From the NCBI GenBank assembly GCA_017613015.1, contig JAGAEQ010000077.1, forward strand, positions 1-43,551: 43,551 bases of DNA, read 5' to 3'. Made by a program: the position numbers and the translations under genes. The notes under the pieces are model-generated. The model was not told the origin of the DNA and did no database searches. It saw nothing but the letters and a program-made list of their open reading frames with translations. Of the stretch, positions 1-43,551 are shown in pieces (the stretch's first letter is position 1; each line of letters opens with the position of its first letter). This stretch comes from Bacteroidales bacterium. GTDB lineage: Bacteria > Bacteroidota > Bacteroidia > Bacteroidales > WCHB1-69.

Positions 1-678
1 GGTGAAGTCCCAGCCGATGCTCATCAGCATGGTGGTGTTCAGCCCGATGTTGCCGTCGCCGCCGTTGTGGAACTCCTTGAAGGCACCCCAGTCCTTCTTT
101 TTCCAGGTGCCAGGCACATCCACCGGAATCACTTTGACCGCCAGCGCGGCCTTCTCTCCCGGCTTCACGAAGTCGGTGACGTTGATGTAGTCCTGCACGA
201 ACATGCCGTGAATGGAGCTGAGCAGGTTGCCGTTCACCCAGACTTCCGCGTGGTAGTTGATGCCGTCGAACTGCAGCCAGATCTGTTTGCCGGCGTAATC
301 GGCGGGAACCTCGAATTCGGTGCGGAACCAGCGGGTGTAGTAGTCGCGCCCCACCTGCGAAATGTCCGGAATCAGCCCCTTCTGCACCTTGTTGTTCAGG
401 CCGTAATAGGGCTCAGGCACCTTTTTGTTGAAAACGTCGGTGTTCAGCACGGTGCCGGGTACGATGGCGGGCAGCCAGCCTTCGGTGGAAAATCCGGGCC
501 GGGACATCTCCTCCGGTGTGGCTTTCAGCTCGTTCTGCGGCAAGGTCAGCCAGTCATAGTTTCCCTGATGGCCGCTTTTCGAATCAAGGCGGATGCGTTG
601 TTGCGCCTGGGCGGTAAGAATCATCAGGGCCAGCAGCAGGGCCGCCATGCCGCGTAGAAGGTGGGTGCGTAGTTTCAT
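1..678 (-). CDS. Glycoside hydrolase family 2 protein, N-terminal part (cut by window edge)
   Basis: This is the first 226 residues of an exported glycoside hydrolase; the rest lies left of the window. The ATG at 678-676 opens a signal peptide (MKLRTHLLRGMAALLLALMI, ending near AQAQ at about residue 26). The jelly-roll sugar-binding domain of family 2 enzymes follows: WLPAIVPGTVLNTDVF, YYTRWFRTEFEVP, IWLQFDGINYHAEVWVNG, and GWDFT at the cut. This pattern fits the exo-beta-glucosaminidase / mannosylglycoprotein endo-mannosidase branch better than classical LacZ, but the catalytic glutamates are outside the window, so the substrate is open. It lies 19 bp downstream of the ClC gene on the same strand, so co-transcription is likely. 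Family assignment is confident, substrate is not. Confidence 0.85.
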   Translation of the reverse strand, partial: MKLRTHLLRGMAALLLALMILTAQAQQRIRLDSKSGHQGNYDWLTLPQNELKATPEEMSRPGFSTEGWLPAIVPGTVLNTDVFNKKVPEPYYGLNNKVQKGLIPDISQVGRDYYTRWFRTEFEVPADYAGKQIWLQFDGINYHAEVWVNGNLLSSIHGMFVQDYINVTDFVKPGEKAALAVKVIPVDVPGTWKKKDWGAFKEFHNGGDGNIGLNTTMLMSIGWDFT

Positions 679-697
679 AAAATTGTATTTCAAATAG

Positions 698-2476
698 TTA
701 ATCTTCAGAAATTTCTTCAATATACTCCCTGTACTTGGTATACACATTGGCCCGGGAGATAAAGCCGTGGTATTTTCCGGACTCGTCAATGACCGGAATA
801 TTGTAGTTGCCTGAGGTCTCGAACTTGCGCACCACGCTGAACATGGATTCCTCCGGATGTATGGATTCTTTGGGCACAAAGGCGTATTCGTCCACCGGAT
901 GGTTGAGGTTTTCCGGGTGGAAAATCAGCTGCCGCACGTCGTCCAAAATGACCAATCCGTAGAAAATCCCCGCCTTGTCCACCATAGGGAAGATGTTGCG
1001 CTTCGATTTTTCAATGACCTTGGTCAGATCGAGCAGCGTGGCGTCGGGCAGGACACACTGGAAATCATTTTCGATAAAGTCGGAAACCTTTAATTGGTTC
1101 AGCGCCTGTTTGTTCTTGTCGTGGGTAATCAGGTCGCCCTGTTGCGCCAAGGGTTTGGTGTAGACCGAATATTTTTCGAAGGAATAGAACAGTATATAGG
1201 AAGATACCGCACACAGTATCAATGGAATCAAGAGTTGGTAACCGCCGGAAATCTCGGCGATGAGGAAAATGGCCATCAGGGGCGCATTCATGATGCTGCC
1301 CATCACACCGGCCATGCCCGCCAAGGTGAAATTGATGACGGAAAGGTTCAAACCGAGGAAGGTGTTGCAGAAGGTGATCAGGATGTATCCCGTGATGCCG
1401 CCGACAAAAAGCGAGGGGGCGAACACACCTCCGATACCGCCCGCCGCATTGGTGAAGGCGGTGGCGAAGGGTTTGAGCAGCAGCAGGGCAATCAAAAATA
1501 GCAGCAGGGTTATGTCGCTGAATTGCAGTTTGTAGAGCGGACTGTTGTTGAACACCACTTCCCCTTTGCCGTTCATGATGTTGGCTAACATGTCGTATCC
1601 CTCGCCGAAAAAGGTGGGGAAAACGAAAATCAGCAGGCTCAGAATGCTTCCGCCGAGAAGGATTTTAAAGGCTGGTTTTTTGATTTTTTGGAAGCGTTTG
1701 CTGACCCATTCGTTGCTCCGGATAAAGTACACCGAAATAAATCCGGTGAGAATGCCTAAAATAATGTACCAGATAAGGTTCTGCATCGCATAGTCCAAAT
1801 CGGATGGTATTTCATTGAACATCACATCTTTTCCTAAAAAAAGATAGGAAAAGGAGGTGGCGGTCACCACCGAGACCAGCAAGGGGAGCAGGGCGGCGGT
1901 GGTCATGTCCAGCATCAGTATTTCAATGGCGAACAGCATGCCTGCGATGGGGGCGTTGAAAATGGCGGCCACCGCTGAAGAGGTGCCGCAGGCGGTCAGG
2001 AGAATCAGCGACTTGGGACTCAGGCGGAAAAGCGATCCCAATTGGGAGCCGATGGCGGAACCGGTCAGGGCGATGGGGGCCTCCAATCCGACCGAACCTC
2101 CGAATCCGACGGTCATTGTACTGGTAATCAGCGAGGAATACGTGTGGTGCCGTTTGATTTTCCCGTTGTTCCGGCTGATGGCGTACAGAATCTTGGTCAC
2201 GCCGTGGCTCAGGTCATCCTTGACAAAATAGCGGATAAACAGTACGGTAAGCGTGATGCCGATGATGGGGAAGGCCAGGTACAGCAAATTGAATTCCGTG
2301 TTGGGAAAGGCGTTTTGCAGCAGGCGGTGGGTGTAGAAAACGGAGTTTTTCAGGATGATGGCGGCTGAAGAGGACACCACGCCGACCACAATACTCAGCA
2401 TGAGTACGATTTTTTGTTCTGAAACCCGGGAGAACAGGCTTCGGATGACTTTCCGGATTTTCGGTTCAGTATTCAT
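698..2476 (-). CDS. ClC-family chloride channel/transporter with C-terminal CBS pair
   Basis: A membrane protein of 592 aa for Cl- transport, as a channel or as an H+/Cl- exchanger. The ClC core fills about residues 20-440 with many hydrophobic helices. The selectivity segment is seen as GFGGSVGLEAP, where the E corresponds to the gating glutamate of the GxExP motif. A second conserved stretch, AAGGIGGVFAPSLFVGG, precedes another helix pair. Residues from about 455 on form two CBS domains (VSDFIENDFQCVLPD and FVPKESIHPEESMFSVVRKF), which usually bind adenine nucleotides and regulate gating. The ATG at 2476 is preferred over an in-frame TTG at 2485. The start overlaps the end of the upstream lipoprotein gene by 11 bp, which suggests translational coupling. 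Confidence 0.93.
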   Translation of the reverse strand: MNTEPKIRKVIRSLFSRVSEQKIVLMLSIVVGVVSSSAAIILKNSVFYTHRLLQNAFPNTEFNLLYLAFPIIGITLTVLFIRYFVKDDLSHGVTKILYAISRNNGKIKRHHTYSSLITSTMTVGFGGSVGLEAPIALTGSAIGSQLGSLFRLSPKSLILLTACGTSSAVAAIFNAPIAGMLFAIEILMLDMTTAALLPLLVSVVTATSFSYLFLGKDVMFNEIPSDLDYAMQNLIWYIILGILTGFISVYFIRSNEWVSKRFQKIKKPAFKILLGGSILSLLIFVFPTFFGEGYDMLANIMNGKGEVVFNNSPLYKLQFSDITLLLFLIALLLLKPFATAFTNAAGGIGGVFAPSLFVGGITGYILITFCNTFLGLNLSVINFTLAGMAGVMGSIMNAPLMAIFLIAEISGGYQLLIPLILCAVSSYILFYSFEKYSVYTKPLAQQGDLITHDKNKQALNQLKVSDFIENDFQCVLPDATLLDLTKVIEKSKRNIFPMVDKAGIFYGLVILDDVRQLIFHPENLNHPVDEYAFVPKESIHPEESMFSVVRKFETSGNYNIPVIDESGKYHGFISRANVYTKYREYIEEISED

Positions 2477-2936
2477 AGCCTGCAAAGGATTGGATCATGG
2501 AGAAAGCCAGCACCCATTTCACCCCGTCGGGGTCGGTGTACTGGAGCTTCAGTTCTTTATGTGTGAGCCTCAATATTTTATAAGTCCGAGAGACAGAGGA
2601 GTAGCGCGTGGTGAACGTCATGTCCAGCTTTTCCTTGTTGTCGTCGAACACCCAGGAGCCGTCGCTTTTCAGAATGGTGCTGCCGCTGTAATAGGTGATG
2701 AGTACCGTGCCGGTTTTGTAGAGTTCCCAGGTGCCGTCCACGGATTCCACTTCGCTCGGGCTTTCCGTGGCGGTTTTGCTGCCGTTTTTGTAGACGGAGC
2801 TCAATTCCCAAATGCCCCGGATGCGGTTTTCGGGTTTGGAAAAGCTAATCCACGGACCGTCCTCGTATTTCTTACAGGAAGACAGGCTGATAAGGCAGCA
2901 CAGCAACAGACCGGCGAATGGCAGTGTCTTTTTCAT
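2466..2936 (-). CDS. Small lipoprotein, lipocalin-like, function unknown
   Basis: A 156-aa exported lipoprotein. The ATG at 2936 starts MKKTLPFAGLLLCCLISLSSCKK, a lipoprotein signal peptide with lipobox LSSC. An in-frame TTG six bases upstream is less likely. The mature part has the pattern of the small Bacteroidota lipocalin-like lipoproteins: GIWELSS near the start, repeated short beta strands (TWELYKTGTVLITYYSG, GSWVFDDNKEKLDMTF, YKILRLTHKELKLQYTD). I cannot assign a ligand or function. Its 3' end overlaps the ClC gene by 11 bp, so the two are probably one transcription unit. The terminator of pepD ends about 5 bp before this start, so a promoter or read-through must supply transcription. 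Confidence 0.8.
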   Translation of the reverse strand: MKKTLPFAGLLLCCLISLSSCKKYEDGPWISFSKPENRIRGIWELSSVYKNGSKTATESPSEVESVDGTWELYKTGTVLITYYSGSTILKSDGSWVFDDNKEKLDMTFTTRYSSVSRTYKILRLTHKELKLQYTDPDGVKWVLAFSMIQSFAGYEY

Positions 2937-2940
2937 GGGC

Positions 2941-2975
2941 AAAAAAGCCGGTCTCCGCGCGGGAAACCGGCTTTG
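2941..2975 (-). terminator. Intrinsic terminator after pepD
   Basis: Read on the minus strand, the stem AAGCCGGT / ACCGGCTT (8 bp, loop of 13 with further G-C content) is followed directly by TTTTTT. It lies 13-47 bases past the pepD stop and just ahead of the lipoprotein gene. The shape is that of a classical rho-independent terminator. Its position means that the lipoprotein start codon follows the T-run almost at once. Confidence 0.8.
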
Positions 2976-2987
2976 GAATATAAACGA

Positions 2988-4448
2988 TTATTTCACAGGA
3001 ATATTAACCAATGTCTCAACCAGGAATTTCCAGAATTTGTCCACACTTTCAATGTTCACTTTCTCATCGGGGGAGTGCGGATGCATAATGGTCGGACCGA
3101 AGGAGATCATGTCCCAGTTGGGATATACGCCACCCAGCAGTCCGCATTCCAGACCGGCATGTATGGCTTTGATTTCCGGATCTTTGTTGAACAGTTTGCG
3201 GTAGGTGGCCATCATGGTTTTCAGGATGGGGGATTCCATGTTGGGTTTCCATCCCGGGTAGGCGCCGGTCAGGCTGATTTCCGCACCGGCCATTTCGGCT
3301 ATGGCGCTCATGCGCTCGCCGACCGCTTCCTTCGCGGAATCCACAGAGCTGCGGAGCAGGCACATGACGGTCACTTTGCCGTTTTCGGATTTGATAATGG
3401 CGAGGTTGGAGGAGGTTTCCACCAGTCCCTTCATGGAGTCGCTCATGCGGAGCACGCCGTTCGGCAGTGCGTACACGGTGTTGATGACGTTCTTCTGGCA
3501 GGCTATTTCCATCACTTTTGCCGGCGTGTCGGCGGCTTTCACTTCGATTTTGCCGTCGGGTTCGGTCAGGGAGAACTCGTTTTTGACGGTTTGGGCGAAT
3601 TGGGCGGCTAATTTCTCGAAAGCGGCGGCTTTGTCAGCGGGCACGGCCACGGTGGCAAAAGCTTCTCTCGGGATGGCGTTGCGCAGGCTTCCGCCGGTAA
3701 TGGAGGAGATGCGCATTCCGCATTCCTTGGTGGCTTTGTATAACAAGCGGTTTATCAACTTGTTGACATTTGCTCTTCCCAAATCGATGTCCATGCCGGA
3801 GTGACCGCCCTTGAAACCGGTGAATTCAATGCGGTAGCCTTTCATTCCGGCGGGAGTGGCGGTTTCCTTGTAGGGGATTTCAATGGTGGCGTCCAAACCT
3901 CCGGCGCAGCCGACGTAGAGTTCGCCCTCCGTTTCAGAGTCCATGTTCAGGAAAATGTCCCCTTCCAGTTCTCCGGCTTTGAGGTTGGAGGCTCCGGTCA
4001 TTCCGGTTTCCTCGTCCACCGTCACAAGCGCTTCCAAGGGACCGTGCACCAAGTTGTCGGATTGCATGACGCTCATGGCCGCCGCGACGCCTATGCCGTT
4101 GTCGGCGCCTAAGGTGGTGCCGTTTGCCCGCACCCAGCCGTCTTCGCAAACCCTCATTTCAATAGGGTCGGTCAGGAAATCGTGCTTTTTGTCCGAATTT
4201 TTCTGCGGCACCATGTCAATATGCCCTTGCAGAATGACTTTTTTGCGGTTTTCCATGCCGGGAGTGGCCGGTTTGCGCATAATGATGTTCCCGATAGCGT
4301 CCTGACGGGCTTCAATGTGGTGCTCTTTGGCCCACTGCATCAGCGAAGCGGTGATTTTCTCTTCGTGTTTGGAAGGGTGGGGAATGGAGCAGATGCGCTT
4401 GAAGTTTTCCCATACTAATTTGGAGTCCAATGTGCTTAAGTCTATCAT
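2988..4448 (-). CDS. pepD: Beta-Ala-His / Xaa-His dipeptidase (cytosol nonspecific dipeptidase), M20C family
   Basis: A 486-aa zinc aminoacylhistidine dipeptidase that splits dipeptides in the cytoplasm. Length and motifs match family M20C throughout. The metal-binding segments are visible: VILQGHIDMVPQ (first metal His and Asp), GTTLGADNGIGVAAAM (bridging Asp), VTVDEETGMTGA (general-base Glu then metal Glu), NMDSETEGELYVGCAGG, and IHAGLECGLLGG near the C-terminus. The lid/dimerization domain lies between, with FTGFKGGHSGMDI. No signal peptide is present, which fits a cytosolic enzyme. The gene ends at a good terminator at 2941-2975. The porin gene lies 78 bp upstream on the same strand. Confidence 0.96.
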   Translation of the reverse strand: MIDLSTLDSKLVWENFKRICSIPHPSKHEEKITASLMQWAKEHHIEARQDAIGNIIMRKPATPGMENRKKVILQGHIDMVPQKNSDKKHDFLTDPIEMRVCEDGWVRANGTTLGADNGIGVAAAMSVMQSDNLVHGPLEALVTVDEETGMTGASNLKAGELEGDIFLNMDSETEGELYVGCAGGLDATIEIPYKETATPAGMKGYRIEFTGFKGGHSGMDIDLGRANVNKLINRLLYKATKECGMRISSITGGSLRNAIPREAFATVAVPADKAAAFEKLAAQFAQTVKNEFSLTEPDGKIEVKAADTPAKVMEIACQKNVINTVYALPNGVLRMSDSMKGLVETSSNLAIIKSENGKVTVMCLLRSSVDSAKEAVGERMSAIAEMAGAEISLTGAYPGWKPNMESPILKTMMATYRKLFNKDPEIKAIHAGLECGLLGGVYPNWDMISFGPTIMHPHSPDEKVNIESVDKFWKFLVETLVNIPVK

Positions 4449-4526
4449 GATGTGATGTTTTTGAAGGTTTTTTATTCGTTTAGGTCAAAATATATAACGT
4501 AAAAGCAGGATTTGTAGTATGCATCA

Positions 4527-6461
4527 TCAGTCATAAAATCTCCAGGAGACGCCTATGCGGAACCCGGCTCCTTTCGCCGGATAGTGCGGGAACAGGAAGG
4601 GGTGGAAGTCCGGAAGGGCCGCCAAGGCGTTGGTGTAGGCGAAAGAAATGTGGAAATGCTCTATGCGGGCGTTGATGAATCCGTTGAGGTAAAGGTCGTT
4701 GCCGATTAAGGTGCCGCTTTGGTTGTGGAACTGCCGCAGGGAGGCCTGATAGGCGTCGGCGTAATAGGCGGTGAAATACAGGCCTTCCACGCCGAACTGC
4801 ACGTAGGCCTTGTCATGAAAAACGGGGAAACCGTAGAACAGGCTGTTCCGTGTGCAGAATGCGGGAAGATGCAGGGAGTCGCTGTTACTGTGCTGCACAT
4901 AGGCGTGCAGATTGGCACCCAATCCTTTCCATTGCAAAGGCAAAAACACCTCACCCTGAAGGACTTGTATTGACTTGTCGTGCTGACGGACGCGCAGGTC
5001 TTCGGTCAGGTAGGTGTGGTTTGTCAAAATATGGTTGCGCAGGGCGAGCTGGCAGCCTTTGATGTCCAACAAGGCTTCCCATTGGAGGTGTTGCTGTTTT
5101 TTCAGCTGGTTGTCCCAGCAAAAATAGTTGGACACGTAGTGGCTGAACAGGTAGTCCGCCTCGTAGTGCGCGTACCGCAGGCTCGTCCGGAAAAAGCCGA
5201 TGCGTTGCCGGGTGCTGTCCGAGGTTTTCCGCAGCAGGGGCAGGGTGCAGTCGGTCTGGTAATGCAGGTCGCCGGCATTGTAGCCGCTGAAGGCGTAGTA
5301 CACGCGATGCCCCCAGTTGCCCCATTGCCGGAGGGGCAGTTGCGCCAAGGCGTGCAGGGCGCAAACGTCGCTGTGGAAGCTCCCCAAGGTGTCCTCCATG
5401 CGGATGTGTTCGTGCGAAAGCCCGAAAAACAGGCGGAAAGCCGTGTCCGCACGCAGGCAGGGCGCGACGTTGCTCCATCCGAGGATGTTCCGCAGCTGCC
5501 TGCCGTGGATGAAGTCGGCGGTGTTCATGCTGTCGAAGGCCGGGAAGGGATGGCTTTCCCTGTTGAAATCCGTTTCCGTGTAGGTGGAGTGCATGCCCTT
5601 GTAGTCTAATTGGTGGGTCAGGTAGCCCATGTGCGACGGCGTGAAGCGGCCGTTGCTGTCCCGTTGGTTCTGTAGCCGCAGCCAGTGGCGGTAGGAGAAG
5701 TGGTGGTCGCTGCCGCGGTTGAGTGCGGTGGGGGTGTTCACTTCGATGGCGCGGGCCTCCAGTCCGGCGTAATAGTCGGAATCGTTGGCGATGCCGCCGC
5801 TCTCATGCAGGGTGAAAAGGTTGTAGACAAAGCTCAGCCCAAAACCGTAACGGTTGGTGTCCGAGTGATGCAAACCACTGAATCCTAAATTAATGTCCCT
5901 CACGCCCTCGTTTACGTAAATGCCGTTGGACAAACGGGTCTGCAAGGCGAGGTTGTAGCGGAAATTCCCTGTCTGCTGGGCGTGTTCCACCTCAAAGGCG
6001 TTTTCCTGTCCGTTCCGCTTTTCGTATTGCAGCAGGGTGTAGACCCCGTCCACTTCGCACTGCCTCCAGGTCGCGAGACGGCGTTGGTAGCAGGGGTAGG
6101 GAAGGGTGGCGTAGCGAAATCCGGCTTGCAGGGAAGGCGCGTAGTTCAAACTTTGGTGGGCCTGTCCTATAGTACTGAGCGTTTGGTAAATGTTGTGCGC
6201 CCCCAACAAGCTTTCCCGTCGTTGCTCCCCAGTGATGCCCGTGTCCGCGCAGCCTTGGGGCAGTTGGTAGGGAAAGGTTTCAGACAACAGGAAATAACGC
6301 ACGTCCCGGTGGGAAATACTGGAATCCACCCCGATAAAGGAAGCGGGGGTCTGCGGTTGGGCTGTGTCGGAGGTCGATTGCCCCTTCGCCTGGAAAAGGC
6401 AGAGGCACAGCATGCCTGTCAGCAGCCCGAGGAATCGCATATTCCGGTGTGTATGTGTCAT
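4527..6461 (-). CDS. Putative porin, outer-membrane beta-barrel
   Basis: A 644-aa outer-membrane protein. The chosen ATG at 6461 is preceded by GGGAGA; an in-frame TTG at 6482 is less likely. A signal peptide follows (RFLGLLTGMLCLCLFQAKGQ). The rest alternates polar and aromatic residues as in amphipathic beta strands (for example RYGFGLSFVYNLFTLH, VYYAFSGYNAGDLHYQ). It ends in GFRIGVSWRFYD, the C-terminal aromatic strand expected for BAM-inserted barrels. The overall plan and this ending resemble the Bacteroidota 'putative porin' family, but I could not check the match. It lies 57 bp downstream of the MORN-repeat gene. Substrate unknown. Confidence 0.65.
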   Translation of the reverse strand: MTHTHRNMRFLGLLTGMLCLCLFQAKGQSTSDTAQPQTPASFIGVDSSISHRDVRYFLLSETFPYQLPQGCADTGITGEQRRESLLGAHNIYQTLSTIGQAHQSLNYAPSLQAGFRYATLPYPCYQRRLATWRQCEVDGVYTLLQYEKRNGQENAFEVEHAQQTGNFRYNLALQTRLSNGIYVNEGVRDINLGFSGLHHSDTNRYGFGLSFVYNLFTLHESGGIANDSDYYAGLEARAIEVNTPTALNRGSDHHFSYRHWLRLQNQRDSNGRFTPSHMGYLTHQLDYKGMHSTYTETDFNRESHPFPAFDSMNTADFIHGRQLRNILGWSNVAPCLRADTAFRLFFGLSHEHIRMEDTLGSFHSDVCALHALAQLPLRQWGNWGHRVYYAFSGYNAGDLHYQTDCTLPLLRKTSDSTRQRIGFFRTSLRYAHYEADYLFSHYVSNYFCWDNQLKKQQHLQWEALLDIKGCQLALRNHILTNHTYLTEDLRVRQHDKSIQVLQGEVFLPLQWKGLGANLHAYVQHSNSDSLHLPAFCTRNSLFYGFPVFHDKAYVQFGVEGLYFTAYYADAYQASLRQFHNQSGTLIGNDLYLNGFINARIEHFHISFAYTNALAALPDFHPFLFPHYPAKGAGFRIGVSWRFYD

Positions 6462-6518
6462 TTGTCTCCCATTTGCATCCAAGGGCAGCGACAGCTTGTG
6501 CAGAAAGCGGCAACAGCT

Positions 6519-7562
6519 TTAGTCCTGTTTCGGGGCTTCGTTGTTCAGCAGGCTTTTCAGCAGCTTGTAGTAGTCGCCGTCGCAGATGACTTCGAAATCC
6601 GTGTCCGGTTTAAGCAGAATGACCGCCTCCTCGTTTTGCGCGTTGGCAGGGGTCACCTTCTTGATGGCGGTGTAGGAGCTTAGCACATTCTCGTTGATGA
6701 AGGTGAAATTCTCCGCACCGGCCCGTTGGGCGATGTTTGTCAGCTTGTCGTTCTGCACAGGGACGGTTTTCTTGTTTTTCAGCTTGACAATGATTTCTGT
6801 CGGGCCCTGGTAGAAATAGGCGATGGCTTTCACATTCAGCTTGACCCATTGTCCGTTGCTGAGGAAGCCTAACCACATTTCCTTGGATTGCCCTTTCTCA
6901 AAAACCTGAACCACAAGCTCTTTTCCTTGTTCGTTGTAGGTTATCCACTGCCCGTCCCGGAAATCCTCCTTGTAGGTCCCTTTGGTCCAGAGTTTGCCGC
7001 TTTCGTAATAGTTTTCAAACGGGCCGTCCATCTTGTTGTCCTTGTAGGACATTTTCAAGCGGAGCTTGCCGTTGCTGAAATTGTTGAAAGCGGGGCCTTC
7101 CTTTTTGTCGTCTTTCCAGGTGATTTCCTCTAAAATCACACCGTTTTTGGGCGAATAGAGACGGAAGGGGCCGTTTTTCCTGCATTGGACATAATGCTCT
7201 TCCGAAATGAGCTTGCCAGCGGTGTTGTAGTATTTCCACAGGCCGTCCTTCTTTTTGTTGACGTAAATGCCTTCGGCGGACTTGACACCGTTTTCATGGT
7301 ACAGGGTGGTGGTGACCCTGGGGGAGTTGAGGGTGTACACCGAGACCCCTTTCACTTTCCCGTTAGGGTAATAGTGGGTCATTTTCCCGACCGGTTCCCC
7401 GTTATAGAAACGGCCTTCATACACCAGGGCTTTCTGGTCGTCATAAACCTTCCAGTAACCGTATTTTTTTCCGTGCTTGTCGGTGCGGTTCAGGGTGTCT
7501 GACTGGGCAAAAGCTCCGGCGGTCAAACAAATGCAGCAGATGATGGTGAGCAGTTTTCTCAT
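6519..7562 (-). CDS. Exported MORN-repeat (YwqK-like) protein
   Basis: A 347-aa protein with a signal peptide (MRKLLTIICCICLTAGAFAQ). From about residue 25 to 230 it carries a series of MORN_2-type repeats with the core YY.NGK/G.W.YY pattern: GYWKVYDDQKALVYEGRFYN, YYPNGKVKG, LYHENGVKSAEG, LWKYYNTAGKLISEE, FENYYESGKLWTKGTY, QWITYNEQGKELV. The last ~110 residues form a separate domain with no repeat and no family that I recognise. Such repeat proteins are common in Bacteroidota and are often labelled 'toxin-antitoxin YwqK antitoxin', a name that here has no support from a partner gene. It lies only 8 bp after gatD, so it is probably in the gatED transcript. Confidence 0.82.
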   Translation of the reverse strand: MRKLLTIICCICLTAGAFAQSDTLNRTDKHGKKYGYWKVYDDQKALVYEGRFYNGEPVGKMTHYYPNGKVKGVSVYTLNSPRVTTTLYHENGVKSAEGIYVNKKKDGLWKYYNTAGKLISEEHYVQCRKNGPFRLYSPKNGVILEEITWKDDKKEGPAFNNFSNGKLRLKMSYKDNKMDGPFENYYESGKLWTKGTYKEDFRDGQWITYNEQGKELVVQVFEKGQSKEMWLGFLSNGQWVKLNVKAIAYFYQGPTEIIVKLKNKKTVPVQNDKLTNIAQRAGAENFTFINENVLSSYTAIKKVTPANAQNEEAVILLKPDTDFEVICDGDYYKLLKSLLNNEAPKQD

Positions 7563-7570
7563 AAGGTTGT

Positions 7571-9028
7571 TTATTTATGCACTTTATGTACGAATTCCTC
7601 CACTTCGGGAACGCCGCCCTGATAGATAAGGTAGCCGTCGTAGGGCTCGCGGGGCGTGGTTTCGCTGTTGATGGGCGTGAGCATCAGCTTGCGGACTTCC
7701 TCCCTGTCGTGGGTCAGGCCCAAAGCCCATCCCAATTTGATGTAGGCGGATTCGGCCAGCATGTTGTCAGCGGGGATGATGCCTCTTGCCATCAGGTCAC
7801 GGCCGGTGTCGTAGACGAACATGTGGGTGTAGCCCCAAATGGTCTGGACGCACATGTACTGGTGGATGCCCGCGTCCGTGGCTTTCTGGATGGCCTCGAA
7901 CATGCCTTTGTTCACGTGTCCCAAACCGGTGCCGTCCCAGACGATGCCTTTGTAGCCTTTGTCAATCAGGGCTTCCAGCACATCAGGCTTCATGCCCGGA
8001 TAGTAGTACAGTATGGCTACGCGGTCGTCGAAAACGGGGACGATGCGGGCGGTGTTGGGGTCGTTGGCGGCGACACTCGCCTTGTAGGCGGCCAAGTCGG
8101 TGATTACCTCCACTTTGCGCTCCTGGTTCTTGCGGCGGTGGTTGTACACTTCCTTGATGGGCTGCACCCCGTCTTTGCGGCTAATGGTGGCTAACGGCGT
8201 GTCGCCGATGGTACGGAAGGTGGAGCGGTAGAAGGAGTGCATTTTGCGCACGCGGGTGCCGCGGTGCAGGAAACCGTATTCATCCGAAGTGGGGCCGAAC
8301 ATGCAGACCATCACTTCCGCGATGTCGCCGTGTCCGGCGGCGGTCATGGCATGCATCAGGTTGAGGGCCGCATCGGAGCTCGGACGGTCGGAGGAACGTT
8401 GCGATCCGACCAGCACGACCGGCATCGGCAGGTTTTGGCACATGTACGTCAAAGCGGTGGCGGTGTGGGCCAAGGTGTCAGTTCCGTGTCCGATGACAAT
8501 GCCTTCGATGCCCGCTTTCACCTCATCGCCGATTTTTTTCGCCAAGGCGATGTATTCCTTGGGGGACATGTTTTCCGAGAAGACGGCAAACACCTTTTCC
8601 GTGTCTAAGTTGCAGATATCCGCCAGTTCAGGGACGGCGCCGTAGAGCTCACCCGGCGAGAAGGCCGGAATCACGGCTCCCGTGCGGTAGTCTAAGCGGG
8701 AGGCAATGGTGCCGCCGGTACCCAACAGTTTCACATGGGGCAATCCCGGGGTGTAGGGGAACTCCTTCTCCGGAATCTTGAAGTTGGGTTGCGGGTCGCG
8801 CTCCCCTTTCATGTTGGTGATGGTGGTAATGTCCAAGCCGATGTTGTAGCCGGTGATCACTTTCATCACAATGTGCAGGTCGTCGGTGTTTTCCGCCCGG
8901 GGCAGGATTTTTCCGCTGAAATGGCCGCGGGTGGTCTCCACTTCCGCTTTGTCCCATACGTGCACGTAGTATTTTTTCAATATGTCAAGTGCCCTTCCTT
9001 TGTATCCTTGAAATGTTTTATCGTCCAT
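7571..9028 (-). CDS. gatD: Glu-tRNA(Gln) amidotransferase subunit D (archaeal type)
   Basis: A 485-aa glutaminase subunit that frees ammonia for conversion of Glu-tRNA(Gln) to Gln-tRNA(Gln) by GatE. About 85 N-terminal residues form the small beta domain typical of GatD and absent from plain asparaginases (YVHVWDKAEVETTRGHFSGK, HIVMKVITGYNIGLDI). The L-asparaginase-like domain follows, with catalytic threonine motifs LLGTGGTIASRLDY and VIGHGTDTLAHTA, and GSQRSSDRPSSDAALNL. Length is close to the archaeal 420-450 aa plus a short extension. The ATG at 9028 is preferred over TTG at 9037. It lies 36 bp downstream of gatE, its expected partner, which makes a simple asparaginase unlikely. GatD is described as an archaeal protein, so its presence here is notable. 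Confidence 0.93.
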   Translation of the reverse strand: MDDKTFQGYKGRALDILKKYYVHVWDKAEVETTRGHFSGKILPRAENTDDLHIVMKVITGYNIGLDITTITNMKGERDPQPNFKIPEKEFPYTPGLPHVKLLGTGGTIASRLDYRTGAVIPAFSPGELYGAVPELADICNLDTEKVFAVFSENMSPKEYIALAKKIGDEVKAGIEGIVIGHGTDTLAHTATALTYMCQNLPMPVVLVGSQRSSDRPSSDAALNLMHAMTAAGHGDIAEVMVCMFGPTSDEYGFLHRGTRVRKMHSFYRSTFRTIGDTPLATISRKDGVQPIKEVYNHRRKNQERKVEVITDLAAYKASVAANDPNTARIVPVFDDRVAILYYYPGMKPDVLEALIDKGYKGIVWDGTGLGHVNKGMFEAIQKATDAGIHQYMCVQTIWGYTHMFVYDTGRDLMARGIIPADNMLAESAYIKLGWALGLTHDREEVRKLMLTPINSETTPREPYDGYLIYQGGVPEVEEFVHKVHK

Positions 9029-9064
9029 GGTGTTCAAATGGTTTTCAAAATAATGGTTATGTTT

Positions 9065-11020
9065 TTAAATTTCTTTCGCCAGTTCGGCCAGGTTCATGTT
9101 TCCTAAACCCATTGCACGGAGTTTTCCCATGATGCTGTTGATCCTGTCCTTGGGGCCGCTGTTTTTCCGGGCGGGGGAGAAGGCTTGTTTGGCCATCTCT
9201 TTTGCCTTGGAAAGCAGTTCTTTTTCAGACATTTTTTGGTATCCGACAGCTTTCAGCATGTCCGCAAACTCCATGTCGGGATGGGCGAACATCACAGCCA
9301 GCATCTTCTTGGCGATGGCGAAGTCCATGCCCTCCTGTTTCAGGAAGGCGAACAGCTTGGCGATACGGCAGGTGCAGAAAGGCAGGCATCCGTATTGGCC
9401 GTGGAGGTGCTTGAGGGTGTGGCCGAACAGCGTGCCCACGAATTTGGGAGCCGCGCCCGTTTCCTCCACAATCTGTTTGATGCGGGGGTAATGGTTGTAG
9501 GTGAAAATGTAGTCGAAGCAGTCTTCGGGAATGCCCCAGCGGGTGCATTGCACATAGCGTTCGGAAACTTCTTCAGGAATATTCTTGCGCAGATTTTCAA
9601 TGTATTCGTTGCTCAACGGAATGGGCGCAGAGTCGGTGTCGGGGTACATGCGGTCGGCACCCGGCAGCACGCGCTCGAAAATGGTGGTGGCGTCGTACAT
9701 GACCTTGCGGGTTTCGTTGGGCACTCCGTCAAACGTCATCAAAGCGCGTTCCTCAATGGTTCCCAAAGCCGTTTGCACATCGTCCTCCGGAGCCCAGAAA
9801 ATGATTTGGGCGTCCTCTTCGGTGGCGTGCATTTGGGCGCGCACCTGGTCAAACACATGGTCGCTGACCACATCGTCAATGTCTTCGCTGGTCGCCATGT
9901 TCGGACGCTCTAAGCAGGCAATCACTTTCAAGCGGCTGGCGAACTCATCGTAGAAGGGGCGGCCCGGCTGGCAGAAATGTGACAGCAGACCGGCGAACTT
10001 CGGCAGATTCACCGCGTAGAGCTTTTCCTTGCGGCCGATGGCGTCGGTAATCGGCGTGAAGTAGAATTTGTATTTTTTCGGATCCAGTTCCAAAACACCC
10101 ATCTTCCAGTCCTCTTTGCGGATGCGCTTTTTCAGCGTGTCGCGGATGGCGAGCAGAGCCCACTGGCGGAAGCATTCGTAATGGGTCACGTCCGGAATCC
10201 ATTTCGTGTGGGAAACGCCCTTGACCTCGATACGGGTGCCACCCTTGCAGCTGACGTTCACGTCCTGACGGCCCGCGCCTATGCCGGTGCGCACGCGTCC
10301 GGTGCTGCGGTTGAGGAATCGGATGTACTGTGCGGCTTCCCTGACCTCGTCCGGATTCATCAGTTCCGGTGCGGTGACGGTTTCAATTAACGGCATGCCC
10401 AGACGGTCGGTGCGGTAGATGCGCGTATGCCCGATGTCGGAGATTTCGCGGCAGGCGTCTTCCTCCACGCTGAGCTGGATCAGATGCACTTTCTTGTTTT
10501 TCAGAGAGATTTCCCCTTCCACACCCAGAATGGCCGTGCGTTGGAATCCCGTGGGGATGGAGCCGTCCAGGTACTGTTTGCGGGTCACATGCACTTCGCC
10601 CACAATGTTCAGCTTGGAGGCCAAGGCGATTTCCAAAGCGTATTGCAGGGCCTCCGGATTCAGCGGGAACGGAGGGGTGTCGTCCACGTCGTAGGTGCAG
10701 GCGGTTTTATGGGCAATACGGTAAACGATATTTTTCCGGGTCCGGAATTCCATCAGGGCGGTGCCGTCGTAGCCGCCCATTTCCGACAGTGTCGGGCGCA
10801 TGTGGCGGAGCAGTTCGGCATCGTACTGGTCCGGTTTCTGGAAAATGCCGGCCGGACAGTGGCAGAACAGTTTTTCTTTGGTGGCAAGTTGCTGGTGCAC
10901 TTCCAGTCCAGACATAAAACCGATACGGTCATAATCGGCCTGTGTGGCTTCCTTGCGGTCCACATACCCGATGGCCTTTTTGCTCAATTCGTAGTTCTCT
11001 TGCGGATTTATCGTTTTCAC
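9065..11020 (-). CDS. gatE: Glu-tRNA(Gln) amidotransferase subunit E (archaeal type)
   Basis: The 651-aa kinase/transferase subunit that binds Glu-tRNA(Gln), phosphorylates the glutamyl group and aminates it with ammonia from GatD. GatB-like cradle motifs start at GLEVHQQLATKEKLFCHCP (about residues 36-54). MPLIETVTAPELMNPDEVREA, VRTGIGAGRQDVNVSC and GTRIEVKGVSH follow; the family-specific insertion and C-terminal YqeY-like helical tail (GKLRAMGLGNMNLAELAKEI) are present. Length matches archaeal GatE (about 620 aa) plus a short N-terminal extension. I place the start at GTG 11020, because the open frame upstream has no plausible start and reads through a promoter-like TAATTTTG. The extension before the GatB-like motif could mean the real start is slightly different. 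Confidence 0.92.
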   Translation of the reverse strand: MKTINPQENYELSKKAIGYVDRKEATQADYDRIGFMSGLEVHQQLATKEKLFCHCPAGIFQKPDQYDAELLRHMRPTLSEMGGYDGTALMEFRTRKNIVYRIAHKTACTYDVDDTPPFPLNPEALQYALEIALASKLNIVGEVHVTRKQYLDGSIPTGFQRTAILGVEGEISLKNKKVHLIQLSVEEDACREISDIGHTRIYRTDRLGMPLIETVTAPELMNPDEVREAAQYIRFLNRSTGRVRTGIGAGRQDVNVSCKGGTRIEVKGVSHTKWIPDVTHYECFRQWALLAIRDTLKKRIRKEDWKMGVLELDPKKYKFYFTPITDAIGRKEKLYAVNLPKFAGLLSHFCQPGRPFYDEFASRLKVIACLERPNMATSEDIDDVVSDHVFDQVRAQMHATEEDAQIIFWAPEDDVQTALGTIEERALMTFDGVPNETRKVMYDATTIFERVLPGADRMYPDTDSAPIPLSNEYIENLRKNIPEEVSERYVQCTRWGIPEDCFDYIFTYNHYPRIKQIVEETGAAPKFVGTLFGHTLKHLHGQYGCLPFCTCRIAKLFAFLKQEGMDFAIAKKMLAVMFAHPDMEFADMLKAVGYQKMSEKELLSKAKEMAKQAFSPARKNSGPKDRINSIMGKLRAMGLGNMNLAELAKEI

Positions 11021-11085
11021 TATGGTAGATTTTAAATTGAATGTAAGTAAATTACAACTAAATTGAAAAGGATTGTTCAAACAGC

Positions 11086-11114
11086 CAAAATTATGAAATA
11101 ATCGCATACTAAAA
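11086..11114 (-). promoter_or_regulatory. Likely Bacteroidota promoter of gatED
   Basis: On the minus strand, the -7 box TAATTTTG (11093-11086) fits TAnnTTTG. A TTTT at 11114-11111 sits 17 bp upstream, in place of the usual TTTG -33 box. It would give a leader of about 60 bases before the GTG at 11020. The -33 match is weak. Confidence 0.4.
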
Positions 11115-11159
11115 GTGTTTTCCTGAAAAAAAATGTGCCACAAGGTAAAATCGGGCGGT

Positions 11160-11182
11160 TTTCCCTGTCTGCGGCAGGGAAA
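11160..11182. repeat. Perfect hairpin in the gatE / glycosyltransferase divergent region
   Basis: TTTCCCTG and CAGGGAAA pair as an 8-bp perfect stem with a 7-base loop. It lies between the two divergent promoters in the 225-bp gap between gatE and the membrane glycosyltransferase. It is not followed directly by a T-run on either strand, so a terminator is doubtful; a protein-binding site is equally possible. Confidence 0.4.
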
Positions 11183-11199
11183 GCTATCGTTTTTTAAAC

Positions 11200-11207
11200 T
11201 ATTTTTG
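11200..11207 (+). promoter_or_regulatory. Possible -7 box for the membrane glycosyltransferase
   Basis: TATTTTTG matches TAnnTTTG, 38 bp ahead of the ATG at 11246. I see no good TTTG at the -33 distance, so this is a half-site only. Confidence 0.35.
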
Positions 11208-11245
11208 CATGCAAGGACAAACGCAAAGGGAAGAGGCGAAACGCC

Positions 11246-12937
11246 ATGAGTATGAACGTGAAACGGCTGATGCGAAGAACGGGTGACGGAAAATTTGGCG
11301 GCTTGGAGGGTCTGGCGGCCTTGTTGCTTGTCGTGGCGGCAGGGCTGTGGGTACAGTTCCGCTACATGAACGAATTTCCCGCCTTTGTCCATGCCTGGGC
11401 GCAGGATGACCGTTATGCGCTGGCCATAGGTTTCCTTTCCAACGGTTTTGACTTGTTTCATCCGGAGACCATGCTGTACAACAAGCAGTTTCCGGGATGG
11501 TGGGAGGTGGCTTCCCTCTCAACGGTCACGGCGGTGGATTTTCCCCTGCACGAATACGTGGTGGCGGTTTGGATGAAACTTTTAGGCACGACCTCCCCTT
11601 GGGTGTTCCGCTGCTGGACGCTGCTTTGCAGTGTGGCGGGCCTGTTTTTCCTATACAAGCTCGCACGCATGCTCACCGGGAGTTTCCTGAAATCCTTGCT
11701 GTTGGTGGGAATGGCCATGACCGCTCCCGTGTACGCCTATTATTTCAACGGCTTTCTTCCCGGCATACCGGCCTTTGCTTTTGGGGTCACCGGCCTGTGG
11801 GCCTACCTGCGCTTCGTCCGTTCGGGCGGGCGGCGGTTTTTTGATGCCGGTGTCGCTTGCATCACCTTGGCGATGCTGATGCGCACCACCTTTGCCATCG
11901 AATGGGTTGCGGTGCTGTGCTTTGAGTTGTTGCGGATGTGGCGCAAGGAAAGCCTTTTGTGCCGGGAGCTGCCTGTCTGGCTGCTTTCCTTGGCCTGCTT
12001 TGCGGCCTGTTTTCTTTGGAACCGCCATCTGCGGTTGGAAAACGGCTCCCTGTTCCTGAACGCGCTGATGCCGCCGAAAAGTGTGGCGGAGGCGGAGTCC
12101 CTGCTTTCGGACACCTGGAGCAATTGGGGAAAACAGTATTTTCAACCTTTGCAATACCTTGTGTTTGTTTTGCTTGCTTTGTGTGCGGCAATCAGGGGAG
12201 TCTTGCACCGGCGGCAGGCCCGAGCGGCCGGATTGGATGGCGGAGAAGGGAAGCGGCCGGTGCCTTTGGGACTGTTCGTCGGGATTTACCTGTTCGGCTG
12301 CCTATTGTTCGCCCTTGCTATGATGCAGCAACTGCCCCATCACGACTATTATTTTATAGATACCTTCTTTTTGCCCTTGTTGCTGGGGTGCGCCCTGCTG
12401 CTTGGTAACTTGCCCGTGGCCCGCAAACGGACGCTTCGCCTGGCCGGAGCGTTTGCGGTGTGTGCGCTTTTCCTACTGATGCTGCGGCAAGTACGTGTCA
12501 CCCAGCAGGAAAGGCGGTGGCCGGGGGATCAGGCGTACCAGACCTACCTTCATTTTCAGGGGGCGGATGCGTTTTTGGATTCGCTGCACGTGCCTGCGGA
12601 GGCGAAAATCCTTTCCTTGTACGCCTATCCGCAGAACGGGCCTTTCATTCAGATGCGGCGCAAGGGCTATAGCGTCATGTGGGACAAGGAAAGTCTTGTC
12701 CGGGCGGCTTTTCAATGGGATTTCGCCTACATAGTGGTGGAAAATGCCGTTGTCCGGGAGCATTTTGAGGAGCGCAAGGAAGTTTTGAGCCGCTTGCACC
12801 GTATTGCGGACAACGGACGCATCGCGTTGTGCTCCCTGTCGGATTCGCTGTGCTGTGCCTCCCCCGAAGCCTTTTTCGCGGAAGGGGAATTATTCCCGGA
12901 CAAAACGTTTGCGGAAGATGCGGTCTCCGCACTGTAG
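11246..12937 (+). CDS. Polytopic membrane protein, probable GT-C (family 39-like) glycosyltransferase
   Basis: A 563-aa inner-membrane protein with about ten to twelve hydrophobic helices (for example LEGLAALLLVVAAGLWVQF, FLYKLARMLTGSFLKSLLLV) and a soluble C-terminal third. The first periplasmic loop has acidic residues after helix one (HAWAQDDRYALAIGF), the place where GT-C enzymes of the ArnT/PMT type bind metal and polyprenyl-phosphate sugar. The C-terminal region (SLYAYPQNGPF, YSVMWDKESL) resembles the soluble end of such proteins. The donor and acceptor cannot be read. ATGs at 11246 and 11252 are both possible. Its last 48 bp overlap the 3' end of the converging T9SS protease gene. Family inference is moderate. 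Confidence 0.7.
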   Translation: MSMNVKRLMRRTGDGKFGGLEGLAALLLVVAAGLWVQFRYMNEFPAFVHAWAQDDRYALAIGFLSNGFDLFHPETMLYNKQFPGWWEVASLSTVTAVDFPLHEYVVAVWMKLLGTTSPWVFRCWTLLCSVAGLFFLYKLARMLTGSFLKSLLLVGMAMTAPVYAYYFNGFLPGIPAFAFGVTGLWAYLRFVRSGGRRFFDAGVACITLAMLMRTTFAIEWVAVLCFELLRMWRKESLLCRELPVWLLSLACFAACFLWNRHLRLENGSLFLNALMPPKSVAEAESLLSDTWSNWGKQYFQPLQYLVFVLLALCAAIRGVLHRRQARAAGLDGGEGKRPVPLGLFVGIYLFGCLLFALAMMQQLPHHDYYFIDTFFLPLLLGCALLLGNLPVARKRTLRLAGAFAVCALFLLMLRQVRVTQQERRWPGDQAYQTYLHFQGADAFLDSLHVPAEAKILSLYAYPQNGPFIQMRRKGYSVMWDKESLVRAAFQWDFAYIVVENAVVREHFEERKEVLSRLHRIADNGRIALCSLSDSLCCASPEAFFAEGELFPDKTFAEDAVSAL

Positions 12938-15148
12938 TTGGAGAAGGTACATGCCGGAAGGAAGGCCGGAAAGTTCCAAATCGATGTCGTTTCCGCGCAT
13001 TTCCCAGCTTTTCAGTTTGCGTCCGTCCATGGCAAACAGCACAATGTGGCAGTCTCCGGGCCAAGCGGGGGCTATCCGCAGGTGCAGCCTGTCCGAACAG
13101 GGGTTGGGGTAGAGCGTCACAAGGGGTTGCGCGGCGGTTTCCGGGCGTTTTGGCAGGGTCGTGGCACTGTCAATGCAGAAACGTAGGCTGTCCTTGTAGC
13201 CGAAATCCATGCCGGAGGCGATGCACTGTTCCTGTAGGTACAAATAATAAAAGCCTTGGTAATAGCCTTCCCTTCCCGTAAGCCCGTCCCCGTTCGCGTC
13301 CCGGATGACAAAATCGTAGCAGCCTTCCGCTAAGCAGAAGGTGTCGGCATAGGTGGTGAGGAAATGCAGTCCCTCCGGCTGCCGGGCGATGATATTTCCT
13401 TGTGCGTCTTTAAGTTCCCACTGGGTTTGCTCGGGATAATAGTCCGTTTTGACGCGCCAATGCACTTGGGTGCCGCGCTGGTAGGTGAAGTGGCGGCAAA
13501 GGGTGTCGTTCGCGTGCTGCTTGTCCCCCTCCAAGGCAAGCCACACGCGCAAGCGGTGTGCGCCTTCGGAAAGGGCGTAGAGCGTGTCCAAGGTCAGGGT
13601 GTCGGTTTCCCCGTAGGCCCATTTCCCGGTCCGGAAAATGGTTTTAACTTCGCTTGAATCAATGGAATAGTGGATTTTCAGAGAAGAAATGCGCTGGTTT
13701 CCGTTGTTCATCCAAGCAATTTTCGGTCGGAGCTGCCGGCTGCATTGCCCCTGTTGCGGGGAAAGAATGGCAAGCAGCTGTGCGTCACACATATATACGG
13801 AAGAATCCGCGTCCAATCCGTCCAAAGCTGTGAGGCCGCTGCTGTCCGGGTCTAACCAGTCCCTCAACCGCCGGGATGCGGATTCCACTTGGCTGTTGTC
13901 CCAGGAATACGCCACTTTGCCGAACACGTCGTAGCCTTCGGTGTAGAGGCAGCTGGCCGTGCCGCCGTCCAATTGTCCGATCAGCTGTTTTTGGGGATTG
14001 AACAGCCCGCAGCCGGAAGACCCCCTTTCCGTGGTGCCTTTGCTCCAGTGGGGAACCTTCCAGTGGGTGCTGCCTTTATCCCCTTCATTGTCGCAAGGCT
14101 CAAGCGTTTGCGTGCAGACGGAGATTTTTTTCACGTCCCCGGAAGGGTGGTGTATGCAGACGGCGGAGTCCGCCGCGGTGTCGTTGCTGTTCCATCCGGC
14201 GTAGTATACCCGGTAATGCGCTGGTGGCTGCTGGCTGAGGCGGAGCAATGCGAAATCCGAATCGTAGTTTTTGGCCACGACGGTGGCCCCGCTGATGGCA
14301 TAGCCCTCTTGGAAGTTCAGGCTGCCGCAACTGTCGGCTTCACGCCCGAAGACAAACACGAGATTGGCCGCCTCTGCGTTGTTTAGGCAGTGGTAAGCTG
14401 TTAAAACATAAGGGGTTTTGTCTTGTCTGGTGTTGTTTATCAGGGTGCCGCTGCAAAGGATTTTGGTGCCGTTCAGTATCATGCACACCGCCCTTTTCAC
14501 GTCCTGAAAAGCCTCTCCCTCCTGGCAGCGGATGTCTATGTTGCAGAAGCCGGAGTTTCCGGTAGTCCCGTTTTGGAAGAAGAAATCCTTGTATCCGTGC
14601 ACGAGGGAGGAAAGGTGCAGCGCACCTTGGCGGTTTGCGCCCGCAGGCTCGTAATATTCCATGACAATGTGGCTTCCGGGCAGCAGGGGCGTGGCGAACG
14701 TCCCTCCCGGCAGGTTGTCTTTGGCCGAATAGGAGAGGAAAAAGGAGCTGTCGGCGGTGTACAGGTAGAGTTTGCCGCCTTCCGGCAGACGGAAGTAGTC
14801 GAACAGCAGATTGACGGAAAACGCTTGTTCGGAGCGCAGCCCCAGCCGCCACAGCCGGGCTCCGTCGGGCAGGTTCTCCCATTGTCCGGCATTGAGCGGG
14901 CTGAAATCCGCGGGCAGGGCGGTCCCGAAGGTGAATCCCCCGCTTTTGTCCGTGTCGGATTCCGTCGCCCGGAGCAGTAGGGCGTGGTCCACGGGCGGAA
15001 GCGTCTCCGTCGGGAAGGACGGGGAGACCGCGTGGCGGAAGCTGTAGGGAAGCCTGTCCTCCTGTCCCACGGCATGCAGGCACAGCACGCTGCAAAGCAG
15101 GCAGGCGGCTGTCCTTCGGAGGGAACGGAGGCGGGCAAGGTTTCTCAT
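12890..15148 (-). CDS. Trypsin-like (lysyl endopeptidase-like) serine protease with T9SS sorting domain
   Basis: A 752-aa secreted protease. After a signal peptide (RRTAACLLCSVLCLHAVGQ) and a ~190-residue N-terminal domain, an S1-type protease domain shows the triad: His in VLTAYHCLNN (about residue 253), Asp in NYDSDFALLRL (about 297), and Ser in GSSGCGLFNP (about 378). This resembles the Achromobacter lysyl-endopeptidase branch. Beta-sandwich modules follow. The last ~75 residues are a type A T9SS sorting domain (VTLYPNPCSDRLHLRI, SGLPSGMYLLQLQ), so it is probably exported by PorU/PorV encoded further right. The start ATG overlaps the rlmB stop by ATGA. The 3' end overlaps the converging gene by 48 bp. 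Confidence 0.88.
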   Translation of the reverse strand: MRNLARLRSLRRTAACLLCSVLCLHAVGQEDRLPYSFRHAVSPSFPTETLPPVDHALLLRATESDTDKSGGFTFGTALPADFSPLNAGQWENLPDGARLWRLGLRSEQAFSVNLLFDYFRLPEGGKLYLYTADSSFFLSYSAKDNLPGGTFATPLLPGSHIVMEYYEPAGANRQGALHLSSLVHGYKDFFFQNGTTGNSGFCNIDIRCQEGEAFQDVKRAVCMILNGTKILCSGTLINNTRQDKTPYVLTAYHCLNNAEAANLVFVFGREADSCGSLNFQEGYAISGATVVAKNYDSDFALLRLSQQPPAHYRVYYAGWNSNDTAADSAVCIHHPSGDVKKISVCTQTLEPCDNEGDKGSTHWKVPHWSKGTTERGSSGCGLFNPQKQLIGQLDGGTASCLYTEGYDVFGKVAYSWDNSQVESASRRLRDWLDPDSSGLTALDGLDADSSVYMCDAQLLAILSPQQGQCSRQLRPKIAWMNNGNQRISSLKIHYSIDSSEVKTIFRTGKWAYGETDTLTLDTLYALSEGAHRLRVWLALEGDKQHANDTLCRHFTYQRGTQVHWRVKTDYYPEQTQWELKDAQGNIIARQPEGLHFLTTYADTFCLAEGCYDFVIRDANGDGLTGREGYYQGFYYLYLQEQCIASGMDFGYKDSLRFCIDSATTLPKRPETAAQPLVTLYPNPCSDRLHLRIAPAWPGDCHIVLFAMDGRKLKSWEMRGNDIDLELSGLPSGMYLLQLQCGDRIFRKRFVRE

Positions 15149-15891
15149 TGGCGTTGCTGGAGAATGGCGAATAAAAGAATGCCTGTCGCCACGGAAACGT
15201 TGAGGGATTGGATGTCTCCGGCCATGGGGATGACCACCTGGCGTTCGCACAAGGCGAGGTGGGCGGGCGCGATGCCTTCGCCTTCACTGCCCATGAGGAC
15301 ACAGAGGGGTTTGTCGTAGCGTTGGCTGTAATAGGGTGTTTGCGCCTTTTCCGTACAGGCGATGAGTTCAATGCCGCATTCCTTCAGGTAAAGCAGCACC
15401 TCCCGGATGTTGTCGTGACGGCACACCGGAATCTTGTGCAGGGCGCCGGAAGAGGCTTTCAGCGCGTCTTCGTTGATGCGCCCCGTGTTTTTGGCGGGAA
15501 TGATGATGGCGTCCACCCCGGCACAGACCGCCGTCCGGGCGATGGCGCCTATGTTGCGCACGTCCGTCACTTGGTCCAGGTATAGCAGGAAAGGTGTTTT
15601 CCCGTTTTCGTACAGATGCGGCACGATGTCGTAAACGCTTTCGTATTCGATGGGGGAGATCAGGCAGACCACGCCCTGATGGTTCTTGCGGGTGAAGCGT
15701 TGCAGCCGTTCAAAGGGGACGTGCTGGTAGGGGATGCCTTCTTCCCGAATCAGATGGAAAAGGGCCTTGAAGCTGTCCCCCTGCAAGCCTTTTTGCAGCA
15801 GGATGCGGTCAATGTTCTTGTGCTCGCGTATCGCCTCCAAAGTGGGGTGAATACCGTACAGTAACAGGTTGCTTTTGGGTTGCTTGTGCAT
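15145..15891 (-). CDS. rlmB: 23S rRNA (guanosine-2'-O)-methyltransferase RlmB-type, SPOUT family
   Basis: A 248-aa SPOUT methyltransferase that methylates a 2'-hydroxyl in 23S rRNA (G2251 in E. coli) in the cytoplasm. The N-terminal substrate-binding domain opens with LLLYGIHPTLEAIREHK. The catalytic domain shows all three SPOUT motifs: DQVTDVRNIGAIARTA, VLMGSEGEGIAP, and IPMAGDIQSLNVSVATGILL. Length is normal. The gene lies 9 bp after yicC, and its TGA overlaps the ATG of the secreted protease by 4 bp. TrmH-family paralogues share these motifs, so the exact target nucleotide is inferred. Confidence 0.93.
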   Translation of the reverse strand: MHKQPKSNLLLYGIHPTLEAIREHKNIDRILLQKGLQGDSFKALFHLIREEGIPYQHVPFERLQRFTRKNHQGVVCLISPIEYESVYDIVPHLYENGKTPFLLYLDQVTDVRNIGAIARTAVCAGVDAIIIPAKNTGRINEDALKASSGALHKIPVCRHDNIREVLLYLKECGIELIACTEKAQTPYYSQRYDKPLCVLMGSEGEGIAPAHLALCERQVVIPMAGDIQSLNVSVATGILLFAILQQRQ

Positions 15892-15900
15892 GGGCGGAGG

Positions 15901-16776
15901 TTAAAGGATGTTGGCTAATTGTTCCTTGATTTTCTCCAGTTCGTCTTTCATCCGCACGACCAGCTGCTGGATTTCCGCATGGCAGGCCTTGGAACCCAAG
16001 GTATTGATTTCCCGTCCGATTTCCTGTGTGATGAAGGACAGTTTTTTTCCGTTCTGCATTTCCTTCATTGTTTCCATGAAATAGGCGCAGTGTTTGCGGA
16101 GACGGACTTTCTCTTCGGTGAAATCTAATTTTTCCAGATAGAAGATGATTTCCTGCTCCAGACGGTTCTCGTCGAACTGCTGCCATTGGTCGCGGCTGTC
16201 GTTCAGCGATTTGTTCAGTCGTCCCCGGATTTGGTCAATGCGCTCGGACTCCATGGGTTCAATGGCATCCAAGTATTGCAGGATGAGGCGGATGCGCAAG
16301 GCAAAATCCTCGGCCAAGGCGGCCCCTTCCTCTTCCCGGCTCTTGGTGAGTTTGTTGCAGGCCTCCTGAATGCTTTGCCGCAGCTGTTCCCACAAAAGGT
16401 CGTCCAGTTCGAAGCGGGCGCTCTCGACAACTTCCGGCATCTTCATCACGATTTCCAGCAGGTTTCCCTTTTCACCCAGCGTTTCGGCTATGGATTTGAG
16501 TTCGTTATAATAACTGAAAATCAAATCTTTGTTCAGGCTTGCGCTACAGTTCCCGTTCTTTTTTTCAATGGAGATGACGCATTCCACTTTTCCCCTGCAC
16601 AAAGCGTTCATGACCAGCTGCCGGATTTCGTTCTCCTTCTCCTTTTCCTTGAGTTCGGGGGGAAGTTTCAGAATGAAGTCGAACTGCTTGGAGTTGATGC
16701 TTTTGATGTCAACGGTGAAATTCACGTCCTTGCCTTGGAGGGTGTGGCTTCCGAAGCCTGTCATGGATTGTAGCAT
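15901..16776 (-). CDS. yicC: YicC family endoribonuclease-like protein
   Basis: A 291-aa cytoplasmic protein of the YicC/YloC family; E. coli YicC has been linked to RNA turnover. It opens with LQSMTGFGS, the conserved family start, then VDIKSINSKQFDFILKLPPELKEKE. The C-terminal DUF1732 part ends in the family signature LSFITQEIGREINTLGSKACHAEIQ, with VVRMKDELEKIKEQLANIL at the end. Length matches the family (about 290 aa). It is 12 bp after rsmD and 9 bp before rlmB, so it sits in an RNA-processing operon. Confidence 0.94.
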   Translation of the reverse strand: MLQSMTGFGSHTLQGKDVNFTVDIKSINSKQFDFILKLPPELKEKEKENEIRQLVMNALCRGKVECVISIEKKNGNCSASLNKDLIFSYYNELKSIAETLGEKGNLLEIVMKMPEVVESARFELDDLLWEQLRQSIQEACNKLTKSREEEGAALAEDFALRIRLILQYLDAIEPMESERIDQIRGRLNKSLNDSRDQWQQFDENRLEQEIIFYLEKLDFTEEKVRLRKHCAYFMETMKEMQNGKKLSFITQEIGREINTLGSKACHAEIQQLVVRMKDELEKIKEQLANIL

Positions 16777-16788
16777 AGTGAAAGTTTT

Positions 16789-17328
16789 TTATAGGTTTTC
16801 TGCCAGAAAGCTGAAATGGACTCTGCCGTAGGAGCGGTGCTGGAAAAAATGGGGCTGGTCCTCAAAGGAAACGGAGGCCGGATGCTCGATGACCAAAAAA
16901 CCGTCCGGAAGCAGCAGCTTGTTTCCGAAAACCAGTTCCGGAATGCGCGGATAGGAATCCCAATCGTAGGGGGGGTCCGCGAAAATGATGTTGAAGCGTT
17001 GGGTGCAGCGTTCCAGAAAAGGCAGCACGTCTGCCCGAATGGCACGCATCTTGTCAAAATGCAGCTCCTGCGCCGTCTTGTTCATGAATTGCACGCAGGC
17101 GTTGTGTATGTCCACCGAAACCACCGACTGGGCCCCGCGCGCGGCGAACTCGTAGCTGATGTTTCCTGTTCCGGCGCACAAGTCCAGCACCCGCACGTTG
17201 TCAAAATAAAAATAATTGTTCAGGATGTTGAACAGGCTTTCTTTGGCCATGTCGGTCGTCGGTCGCACCGGCAATGTCTCCGGAGGATGCAGTTTCTTTC
17301 CTCTGTGGCTTCCGCAAATGATACGCAT
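16789..17328 (-). CDS. rsmD: 16S rRNA (guanine966-N2)-methyltransferase
   Basis: A 179-aa Rossmann-fold methyltransferase that uses S-adenosylmethionine to methylate G966 of 16S rRNA. The family opening MRIICGSHRGKKL and PTTDMAKESLFNIL is clear. The SAM site is VLDLCAGTGNISYEFAARGA (about residues 48-67), and the catalytic motif IV is FADPPYDW (about 114-121). Length is normal. It lies 1 bp after the DUF3822 gene and 12 bp before yicC. DUF3822 next to rsmD is a common Bacteroidota order. Confidence 0.95.
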   Translation of the reverse strand: MRIICGSHRGKKLHPPETLPVRPTTDMAKESLFNILNNYFYFDNVRVLDLCAGTGNISYEFAARGAQSVVSVDIHNACVQFMNKTAQELHFDKMRAIRADVLPFLERCTQRFNIIFADPPYDWDSYPRIPELVFGNKLLLPDGFLVIEHPASVSFEDQPHFFQHRSYGRVHFSFLAENL

Positions 17329-17329
17329 G

Positions 17330-18142
17330 CTATAGCCCTCCGTACAATAGGTCGCAGAAGCGGTGCTGCTCCTGCGGAAGTTGCGGATAGCCGCATGCCA
17401 TCAGGTGCAGGTCAGGGAAATACTTCTGTGTGGAGGCGTACAGCTGAGACTGGATTTCCACATTGCCTCCGAAATACAGCTTCACGTCCCGGAGGTCGCC
17501 GAAAAGGGTGCGGGCGAAACCGGCCAGGTAATACAGGAAATCGTTGCTGTTCTGAAAGGAAAAACGGTTGGCTCCCAAGAGTTTCCCGTTTTCTTCAGCG
17601 GCGATGTTCAGGCAGCTGTTCTCCACAAAGGCCGCTATTTTCTTCTTCCCCTCCTGTTGCGCCAGCAGGTGCAGCAGAATTCCCATGCCGCTTTGCATAC
17701 GGCAATCGGGATACAGGGCAAGCGCCTCATGGTAAAGGTTTTTGTCCCAGCCTGAAAGGAGGCAGGCCCCGTAAGGCTCCACCGTTTCCTCCATCGGCAG
17801 AAAGCGGTAAGGCTGTTCGGTAAGCAGCTGCAAGTACAGCATTTTGTTCTCTTCCTCAAACAGTTGCTTGGGTATCTGTGTGTTGCAGGCGTTGAAGCAG
17901 GTGAAGCGCAGCGGGCCGCCCGTGGCCCATTGCCCCGCCACTTCCGCCAATTGGTGCATTTTTCCGTTCAGCGGATAGTCCTCTTCAAACAGGTGTTCCT
18001 CCAAAAGGTAGAGGTCCTTTTCTTCCGGGCGGTACAATGCGATGCAGAAGCCGTCTTCCTGAAATCGGATGGCTTTGGCGTAGGGCGTCAGGTCCTCGGC
18101 CTTGTTGTCGCTTTTGTACCGGAAGGAGATCCGCGTGCTCAT
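17330..18142 (-). CDS. DUF3822 family protein
   Basis: A 270-aa cytoplasmic protein of the Bacteroidota-specific DUF3822 family, no biochemical role known. Visible features: FCIALYRPEEKDLYLLEEHLFEEDYPLNG near the start, two acidic segments, and an actin/ASKHA-like feel (NSCLNIAAEENGKLLGANRF, LYFGGNVEIQSQLYAS). No signal or membrane segment. Its ATG shares one base with the stop of the preceding gene (TAATG), and it ends 1 bp from rsmD, so translation is likely coupled across the three genes. The adjacency to rsmD is typical, and a role in ribosome biogenesis is only a guess from context. Confidence 0.8.
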   Translation of the reverse strand: MSTRISFRYKSDNKAEDLTPYAKAIRFQEDGFCIALYRPEEKDLYLLEEHLFEEDYPLNGKMHQLAEVAGQWATGGPLRFTCFNACNTQIPKQLFEEENKMLYLQLLTEQPYRFLPMEETVEPYGACLLSGWDKNLYHEALALYPDCRMQSGMGILLHLLAQQEGKKKIAAFVENSCLNIAAEENGKLLGANRFSFQNSNDFLYYLAGFARTLFGDLRDVKLYFGGNVEIQSQLYASTQKYFPDLHLMACGYPQLPQEQHRFCDLLYGGL

Positions 18143-18816
18143 TACTGCCAGTTCCCGTTGGTGGAAGCCTCGGTCAGGGAACCCAGCACCAAATCGATGA
18201 CGTTGTCCTTGTAGTCAAAGTTCGGTCCCAGGAACTGCTTCTGCATGTTGCCGTACAGCAGTTTGCCCAAGAAGGCTTTTTTCACGCGCGGGTCGTTGTC
18301 CAGGTTTTTCAGGTATTGGGAACGCAGCGCCTTGACTTCAAACACCTGCACGGGGATGTTTCCGCTCCGCAAGGTGTCCGCGGCAATCAGGAACTGCTCT
18401 TTCCCGGAATAGGGCACGAGGTCGAAAGTGTTGATGTCCAGATTGGGCAGGCTTTTCAGCATTTCGTCTTTCGCTTTCAGCACCACCGTGTCACGGCGGA
18501 CCAATTTCAGCTTGATGGCCTGGGCTTCCGTCATGGAGTCGGGGACGTTGCCTTCCTTGACCACCACACGCATAGTGCCGTTCTCCCAAAAATCCCTGAG
18601 CTGGTCGAAGCTGCCGGCATAGGAGCCTTTTTCGTTCTTGTAGAAGGTCTGCAAGGTCCGTATGTCTGTCAGTTTCTGAATGACTTCGGCCTTTCTGGCT
18701 TCGTACACCTGGTTGAATTTCTCGGGACGCGAAAGCGAGCGGTAAATGCAGACAATAAGCACAAGAATGACCAGAACCAGTCCGGCTTGAATCAAATTGT
18801 TTTTCGTGTTTTTCAT
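18142..18816 (-). CDS. Single-pass membrane protein, unknown (pseudopilin-like N-terminus)
   Basis: I do not recognise the family. The 224-aa product has one N-terminal membrane helix (LIQAGLVLVILVLIVCIYRS, about residues 9-28) and a periplasmic or extracellular rest. Residues 42-70 (EVIQKLTDIRTLQTFYKNEK, then GSYAGSFDQLRDFW) look like the conserved part of type II/IV pseudopilins, where an IR..Q..Y....G.Y motif follows the helix. A prepilin peptidase site is not evident. It is the first gene of the operon reading to rlmB and the T9SS protease. Confidence that it is a real gene is high, function is unknown. Confidence 0.75.
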   Translation of the reverse strand: MKNTKNNLIQAGLVLVILVLIVCIYRSLSRPEKFNQVYEARKAEVIQKLTDIRTLQTFYKNEKGSYAGSFDQLRDFWENGTMRVVVKEGNVPDSMTEAQAIKLKLVRRDTVVLKAKDEMLKSLPNLDINTFDLVPYSGKEQFLIAADTLRSGNIPVQVFEVKALRSQYLKNLDNDPRVKKAFLGKLLYGNMQKQFLGPNFDYKDNVIDLVLGSLTEASTNGNWQ

Positions 18817-18882
18817 TTCTGAATGGTTTTCAATATATTATATATTAATATTTTTTGTTGTCCTGCTTGCGGAACCAAATTG

Positions 18883-18910
18883 CAAAGATACGTAAAAATT
18901 TATTATCAAA
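18883..18910 (-). promoter_or_regulatory. Likely promoter of the pseudopilin-like/rsmD/yicC/rlmB/protease operon
   Basis: On the minus strand TATCTTTG (18890-18883) is a perfect Bacteroidota -7 box, with TTTG at 18910-18907 16 bp upstream. The start ATG at 18816 is about 65 bp downstream. The spacing is a little short compared with the usual ~19-21. Confidence 0.55.
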
Positions 18911-18969
18911 AAAAGCCCAAACAGGCCAAGAAAATCAGCTCGGAACTAAAACGCAAAGAATCAGAAAGT

Positions 18970-20535
18970 TTATTTGCCCGATGGTGGATAATCCACGGAA
19001 TAATGCAGCCCCACGCTTTCCTTGCGGTGGGAGGCGGCGCGGATAATCAGGTAGGCGCAGGAGATCAGGTTGCGCAGCTCGCTCAGCTCCTCGGTCAGGA
19101 CGGAGCGCTTGTACAAATCCTCGGTCTCCCGGTAAATCAGGCTCAAACGGTTGTAGGCGCGTTGCAGGCGCAAATCGGAGCGGACAATGCCCACGTAGTT
19201 GGACATCAGTTCCTGCAACTCCTTGCGGGTCTGGGTGACCAGCACCATTTCCTCGTTGAGTATCGTGCCGTCCGCGTTCCAGTCGGGGACTTCCTTGCAG
19301 GTGCGTATGTTCCCGATTTTCCCGATAGCGTCCATGGCCGCGTTGTGCGCGTACACGATGGCTTCAAGCAAAGAATTGGAAGCCAGTCTGTTCCCTCCGT
19401 GTAGCCCGGTGCGGGCGCATTCGCCTGCGGCGTAAAGGTGGCGGATGGAGGACTCTCCGTTGCGGTTCACCACAATGCCTCCGCATTGGTAGTGCGCGGC
19501 GGGGCGGATGGGTATCATGTCCTTGGCGATGTTGATGCCGAGGTCGAGGCATTTGGCGAAAATGTTCGGAAAGCCTTCCATCAGCGCGGTTTTCCCTATG
19601 TGCCGCGCGTCCAGGTAAAGGTGGTCCGCCCCGCCGCGCTTCATCTCATTGTCAATGGCGCGCGCGACGATGTCGCGCGGCGCCAGGGAAAGGCGTGCAT
19701 CGTATTTCTGCATGAACTCGTTTCCCTTAAGGTCTTTCAGAATGGCGCCGGCCCCCCGGAGCGCTTCCGTGATCAGGAAAGCCGGGCTTTCGTTGGGGTT
19801 GTACAGGCTGGTCGGGTGGAACTGTACAAACTCCATGTCGCTGACCTGCGCCCTGGCGCGGTGTGCCATGGCGATGCCGTCGCCGGTCGCGGTGATGGGG
19901 TTGGTGGTGGTCGTGTACACATTGCCTATGCCGCCGGTCGCCAGCAGCGTCACCTTGGCGAGGTAAGTCTCCACTTTTTTTGACTTGGAATCCAGCACGT
20001 AGGCCCCGTAGCACTCGATGTTGGGGGTGTGGTGCGTCACCCATTGCCCCAAGTGGTGCTGGGTAATCAGCTCGACGGCGTATTGGTTTTCCATCAGCGT
20101 GATGTTCGGGTGGCTGCAAATCTCCTCTAACAGCCCCCTTTCCACTTCGGCGCCGGTGTTGTCCTTGTGGTGCAGTATGCGGAAATCGGAATGCCCGCCC
20201 TCCCGGTGGAGGTCGTATAGTCCGTCCGGACGTTTGTCGAAGTGGATGCCGTAGCGGATAAGCTCCCGTATGCGTTCCGGCGCTTCGGTGATGGTCATGC
20301 GCACGGTTTCCTCGTCGCAAAGCCCCGCCCCCGCGACAAGGGTGTCCCGTATGTGTTTTTCAAAACTGTCGGTGTCGTAGAGCACTGCGGCGATACCGCC
20401 TTGGGCGTATTTGGTGGAGCCTTCCGAGGCATCGGCCTTGGTCAGGATGCAGACCGTGCCGTGGGAAGCCGCCTTCAAGGCGAAGCTCAGCCCGGCGATG
20501 CCTGATCCGATAACCAGAAAATCAAATTCTTTCAT
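18970..20535 (-). CDS. nadB: L-aspartate oxidase
   Basis: A 521-aa FAD enzyme that oxidises L-aspartate to iminoaspartate, the first step of de novo NAD synthesis. The N-terminal dinucleotide fold is FLVIGSGIAGLSFALKAA. Flavin and active-site segments follow: SEGSTKYAQGGIAA, HREGGHSDFRILHH, ATGGIGNVYTTTTNP, FVQFHPTSLY, RPAAHYQCGGI and YAAGECARTGLHGGNRLASN. The C-terminal helical domain is present. Length matches. ATG 20535 is preferred over TTG at 20544. nadA and nadC are not in the window. It is transcribed divergently from the HAD phosphatase gene, with a strong promoter in the 72-bp gap. Confidence 0.96.
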   Translation of the reverse strand: MKEFDFLVIGSGIAGLSFALKAASHGTVCILTKADASEGSTKYAQGGIAAVLYDTDSFEKHIRDTLVAGAGLCDEETVRMTITEAPERIRELIRYGIHFDKRPDGLYDLHREGGHSDFRILHHKDNTGAEVERGLLEEICSHPNITLMENQYAVELITQHHLGQWVTHHTPNIECYGAYVLDSKSKKVETYLAKVTLLATGGIGNVYTTTTNPITATGDGIAMAHRARAQVSDMEFVQFHPTSLYNPNESPAFLITEALRGAGAILKDLKGNEFMQKYDARLSLAPRDIVARAIDNEMKRGGADHLYLDARHIGKTALMEGFPNIFAKCLDLGINIAKDMIPIRPAAHYQCGGIVVNRNGESSIRHLYAAGECARTGLHGGNRLASNSLLEAIVYAHNAAMDAIGKIGNIRTCKEVPDWNADGTILNEEMVLVTQTRKELQELMSNYVGIVRSDLRLQRAYNRLSLIYRETEDLYKRSVLTEELSELRNLISCAYLIIRAASHRKESVGLHYSVDYPPSGK

Positions 20536-20563
20536 GAAGGACAAAAAATTGGATTCAGTGCTG

Positions 20564-20596
20564 CAAAAGTAGGCAAAAAAGCGTTACCTTTGCAAA
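20564..20596 (-). promoter_or_regulatory. nadB promoter, Bacteroidota type
   Basis: On the minus strand TTTG (20596-20593), a 21-bp spacer, then TACTTTTG (20571-20564). Both boxes fit the Bacteroidota sigma-A consensus. It ends about 28 bp from the nadB ATG. Confidence 0.65.
20585..20592 (+). promoter_or_regulatory. Possible -7 box for the HAD phosphatase gene
   Basis: TACCTTTG fits TAnnTTTG, 15 bp ahead of the ATG at 20608. It overlaps the spacer of the divergent nadB promoter. No clear TTTG lies at -33, so this may be weak. Confidence 0.35.
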
Positions 20597-20607
20597 AATA
20601 AAAAAGG

Positions 20608-21156
20608 ATGAACGCATTACCGGTATCCCAAATCGACAAACAATGGTCGCTGTTTCTGGACAGGGACGGGGTGATTAACCGCCGCATAGTGGACGCCTAT
20701 GTCCGCGATCCGTCTGAATTTGTTTTCCTTCCCCGCGTGCCGGAAGCCATGGCGCTGCTGCGCCGGACCTTCGGCTATGTGTTTCTGGTGACGAACCAGC
20801 AGGGGATTGGCAAGGGACTGATGGGCGTGGACGACTTGGAGCGGGTGCACGCTTACATGGAATCCGCCTTGGACTATCCTTTTGACCATATTTATTTTTG
20901 TCCGGACCTGGCGTCTTCCGGCAGCCGTTTCCGCAAACCGGAGACAGGCATGGCCGAACAGGCACGCAAGGATTTCCCTGCGGTGGATTTCTCCAAATCC
21001 GTCATGGTGGGGGATGCACGCTCGGATATGCTTTTCGGTGAAAAGGCGGGCATGTACACGGTGTTTCTGCCCGGAACGGACGCCGCTTATCCGCAGGCTT
21101 CCCTACAATGCGAGTCCTTGTACGATTTCGCTTCGCTCATCGAGGAGAACGTGTAG
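20608..21156 (+). CDS. HAD-superfamily hydrolase, D-glycero-manno-heptose-bisphosphate phosphatase-like
   Basis: A 182-aa HAD-IIIA phosphatase. Motif I is FLDRDGVINRR (nucleophile and acid Asp), motif II is FLVTNQQGIGKG, motif III lysine is in FRKPETGMA, and motif IV is VMVGDARSDMLFG. The closest described relatives are GmhB (heptose-1,7-bisphosphate phosphatase) and HisB-N. The Cys/His zinc loop of E. coli-type GmhB (between motifs II and III) is reduced to a single CPD here, so the substrate is uncertain. SD-like AAAAGG precedes the ATG. It is divergent from nadB and followed by the tRNA-Ser island. HAD assignment is solid, substrate is not. Confidence 0.85.
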   Translation: MNALPVSQIDKQWSLFLDRDGVINRRIVDAYVRDPSEFVFLPRVPEAMALLRRTFGYVFLVTNQQGIGKGLMGVDDLERVHAYMESALDYPFDHIYFCPDLASSGSRFRKPETGMAEQARKDFPAVDFSKSVMVGDARSDMLFGEKAGMYTVFLPGTDAAYPQASLQCESLYDFASLIEENV

Positions 21157-21532
21157 GTGATTACCGGTCTCTGCGACCTCGGCGAGAACGAGGACTGGAT
21201 GATACTCGGACGACCAATATTTCACTTTCCACAATCTCACACGTATCTACGCTGTGACCGACTTGATGAGAGTGTAAACTCTGATGAACCTTGTGTCCGG
21301 GGGCTTTCTGTTTATGCACTTTAACCAAGTCTTTTTTATTAATTAGTCGACTAAATAAATGAATTAAACAAATTGACAAAATAATACACCCACGCCCCGA
21401 CAACACGGGACGCAGGTGAAAAGCCTTGCAAACAAAAGGGGAAGAGCCTTCGCCCACCCGATACTATTCGCTGCAGATAGTGATAATCAGTTTATTATGA
21501 ATATTGCAGTGAAGCGTTTCAAATCGGAATAT
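21157..21532. other. Gene-free 0.38-kb segment, AT-rich in part, unknown
   Basis: I see no convincing gene here. A 98-codon open frame on the minus strand (21161-21457) has a GTG start, a basic C-terminus (SSSPRSRRGRRDR) and no recognisable domain. The middle is AT-rich around TTAGTCGACTAA (21343-21354), a perfect 12-bp palindrome that could bind a dimeric regulator or simply be chance. The composition differs from the flanking coding DNA, and the segment lies between the HAD gene and the DUF2442/DUF4160 pair, within what seems to be an old insertion beside tRNA-Ser. Confidence 0.4.
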
Positions 21533-21748
21533 TTACGCCACAGGCACGAAGTATTCGAAGCACAAATCCTCGTCGAGCGACCGCCAGCTGATGCCGTAGC
21601 AGTCGGTTTCGTAGTCCTGCAATGCCTCGGCCGATGCCTGCCGCAGCCGTGGATAGTCGGCGATGCGCTCGCGCAGTTCCTGCCCGCTGTCGGTCAGGAT
21701 GTGCACATAGTCGCTGTCGACCCAAACCTTGCTTATATTCATTTTCAT
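21533..21748 (-). CDS. DUF2442 domain-containing protein
   Basis: A 71-aa small protein: MKMNISKVWVDSDYVHILT at the start, then RLRQASAEALQDYETDCYGI and SWRSLDEDLCFEYFVPVA. This is the DUF2442 pattern (short beta strands, then W..LDEDL). The ATG at 21748 has a strong SD (AAGGAGA) 7-8 bases upstream; longer in-frame GTG/TTG starts are rejected because they would eat into the upstream DUF4160 gene. DUF2442 genes are very often paired with DUF4160, as here, 14 bp downstream of it. The pair has been suggested as a toxin-antitoxin-like module; no activity can be deduced. Confidence 0.85.
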   Translation of the reverse strand: MKMNISKVWVDSDYVHILTDSGQELRERIADYPRLRQASAEALQDYETDCYGISWRSLDEDLCFEYFVPVA

Positions 21749-21762
21749 ACGCCTTCTCCTTT

Positions 21763-22011
21763 CTATTTGCCGAAAAACGTGTGCCACTGCTGGATGATGA
21801 TTTCGCGGTTTTCCTCAATCACCATCTCGGCCATCTTCAGCTCGTTGGGCTTCAGGCCGTCGTTCTCCACCAGACGGACTTCCGGCATCACATTGAACTT
21901 GGCCTTGTGCGCCGATTTGCCCTTGCCTGCCACCACGTGGACGTGTATCGGCTCGTGGTCATTGGAGTAGAACTGGAATCTCAATCCGAAGAATATGAAC
22001 AGCAGCGGCAT
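21763..22011 (-). CDS. DUF4160 domain-containing protein
   Basis: An 82-aa protein. The DUF4160 core is plain: GLRFQFYSNDHEPIHVHVVA (HEPIHVHV is the signature), GKGKSAHKAKFNVMPEVRLVEN, then a C-terminal helix GLKPNELKMAEMVIEENREI. The ATG at 22011 is chosen over TTG 22017. It is the upstream member of the pair with DUF2442, with 14 bp between them. It is probably one small operon on the minus strand. The histidine-rich motif suggests metal binding or a nuclease-like role, but this is inference. The neighbourhood beside tRNA-Ser and an integrase scrap suggests horizontal arrival. Confidence 0.87.
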   Translation of the reverse strand: MPLLFIFFGLRFQFYSNDHEPIHVHVVAGKGKSAHKAKFNVMPEVRLVENDGLKPNELKMAEMVIEENREIIIQQWHTFFGK

Positions 22012-22098
22012 AATCAATATTGTTTTTGCACTGATAACGAAACATTCTTTCTTTTATTGCCCACGACGGCAACAATTTCTCCTCCGCGCAAAAAGTCG

Positions 22099-22126
22099 CC
22101 GCCCCGCAATTTGTCCTGCGGGGCGG
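22099..22126 (-). terminator. Strong GC-rich hairpin with T-run, ahead of DUF4160
   Basis: CCGCCCCGCA and TGCGGGGCGG form a perfect 10-bp stem with an 8-base loop. On the minus strand it is followed by CGACTTTTTG, so it could end a transcript coming from the tRNA-Ser side and insulate the DUF4160/DUF2442 pair. No gene now ends here, so it may be a relic of the inserted element. Confidence 0.5.
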
Positions 22127-22215
22127 TAGTTCATCAGCCACTTATGAGTATCGCAGCGGGGCATGATACTACATTCCAAACAAATCAGCATGTGTGCCAG
22201 TACGCATTTACACAG

Positions 22216-22317
22216 GTGGTAATGACTTATACGGGCCACGAGAATTACGACACGATGCGACCTTACATAGCACTGACGGACAAGACGAGAAAGAATATGA
22301 TGGAAACAAACTTTTGA
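22216..22317 (+). pseudogene. C-terminal remnant of a tyrosine-type site-specific integrase
   Basis: The final 33 codons before TGA read VVMTYTGHENYDTMRPYI followed by ALTDKTRKNMMETNF. This matches the end of Bacteroidota tyrosine integrases: a T-G-H motif, then the catalytic-tyrosine segment in the form K/R-P-Y-I, and a short tail. The conserved H of TGH and the Y are present, but the catalytic Arg, the other His and the whole N-terminal half are missing; upstream DNA in this frame has no integrase-like sequence. So this is a fragment and not a working enzyme. It lies 154 bp from the 3' end of tRNA-Ser, the usual place for such integrase genes. Confidence 0.75.
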
Positions 22318-22339
22318 CAAATGTGCGTATAAACAGTAA

Positions 22340-22357
22340 AAGACAGCGCACTGTCTT
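22340..22357 (+). repeat. Short hairpin after the integrase remnant
   Basis: AAGACAG CGCA CTGTCTT is a perfect 7-bp stem with a 4-base loop, 22 bp after the integrase stop. The DNA after it is CTTGGGG, not a T-run, so termination is doubtful. Confidence 0.4.
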
Positions 22358-22388
22358 CTTGGGGAGGAAAGAGCTTAGCAATAGTTTG

Positions 22389-22410
22389 TTTGGTGCAATT
22401 TTGGTGCATT
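22389..22410. repeat. Tandem 11-bp direct repeat, possible attachment-site element
   Basis: TTTGGTGCAAT is followed directly by TTTGGTGCATT (one mismatch), and TTTG starts again after it. It lies between the integrase remnant and the tRNA-Ser terminator, where an integrase arm site or an attachment-site edge would be expected. I found no matching copy on the far side of the island. Confidence 0.4.
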
Positions 22411-22420
22411 TTGTTTGACA

Positions 22421-22462
22421 TAAAAAAATCTCACAAGTTTATTTTTTAACACCTCGTGAGAT
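22421..22462 (-). terminator. Terminator of tRNA-Ser
   Basis: On the minus strand, ATCTCACGAG and CTTGTGAGAT pair over 10 bp with one mismatch, with an AT-rich loop of 15, followed by TTTTTTT. It starts 8 bases after the tRNA 3' end. Confidence 0.75.
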
Positions 22463-22470
22463 AAAAAGTG

Positions 22471-22557
22471 CGGAGAGACAGGGATTCGAACCCTGGGACC
22501 ACTCGCGTAGTCAACGGTTTTCGAGACCGCCCCGATCGACCACTCCGGCATCTCTCC
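22471..22557 (-). tRNA. tRNA-Ser(CGA)
   Basis: An 87-base class II tRNA. Acceptor GGAGAGA pairs with TCTCTCC, discriminator G. The anticodon loop is CTCGAAA, giving anticodon CGA (reads UCG). The long variable arm (GACTACGCGAGTGGTC region) and the T arm (CAGGGTTCGAATCCCTG) are typical of serine tRNAs. CCA is not encoded. A -7 box lies just upstream and a terminator just downstream, so it is a single-gene unit. Its 3' end faces the DUF4160/integrase-remnant island. Confidence 0.95.
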
Positions 22558-22567
22558 CAAACGGCTG

Positions 22568-22575
22568 CAAAAGTA
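22568..22575 (-). promoter_or_regulatory. -7 box of tRNA-Ser
   Basis: On the minus strand, TACTTTTG lies 10 bp ahead of the tRNA 5' end, with a TTG about 17 bp upstream of the box. This fits a Bacteroidota promoter that starts close to the mature 5' end. Confidence 0.5.
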
Positions 22576-22651
22576 GTCAAATTTACCATACGCAATGCGG
22601 GGGAAGTGAAAAAAATCCTGCGGGAGTGTCCCGGAATATGCGCGGAAGTGG

Positions 22652-22659
22652 TACTTTTG
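22652..22659 (+). promoter_or_regulatory. -7 box of asd
   Basis: TACTTTTG fits TAnnTTTG, 28 bp ahead of the asd ATG. No good TTTG at -33, as is common for this phylum. Confidence 0.45.
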
Positions 22660-22687
22660 CGGCTGAAACCTATAATAACAGGACAAA

Positions 22688-23674
22688 ATGAAAATAGCAG
22701 TAGTTGGCGCCACCGGACTGGTGGGCGGTAAAATGTTGAAAGTATTGGAAGAAAGAGGGTTCGGCGATGCCGAAATGGTGGTTGCGGCCTCGGAGCGCTC
22801 TGTCGGCCGGCAGCTGGCCTTTTCCGGACGCATGCTGACGGTGGTGTCGGTGGACGAGGCGGTCTCCCGCCGCCCCGACTATGCGCTTTTCTCCGCCGGA
22901 GCCACGGTGTCCAAGGCCTGTGCCCCGAAGTTCGCCGCCGTCGGGACCACGGTGATTGACAATTCTTCCGCCTGGCGCAAAGATCCGGACATCCCTTTGG
23001 TGGTACCGGAAATCAATGCCGACGTGATTCGCGACAGCGACCGCATCATTGCCAACCCCAACTGCTCCACCATACAGATGGTGCTGGCGCTTTCCCGCCT
23101 GCACCTGAGGTATTGCATCCGCAGGCTGGTCATCTCCACCTACCAGAGCGTGACGGGGACCGGCCAGAAGGCCATCCGTCAGTTGGAGGCGGAGGAGAGG
23201 GGCGAGGCGGCCGACAAGGCCTATCCCTTCCCCATCCATCGTAACCTTTTCCCGCACGGCGGTGATTTTCAGGAGGACGGATATACCACCGAGGAACAGA
23301 AATTGGTGGATGAGACCCGGAAGATTCTACGCGCGCCGGACATTGCCATTACCGCTACCGTGGCCCGTGTGCCGGTGGTCGGGGGGCATTCCGAAGCGGT
23401 GAACGTGGAGTTTGCGGAGGACTTTGCCTTGGAGGAGGTGCGCCGCCTGCTTCAGGAAACGCCGGGGGTGGTCTTGCAGGACGACCCTTCCCGTCTGGTC
23501 TACCCCATGCCTTTGTACGCTCTTGACACCGATGCGGTGTATGTGGGACGTGTCCGCCGCGACTTTTCGCAGCCGAACACCCTTAACCTGTGGGTGGTTT
23601 CGGATAATTTGCGCAAAGGGGCCGCCACCAATGCGGTGGAGATTCTGCAATACCTTTGCCAAAGCCGCGGATAG
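22688..23674 (+). CDS. asd: Aspartate-semialdehyde dehydrogenase
   Basis: A 328-aa NADP-dependent enzyme that reduces aspartyl-4-phosphate to aspartate semialdehyde, the branch point to lysine/diaminopimelate, threonine and methionine. The NADP fold is MKIAVVGATGLVGGKMLKVL. The catalytic cysteine is in IANPNCSTIQMV (about residue 124), with the substrate motif NSSAWRKDPDIPLVVPEIN before it. STYQSVTGTGQKA and ARVPVVGGHSEAVNVEF (catalytic His region) follow. Length is as expected. Its TAG stop abuts that of the converging BrkB-family gene without a gap. Confidence 0.96.
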   Translation: MKIAVVGATGLVGGKMLKVLEERGFGDAEMVVAASERSVGRQLAFSGRMLTVVSVDEAVSRRPDYALFSAGATVSKACAPKFAAVGTTVIDNSSAWRKDPDIPLVVPEINADVIRDSDRIIANPNCSTIQMVLALSRLHLRYCIRRLVISTYQSVTGTGQKAIRQLEAEERGEAADKAYPFPIHRNLFPHGGDFQEDGYTTEEQKLVDETRKILRAPDIAITATVARVPVVGGHSEAVNVEFAEDFALEEVRRLLQETPGVVLQDDPSRLVYPMPLYALDTDAVYVGRVRRDFSQPNTLNLWVVSDNLRKGAATNAVEILQYLCQSRG

Positions 23675-23681
23675 CTATCCG
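23668..23681. repeat. 14-bp perfect palindrome over two abutting stop codons
   Basis: CGGATAGCTATCCG is perfectly palindromic. The asd TAG (23672-23674) and the converging gene's TAG (23677-23675 on the minus strand) meet at its centre. A bidirectional terminator is conceivable, but there is no T-run and the maximal stem is about 5 bp. Confidence 0.6.
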
Positions 23682-24652
23682 ATATCCTCTTGCGCCTCCA
23701 AGAGGGAAATTCCTTTCATGCGGGCGTTGTGTATGCTGATGTTCAGTTCGAAGCCGATAATGATGAAGGTGGAGAGGAACTGTATGAACAGCAGCAGGAT
23801 GATGATGGCTCCAATGGAGCCGAAAATAGCGTTGTAGCGGGAGAAGTGGGCGATGTATTCGTTAAATCCCCAGGAAGCCAAGGTGATGAGCACGGTGGTC
23901 AGGAAACTCCCCTGGGAAAAGAAATGGTAGCCTTTCCGGGAGGCCGGGGCGAAATAATAGATGAGGGAAATGATCACGAATACCAGGAAAAAGACGGAAA
24001 GCCATTTGACAATCACAAACAGCCACAGCGCGTGGAAGCCTTGGGTGGCCAAGTAGCGCATCAGTCGGCCGATACCCAGCAGTGCGAACAGCATGCCAAT
24101 GACAATCAAAATAATAAGCACCAGCAGCACCACGGCGGTCACCCGTAGCGCGAAACCGTTGCGGGTCTCCATGTGGTGGTAGGAGGTGTTGAAGGCCATG
24201 ATCATGGAAATGATGCCTTGGGAGGCGAAATACAGCACAAAGAGGGAACTGGTGGTCAGCAGGGTGCCGTTTTTCGTCAGCAGGCCATCCAAGGTGCTGA
24301 AAACGAATTCTTGGGATTGTTCCGGCAGAAAGTCAAGGATGAACATTCGCACCATGGGCACGAACTCCTGGTAAGGAAGGTAGGCCAGCACGGTGAACAA
24401 AAAGAAAATGAAAGGGAACAGGGCCATGAAGAAATTATAGGAGATGGCGGAGGCCCGTTGGTTGAGCACCCCTTTGGCCAGTCCCTTGAAGAAAAAACGC
24501 AGCACATCGTAGATGGGCGTGCGGTCAAAACCCGGAATCACCAGATGTTTCAGCCTGAAAAGGAAAATCCGGAAAGGCCGGCTGGAAATCAAGCCGGAGA
24601 TTTTGGCGGAAATGCAGGCGTAATACCGTTTCACATTGTTTCTGACACCCAT
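23675..24652 (-). CDS. YihY/virulence factor BrkB family membrane protein
   Basis: A 325-aa inner-membrane protein with about six helices. The family core is visible: RASAISYNFFMALFPFIFFLF (about residues 70-90), GIISMIMAFNTSYHHMETR, then long helices VVLLVLIILIVIGMLFALLG and WLSVFFLVFVIISLIYYFAP, and GAIIILLLFIQFLSTFIIIG with the final GFELN. The family was once called ribonuclease BN but the protein is now regarded as a membrane transporter or regulator of unknown substrate. I prefer ATG 24652 (MGVRNNVKRYY) over upstream in-frame codons, since an excellent promoter overlaps those. The stop abuts that of asd. Confidence 0.88.
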   Translation of the reverse strand: MGVRNNVKRYYACISAKISGLISSRPFRIFLFRLKHLVIPGFDRTPIYDVLRFFFKGLAKGVLNQRASAISYNFFMALFPFIFFLFTVLAYLPYQEFVPMVRMFILDFLPEQSQEFVFSTLDGLLTKNGTLLTTSSLFVLYFASQGIISMIMAFNTSYHHMETRNGFALRVTAVVLLVLIILIVIGMLFALLGIGRLMRYLATQGFHALWLFVIVKWLSVFFLVFVIISLIYYFAPASRKGYHFFSQGSFLTTVLITLASWGFNEYIAHFSRYNAIFGSIGAIIILLLFIQFLSTFIIIGFELNISIHNARMKGISLLEAQEDIG

Positions 24653-24711
24653 AGGCCGAAGGTTTGGCAATCGCCGGAATGTTTGGCGTTCCGGCTGCCG
24701 TTCGCAAAATG

Positions 24712-24744
24712 CAAAAATAGACAAAAACCGCATACGTGTGCAAA
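24712..24744 (-). promoter_or_regulatory. Promoter of the YihY/BrkB-family gene
   Basis: On the minus strand, TTTG (24744-24741), a 21-bp spacer and TATTTTTG (24719-24712): the same layout and spacing as at nadB. It lies about 60 bp ahead of ATG 24652, which supports that start. Confidence 0.65.
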
Positions 24745-24796
24745 ACATCCGCGCAAATTTTATGTCTTTCGCCCCACGGCATATTTATTTTTTTTC

Positions 24797-24804
24797 TACT
24801 TTTG
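24797..24804 (+). promoter_or_regulatory. Possible -7 box of corA
   Basis: TACTTTTG fits TAnnTTTG, about 100 bp ahead of corA. A clear -33 TTTG is not seen at the expected distance. Confidence 0.4.
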
Positions 24805-24907
24805 CAAGTTTTCAAAAAAATAGCAAGATGTAGAATTAGAAACCCCCAAGAGCCGGGAAGTCGCCGGTCGATTTTCCGGTTTTCGGTTGCCAAAGAAAGG
24901 AGCGCTT

Positions 24908-25822
24908 ATGACGGATGCATTAAAAGCAGGGAAGCTGCAATGGATTCATATCCAGAATCCCACGGACGAGAATCTGGAAATGCTGCAAGAAACCTACCAT
25001 TTTCACCCCCTGGACATAGAAGACTGCCGAAGTTACACCCAGCGACCGAAAATCGACGTTTACGATGACTATTATTTTCTGATTCTGCATTTTCCGCATT
25101 TCGACAACCAGAAACGCTACGTAAAGGCCAAGGAAGTGAAAATCTTCTGGGGCCGGGAGTACCTGATCACCATCGGGCAGTCCCACTGGGTGGTGGAGGA
25201 TTTGTTCAATTATTACAAACGCAATCCCAAGGCTTTGGACGATCTGGTGTCCACTTCGAGCGACGCCATGCTGTATTCCATTCTGAACCGTCTGATGAAC
25301 GAGTCTTTTCTGCTGGTGAATCAGGTGGGGCAGGAGATTGACGAGCTGAACCGGGATTTGTTTGAGGAGAAGGCCGAAAAAACCATTGAGAAAATTTCCG
25401 TGCTGCGGAAAAACATCATTCAGCTGAACACCACTTTCAAGCCGCAGCTGCGGGTGTTCCACAAATTCGAATCCGGCGACATCAAAGGTTTCGAGCAGCT
25501 GGAGGACATGGAAGACTACTGGGGAAACCTGCTGGACTTGTACCAGAAAATGTGGGACATGATCGAGGATTTCGAGGAATTGATTTCCTCCCTGGCCACC
25601 ACCTTCGATTCGGTGCAGTCGCACCGCACCAACGAAATCATGCGGGTGCTGACCATCATCTCCACCATCGTGCTCCCCTTGACCTTCATCACGGGGCTGT
25701 ATGGCATGAATGTCAGCCTGCCTTGGGGCGACGCCCCTTCCGCCTTCGTGGTGATTGTGCTTTTCTGCGTGGTTATCGCGGCGTTCTTGATTTATTTTTT
25801 CAACCGGAAAAAATGGATGTGA
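24908..25822 (+). CDS. corA: CorA family magnesium/divalent cation transporter
   Basis: A 304-aa inner-membrane pentameric channel for Mg2+ (or Co2+/Ni2+). The N-terminal cytoplasmic domain (KLQWIHIQNPTDENLEML, HPLDIEDCRSYTQRPKIDVY) and the long coiled stalk helices (VGQEIDELNRDLFEEKAEKT) lead to two C-terminal membrane helices. The selectivity signature YGMN is seen as GLYGMNVSLP (about residues 262-271), followed by the final helix AFVVIVLFCVVIAAFLIYFF. ATG 24908 is chosen because AAAGGAG lies just upstream; an earlier in-frame TTG is rejected. The purF-like gene starts 46 bp downstream on the same strand, so co-transcription is possible. Confidence 0.94.
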   Translation: MTDALKAGKLQWIHIQNPTDENLEMLQETYHFHPLDIEDCRSYTQRPKIDVYDDYYFLILHFPHFDNQKRYVKAKEVKIFWGREYLITIGQSHWVVEDLFNYYKRNPKALDDLVSTSSDAMLYSILNRLMNESFLLVNQVGQEIDELNRDLFEEKAEKTIEKISVLRKNIIQLNTTFKPQLRVFHKFESGDIKGFEQLEDMEDYWGNLLDLYQKMWDMIEDFEELISSLATTFDSVQSHRTNEIMRVLTIISTIVLPLTFITGLYGMNVSLPWGDAPSAFVVIVLFCVVIAAFLIYFFNRKKWM

Positions 25823-25868
25823 CAATCCGACATCAAAAATATAGCACCAATTAAAAAACAATAGCAAA

Positions 25869-27275
25869 ATGGGAGGCTTTTTTGGAACCGTGCAGCGTCA
25901 GGACTGCGTGAACGACCTTTTTTACGGGATAGACTACCACTTTCACATGGGAACCCGGCGCGGCGGCATGATCACCTTGAATGAGGACCGTCATTTCAAC
26001 CGTTCGATTCACAACATCGAGAATTCCTATTTTCGGACCAAGTTCGAACCGGATCTTCCGCTTTTTTCCGGAAAGAGCGGCATAGGGGTCATCAGCGACA
26101 CGGATCCCCAGCCAATCACCATGAACTGCCATTTGGGCCGTTTTGCCATTGTGACGGTGGCGAAAATCGTCAATATGGAGGAACTGGTGCAGGATTTCCT
26201 GAACAAGGGAAAATACTTCAGCGAGCAGAATTCCGGCGCGTTCAACCAGACGGAGCTGATAGCCATGCTGATCAACGAGGGGAAGGATTTTGTGGAAGGC
26301 ATTGAGAACGTGTACAACAAGGTGAAAGGCTCCTGCTCCATGCTGATTCTGACAGAGAACGGCCTTATCGCCGCCCGTGACAAGCTGGGCCGCACCCCCA
26401 TTGTGCTGGCGAAGAAGGAGAGCGGTTTCGCCTTAGCTTCGGAAAGTTGCAGTTTTCCCAATCTGGATTTTGAAATCGTGCGGGATTTGGGTCCCGGCGA
26501 AATACTGAAAATAACCGCCGACGGCTTCGAGCAGCTCCGCAAACCGAACGACCAAATGCAGATATGCTCCTTCCTGTGGGTGTACTACGGCTATCCGGTG
26601 TGCAGCTACGAGGGCCGCAACGTGGACGATGTGCGCTTCACCTGCGGCTGCGAAATGGGAAAACAGGACGAGGTGGAGGCCGACATGGTCAGTCCGATTC
26701 CGGATTCCGGTATCGGCATGGCGGTGGGCTATGCCGTGGGCAAACAGATTCCCTACCGGGGTGCCATTTCCAAGTACACGCCGACCTGGCCCAGGAGCTT
26801 CATGCCTTCCGACCAGAAGCGCCGCGATTTGGTCGCCAAAATGAAACTGATTGCCAACCGCTCCCTGATTAAGGGCAGCCGGGTGGTCTTCTGCGACGAC
26901 TCCATTGTGCGCGGCACGCAGCTGAGGGACAATGTCGGGGCGCTTTACTCTTTCGGCGCCAAGGAGGTTCACATGCGTATCTCATGCCCTCCTTTGATCT
27001 ATCCTTGCACCTATATCAACTTTTCAGCCTCCAGGTCGTCAAAGGAGCTTATCACAAGACGTGTGATTGAGCGTTTGGAGGGCAGCGAGGACAAAAACCT
27101 GGAAGCCTACGCCACGACCGGTTCGCCCCAATACCGGAAAATGGTGGACAACATCCGTCAGAGCCTGAATATCACGACACTCAAGTTCAATCCGTTGGAA
27201 ACATTGGTTTCCGCCATCGGCCTGCCGAAGTCGAAAATCTGCACCCATTGTTTTGACGGAAGCAGCCGGTATTAA
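25869..27275 (+). CDS. PurF-like amidophosphoribosyltransferase paralogue lacking the N-terminal catalytic Cys
   Basis: A 468-aa protein with the PurF layout: N-terminal Ntn glutaminase-like half, then a phosphoribosyltransferase half. PRT signature VVFCDDSIVRGTQL (about residues 337-350) is intact, as is DSGIGMAVGYAVGK and GAISKYTPTWPRSFM. In true PurF the mature protein starts at Cys (MCGI..), which is the glutamine nucleophile. Here it starts MGGFFGTVQ, so Cys is replaced by Gly; other glutaminase residues (GTRRGGM, NCHLGRFA) are partly kept. No upstream ATG could supply a Cys. Similar MGGxFG proteins are, as I recall, a conserved Bacteroidota paralogue. Thus ammonia-dependent or regulatory function is likely, rather than glutamine-dependent. 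A canonical purF is not in this window. Confidence 0.85.
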   Translation: MGGFFGTVQRQDCVNDLFYGIDYHFHMGTRRGGMITLNEDRHFNRSIHNIENSYFRTKFEPDLPLFSGKSGIGVISDTDPQPITMNCHLGRFAIVTVAKIVNMEELVQDFLNKGKYFSEQNSGAFNQTELIAMLINEGKDFVEGIENVYNKVKGSCSMLILTENGLIAARDKLGRTPIVLAKKESGFALASESCSFPNLDFEIVRDLGPGEILKITADGFEQLRKPNDQMQICSFLWVYYGYPVCSYEGRNVDDVRFTCGCEMGKQDEVEADMVSPIPDSGIGMAVGYAVGKQIPYRGAISKYTPTWPRSFMPSDQKRRDLVAKMKLIANRSLIKGSRVVFCDDSIVRGTQLRDNVGALYSFGAKEVHMRISCPPLIYPCTYINFSASRSSKELITRRVIERLEGSEDKNLEAYATTGSPQYRKMVDNIRQSLNITTLKFNPLETLVSAIGLPKSKICTHCFDGSSRY

Positions 27276-27316
27276 AAAAATAATGTGGAAACGGTAAAAT
27301 GTATTGTAAAAAGCGC

Positions 27317-27324
27317 TACTTTTG
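27317..27324 (+). promoter_or_regulatory. -7 box of tRNA-Met
   Basis: TACTTTTG lies 18 bp ahead of the tRNA 5' end, about right for initiation near +1. Confidence 0.5.
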
Positions 27325-27342
27325 CATGTCGTTTTGACATGC

Positions 27343-27416
27343 GGCGAGGTAGCTCAGTTGGTTAGAGCGTCGGATTCATAACCCGGAGGTCACGAGTTCA
27401 ACTCTCGTCCTCGCCA
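27343..27416 (+). tRNA. tRNA-Met(CAT), elongator type
   Basis: A 74-base tRNA. Acceptor GGCGAGG pairs with CCTCGCC, discriminator A, and CCA is encoded right after (27417-27419). The anticodon loop is TTCATAA, anticodon CAT; T arm ACGAGTTCAACTCTCGT. The 1-72 pair is a normal G-C, which speaks against initiator tRNA. A CAT anticodon can also belong to tRNA-Ile2 (lysidine-modified), which the sequence alone does not exclude. Confidence 0.93.
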
Positions 27417-27421
27417 CCAGA

Positions 27422-27447
27422 AATATTTTGAGGGTTCAATATATTTT
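27422..27447 (+). terminator. Probable terminator of tRNA-Met
   Basis: AATATTTTGA and TCAATATATT pair over 10 positions with one mismatch around a GGGT loop, followed by TTTT and a later T-run. The stem is AT-rich, so it is a weak candidate. Confidence 0.45.
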
Positions 27448-27485
27448 GTTGGTTTGATTTTTTTTTCATTTTTTTAATTTTTTTG

Positions 27486-27516
27486 GAAAAGGCTTGATTC
27501 CCGTCAATGCCTTTTC
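27486..27516 (+). promoter_or_regulatory. Leader hairpin ahead of the M23/porU genes
   Basis: GAAAAGGCTTGA and TCAA-T-GCCTTTTC form a 12-bp stem with one bulged T and a 6-base loop. It ends 9 bp ahead of the ATG at 27526 and is followed by TATTTT. It could be a terminator for upstream transcription, or a leader structure that affects translation start. A T-rich tract precedes it. Confidence 0.5.
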
Positions 27517-27525
27517 TATTTTACC

Positions 27526-29292
27526 ATGTGGAAGAAAATTGTAATATATGTTGTGTTTGCCTGCGGATGCGCCTCGGGGACGGCCGGTGTCCTTCCCGTG
27601 AAATCCCCTTGCGAGCGCCTGGTCAGGCATAATGCCAGAAAATTGGCCAAGGTGGCTTCCGCTTTGCCGCAGCCGGAGGAGCGTTGCGACTCTTTGCTCA
27701 CGCTCTGTGTCTACGCTTATCCGGAACTTTCGGCAGCGCATCGGCAGTCCCTGTCCGAAATACAGTCCGCGCTGAGGGGAATACAGACGGAGGAGGCGGA
27801 GGAAACATTGGATGCGAGCGCCTGCGCCGCCCGGGCCTGCCTGCTCTTGGCGGAAAGTTTCTTTTACCAGCGGGACTACGACAGTGTGCGCACTTACTTG
27901 GAACGCGCTTCCCGGCAGGCTTCGGGTACTCCGCTTGCATTGTCTGTGAAGCTGTGGATGCTGCGGACGGACATCGCGGAAAGGGACTGGGAAGCGGCTG
28001 CGTACCGGACGGAACAGCAGCACGGCCTTTGGGAAGCTGCGGACACCCTGACGGGGGAAACCTTGGCTTATGCGCTGCTGGAAACGGATTACCGCTTGCA
28101 GACCAATCCCAGCGCTTCGGACGGCTTGCGTCTTTTGCGGGAATTGGAGGACCATGCCTCTTTGGAAACGCCTATCCGTGAGCGTCTTTGGTTTATCCGG
28201 GGGCAGCTTTGCCTGCGTACGGGGCAGTACCGGGAGGCGCTCCGTTGCTTTTCCGGCATTGTGGAGGCCAGCCGCCGCCCTACGCCCTTGTATGCCTATG
28301 CGTATGTGTACCGTGACGCCTGCCTTCACCAGATAGCCGTGGACACGGAGGATTCCCTGCATGCAGCCGCTTTGCTTCGGGCCAACAGCTCCCCCTTTGA
28401 GCCCACCATGGTGGAGAGCCGCCACGACAGCGATTTCATTTACGCCATTTATCCGTATTATTTTCAGGACATGGCTTCCCGTTATTTTTTGGATGAACGT
28501 CTTGCGGACGAGGAGGATACCCTCGAATTCGACCACGACCTTTCATGGTATGACGATAACGACACCACTTCCGTTTCCATGGAAATGCTTTCCATGGTGT
28601 TTGAGAATTGGGATTCCGTGTCCATACATATTCCCAAGGCCGATTTCAGCCATTTGCAGGATACCATCTGCCTGCCCTTGGTGGGCGAGGGCTACTGCAT
28701 GCCGCCTTTCACGCAGGTCACTTCCGAATTCGGCTGGAGGCGTTACCGCTATCATTACGGCGTGGACACCAAAAACAAGACCGGGGACACCATCCGCTGC
28801 CTGTTTGACGGGTATGTGCGCATCGCCAAACGGAGCAGGACGTATGGGAATGTGGTGGTTGTCAGGCATCTGAACGGTTTGGAAACCTTTTACGCCCACT
28901 GCTCCCGCCTGTTGGTCGCGCAAAATCAGGAAGTGAAGGCAGGAAACGTGCTGGCCTTGGTCGGCAGCACCGGACGCTCGACCGGCCCCCACCTGCATTT
29001 TGAGACCCGTTACAAGGGCGTGCCCTTCAATCCGCGCTATATGATCGATTTTGATTCAAATTGTTTGCACAGCGACACACTAAAAATCACCAGAGAAACG
29101 TTTAATTACCTGAAACCATACGGAGGTTCCGGCGCGGGCTCGTCGTCGAACGCCATGTATTACAAGGTGCGTCCGGGTGACACGCTGTCGCAGATTGCAC
29201 GGAAGCACCACACTACGGTGGCCGCGCTCAAACGCTTGAACGGACTGCGTTCCGATTTCATTCGCGACGGGCAGCGCTTACGGATCCGATAA
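27526..29292 (+). CDS. Exported M23-family peptidoglycan hydrolase-like protein with TPR-like region and LysM
   Basis: A 588-aa envelope protein. A short signal (MWKKIVIYVVFACGC) is followed by about 320 residues of helical TPR-like repeats (ARACLLLAESFFYQRDYDSV, LWFIRGQLCLRTGQYREALR). The M23 domain spans about residues 400-505. Metal ligands are visible in HYGVDTKNKTGD (H..D) and in STGPHLHFE (HxH), with FYAHCS between. A LysM domain, YYKVRPGDTLSQIARKHHT, closes the protein, suggesting binding to peptidoglycan. The likely product is an endopeptidase of the cell wall. A Cys at 13 or 15 might be lipidated, but the lipobox is poor. It lies 9 bp before porU, so co-expression with the secretion machinery is likely. 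Confidence 0.88.
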   Translation: MWKKIVIYVVFACGCASGTAGVLPVKSPCERLVRHNARKLAKVASALPQPEERCDSLLTLCVYAYPELSAAHRQSLSEIQSALRGIQTEEAEETLDASACAARACLLLAESFFYQRDYDSVRTYLERASRQASGTPLALSVKLWMLRTDIAERDWEAAAYRTEQQHGLWEAADTLTGETLAYALLETDYRLQTNPSASDGLRLLRELEDHASLETPIRERLWFIRGQLCLRTGQYREALRCFSGIVEASRRPTPLYAYAYVYRDACLHQIAVDTEDSLHAAALLRANSSPFEPTMVESRHDSDFIYAIYPYYFQDMASRYFLDERLADEEDTLEFDHDLSWYDDNDTTSVSMEMLSMVFENWDSVSIHIPKADFSHLQDTICLPLVGEGYCMPPFTQVTSEFGWRRYRYHYGVDTKNKTGDTIRCLFDGYVRIAKRSRTYGNVVVVRHLNGLETFYAHCSRLLVAQNQEVKAGNVLALVGSTGRSTGPHLHFETRYKGVPFNPRYMIDFDSNCLHSDTLKITRETFNYLKPYGGSGAGSSSNAMYYKVRPGDTLSQIARKHHTTVAALKRLNGLRSDFIRDGQRLRIR

Positions 29293-29301
29293 CGAAACAC
29301 C

Positions 29302-32300
29302 ATGATGAAGAAAAAAGTCTTCGCCCGGCTATGCGGCTTATGTTTGTGCCTCGCCTCCCTTTTTTCAGGGCATGCGCAGTCCTGGACGCAGGAGGTGACC
29401 CTGGCTGACTGGCGGACGGTGAGGGAGGAGCTTGCCTCCGGGGAGCGAATCCAGTACCTGTTTTTCGAGTCCGCATTTTTGGAGAAAAAAGGCGGTCGGC
29501 TGATGCCCTATTGGCAGCGGCAGTGGCCTTGCCCAGAGGGGCGGCGTTACCGCGTCGAAGTGTCCGAAGGGCGTTGGGAGGCCTTGTCTGAAGCGGAAAA
29601 GGCCTGTCTTCCTTTGGCGGTGTTGGACTCCTTGTCAGAACTTTACAGCGTCTCCCGGGTCGTCACCCGCAAACAGCCCATGACGGAGGTCAGGGTGTGG
29701 CCTTTCCGCAAACGGAACGGGACGTATGAGAAACTGCGCTCCTTCCGGCTTTCGGGAGTGTTGGAGGACGTCCCCGAACAGAAGTCCGGCGTGCAGAAAT
29801 CCTATGTGCCGCATTCGGTGCTGGCTTCCGGTGAAATTTACAAGGTGGCCCTTTCCGGCACGGGTGTTTACAAAGTGACCCACTCCCTTTTGGCAAGCAT
29901 GGGCGTGCGGATGAGCGGCCTGAACATCCGGGCCGTTTCCGTGTACGGGAACGGGGGCTTCCAGTTGCCGGAAAACACCCACGAGAAGGTTCCTGATGAC
30001 ATTCAGGAGGTTCCGCTCAAAGTGGTGGACGTGGACGGCGACGGGATTTTCGATGCGGAGGACTACCTGCTGTTTTATGCCAGGGGCATTGTGGAATGGA
30101 AATGTGATGCCAACGCTTCCTTCGTCCATACCTTGAACGTGTATTCCGATTACGCCTATTATTTCATCAAAATCAACCAGGCACCGACGAAAACGCTTGG
30201 CACGGCGCAGTCCGTCACCGCGACGCCCACCCATGTCCTGACTTCCTACCGCTACCACGGGCTGCTGGAAGAGGACCTTATCAGTCCGACGGGCGTGGGA
30301 CGCTTGTGGTTCAAGGATTTGTTCGATGCCATCACTTCCCGCACCTATACCTTTTCCTTGCCGGCCTTGGAGGCTTCCACCAAAGTGGACCTGCTGTTGC
30401 GCTTAGCCGTTTCCTCGCCTTCCTATGCCTCGTATTTCTCCTACCGGGCGGACGGAGGGGACTTGGGTTCCGTGGGCATGACTTCCGGCAAGGGCGAAGT
30501 GAAATCCGCCAGATACTCCTTCACTCCCACATCCTCAAACTTTTCTCTCACATTGAATTACAGCAAACCGGCCAACACTTCCAAGGGGTGGTTGGATTAC
30601 ATAGAGGTCAATGCCTCTTGCCAGTTGCGGCAGTCCTCCTCTCAGTTCGATTTCCGTTGTCCCGCCGCGGTCGGGGCGGGGAATGTGGCGGAATACCGCA
30701 TCCAGACCTTGGGTCACGCGCCGGAGGTTTGGGACGTGACCGACCCCTATGCCTATCGCAAGGTGGAGACCACGCAGGACGGAGGGACGCTTTCCTTCCG
30801 CCTTCCTGCGGACAGCCTGCGGGAGTTTGTCTCGTTTTACGGCTCCGATTTGCCCGTGCCTTCTCCTGTGGGAAGGGTGGCCAATCAGGACTTGCATGCC
30901 GCCGAGGCGACCGATCTGGTGATTCTCACCCCGCCCGCTTTCCTGAGCTATGCCGAACAGTTGGCCAATTTGCGCCGCAGCAGTCAGATGCGTGTGCTGG
31001 TAGTGACCACCACGCAGGTTTATCAGGAGTTCGGGAGCGGGGCCCAGGACATTGCGGCCATTCGGAATTTCATGCGGATGCTGTACGAGCGTCACCCTTC
31101 CGACCCGCCGAAAAACCTGCTTTTGTTCGGCAAGACTTCTTACGATTTCAGAAACCGTAAAGGATTGGGAACCTGTTATATTCCCAACTATCAGGCTTCA
31201 GAGGTCTTTGATGAGGACGAGTGCCTTTCCACCGATGATTTCTTTGTCAAACTTGATGATTACGAGGGAAAAAATAACAACGGAACCATGGATGTGGGCT
31301 TGGGGCGCATTCCCGTCAGCACGGCGGAGCAGGCGGCCACGGCCGTCCAGAAACTCAAGCAGTACGCTTCCATGGATTTGCTGAACGATGTGCGCTCCAA
31401 CGACATCTCCAACTTGGCGGACTGGCGCAATATTTTGGCTTTCTGTGCCGATGACGACGCGGATGCCATGGGGCACATCTACAATGCCGACCGTATCGCC
31501 ATACAGGTGGCCGCCGACTATCCGGTATACAACATCGAAAAAATCTATTTGGATGCCTATAAAAAAGTCTCCACTTCCCAGGGGCAGCGCTTCCCGGATG
31601 CCACGGAAGCGCTGAATCAGCGCGTGAACAAGGGCTGCCTATTCCTGACCTACATGGGGCATGGCGGGGATAACGGCTGGGCGCACGAGCGCATTCTGAA
31701 ACGTTCCGACATCAGTTCGTGGACCAACCGCTACAATTTTCCGTTTCTCTATGCTGGTTCCTGTTCCTTCGGGGTTTACGACAAATTGAGCTCGCTTTCG
31801 CCTTCGGAGGACATGCTGTTCAAGGCGGACGGCGGCACCATCGGTGTGATTTCCGCCTCCCGCAGTTCTTATGGCGGTACCAACGAAGCTTTTGGCATGC
31901 AGTTGCACAACCTCATGCTTGCCACAGACAGCAATGCCGCGCATTTGACCATGGGAGAGGTGTTTGCCACAGCCAAAAACCGCTGCGGCTCCGTCAACAT
32001 GTACATCTTTTTCGGGGACCCCTCCATGACCCTCGCCTTCCCAAAAACACAGGTGAAGACAGACAGTGTGAACGGTTCCGTCCAAATAACGGACGACACG
32101 TTGCAAGCCTTGTCCTACGTGACCATCAGCGGCCACGTGTGCGCTCCGGACGGCAGCCTCGCCCGGGACTTCAACGGCTATGTGTACCCGACCGTTTACG
32201 ACAAGGCGACGAAGGTGACCACCTTGCTCAACAACAGTGTCAGCACTGAGAAAACCTTTCAGTTACAGAAGAATATCCTGTACAAAGGAAAAATTTCGGT

Positions 32301-33117
32301 CACCAACGGCTGTTTCCGTTTCGGTTTCCTGCTTCCCAAGGACATCAATTACGACTATGGTTTCGGTAAAATCAGCTATTATGCGTATGGCAACCGTCTG
32401 GACGCCAACGGCTACGACACGGTGCGCATAGGCGGCATCAAGGATACGGCCATCAGCGACAACCGGGGTCCGGAGATTCGGCTGTACCTGAACGACGAAA
32501 CCTTCGTGAGTGGCGGCGTTTCCGGAAGCAGTCCGACCCTTTTGGCCGAAATCAGCGACGAAAACGGGGTGAACACGGCGGGCATCGGCATTGGGCATGA
32601 CATTGTGGCGGTGCTGGACCGGGACGAGGGCAACCCCATTGTGCTGAACGATTATTACGAATGCGAAGAGAACAGCAGCCTTTCCGGAAAAATACGCTAT
32701 CTTCTCTCCGATTTGCCGGAAGGGGAGCATAGCCTGAGCCTGCGGGCCTGGGATGTGCTGAACAACCGGGGCGAGGCTTCGTTGGTGTTCACGGTGGCGG
32801 ATCCCAAGGACATCGCGTTGGAGCATGTGCTGAACTATCCCAACCCATTCACCACCCATACGCAGTTCTATTTTGAACACAACCAGATTAATACCACGCT
32901 GGAAGTTCGCATACAGGTGTTCACGGTTTCCGGAAAACTGGTCAAGACCATTTTGCATACGGAATTTGCGGAATCCTTCCGCTGCGGTCCTTTAGACTGG
33001 GACGGAAGGGACGATTTCGGCGGGCGTTTAGCCAAAGGAACGTACCTTTACAAGTTGAGTGTGCGCACGGCTGATGGCCAGAAAGCCGAGAAAATAGAGA
33101 AGCTCGTGCTATTGTAG
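29302..33117 (+). CDS. porU: T9SS C-terminal signal peptidase/sortase PorU (C25 gingipain-like)
   Basis: A 1271-aa outer-membrane-attached cysteine protease that removes the C-terminal sorting domain of T9SS cargo and, in P. gingivalis, attaches it to A-LPS. Signal peptide ends near GHAQ. An N-terminal domain (about 25-540) precedes the C25 catalytic domain (about 540-930). The catalytic His is in FLTYMGHGGDNGW (about residue 786) and Cys in YAGSCSFGVYD (about 820). Beta-sandwich modules and a CTD-type domain (YPNPFTTHTQFYF, AKGTYLYKLSV) close it. In PorU this domain is known to remain. Length and domain order match. porV follows 146 bp downstream, as in P. gingivalis. Confidence 0.95.
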   Translation: MMKKKVFARLCGLCLCLASLFSGHAQSWTQEVTLADWRTVREELASGERIQYLFFESAFLEKKGGRLMPYWQRQWPCPEGRRYRVEVSEGRWEALSEAEKACLPLAVLDSLSELYSVSRVVTRKQPMTEVRVWPFRKRNGTYEKLRSFRLSGVLEDVPEQKSGVQKSYVPHSVLASGEIYKVALSGTGVYKVTHSLLASMGVRMSGLNIRAVSVYGNGGFQLPENTHEKVPDDIQEVPLKVVDVDGDGIFDAEDYLLFYARGIVEWKCDANASFVHTLNVYSDYAYYFIKINQAPTKTLGTAQSVTATPTHVLTSYRYHGLLEEDLISPTGVGRLWFKDLFDAITSRTYTFSLPALEASTKVDLLLRLAVSSPSYASYFSYRADGGDLGSVGMTSGKGEVKSARYSFTPTSSNFSLTLNYSKPANTSKGWLDYIEVNASCQLRQSSSQFDFRCPAAVGAGNVAEYRIQTLGHAPEVWDVTDPYAYRKVETTQDGGTLSFRLPADSLREFVSFYGSDLPVPSPVGRVANQDLHAAEATDLVILTPPAFLSYAEQLANLRRSSQMRVLVVTTTQVYQEFGSGAQDIAAIRNFMRMLYERHPSDPPKNLLLFGKTSYDFRNRKGLGTCYIPNYQASEVFDEDECLSTDDFFVKLDDYEGKNNNGTMDVGLGRIPVSTAEQAATAVQKLKQYASMDLLNDVRSNDISNLADWRNILAFCADDDADAMGHIYNADRIAIQVAADYPVYNIEKIYLDAYKKVSTSQGQRFPDATEALNQRVNKGCLFLTYMGHGGDNGWAHERILKRSDISSWTNRYNFPFLYAGSCSFGVYDKLSSLSPSEDMLFKADGGTIGVISASRSSYGGTNEAFGMQLHNLMLATDSNAAHLTMGEVFATAKNRCGSVNMYIFFGDPSMTLAFPKTQVKTDSVNGSVQITDDTLQALSYVTISGHVCAPDGSLARDFNGYVYPTVYDKATKVTTLLNNSVSTEKTFQLQKNILYKGKISVTNGCFRFGFLLPKDINYDYGFGKISYYAYGNRLDANGYDTVRIGGIKDTAISDNRGPEIRLYLNDETFVSGGVSGSSPTLLAEISDENGVNTAGIGIGHDIVAVLDRDEGNPIVLNDYYECEENSSLSGKIRYLLSDLPEGEHSLSLRAWDVLNNRGEASLVFTVADPKDIALEHVLNYPNPFTTHTQFYFEHNQINTTLEVRIQVFTVSGKLVKTILHTEFAESFRCGPLDWDGRDDFGGRLAKGTYLYKLSVRTADGQKAEKIEKLVLL

Positions 33118-33160
33118 TGAAAAAAAAAAGAAATAGTGATTTTCATAAACATAAATTATA

Positions 33161-33168
33161 TACTTTTG
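33161..33168 (+). promoter_or_regulatory. -7 box of porV
   Basis: TACTTTTG fits TAnnTTTG, in an AT-rich gap of 146 bp after porU; the 95-base leader before the ATG at 33264 is long. A TTTT/TTTC around 33140-33144 is a poor -33. It suggests that porV can be transcribed apart from porU. Confidence 0.5.
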
Positions 33169-33263
33169 CAAGTTCGATTGGGCGTGTTTCCCTCAAAAGG
33201 TTTTTTGGGGGAAAGGCGCGGTCGGTATAGCGAAAAAACAGAATATAAATAATAAAATATCAA

Positions 33264-34550
33264 ATGGTTAAGCAATTCAAGAAATCAATAGGCCTTTTCC
33301 TGTTACTGACGCTTCCCTGTTTCATGGTGTCGTATGCCCAGTCCGGTTACAAGAACAATGGACAGGCTTACAATGGGACAACCATCCGTCCCCTGACCAC
33401 TGCGGTCTCCTATTTGCAGGTCGGACCGGACGCCCGTACCGGTGGTATGGGTGAAGTGGGAGCGGCCCTGCCTGACGATATGAACGCCCAGCACTGGAAT
33501 GCGGCCAAGTACGCCTTTTCGCAGAACAAATTGGGTGTGTCCGCCACGTACAGCCCCTGGCTGGCCGGTTTGGGCTTAGGTTTGCAGGACATTTACATGG
33601 CTTACTTGAGCGGTCACATGAAGCTGACCTCTTTGGACGCCATCTCCTTCTCGCTGACGTATTTCTCTTTAGGCGAGATGGACATCACCGACTATGAGGG
33701 CGCCACGATTTTCGAAAACGTCAAGCCTCATGAGTTTGCCTTGGACGCGGCCTATTCCCGCAAACTGACCGACAATTTCTCCATGGCGGTCACGGGACGC
33801 TTCATTTATTCCAACCTGACCACCGTGAGCGATGTCTCCACCAACACCAGCGATTTGAAGCCGGGTCTGGCCGGAGCGGCGGATGTGGCCTTGTTCTATC
33901 AGAAAGAACTGAGGGCAAACAACTTGTATAAAAGCCTGATTGGAGCCGGTCTGACAATTTCCAACATAGGAAACAAGATTTCGTACTCCAACGACATGGA
34001 CAAAGACTTCCTGCCCGCCAATTTCCGTTTGGGTGTGGCCTACACCATGTATGTGGACAAGTACAACAAGCTGACCTTTGAGTTCGACGTGAACAAGCTG
34101 CTGGTGCCGAGCACGGTCATCTATAAGAACGACACGGCTTCTGACGGCAAGATCCGGAAAGTGGTGGATCAGGCTGAAACCATGATTACCGCCAAAGATC
34201 CCAGAGACGTTTCCGTGATTGACGCCATTTACCGTTCCTGGTTCGACGCGCCGGGCGGCATGAAAGAGGAATTGGATGAATACATTCTGAACGTGGGTGT
34301 GGAATACACCTACAATGAGCTGTTCTCCGTCCGTGCGGGTTATTTCAACGAGGCCAAGACCAAGGGCGCCCGTAAATATTTCACCTTCGGCGCCGGTTTG
34401 CGTTACAGCATGGTGAATTTCGACGCTTCCTATATCGCCGTGCTGCCGGTGGACGGTTTGCAGGGCACCCATCCGTTGAAGAACACGGTGCGTTTGAGCC
34501 TGTCGTTCGACATCAACGCTCCTGACGCCAAGGCTTCCATTCAACGTTAG
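33264..34550 (+). CDS. porV: T9SS outer-membrane protein PorV (LptO)
   Basis: A 428-aa FadL-like beta barrel that binds the sorting domain of cargo and carries it to PorU. Signal peptide (IGLFLLLTLPCFMVSYAQ) is followed by the family-specific opening: TTAVSYLQVGPDARTGGMGE, DDMNAQHWNAAKYAF, then SWFDAPGGMKEELDEYILNVGVEYTYNE near the end. Length matches. The C-terminus is polar (KASIQR), as in other PorV proteins. It follows porU and precedes ispF by 12 bp, so the run of plus-strand genes may be partly one transcript. Confidence 0.95.
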   Translation: MVKQFKKSIGLFLLLTLPCFMVSYAQSGYKNNGQAYNGTTIRPLTTAVSYLQVGPDARTGGMGEVGAALPDDMNAQHWNAAKYAFSQNKLGVSATYSPWLAGLGLGLQDIYMAYLSGHMKLTSLDAISFSLTYFSLGEMDITDYEGATIFENVKPHEFALDAAYSRKLTDNFSMAVTGRFIYSNLTTVSDVSTNTSDLKPGLAGAADVALFYQKELRANNLYKSLIGAGLTISNIGNKISYSNDMDKDFLPANFRLGVAYTMYVDKYNKLTFEFDVNKLLVPSTVIYKNDTASDGKIRKVVDQAETMITAKDPRDVSVIDAIYRSWFDAPGGMKEELDEYILNVGVEYTYNELFSVRAGYFNEAKTKGARKYFTFGAGLRYSMVNFDASYIAVLPVDGLQGTHPLKNTVRLSLSFDINAPDAKASIQR

Positions 34551-34562
34551 GACAACACAGTC

Positions 34563-35039
34563 ATGGACATACGGGTCGGCTTAGGTTTTGACACCCATCG
34601 TTTGGAAGCGGGCCGACCTCTGATTTTGGGCGGCGTGCCCATTGTCTCGGAACGCGGATGCGTGGGGCATTCGGATGCGGACGTGCTCATTCACGCCCTT
34701 TGCGATGCGCTGCTGGGCGCGGCCAACTTGAGAGACATAGGCTGCCATTTCCCCGACACCGACCCTAAATACAAGGGTGTGGACAGCCGGGTGCTGCTGC
34801 GGGAATGCTGCCGTATGGTGAGGGAAAAGGCGTGGGAAATAGCCAATACGGACACCGTGCTGGTCATACAGGAGCCGAAAATCAATCCCTATGTTCCGGA
34901 AATGCAGGCGCAATTGGCCGCCGTCATGGGCATAGCGGAGGACGCGGTCAGCATTAAGGTGAAAACCTCCGAGCGTCTGGGTTTCATCGGCCGGTGCGAG
35001 GGTGTTTCCGCCCAGGCCGTCGTGTTATTGACAAAGTAA
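34563..35039 (+). CDS. ispF: 2-C-methyl-D-erythritol 2,4-cyclodiphosphate synthase
   Basis: A 158-aa enzyme of the non-mevalonate isoprenoid pathway, making the cyclic diphosphate MEcPP from CDP-ME2P. Zinc motif DTHRL is in VGLGFDTHRLE. HSDADVLIHALCDALLGAA supplies the second His and the Asp; VSIKVKTSERLGFIGRCEG is the C-terminal signature. Length is normal. It sits between porV (12 bp) and a small membrane protein gene (14 bp). Confidence 0.97.
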   Translation: MDIRVGLGFDTHRLEAGRPLILGGVPIVSERGCVGHSDADVLIHALCDALLGAANLRDIGCHFPDTDPKYKGVDSRVLLRECCRMVREKAWEIANTDTVLVIQEPKINPYVPEMQAQLAAVMGIAEDAVSIKVKTSERLGFIGRCEGVSAQAVVLLTK

Positions 35040-35053
35040 AAAACAAGGAAGCC

Positions 35054-35293
35054 ATGATTATCAAAGTGCCGCAACGGGAACCCCGTAAATTCAACTATCA
35101 GCCACGCTATTACACTCCGGTGAAGCCGGATGCGAATTCCGGCGAGGGGGAGGAGGACGAAAGGACGGCGATGCGGAACCGCATCCGCGAGGGAATGGAA
35201 CGCCAGAAAAAGCATGAGCGTTTGCCCGCCACCCGTCTGATGGTCTTTGTGCTGCTGCTGTTTGTCTTGTTGTGGATACTGTCAATGCTTTAA
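35054..35293 (+). CDS. Small single-pass membrane protein, unknown
   Basis: A 79-aa protein starting MIIKVPQREPRKFNYQPRYY with AAGGAA ahead of the ATG. It has a basic/acidic soluble part (EGEEDERTAMRNRIREGMER) and one C-terminal membrane helix (LMVFVLLLFVLLWILSM). C-tail-anchored proteins of this shape with the PRxFxYxPRYY pattern seem common in Bacteroidota. I know of no function. It lies between ispF and mutL with short gaps (14 and 3 bp), so it is part of this run. The long in-frame extension back to 34994 has no good start and is rejected. Confidence 0.8.
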   Translation: MIIKVPQREPRKFNYQPRYYTPVKPDANSGEGEEDERTAMRNRIREGMERQKKHERLPATRLMVFVLLLFVLLWILSML

Positions 35294-35296
35294 GGG

Positions 35297-37177
35297 ATGG
35301 GAGTCATTCGCGTGCTTTCCCCGGTGGTGGCCAGCCAGATAGCGGCTGGAGAAGTGGTGCAGCGTCCCGCTTCAGTGGTTAAGGAGTTGGTGGAGAACGC
35401 CGTGGATGCCGGTGCCACCAAAGTGGACCTCGTTGTGAAGGACGCGGGCCGCACCCTGATTCAAGTGACGGATGACGGTTGCGGCATGGACACGGATGAC
35501 GCCCAGCACTGTTTTGCCCGGCACGCGACTTCGAAAATTTCTTCCGCCGATGATTTGTTTCGCTTGCAAACCAAGGGTTTCCGTGGGGAGGCCTTAGCAT
35601 CCATCGCATCCATCGCGCATGTGGAGCTGCACACGCGTCCCGCGGACAGTGAATTGGGGACGCACCTGCTGATGGAAGGGGCGGAATGCAAGCTGAACGA
35701 GTCCTGCTCCTGTGCGAAAGGCACCACCTTTCGGGTGCGCAACCTGTTTTTTAATGTGCCGGCCCGGCGCAACTTCCTGAAATCGGACAATGTGGAGTTC
35801 TCCCATATTCTGGACGAGTTTCTGCGCATTGTGCTGGCCACGCCCGAAGTGGCGTTCACACTTTACCATAACGACAAGCAAATCTATGACTTGCCGAAAT
35901 CCGGCTTGAAACAGCGCATCATCAACGTGTATGGGAAAAGCTACAACGAGAAATTGCTTCCCTTGCAGCAGGAGAGCCAGATTGTGCGCATGGAAGGCTT
36001 TATCGGGAAGCCGGAGGCCGCACGGAAAACCAAGGGGGAGCAGTTTTTGTTTGTGAACCGCCGTTATTTCCGGCATCCGTATTTCCATCATGCCATCACC
36101 TCCGCTTTGGAGGAAGTGCTTCCGGCGGAGCATCACCCGACCTATTTTATTTATTTTGAGATAGATCCTTCAAAAATCGATGTCAATATCCATCCGACCA
36201 AGATAGAAGTGAAGTTCCAGGAGGAGAAACTGATTTATCCCTTCCTGCGGGCGGCGGTCCGGCATACGGTGGGCATGTTCAACATTTCTTCCAACATCGA
36301 TTTTGACAATGTGTCGCCCTTGGATTTCAGCATGGTGCCTACCGGCGGCGTGCCGAAACAGCCGGGCATTTCCTACAATCCGAATTACAATCCCTTCGAC
36401 CCAAAGACATATGCCAAGTCCGCTCCCAAGCCCTACGAGGAGAAGCCTTCCCCTTTCCGGCCGCAGGTGTCGGACGCATGGCAGCAGATTTATGAGACCT
36501 TGAAGGAAAACACCACCCAGGCGGAGGAAGCGGAGGAGGTGCAGTTAGCCTTGCCGGGGACAGAAAATCCGGACGAGAATCCGGAGCAAAACCTTGCGCA
36601 ACCGTCCTTGTTCCAGTGGGAGAATGCCTACATTGTCACCTGTGGCGCGTCCGGGCTGCTGCTGATTGACCAGGAGGCGGCTTCGGAAAGGGTGCTGTAC
36701 GAGCGTTTTCTGCGTCAAATGGAGCGCAAGGAGCCCGCGCCGGTGCAGCAGCTGCTGTTTCCGGAATCGGTGAACCTTTCTCCTCAGGATGCGGAGACCG
36801 TCAAGGATTTGTTGAAGGAATTCAAGGGCATGGGCTTTGACATGGAACCCTTCGGCCGTCATGTGCTTGTTGTGCGCGGCGTGCCTGCGGATTTGCTGGA
36901 TCAGCCTGTACAGCAGGTGTTGGAGCAGATGATGGAGGCGTACAAATGCAATCTGGTTTCCATGAAATGGGGGCGTAAAAACAATCTGGCCTGCTCCATG
37001 GCCCGCACCATGTGTGTAAAAAAAGGCAAAGTACTGTCTTCCATAGAAATGCAGGAGATCGTGCGTCAGCTTTCCCTCTGTGGCACACCGGCCGTTTCGC
37101 CGAGCGGCGGCAAGGTGTTTCTTCAATTCAGTCCGGCGGAGGTACAGAAACTGTTCAACGAACGTCAAAAGATATGA
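35297..37177 (+). CDS. mutL: DNA mismatch repair protein MutL
   Basis: A 626-aa ATPase that links MutS recognition to strand excision. GHKL ATPase motifs are intact: VKELVENAVDAGA (motif I), VTDDGCGM (II), ATSKI and GFRGEALASI (III), and later PTKIEVKF. A long linker (about 340-435) leads to a C-terminal domain. In the place of the endonuclease motif DQHA..E....E there is DQEAASERVLYE (His replaced by Glu), and the CPHGRP-type zinc motif is SPSGGKV. So the C-terminal nicking activity is likely lost or different; similar decay is familiar to me in other Bacteroidota MutL. Its TGA overlaps the next ATG by 4 bp. Confidence 0.96.
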   Translation: MGVIRVLSPVVASQIAAGEVVQRPASVVKELVENAVDAGATKVDLVVKDAGRTLIQVTDDGCGMDTDDAQHCFARHATSKISSADDLFRLQTKGFRGEALASIASIAHVELHTRPADSELGTHLLMEGAECKLNESCSCAKGTTFRVRNLFFNVPARRNFLKSDNVEFSHILDEFLRIVLATPEVAFTLYHNDKQIYDLPKSGLKQRIINVYGKSYNEKLLPLQQESQIVRMEGFIGKPEAARKTKGEQFLFVNRRYFRHPYFHHAITSALEEVLPAEHHPTYFIYFEIDPSKIDVNIHPTKIEVKFQEEKLIYPFLRAAVRHTVGMFNISSNIDFDNVSPLDFSMVPTGGVPKQPGISYNPNYNPFDPKTYAKSAPKPYEEKPSPFRPQVSDAWQQIYETLKENTTQAEEAEEVQLALPGTENPDENPEQNLAQPSLFQWENAYIVTCGASGLLLIDQEAASERVLYERFLRQMERKEPAPVQQLLFPESVNLSPQDAETVKDLLKEFKGMGFDMEPFGRHVLVVRGVPADLLDQPVQQVLEQMMEAYKCNLVSMKWGRKNNLACSMARTMCVKKGKVLSSIEMQEIVRQLSLCGTPAVSPSGGKVFLQFSPAEVQKLFNERQKI

Positions 37178-38397
37178 ACAAACGGAAAATCATCAACGAT
37201 CCGGTCTACGGCTTCATCACCATTTCCGATGATTTGATATTTGACCTGATAGAACACCCTTATTTTCAGCGTTTGCGGAATATACAGCAGTTGGGATTGA
37301 GCCATTTGGTGTATCCGGGTGCCTTGCACACCCGTTTCCAGCATTCCTTGGGAGCCATGCACCTGATGCGGGAGGCTTTGGAGAATCTGCAATACAAAGG
37401 CGTGGAAATCACCAAGGAAGAGGCCTTGGCGGCGCAGGTGGCCATTTTGCTGCACGACATCGGTCACGGGCCCTTCTCCCATCTTTTGGAAAAAACGTTC
37501 ATCGTTTCCATGACTCATGAGGATTTCACTTCCCTGTTCATGGAGGAGCTGAACCGTCAGTTTGGCGGCCGTCTGGACCAGGCCATCCGCATTTTCGAGG
37601 ACCGATACCCCAAACATTTTCTGCATCAGTTGGTTTCCGGGCAGTTGGATGTGGATCGTCTGGACTACCTGACGCGGGACAGCTTTTTCTCCGGCGTGGC
37701 GGAAGGCGTGGTGGGGACGGAACGCATCATCAAGATGCTGAATGTGTATCATAATGAATTGGTTGCGGACATCAAGGCCATTTATTCCATAGAAAAATTC
37801 ATTATTTCCCGCCGTCTCATGTATTGGCAGGTGTATCTGCACAAGACGGTGCATGTGGCGGAAATGATGCTGGTGCTTTGCCTGCAACGGGCGAAGGTTT
37901 TGTGGAAGCGTTCTGAAAAGCTTTTTCTGCCGGAAGCCATGCAGGTTTTTTTCGGGCAGGACTTCACTGTGGACGATTTTTGCAGTCGCCCCGAGCTGCT
38001 GAAGCATTATGCCAGCTTAGACGACAGGGATATATGGTATTGCCTCAAGCAGTGGCGGACGCATTCCGACAGGGTGCTTTCCGAACTGTCGGAGCGTTTG
38101 TACAGCCGTAACCTGTTCCGTATAGAGATTTCTGAGAAGCCTTTCGAGCCCAATCTTGTGGCATCGGTGCGCAAACGCTTGAAAGAGCAGCTGCTGTACA
38201 CGGAGGAGGAAGCGGATTTCATGTTTTCTTCCGGAAAAATGGAGAACCGGGCCTATAACAAGCAGGAGGATGCCATCCTGATGCTGGACAAAGGTCGCCC
38301 CTGTCCCTTGGAATCCTTGTCAGACCATCTGAACCACAGAATGTTATCTGAAAGTGTGAGCAAATATTTTATCGCGTATCCCAAAGAATTGGCATGA
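37174..38397 (+). CDS. HD-domain phosphohydrolase, dNTPase-like (COG1078 type)
   Basis: A 407-aa cytoplasmic metal-dependent phosphohydrolase related to SAMHD1-type dNTP triphosphohydrolases. The family opening KIINDPVYGFITISDDLIFD and FQRLRNIQQLGLSHLVYPG is clear. HD metal ligands are in HTRFQHSLGAMHL, LLHDIGHGPFSHLLE and DVDRLDYLTRDSF. Which nucleotide it uses cannot be told. The start is ATG 37174 (overlap ATGA with mutL). A longer in-frame frame into mutL (from 37012) is rejected. It overlaps the downstream flavin reductase by 4 bp (ATGA), so translational coupling runs through three genes. Confidence 0.92.
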   Translation: MNKRKIINDPVYGFITISDDLIFDLIEHPYFQRLRNIQQLGLSHLVYPGALHTRFQHSLGAMHLMREALENLQYKGVEITKEEALAAQVAILLHDIGHGPFSHLLEKTFIVSMTHEDFTSLFMEELNRQFGGRLDQAIRIFEDRYPKHFLHQLVSGQLDVDRLDYLTRDSFFSGVAEGVVGTERIIKMLNVYHNELVADIKAIYSIEKFIISRRLMYWQVYLHKTVHVAEMMLVLCLQRAKVLWKRSEKLFLPEAMQVFFGQDFTVDDFCSRPELLKHYASLDDRDIWYCLKQWRTHSDRVLSELSERLYSRNLFRIEISEKPFEPNLVASVRKRLKEQLLYTEEEADFMFSSGKMENRAYNKQEDAILMLDKGRPCPLESLSDHLNHRMLSESVSKYFIAYPKELA

Positions 38398-38966
38398 AAG
38401 TCCCTTTTAAACCCGGAACCATGATTTACCCCCTGCCTGCCCTGATGGTCAGCTGCGGGACGATGGAAAACCCCAATATCCTTACGGTCGCCTGGACGGG
38501 AACCGTGTGCAGCGACCCGCCCATGTGCTATATCTCCATCCGCAAGGAGCGCTATTCCTATCCCATCATCCGGGATTCGGGGGAGTTTGTGCTGAACCTC
38601 ACCACGGAAGCCTTGGCCTATGCCACAGACTGGTGCGGTGTGAAGTCCGGGAGAGATGTGCAGAAATTTGAGGCGTTGCATCTTACGCCTGAAAAAGGGC
38701 AGTGCGTGGCCGCGCCGCTGATTGCCGAATCCCCTTTGAATATCGAGTGCAAGGTTACGGAAATCAAGGAATTGGGCTCCCATGACATGTTTATCGCCAA
38801 GGTGGTGGCGGTGAATGCGGAAGAGCAGCTCATCGATGCCTCCACCCAGGCTTTCCAGTTGAACCATGCACGCCCCATCGCCTATTCCCACGGCAAATAC
38901 TACACCTTGGGCGAAAAAATAGGTTCCTTTGGCTTTTCCGTGAAAAAGAAGCGGAAATCCCGTTAG
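38394..38966 (+). CDS. Flavin reductase family protein
   Basis: A 190-aa FMN-binding split-barrel protein of the flavoredoxin type. Key segments are PALMVSCGTMENPNILTVAW (flavin phosphate-binding region), CSDPPMCYISIRKERYSYPI, and SGEFVLNLTTEAL, all typical of this family. The electron donor and acceptor are unknown; it may reduce free flavin or act as an electron carrier. It follows the HD gene with ATGA overlap and converges on the CoA-disulfide-reductase gene with stop codons overlapping by 4 bp. No signal peptide. Confidence 0.93.
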   Translation: MKVPFKPGTMIYPLPALMVSCGTMENPNILTVAWTGTVCSDPPMCYISIRKERYSYPIIRDSGEFVLNLTTEALAYATDWCGVKSGRDVQKFEALHLTPEKGQCVAAPLIAESPLNIECKVTEIKELGSHDMFIAKVVAVNAEEQLIDASTQAFQLNHARPIAYSHGKYYTLGEKIGSFGFSVKKKRKSR

Positions 38967-40621
38967 AATTTCTTCACGGCCATTTGGTAGGTGCGGAAAC
39001 CGCCCGAAAGGTTGTACACGCGGGTGAATCCGTGCTGGCTCAGTATGCGGCAGGCGAGGTAGCCCCGCAAGCCTATGGCGCAGTAGATGATAATGTCCTT
39101 GTCTTTAGGCAGTTCAGAAAGATGCTCCCGCAAATGGTCTACTTCCATGTTCATGGCATCCGGCAGGTGACCGGCCGCGTATTCCAGTGGCGTGCGCACA
39201 TCTAACAGCAGGCTTTGCTCCGCGTTCCGATGCGCTACCTCCTGCCATTGAACAACGCGGCAGCGTCCGGCGAGGATGTTGTCAGCGACAAATCCGGCCA
39301 TGTTCACCGGATCTTTGGCGGAGGCGAAAGGAGGCGCGTAGGCTTGTTCCGTTTCGCAAAGGTCTGTCACGTTCCCGTTCAGCCGCAGCACTTGCGCAAT
39401 CATTTCAATGCGTTTGTCCACGCCTTGGCTGCCCACGGCCTGCGCTCCCCAAAGCCTGCCGTTTTCCGGATGGAACAGCAGTTTGAGGTCTATCATTTTG
39501 GATTGCGGGTAGTAGGTGGCGTGGGAGGCGGAGTGGGTGTGAGACACCGCGTAGGGCAGCCCTTCCTTTTGCAACAGTTTCTCGTTCAGTCCCACAGAGG
39601 CCACGTGCAGGTCAAAGACCTTGGCGATGGAGGTGCCGATGCAGCCGTTGTAGGTGTGGCGGTTTCCCAACACCATGTTGTCGGCGACGATGCGGGCTTC
39701 CTTGTTGGCGGGTCCGGCCAAAGGCAGCAGCACCGGTTTTTGGAGCAGACGGTGGGGGATTTCCACCGCGTCCCCGAGGGCGTAAATGTCCGGGTCCGAG
39801 GTCTGCATGTGGGCGTTCACCGCAATGCCGCCGGTCTCGCCTATGCGCAGCCCGGCGGCCCGCGCCAGCTCCGTGTGCGGACGCACGCCTATGCAAAGCA
39901 GCGCCATGCCGCAGTCAATGCGCTCCCCGTTGTCCAAGGTGACACGCAGCCCGTCCGCTTCCCGTTCGAAGCGGCTCACGCCTTTTCCCAAATACAGCGC
40001 TACGCCGTTGTCGTAAAGTTTCTGGTGGATGAAGTTCGCCATTTCAAGGTCGATGGAACCCATCACCTGCGGCTGCTTTTCGACAAGGCTCACCTCCAAA
40101 CCTGCCATGCACAGGTTTTCAGCCATTTCCAAGCCGATGAAGCCTCCTCCGATGATGACGGCGCTTTCCACCTCTTTTTCCTGAATGTATTGTTTGATGC
40201 GGTCGGTGTCCTGCACGTCCCTCAGGGTGAAAATCCCTTCGCTCTGAACGCCAGGCCAGTCCGGGACAACAGGCAAAGCGCCGGGGGACAGCACGAGTTT
40301 GTCGTAGGTCTCCTCGTAGGTGTTGCCGCTTTCCGTCTCCCGTATACGGACGGTTTTCTGTTTCGGGAGCACCGCCACCGCTTCCGAAAGGGTGCGGATT
40401 TCCACGCGGAAGCGCTGGGCGAAGCCTGGGACACTCTGGACAAACAGTTTCTCCCGCTGGGGGATGGTCTCTCCGATATAATAGGGCAGACCGCAGTTGG
40501 CATAGGAGATGTAAGGGCCTTTTTCAATCAGGATGATGCGGGCCTGCTCGTCCATACGGCGCAGCCGCGCCGCCACACTGGCGCCGCCCGCCACACCGCC
40601 GATGATGACGTACTTGTTCAT
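38963..40621 (-). CDS. CoA-disulfide-reductase-like FAD oxidoreductase with rhodanese domain
   Basis: A 552-aa flavoprotein. The N-terminal two-dinucleotide-binding half opens KYVIIGGVAGGASVAARLRR; the redox Cys of CoA-disulfide reductase is in SYANCGLPYYIGE (about residue 43); NADH-binding motif is VIIGGGFIGLEMAENL, and FAD motif is DIYALGDAVEIP. A dimerization domain follows, then a rhodanese domain (from about 465) with active Cys in IYCAIGLRGY. This is the CoADR-RHD type, reducing CoA persulfide/disulfide or polysulfide with NAD(P)H. ATG 40621 is chosen; an in-frame upstream extension to 41041 enters the beta-barrel gene and is rejected. It lies 11 bp after that gene. Confidence 0.93.
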   Translation of the reverse strand: MNKYVIIGGVAGGASVAARLRRMDEQARIILIEKGPYISYANCGLPYYIGETIPQREKLFVQSVPGFAQRFRVEIRTLSEAVAVLPKQKTVRIRETESGNTYEETYDKLVLSPGALPVVPDWPGVQSEGIFTLRDVQDTDRIKQYIQEKEVESAVIIGGGFIGLEMAENLCMAGLEVSLVEKQPQVMGSIDLEMANFIHQKLYDNGVALYLGKGVSRFEREADGLRVTLDNGERIDCGMALLCIGVRPHTELARAAGLRIGETGGIAVNAHMQTSDPDIYALGDAVEIPHRLLQKPVLLPLAGPANKEARIVADNMVLGNRHTYNGCIGTSIAKVFDLHVASVGLNEKLLQKEGLPYAVSHTHSASHATYYPQSKMIDLKLLFHPENGRLWGAQAVGSQGVDKRIEMIAQVLRLNGNVTDLCETEQAYAPPFASAKDPVNMAGFVADNILAGRCRVVQWQEVAHRNAEQSLLLDVRTPLEYAAGHLPDAMNMEVDHLREHLSELPKDKDIIIYCAIGLRGYLACRILSQHGFTRVYNLSGGFRTYQMAVKKF

Positions 40622-40632
40622 AGGTTGCTGTA

Positions 40633-41232
40633 TTAGAAGGTATACGTTGTGTGAATCAATAAACTGTTGTGCCTCAAACCGGCCCTGCTGTACAGGCTTT
40701 TTCCCACCGGGGTAAGGGAGTAGAGAAAGCGCAAATGCAGCCCCCAATGCCCTTCGCCCTGCCATTGCAGACCGCAGACGCCGCCCCATTCGAAAAAGCG
40801 GTAGGTGTCTTCGCCGGAGGCGTCCCATTTCTCTCCGTTCCGGCTGATGCTGATTCTTGGGGTCATGTTGAAAGAGAAGCCCGCTTCCAAACGGTAGGTT
40901 TTCAGGCAGTTCCATTGCGCCAGCAGGGGCATGCCGATTTGGTGGAAGGTGGCGTGGTAGGTGTTCAGCATCCCTTCCCCCTCTTCGTTGGTCGCTTTGC
41001 AGCCTTTCTGCATATAGTCCAGTTCGCCTTGAAGTTGCCATTTCCCGTCTTGGAGCGGCAGCGCGGCGAACACACCGGCGAACAGTCCAGGTTTATGGTA
41101 GTCTTCCATGTTGTCTCCGTCCACTTGGGAAGCCAGCAGGCCGATACCGGCCCCGCCCTTGAAGCGTTGGGCTTCCGCCGAAAGTGTCAGCAGCAGCAGT
41201 CCGCAGGCCAGCAGCAGGTGTTGTTTACGCAT
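40633..41232 (-). CDS. Outer-membrane beta-barrel protein (PorT-like fold)
   Basis: A 199-aa exported barrel. The signal peptide (KQHLLLACGLLLLTLSAEAQ) is followed by strands with the pattern of the Bacteroidota OMP_b-brl_2 family: FKGGAGIGLLASQVDGDNME, GKWQLQGELDYMQKGC, HQIGMPLLAQWNCL. It ends HNSLLIHTTYTF, with the expected C-terminal Phe. Ligand unknown. The ATG at 41232 is preferred over ATG 41256, which is also possible. Its start overlaps by 8 bp the end of the frame that continues the riboflavin kinase domain past its stop. It is upstream of the CoA-disulfide-reductase gene (11 bp), so the three minus-strand genes may form one operon. Confidence 0.8.
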   Translation of the reverse strand: MRKQHLLLACGLLLLTLSAEAQRFKGGAGIGLLASQVDGDNMEDYHKPGLFAGVFAALPLQDGKWQLQGELDYMQKGCKATNEEGEGMLNTYHATFHQIGMPLLAQWNCLKTYRLEAGFSFNMTPRISISRNGEKWDASGEDTYRFFEWGGVCGLQWQGEGHWGLHLRFLYSLTPVGKSLYSRAGLRHNSLLIHTTYTF

Positions 41233-41332
41233 GGTTCTCTTTTTTAAACGTGTCATTTGTTTCCGCAAGGTGTTCCCGGACAAGCTGGCGGTCTGCCATC
41301 AGTTGCTTGCGCAAAGCCTCGGTGTCTGTGAA
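41225..41332 (-). pseudogene. Untranslated(?) former C-terminus of the riboflavin kinase gene
   Basis: In frame with the riboflavin kinase gene, the codons after its TAA (41335-41333) read FTDTEALRKQLMADRQLV then REHLAETNDTFKKENHA and stop at TAA 41227-41225. The first part is what riboflavin kinases carry after the LRxE motif (F-x-S-x-E-x-L..I..D). So the stop appears to sit inside a formerly longer gene. Confidence 0.7.
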
Positions 41333-41623
41333 TTAGCGGTTTTCCCGCAGGAAATGCAAAGGGGTGATTTCCACGCTTTCTCCGTACAGGTCGCCGGAGA
41401 AGTCCAGCAGGTGCATCTCCACCCTCCGGTTTTTTCCGTCCAAGGTGGGGCGCATCCCGATGTCCAACATGCCGTAGCGGCAGCCCCCTTTCCAGTGCAG
41501 CACTGCCGCGTACACCCCGTCTTCCGGCAGAGGGTCGGCGGTTTGCAGGTTGGCCGTGGGAAAGCCTATCGTCCGTCCGATGCGGTCTCCCGGGACTATG
41601 GTTCCGTGCAGGGTGGCGTACAT
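41333..41623 (-). CDS. Riboflavin kinase domain protein, short (in-frame stop)
   Basis: A 96-aa protein that is the flavokinase (RFK) domain alone; ordinary bacterial RibF has an FAD-synthetase domain in front, which is missing here. The RFK motif PTAN is in RTIGFPTANLQTAD, and catalytic Glu in RRVEMHLLDFSGDLYGE. It ends at LHFLRENR, where normal enzymes go on with a C-terminal helix. The frame does go on after TAA (see 41225-41332), so one nonsense change seems to have removed about 35 residues. SD AAGGA is ahead of the ATG at 41623. Whether it still works is open. Sequencing error cannot be excluded. Confidence 0.8.
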   Translation of the reverse strand: MYATLHGTIVPGDRIGRTIGFPTANLQTADPLPEDGVYAAVLHWKGGCRYGMLDIGMRPTLDGKNRRVEMHLLDFSGDLYGESVEITPLHFLRENR

Positions 41624-41721
41624 TTCCTATCCTTGTTTGTCAAAATGCAAAGGTCCGTAAAAAAACGATACCATTCCCGACAGCCGTAGCATAAAAAAAA
41701 TAAAAAAAGCACCGTATGGTA

Positions 41722-43310
<1,589 letters not shown>

Positions 43311-43331
43311 CATCCAATAGAGCAGTACGAT

Positions 43332-43551
43332 ATGAAGGTAGATGTCATTACCCCGGAACAGCAGCTGACGTTGGACAACGTTTCTTTGGTGCAACTGCCT
43401 GGTGTGGACGGTTTGTTTGAGATTCTGAAAGGCCACGCACCCCTCATTGCCGCTTTGGGCAAAGGCCGCGCGAAAATGGAAGTGGATGGGGAGACCAAAA
43501 GCTATACCGTACAGCACGGCGTGGTGGAGGTTTTGAAAGACCACGTGAAAA
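43332..43551 (+). CDS. atpC: F1 ATP synthase subunit epsilon (start of gene, cut by window edge)
   Basis: The first 73 codons of the small epsilon subunit are present: MKVDVITPEQQLTLDNVSLV, then LPGVDGLFEILKGHAPLIAALGKG and SYTVQHGVVEVLKDHV. This is the N-terminal beta-sandwich domain of epsilon, with the G-x-F-x-I-L-x-x-H-A-P-L signature. The C-terminal helical arm is outside the window or, as often in this phylum, missing. It lies 21 bp after atpD in the same operon. Confidence 0.95.
   Translation, partial: MKVDVITPEQQLTLDNVSLVQLPGVDGLFEILKGHAPLIAALGKGRAKMEVDGETKSYTVQHGVVEVLKDHVK

Follow-up and report, generated by a model that had tools for sequence, protein, structure and literature searches.

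GatDE, a tRNA-dependent amidotransferase ascribed to archaea, is common in Bacteroidales and may serve asparagine rather than glutamine

The amidotransferase GatDE is described in reviews as now confined to archaea (PMC9499178, 2022; PMC8007984, 2021), where the tRNA that it reads is tRNA(Gln) (PMC9499178). When bacterial routes to amide-tRNAs were surveyed in 2014, GatDE was not among the enzymes sought, and no known bacterium encoded both routes to Gln-tRNA(Gln) (PMC4206432). Here, we analyzed a stretch of 43,551 nucleotides from a Bacteroidales bacterium (assembly GCA_017613015.1, contig JAGAEQ010000077.1), which we refer to as the window. An intact gatE-gatD operon lies on its minus strand at 7571-11020.

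The first gene, gatE (9065..11020, minus strand), begins with a GTG at 11020 and encodes 651 residues of amidotransferase subunit E. It is followed by gatD (7571..9028, minus strand), encoding the asparaginase-like glutaminase subunit of 485 residues. We preferred the ATG at 9028 as the start of gatD over the alternative TTG at 9037, where the mechanical open reading frame starts, and with this choice the genes are separated by 36 bases, as originally predicted. GatE exceeded the cut-offs of the NCBI equivalog profiles TIGR00134 (389.6 bits, cut-off 319.6) and NF003107 (456.5 bits, cut-off 456, residues 27-635 aligned). It also matched GatB_N in Pfam (1.5e-47), and the GatB-like motif noted previously, GLEVHQQLATKEKLF, is located at residues 38-52. 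GatD likewise exceeded TIGR02153 (462.7 bits, cut-off 324) and NF003217 (456 bits, cut-off 310), and its predicted N-terminal domain and asparaginase motifs were recovered in Pfam as GatD_N (PF18195) and both asparaginase domains (N-terminal PF00710 and C-terminal PF17763). Four residues that we take to be of catalytic type based on asparaginases (T110, T186, D187, and K265) were invariant across 22 Bacteroidota GatD. The YqeY-like tail attributed to GatE was less evident than claimed, with no Pfam match at 1e-3, although NF003107 reaches residue 635 and C-terminal helices are predicted. This tail has diverged between Bacteroidales and other classes.

Structural comparison gave a similar picture. 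The top PDB matches of an AF2 model of GatE (pLDDT 80.8) were 1zq1_C and 2d6f, with GatB behind, and the model contains the GatE-type fold with the insertion domain that is absent from GatB. The closest sequences of solved structure were the archaeal GatD and GatE of P. abyssi and M. thermautotrophicus; GatB was much more distant. We consider the two proteins almost certain to be true GatD and GatE. Bacteroidota GatD additionally carries a conserved tail (YLIYQGGVPEVEEF..K) extending about 20 residues past the last aligned archaeal residue (window 7571-7630).

Directly downstream of gatD is a gene for a MORN-repeat protein (6519..7562, minus strand; MORN_2), which possibly shares a transcript with gatE-gatD. 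Beyond it are a Porin_10 outer-membrane protein that marks a Bacteroidota host (4527..6482, start uncertain, minus strand; PF14121, 7e-73) and a PepD-like cytosolic dipeptidase (2988..4448, minus strand; TIGR01893, 608 bits). All three genes hold the same place in relatives L016 and L029. The order gatE-gatD-MORN-porin-dipeptidase is kept in two independent metagenome-assembled genomes (MAGs) of rumen Bacteroidales, RUG11939 and UBA1195, whose proteins are 89% (GatE) and 96% (GatD) identical to those of the window. Relatives with names are rumen and gut Bacteroidales MAGs. Other flanking Bacteroidota genes encode a T9SS-tailed protease (Por_Secre_tail), PorU, PorV, MutL, and AtpD, with porU (1271 aa) and porV standing as adjacent type IX secretion genes at 29302-34550. 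GC content is even over the window at 50-58%.

The locus is far from singular. GatE was found over cut-off in 122 of 295 sampled Bacteroidales genomes (41%) and in none of about 70 sampled genomes from other orders of the class. Elsewhere in the phylum, it occurred in 21 genomes from other classes, and a GatB-like match accompanies it in nearly all of these. At nearly all loci with flanks long enough to judge, gatD came after gatE. In a tree rooted on GatB, Bacteroidota GatE formed a single clade (bootstrap 100, SH-aLRT 97) with three archaeal sequences alongside (100/96), one of them a Natrinema plasmid stretch read in two frames; three sequences are too few to orient any ancient transfer. 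Hence, the idea of a special recent gift from archaea found no support; GatDE at this locus is a bona fide bacterial enzyme that has long been resident in Bacteroidales. Within the open-access literature searched, this real and ordinary-looking distribution in bacteria is unreported. The Bacteroidales group of the tree also contains one genome from another class of the phylum (G450, L222), whose Bacteroidales-type GatE is 57% identical to that of the window, which suggests transfer of bacterial GatDE between classes. Some Bacteroidales have a GatB match beside GatE (e.g., G013, G050, G089, G009, and G127), and in these three amide-tRNA systems may coexist: GlnRS/AsnRS, GatDE, and perhaps GatCAB.

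In the original prediction, the host either obtains Gln-tRNA(Gln) through a route taken from archaea or has both routes. Only the coexistence of GatDE with GlnRS stands: glnS passed its cut-off in 266 of the 295 Bacteroidales genomes, including that of the window (E = 7e-193), ruling out that GatDE replaces GlnRS. The two proteins belong to GatD and GatE, but the locus falls outside the archaeal pathway, whose host lacks GlnRS. Moreover, glnS was present in 111 of 122 genomes with GatE and 157 of 168 without (p = 0.5), so glutamine loading does not predict the presence of GatE. The glnS profile generally had only two matches per genome, which we take to be a GlnRS and a GluRS, leaving no obvious extra GluRS. 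In the archaeal pathway, the tRNA(Gln) read by GatDE has A1-U72; here, a pattern search aimed at tRNA(Gln) picked up only tRNA(Pro) and chance matches. In one genome (G039, L129 168-5387), glnS, gatE, and gatD follow one another on the same strand, spaced by about 125 and 30 bases from match to match, which apparently places both Gln-tRNA routes in one operon.

Asparagine synthetases showed a different pattern. The E. coli-type AsnB (NF006949) was present in 2 of 122 genomes with GatE versus 87 of 168 without (odds ratio 0.016, p = 1e-23), and AsnA in 20 versus 89 of the same genomes (p = 1e-10). This anti-association held when only genomes at least 90% complete were considered (p = 3e-20 for AsnB and 3e-8 for AsnA), and the median p-value was 8e-7 for AsnA or AsnB against GatE with one genome per family. 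AsnA or AsnB accompanied GatE in 22 of the 122 genomes. Among a subset of 43 genomes with GatE, about half had no AsnA, AsnB, or AsnB-like (TIGR01536) protein over cut-off, and about a third had long AsnB-like proteins (about 600-670 aa). Long AsnB-like proteins are common in surface-polysaccharide clusters, and they might make asparagine in those genomes. AsnRS was found in all 80 genomes searched. The genome of the window has AsnRS, GlnRS, and one AspRS, and neither AsnA nor E. coli-type AsnB was found in it; these absences are weak alone because the genome is 79.6% complete, but they are common to near-complete relatives. Two genomes belong to the few exceptions to this pattern. In G263 (L224/L132, G263:C33), which has the E. 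coli-type AsnB, gatE is apparently disrupted inside the contig, with residues 2-129 and 236-651 in different frames and the roughly 106 residues between them represented by 209 bases. In G217, gatE is intact and the only AsnB match is degraded or divergent.

Since the sampled genomes are related to one another, kinship bears on the correlation between GatE and the synthetases. A Pagel-type fit of correlated evolution on the AspRS tree preferred dependence (LR 32, p = 2e-6), although this test is known to be over-sensitive. Independent pairs on supported branches gave 5-6 contrasts, of which none went the same way, about 2.6 went in opposite directions, and 3.4 showed no difference, making the comparison underpowered. 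Concatenating AspRS, AsnRS, and GlnRS still resulted in too few resolved contrasts. Across ten families having members with and without GatE, those without it show no gain of AsnA or AsnB over their relatives, which implies that when GatE is lost, a synthetase is not directly acquired in exchange. Phylogenetically controlled support for the link is weak.

Genomes that have asparagine synthetases mostly lack GatE, and GatE sits beside GlnRS; for this reason, GatDE may serve asparagine rather than glutamine in Bacteroidales. Co-occurrence thus points to a role that the original prediction, while right about orthology and coexistence with GlnRS, did not consider. By homology, GatD would hydrolyze glutamine to release ammonia, and GatE would use ATP to phosphorylate and activate the carboxylate in the side chain of a mischarged aminoacyl-tRNA before amidating it. 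The substrate in Bacteroidales would mainly be Asp-tRNA(Asn), arising through some leakage of the single AspRS. GatDE would then provide asparagine for translation in genomes lacking AsnA and AsnB, while Gln-tRNA(Gln) would be made directly by GlnRS. Our leading reading is that the role of bacterial GatDE in Bacteroidales is asparagine, by amidation of Asp-tRNA(Asn) as performed by GatCAB in Bdellovibrio, and we give it close to an even chance. The broader proposition, that GatDE exchanged Glu-tRNA(Gln) for Asp-tRNA(Asn) as its substrate and became the asparagine-making enzyme for a large part of Bacteroidales, is put forward somewhat more tentatively.

The reading of Asp-tRNA(Asn) as substrate draws on the synthetase pattern, on tRNA(Asn), and on a motif change in GatE. 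The tRNA(Asn) of the window genome has U1-A72, as it does in eight other genomes with GatE. In contrast, tRNA-Asn(GTT) has G1-C72 in two genomes with GatE (G003, L164; G201, L167) and one without gatE (G101, L177), with the other Bacteroidales examined having U1-A72. G1-C72 of tRNA(Asn) is described as an antideterminant for Asp-tRNA amidation (PMC9976931), and its occurrence beside GatE counts against Asp-tRNA(Asn) as substrate. In the GatE motif RKQYLDGSIPTGFQR, Bacteroidota share Tyr150 and Pro156 with GatB, whereas archaeal GatE has Val and Thr/Val. Judging from GatB structures, this motif probably lines the aminoacyl pocket. AspRS weighs against Asp-tRNA(Asn) as substrate. Its anticodon-domain residues at the positions of E. 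coli L30 and K81 were discriminating-like in 78 genomes and did not differ between those with GatE and those with AsnB, although the L30/K81 rule comes from Proteobacteria and is not universal. No clear non-discriminating AspRS signature was found in genomes with GatE. The AspRS columns differing most were near the C-terminal end, and ancestry confounds the difference. Nor was an additional AspRS of archaeal type, like that of Deinococcus, seen, with one AspRS over cut-off per genome and no extra copy in the AsnRS search. Also weighing against an asparagine role are the reading of tRNA(Gln) by archaeal GatDE (PMC9499178), the 22 genomes in which AsnA or AsnB accompanies GatE, and the long AsnB-like proteins.

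How do other explanations compare with an asparagine role? One would be contamination, or a recent transfer from archaea into the window genome alone, for which nothing but the protein family names speaks. It can be considered ruled out given the uniform GC, the type IX secretion neighbors (PorU, PorV, and Por_Secre_tail), the gene order shared with RUG11939 and UBA1195, the 122 positive genomes among 295, and the position of GatE inside Bacteroidales, and we assign it a negligible probability. In this respect, the original view was correct that this Bacteroidota genome carries intact genes for true orthologues of GatD and GatE. The main rival is that GatDE retains its archaeal function: GluRS would mischarge tRNA(Gln) with glutamate and GatDE would amidate the product, as a second route, or one for repair, in addition to GlnRS. 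Such retention would be in keeping with orthology to archaeal GatDE (equivalog models passed, fold matched to 1zq1 and 2d6f), with a GatE core largely as in archaea (109 conserved columns identical), and with the glnS-gatE-gatD row in G039. However, it would supply a product for which 111 of 122 genomes with GatE already have GlnRS, without association between the two, and it would do so with no obvious extra GluRS and in a combination of Gln-tRNA(Gln) routes that in 2014 was known from no bacterium (PMC4206432). It also leaves the anti-association between GatE and AsnB unexplained. We regard this rival as somewhat less likely than the asparagine role.

A further explanation gives GatDE a different substrate, or makes it a salvage enzyme linked to glutaminase or asparaginase activity, with the AsnB pattern stemming from a shared life-style, such as that of peptide-fed anaerobes. 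GatD is a relative of asparaginases and could affect asparagine pools, and families show repeated losses of GatE that no gain of AsnA or AsnB accompanies. The G1-C72 tRNA(Asn) of some genomes with GatE and the conserved C-terminal tail of Bacteroidota GatD past the archaeal end point in the same direction. Nevertheless, the ATP and amidation core motifs of GatE and the catalytic residues of GatD are preserved, and gatE and gatD are paired at nearly every locus, making salvage or life-style a rather improbable account. Relative to these alternatives, amidation of Asp-tRNA(Asn) remains our leading reading, and the results hint that GatDE in Bacteroidales has changed role, a scenario that is coherent but unproven.

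Irrespective of its substrate, GatDE is common across a bacterial order beside GlnRS, contrary to statements in reviews that it belongs to archaea only. If GatDE makes asparagine, predictions of asparagine auxotrophy based on AsnA, AsnB, and GatABC alone (e.g., PMC9026213) would miscall such genomes. An Asp-tRNA(Asn) role, if true, would be a function undescribed for any GatDE in the open-access literature searched.

Compared with archaeal GatDE from Methanothermobacter thermautotrophicus (2D6F) and Pyrococcus abyssi (1ZQ1), the window proteins have the same subunits, domain order, catalytic-type residues, and fold, with E-values of 4e-85 and 4e-81, respectively, for GatE and 1e-102 and 1e-104 for GatD. 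They differ in that the bacterial host has GlnRS and AsnRS, the substrate-side motif of GatE is YLDGSIPTG in Bacteroidota rather than the archaeal V[IV]DGSN (RKxVxDGSN), the C-terminal tRNA-binding region has diverged, and GatD carries its conserved extra C-terminal tail. Type I L-asparaginases share their catalytic domains with GatD, which adds GatD_N and a gatE partner; a separate asparaginase-like gene is present in the window genome at C48. The Bdellovibrio-type asparagine route (PMC4206432) is similar in having AsnRS, GlnRS (which Staphylococcus lacks), one AspRS, and often neither AsnA nor AsnB, and the U1-A72 tRNA(Asn) of the window genome is a further likeness. Unlike that route, AspRS here is without the known non-discriminating signature, and GatDE takes the place that GatCAB occupies in the Bdellovibrio gene set (PMC4206432).
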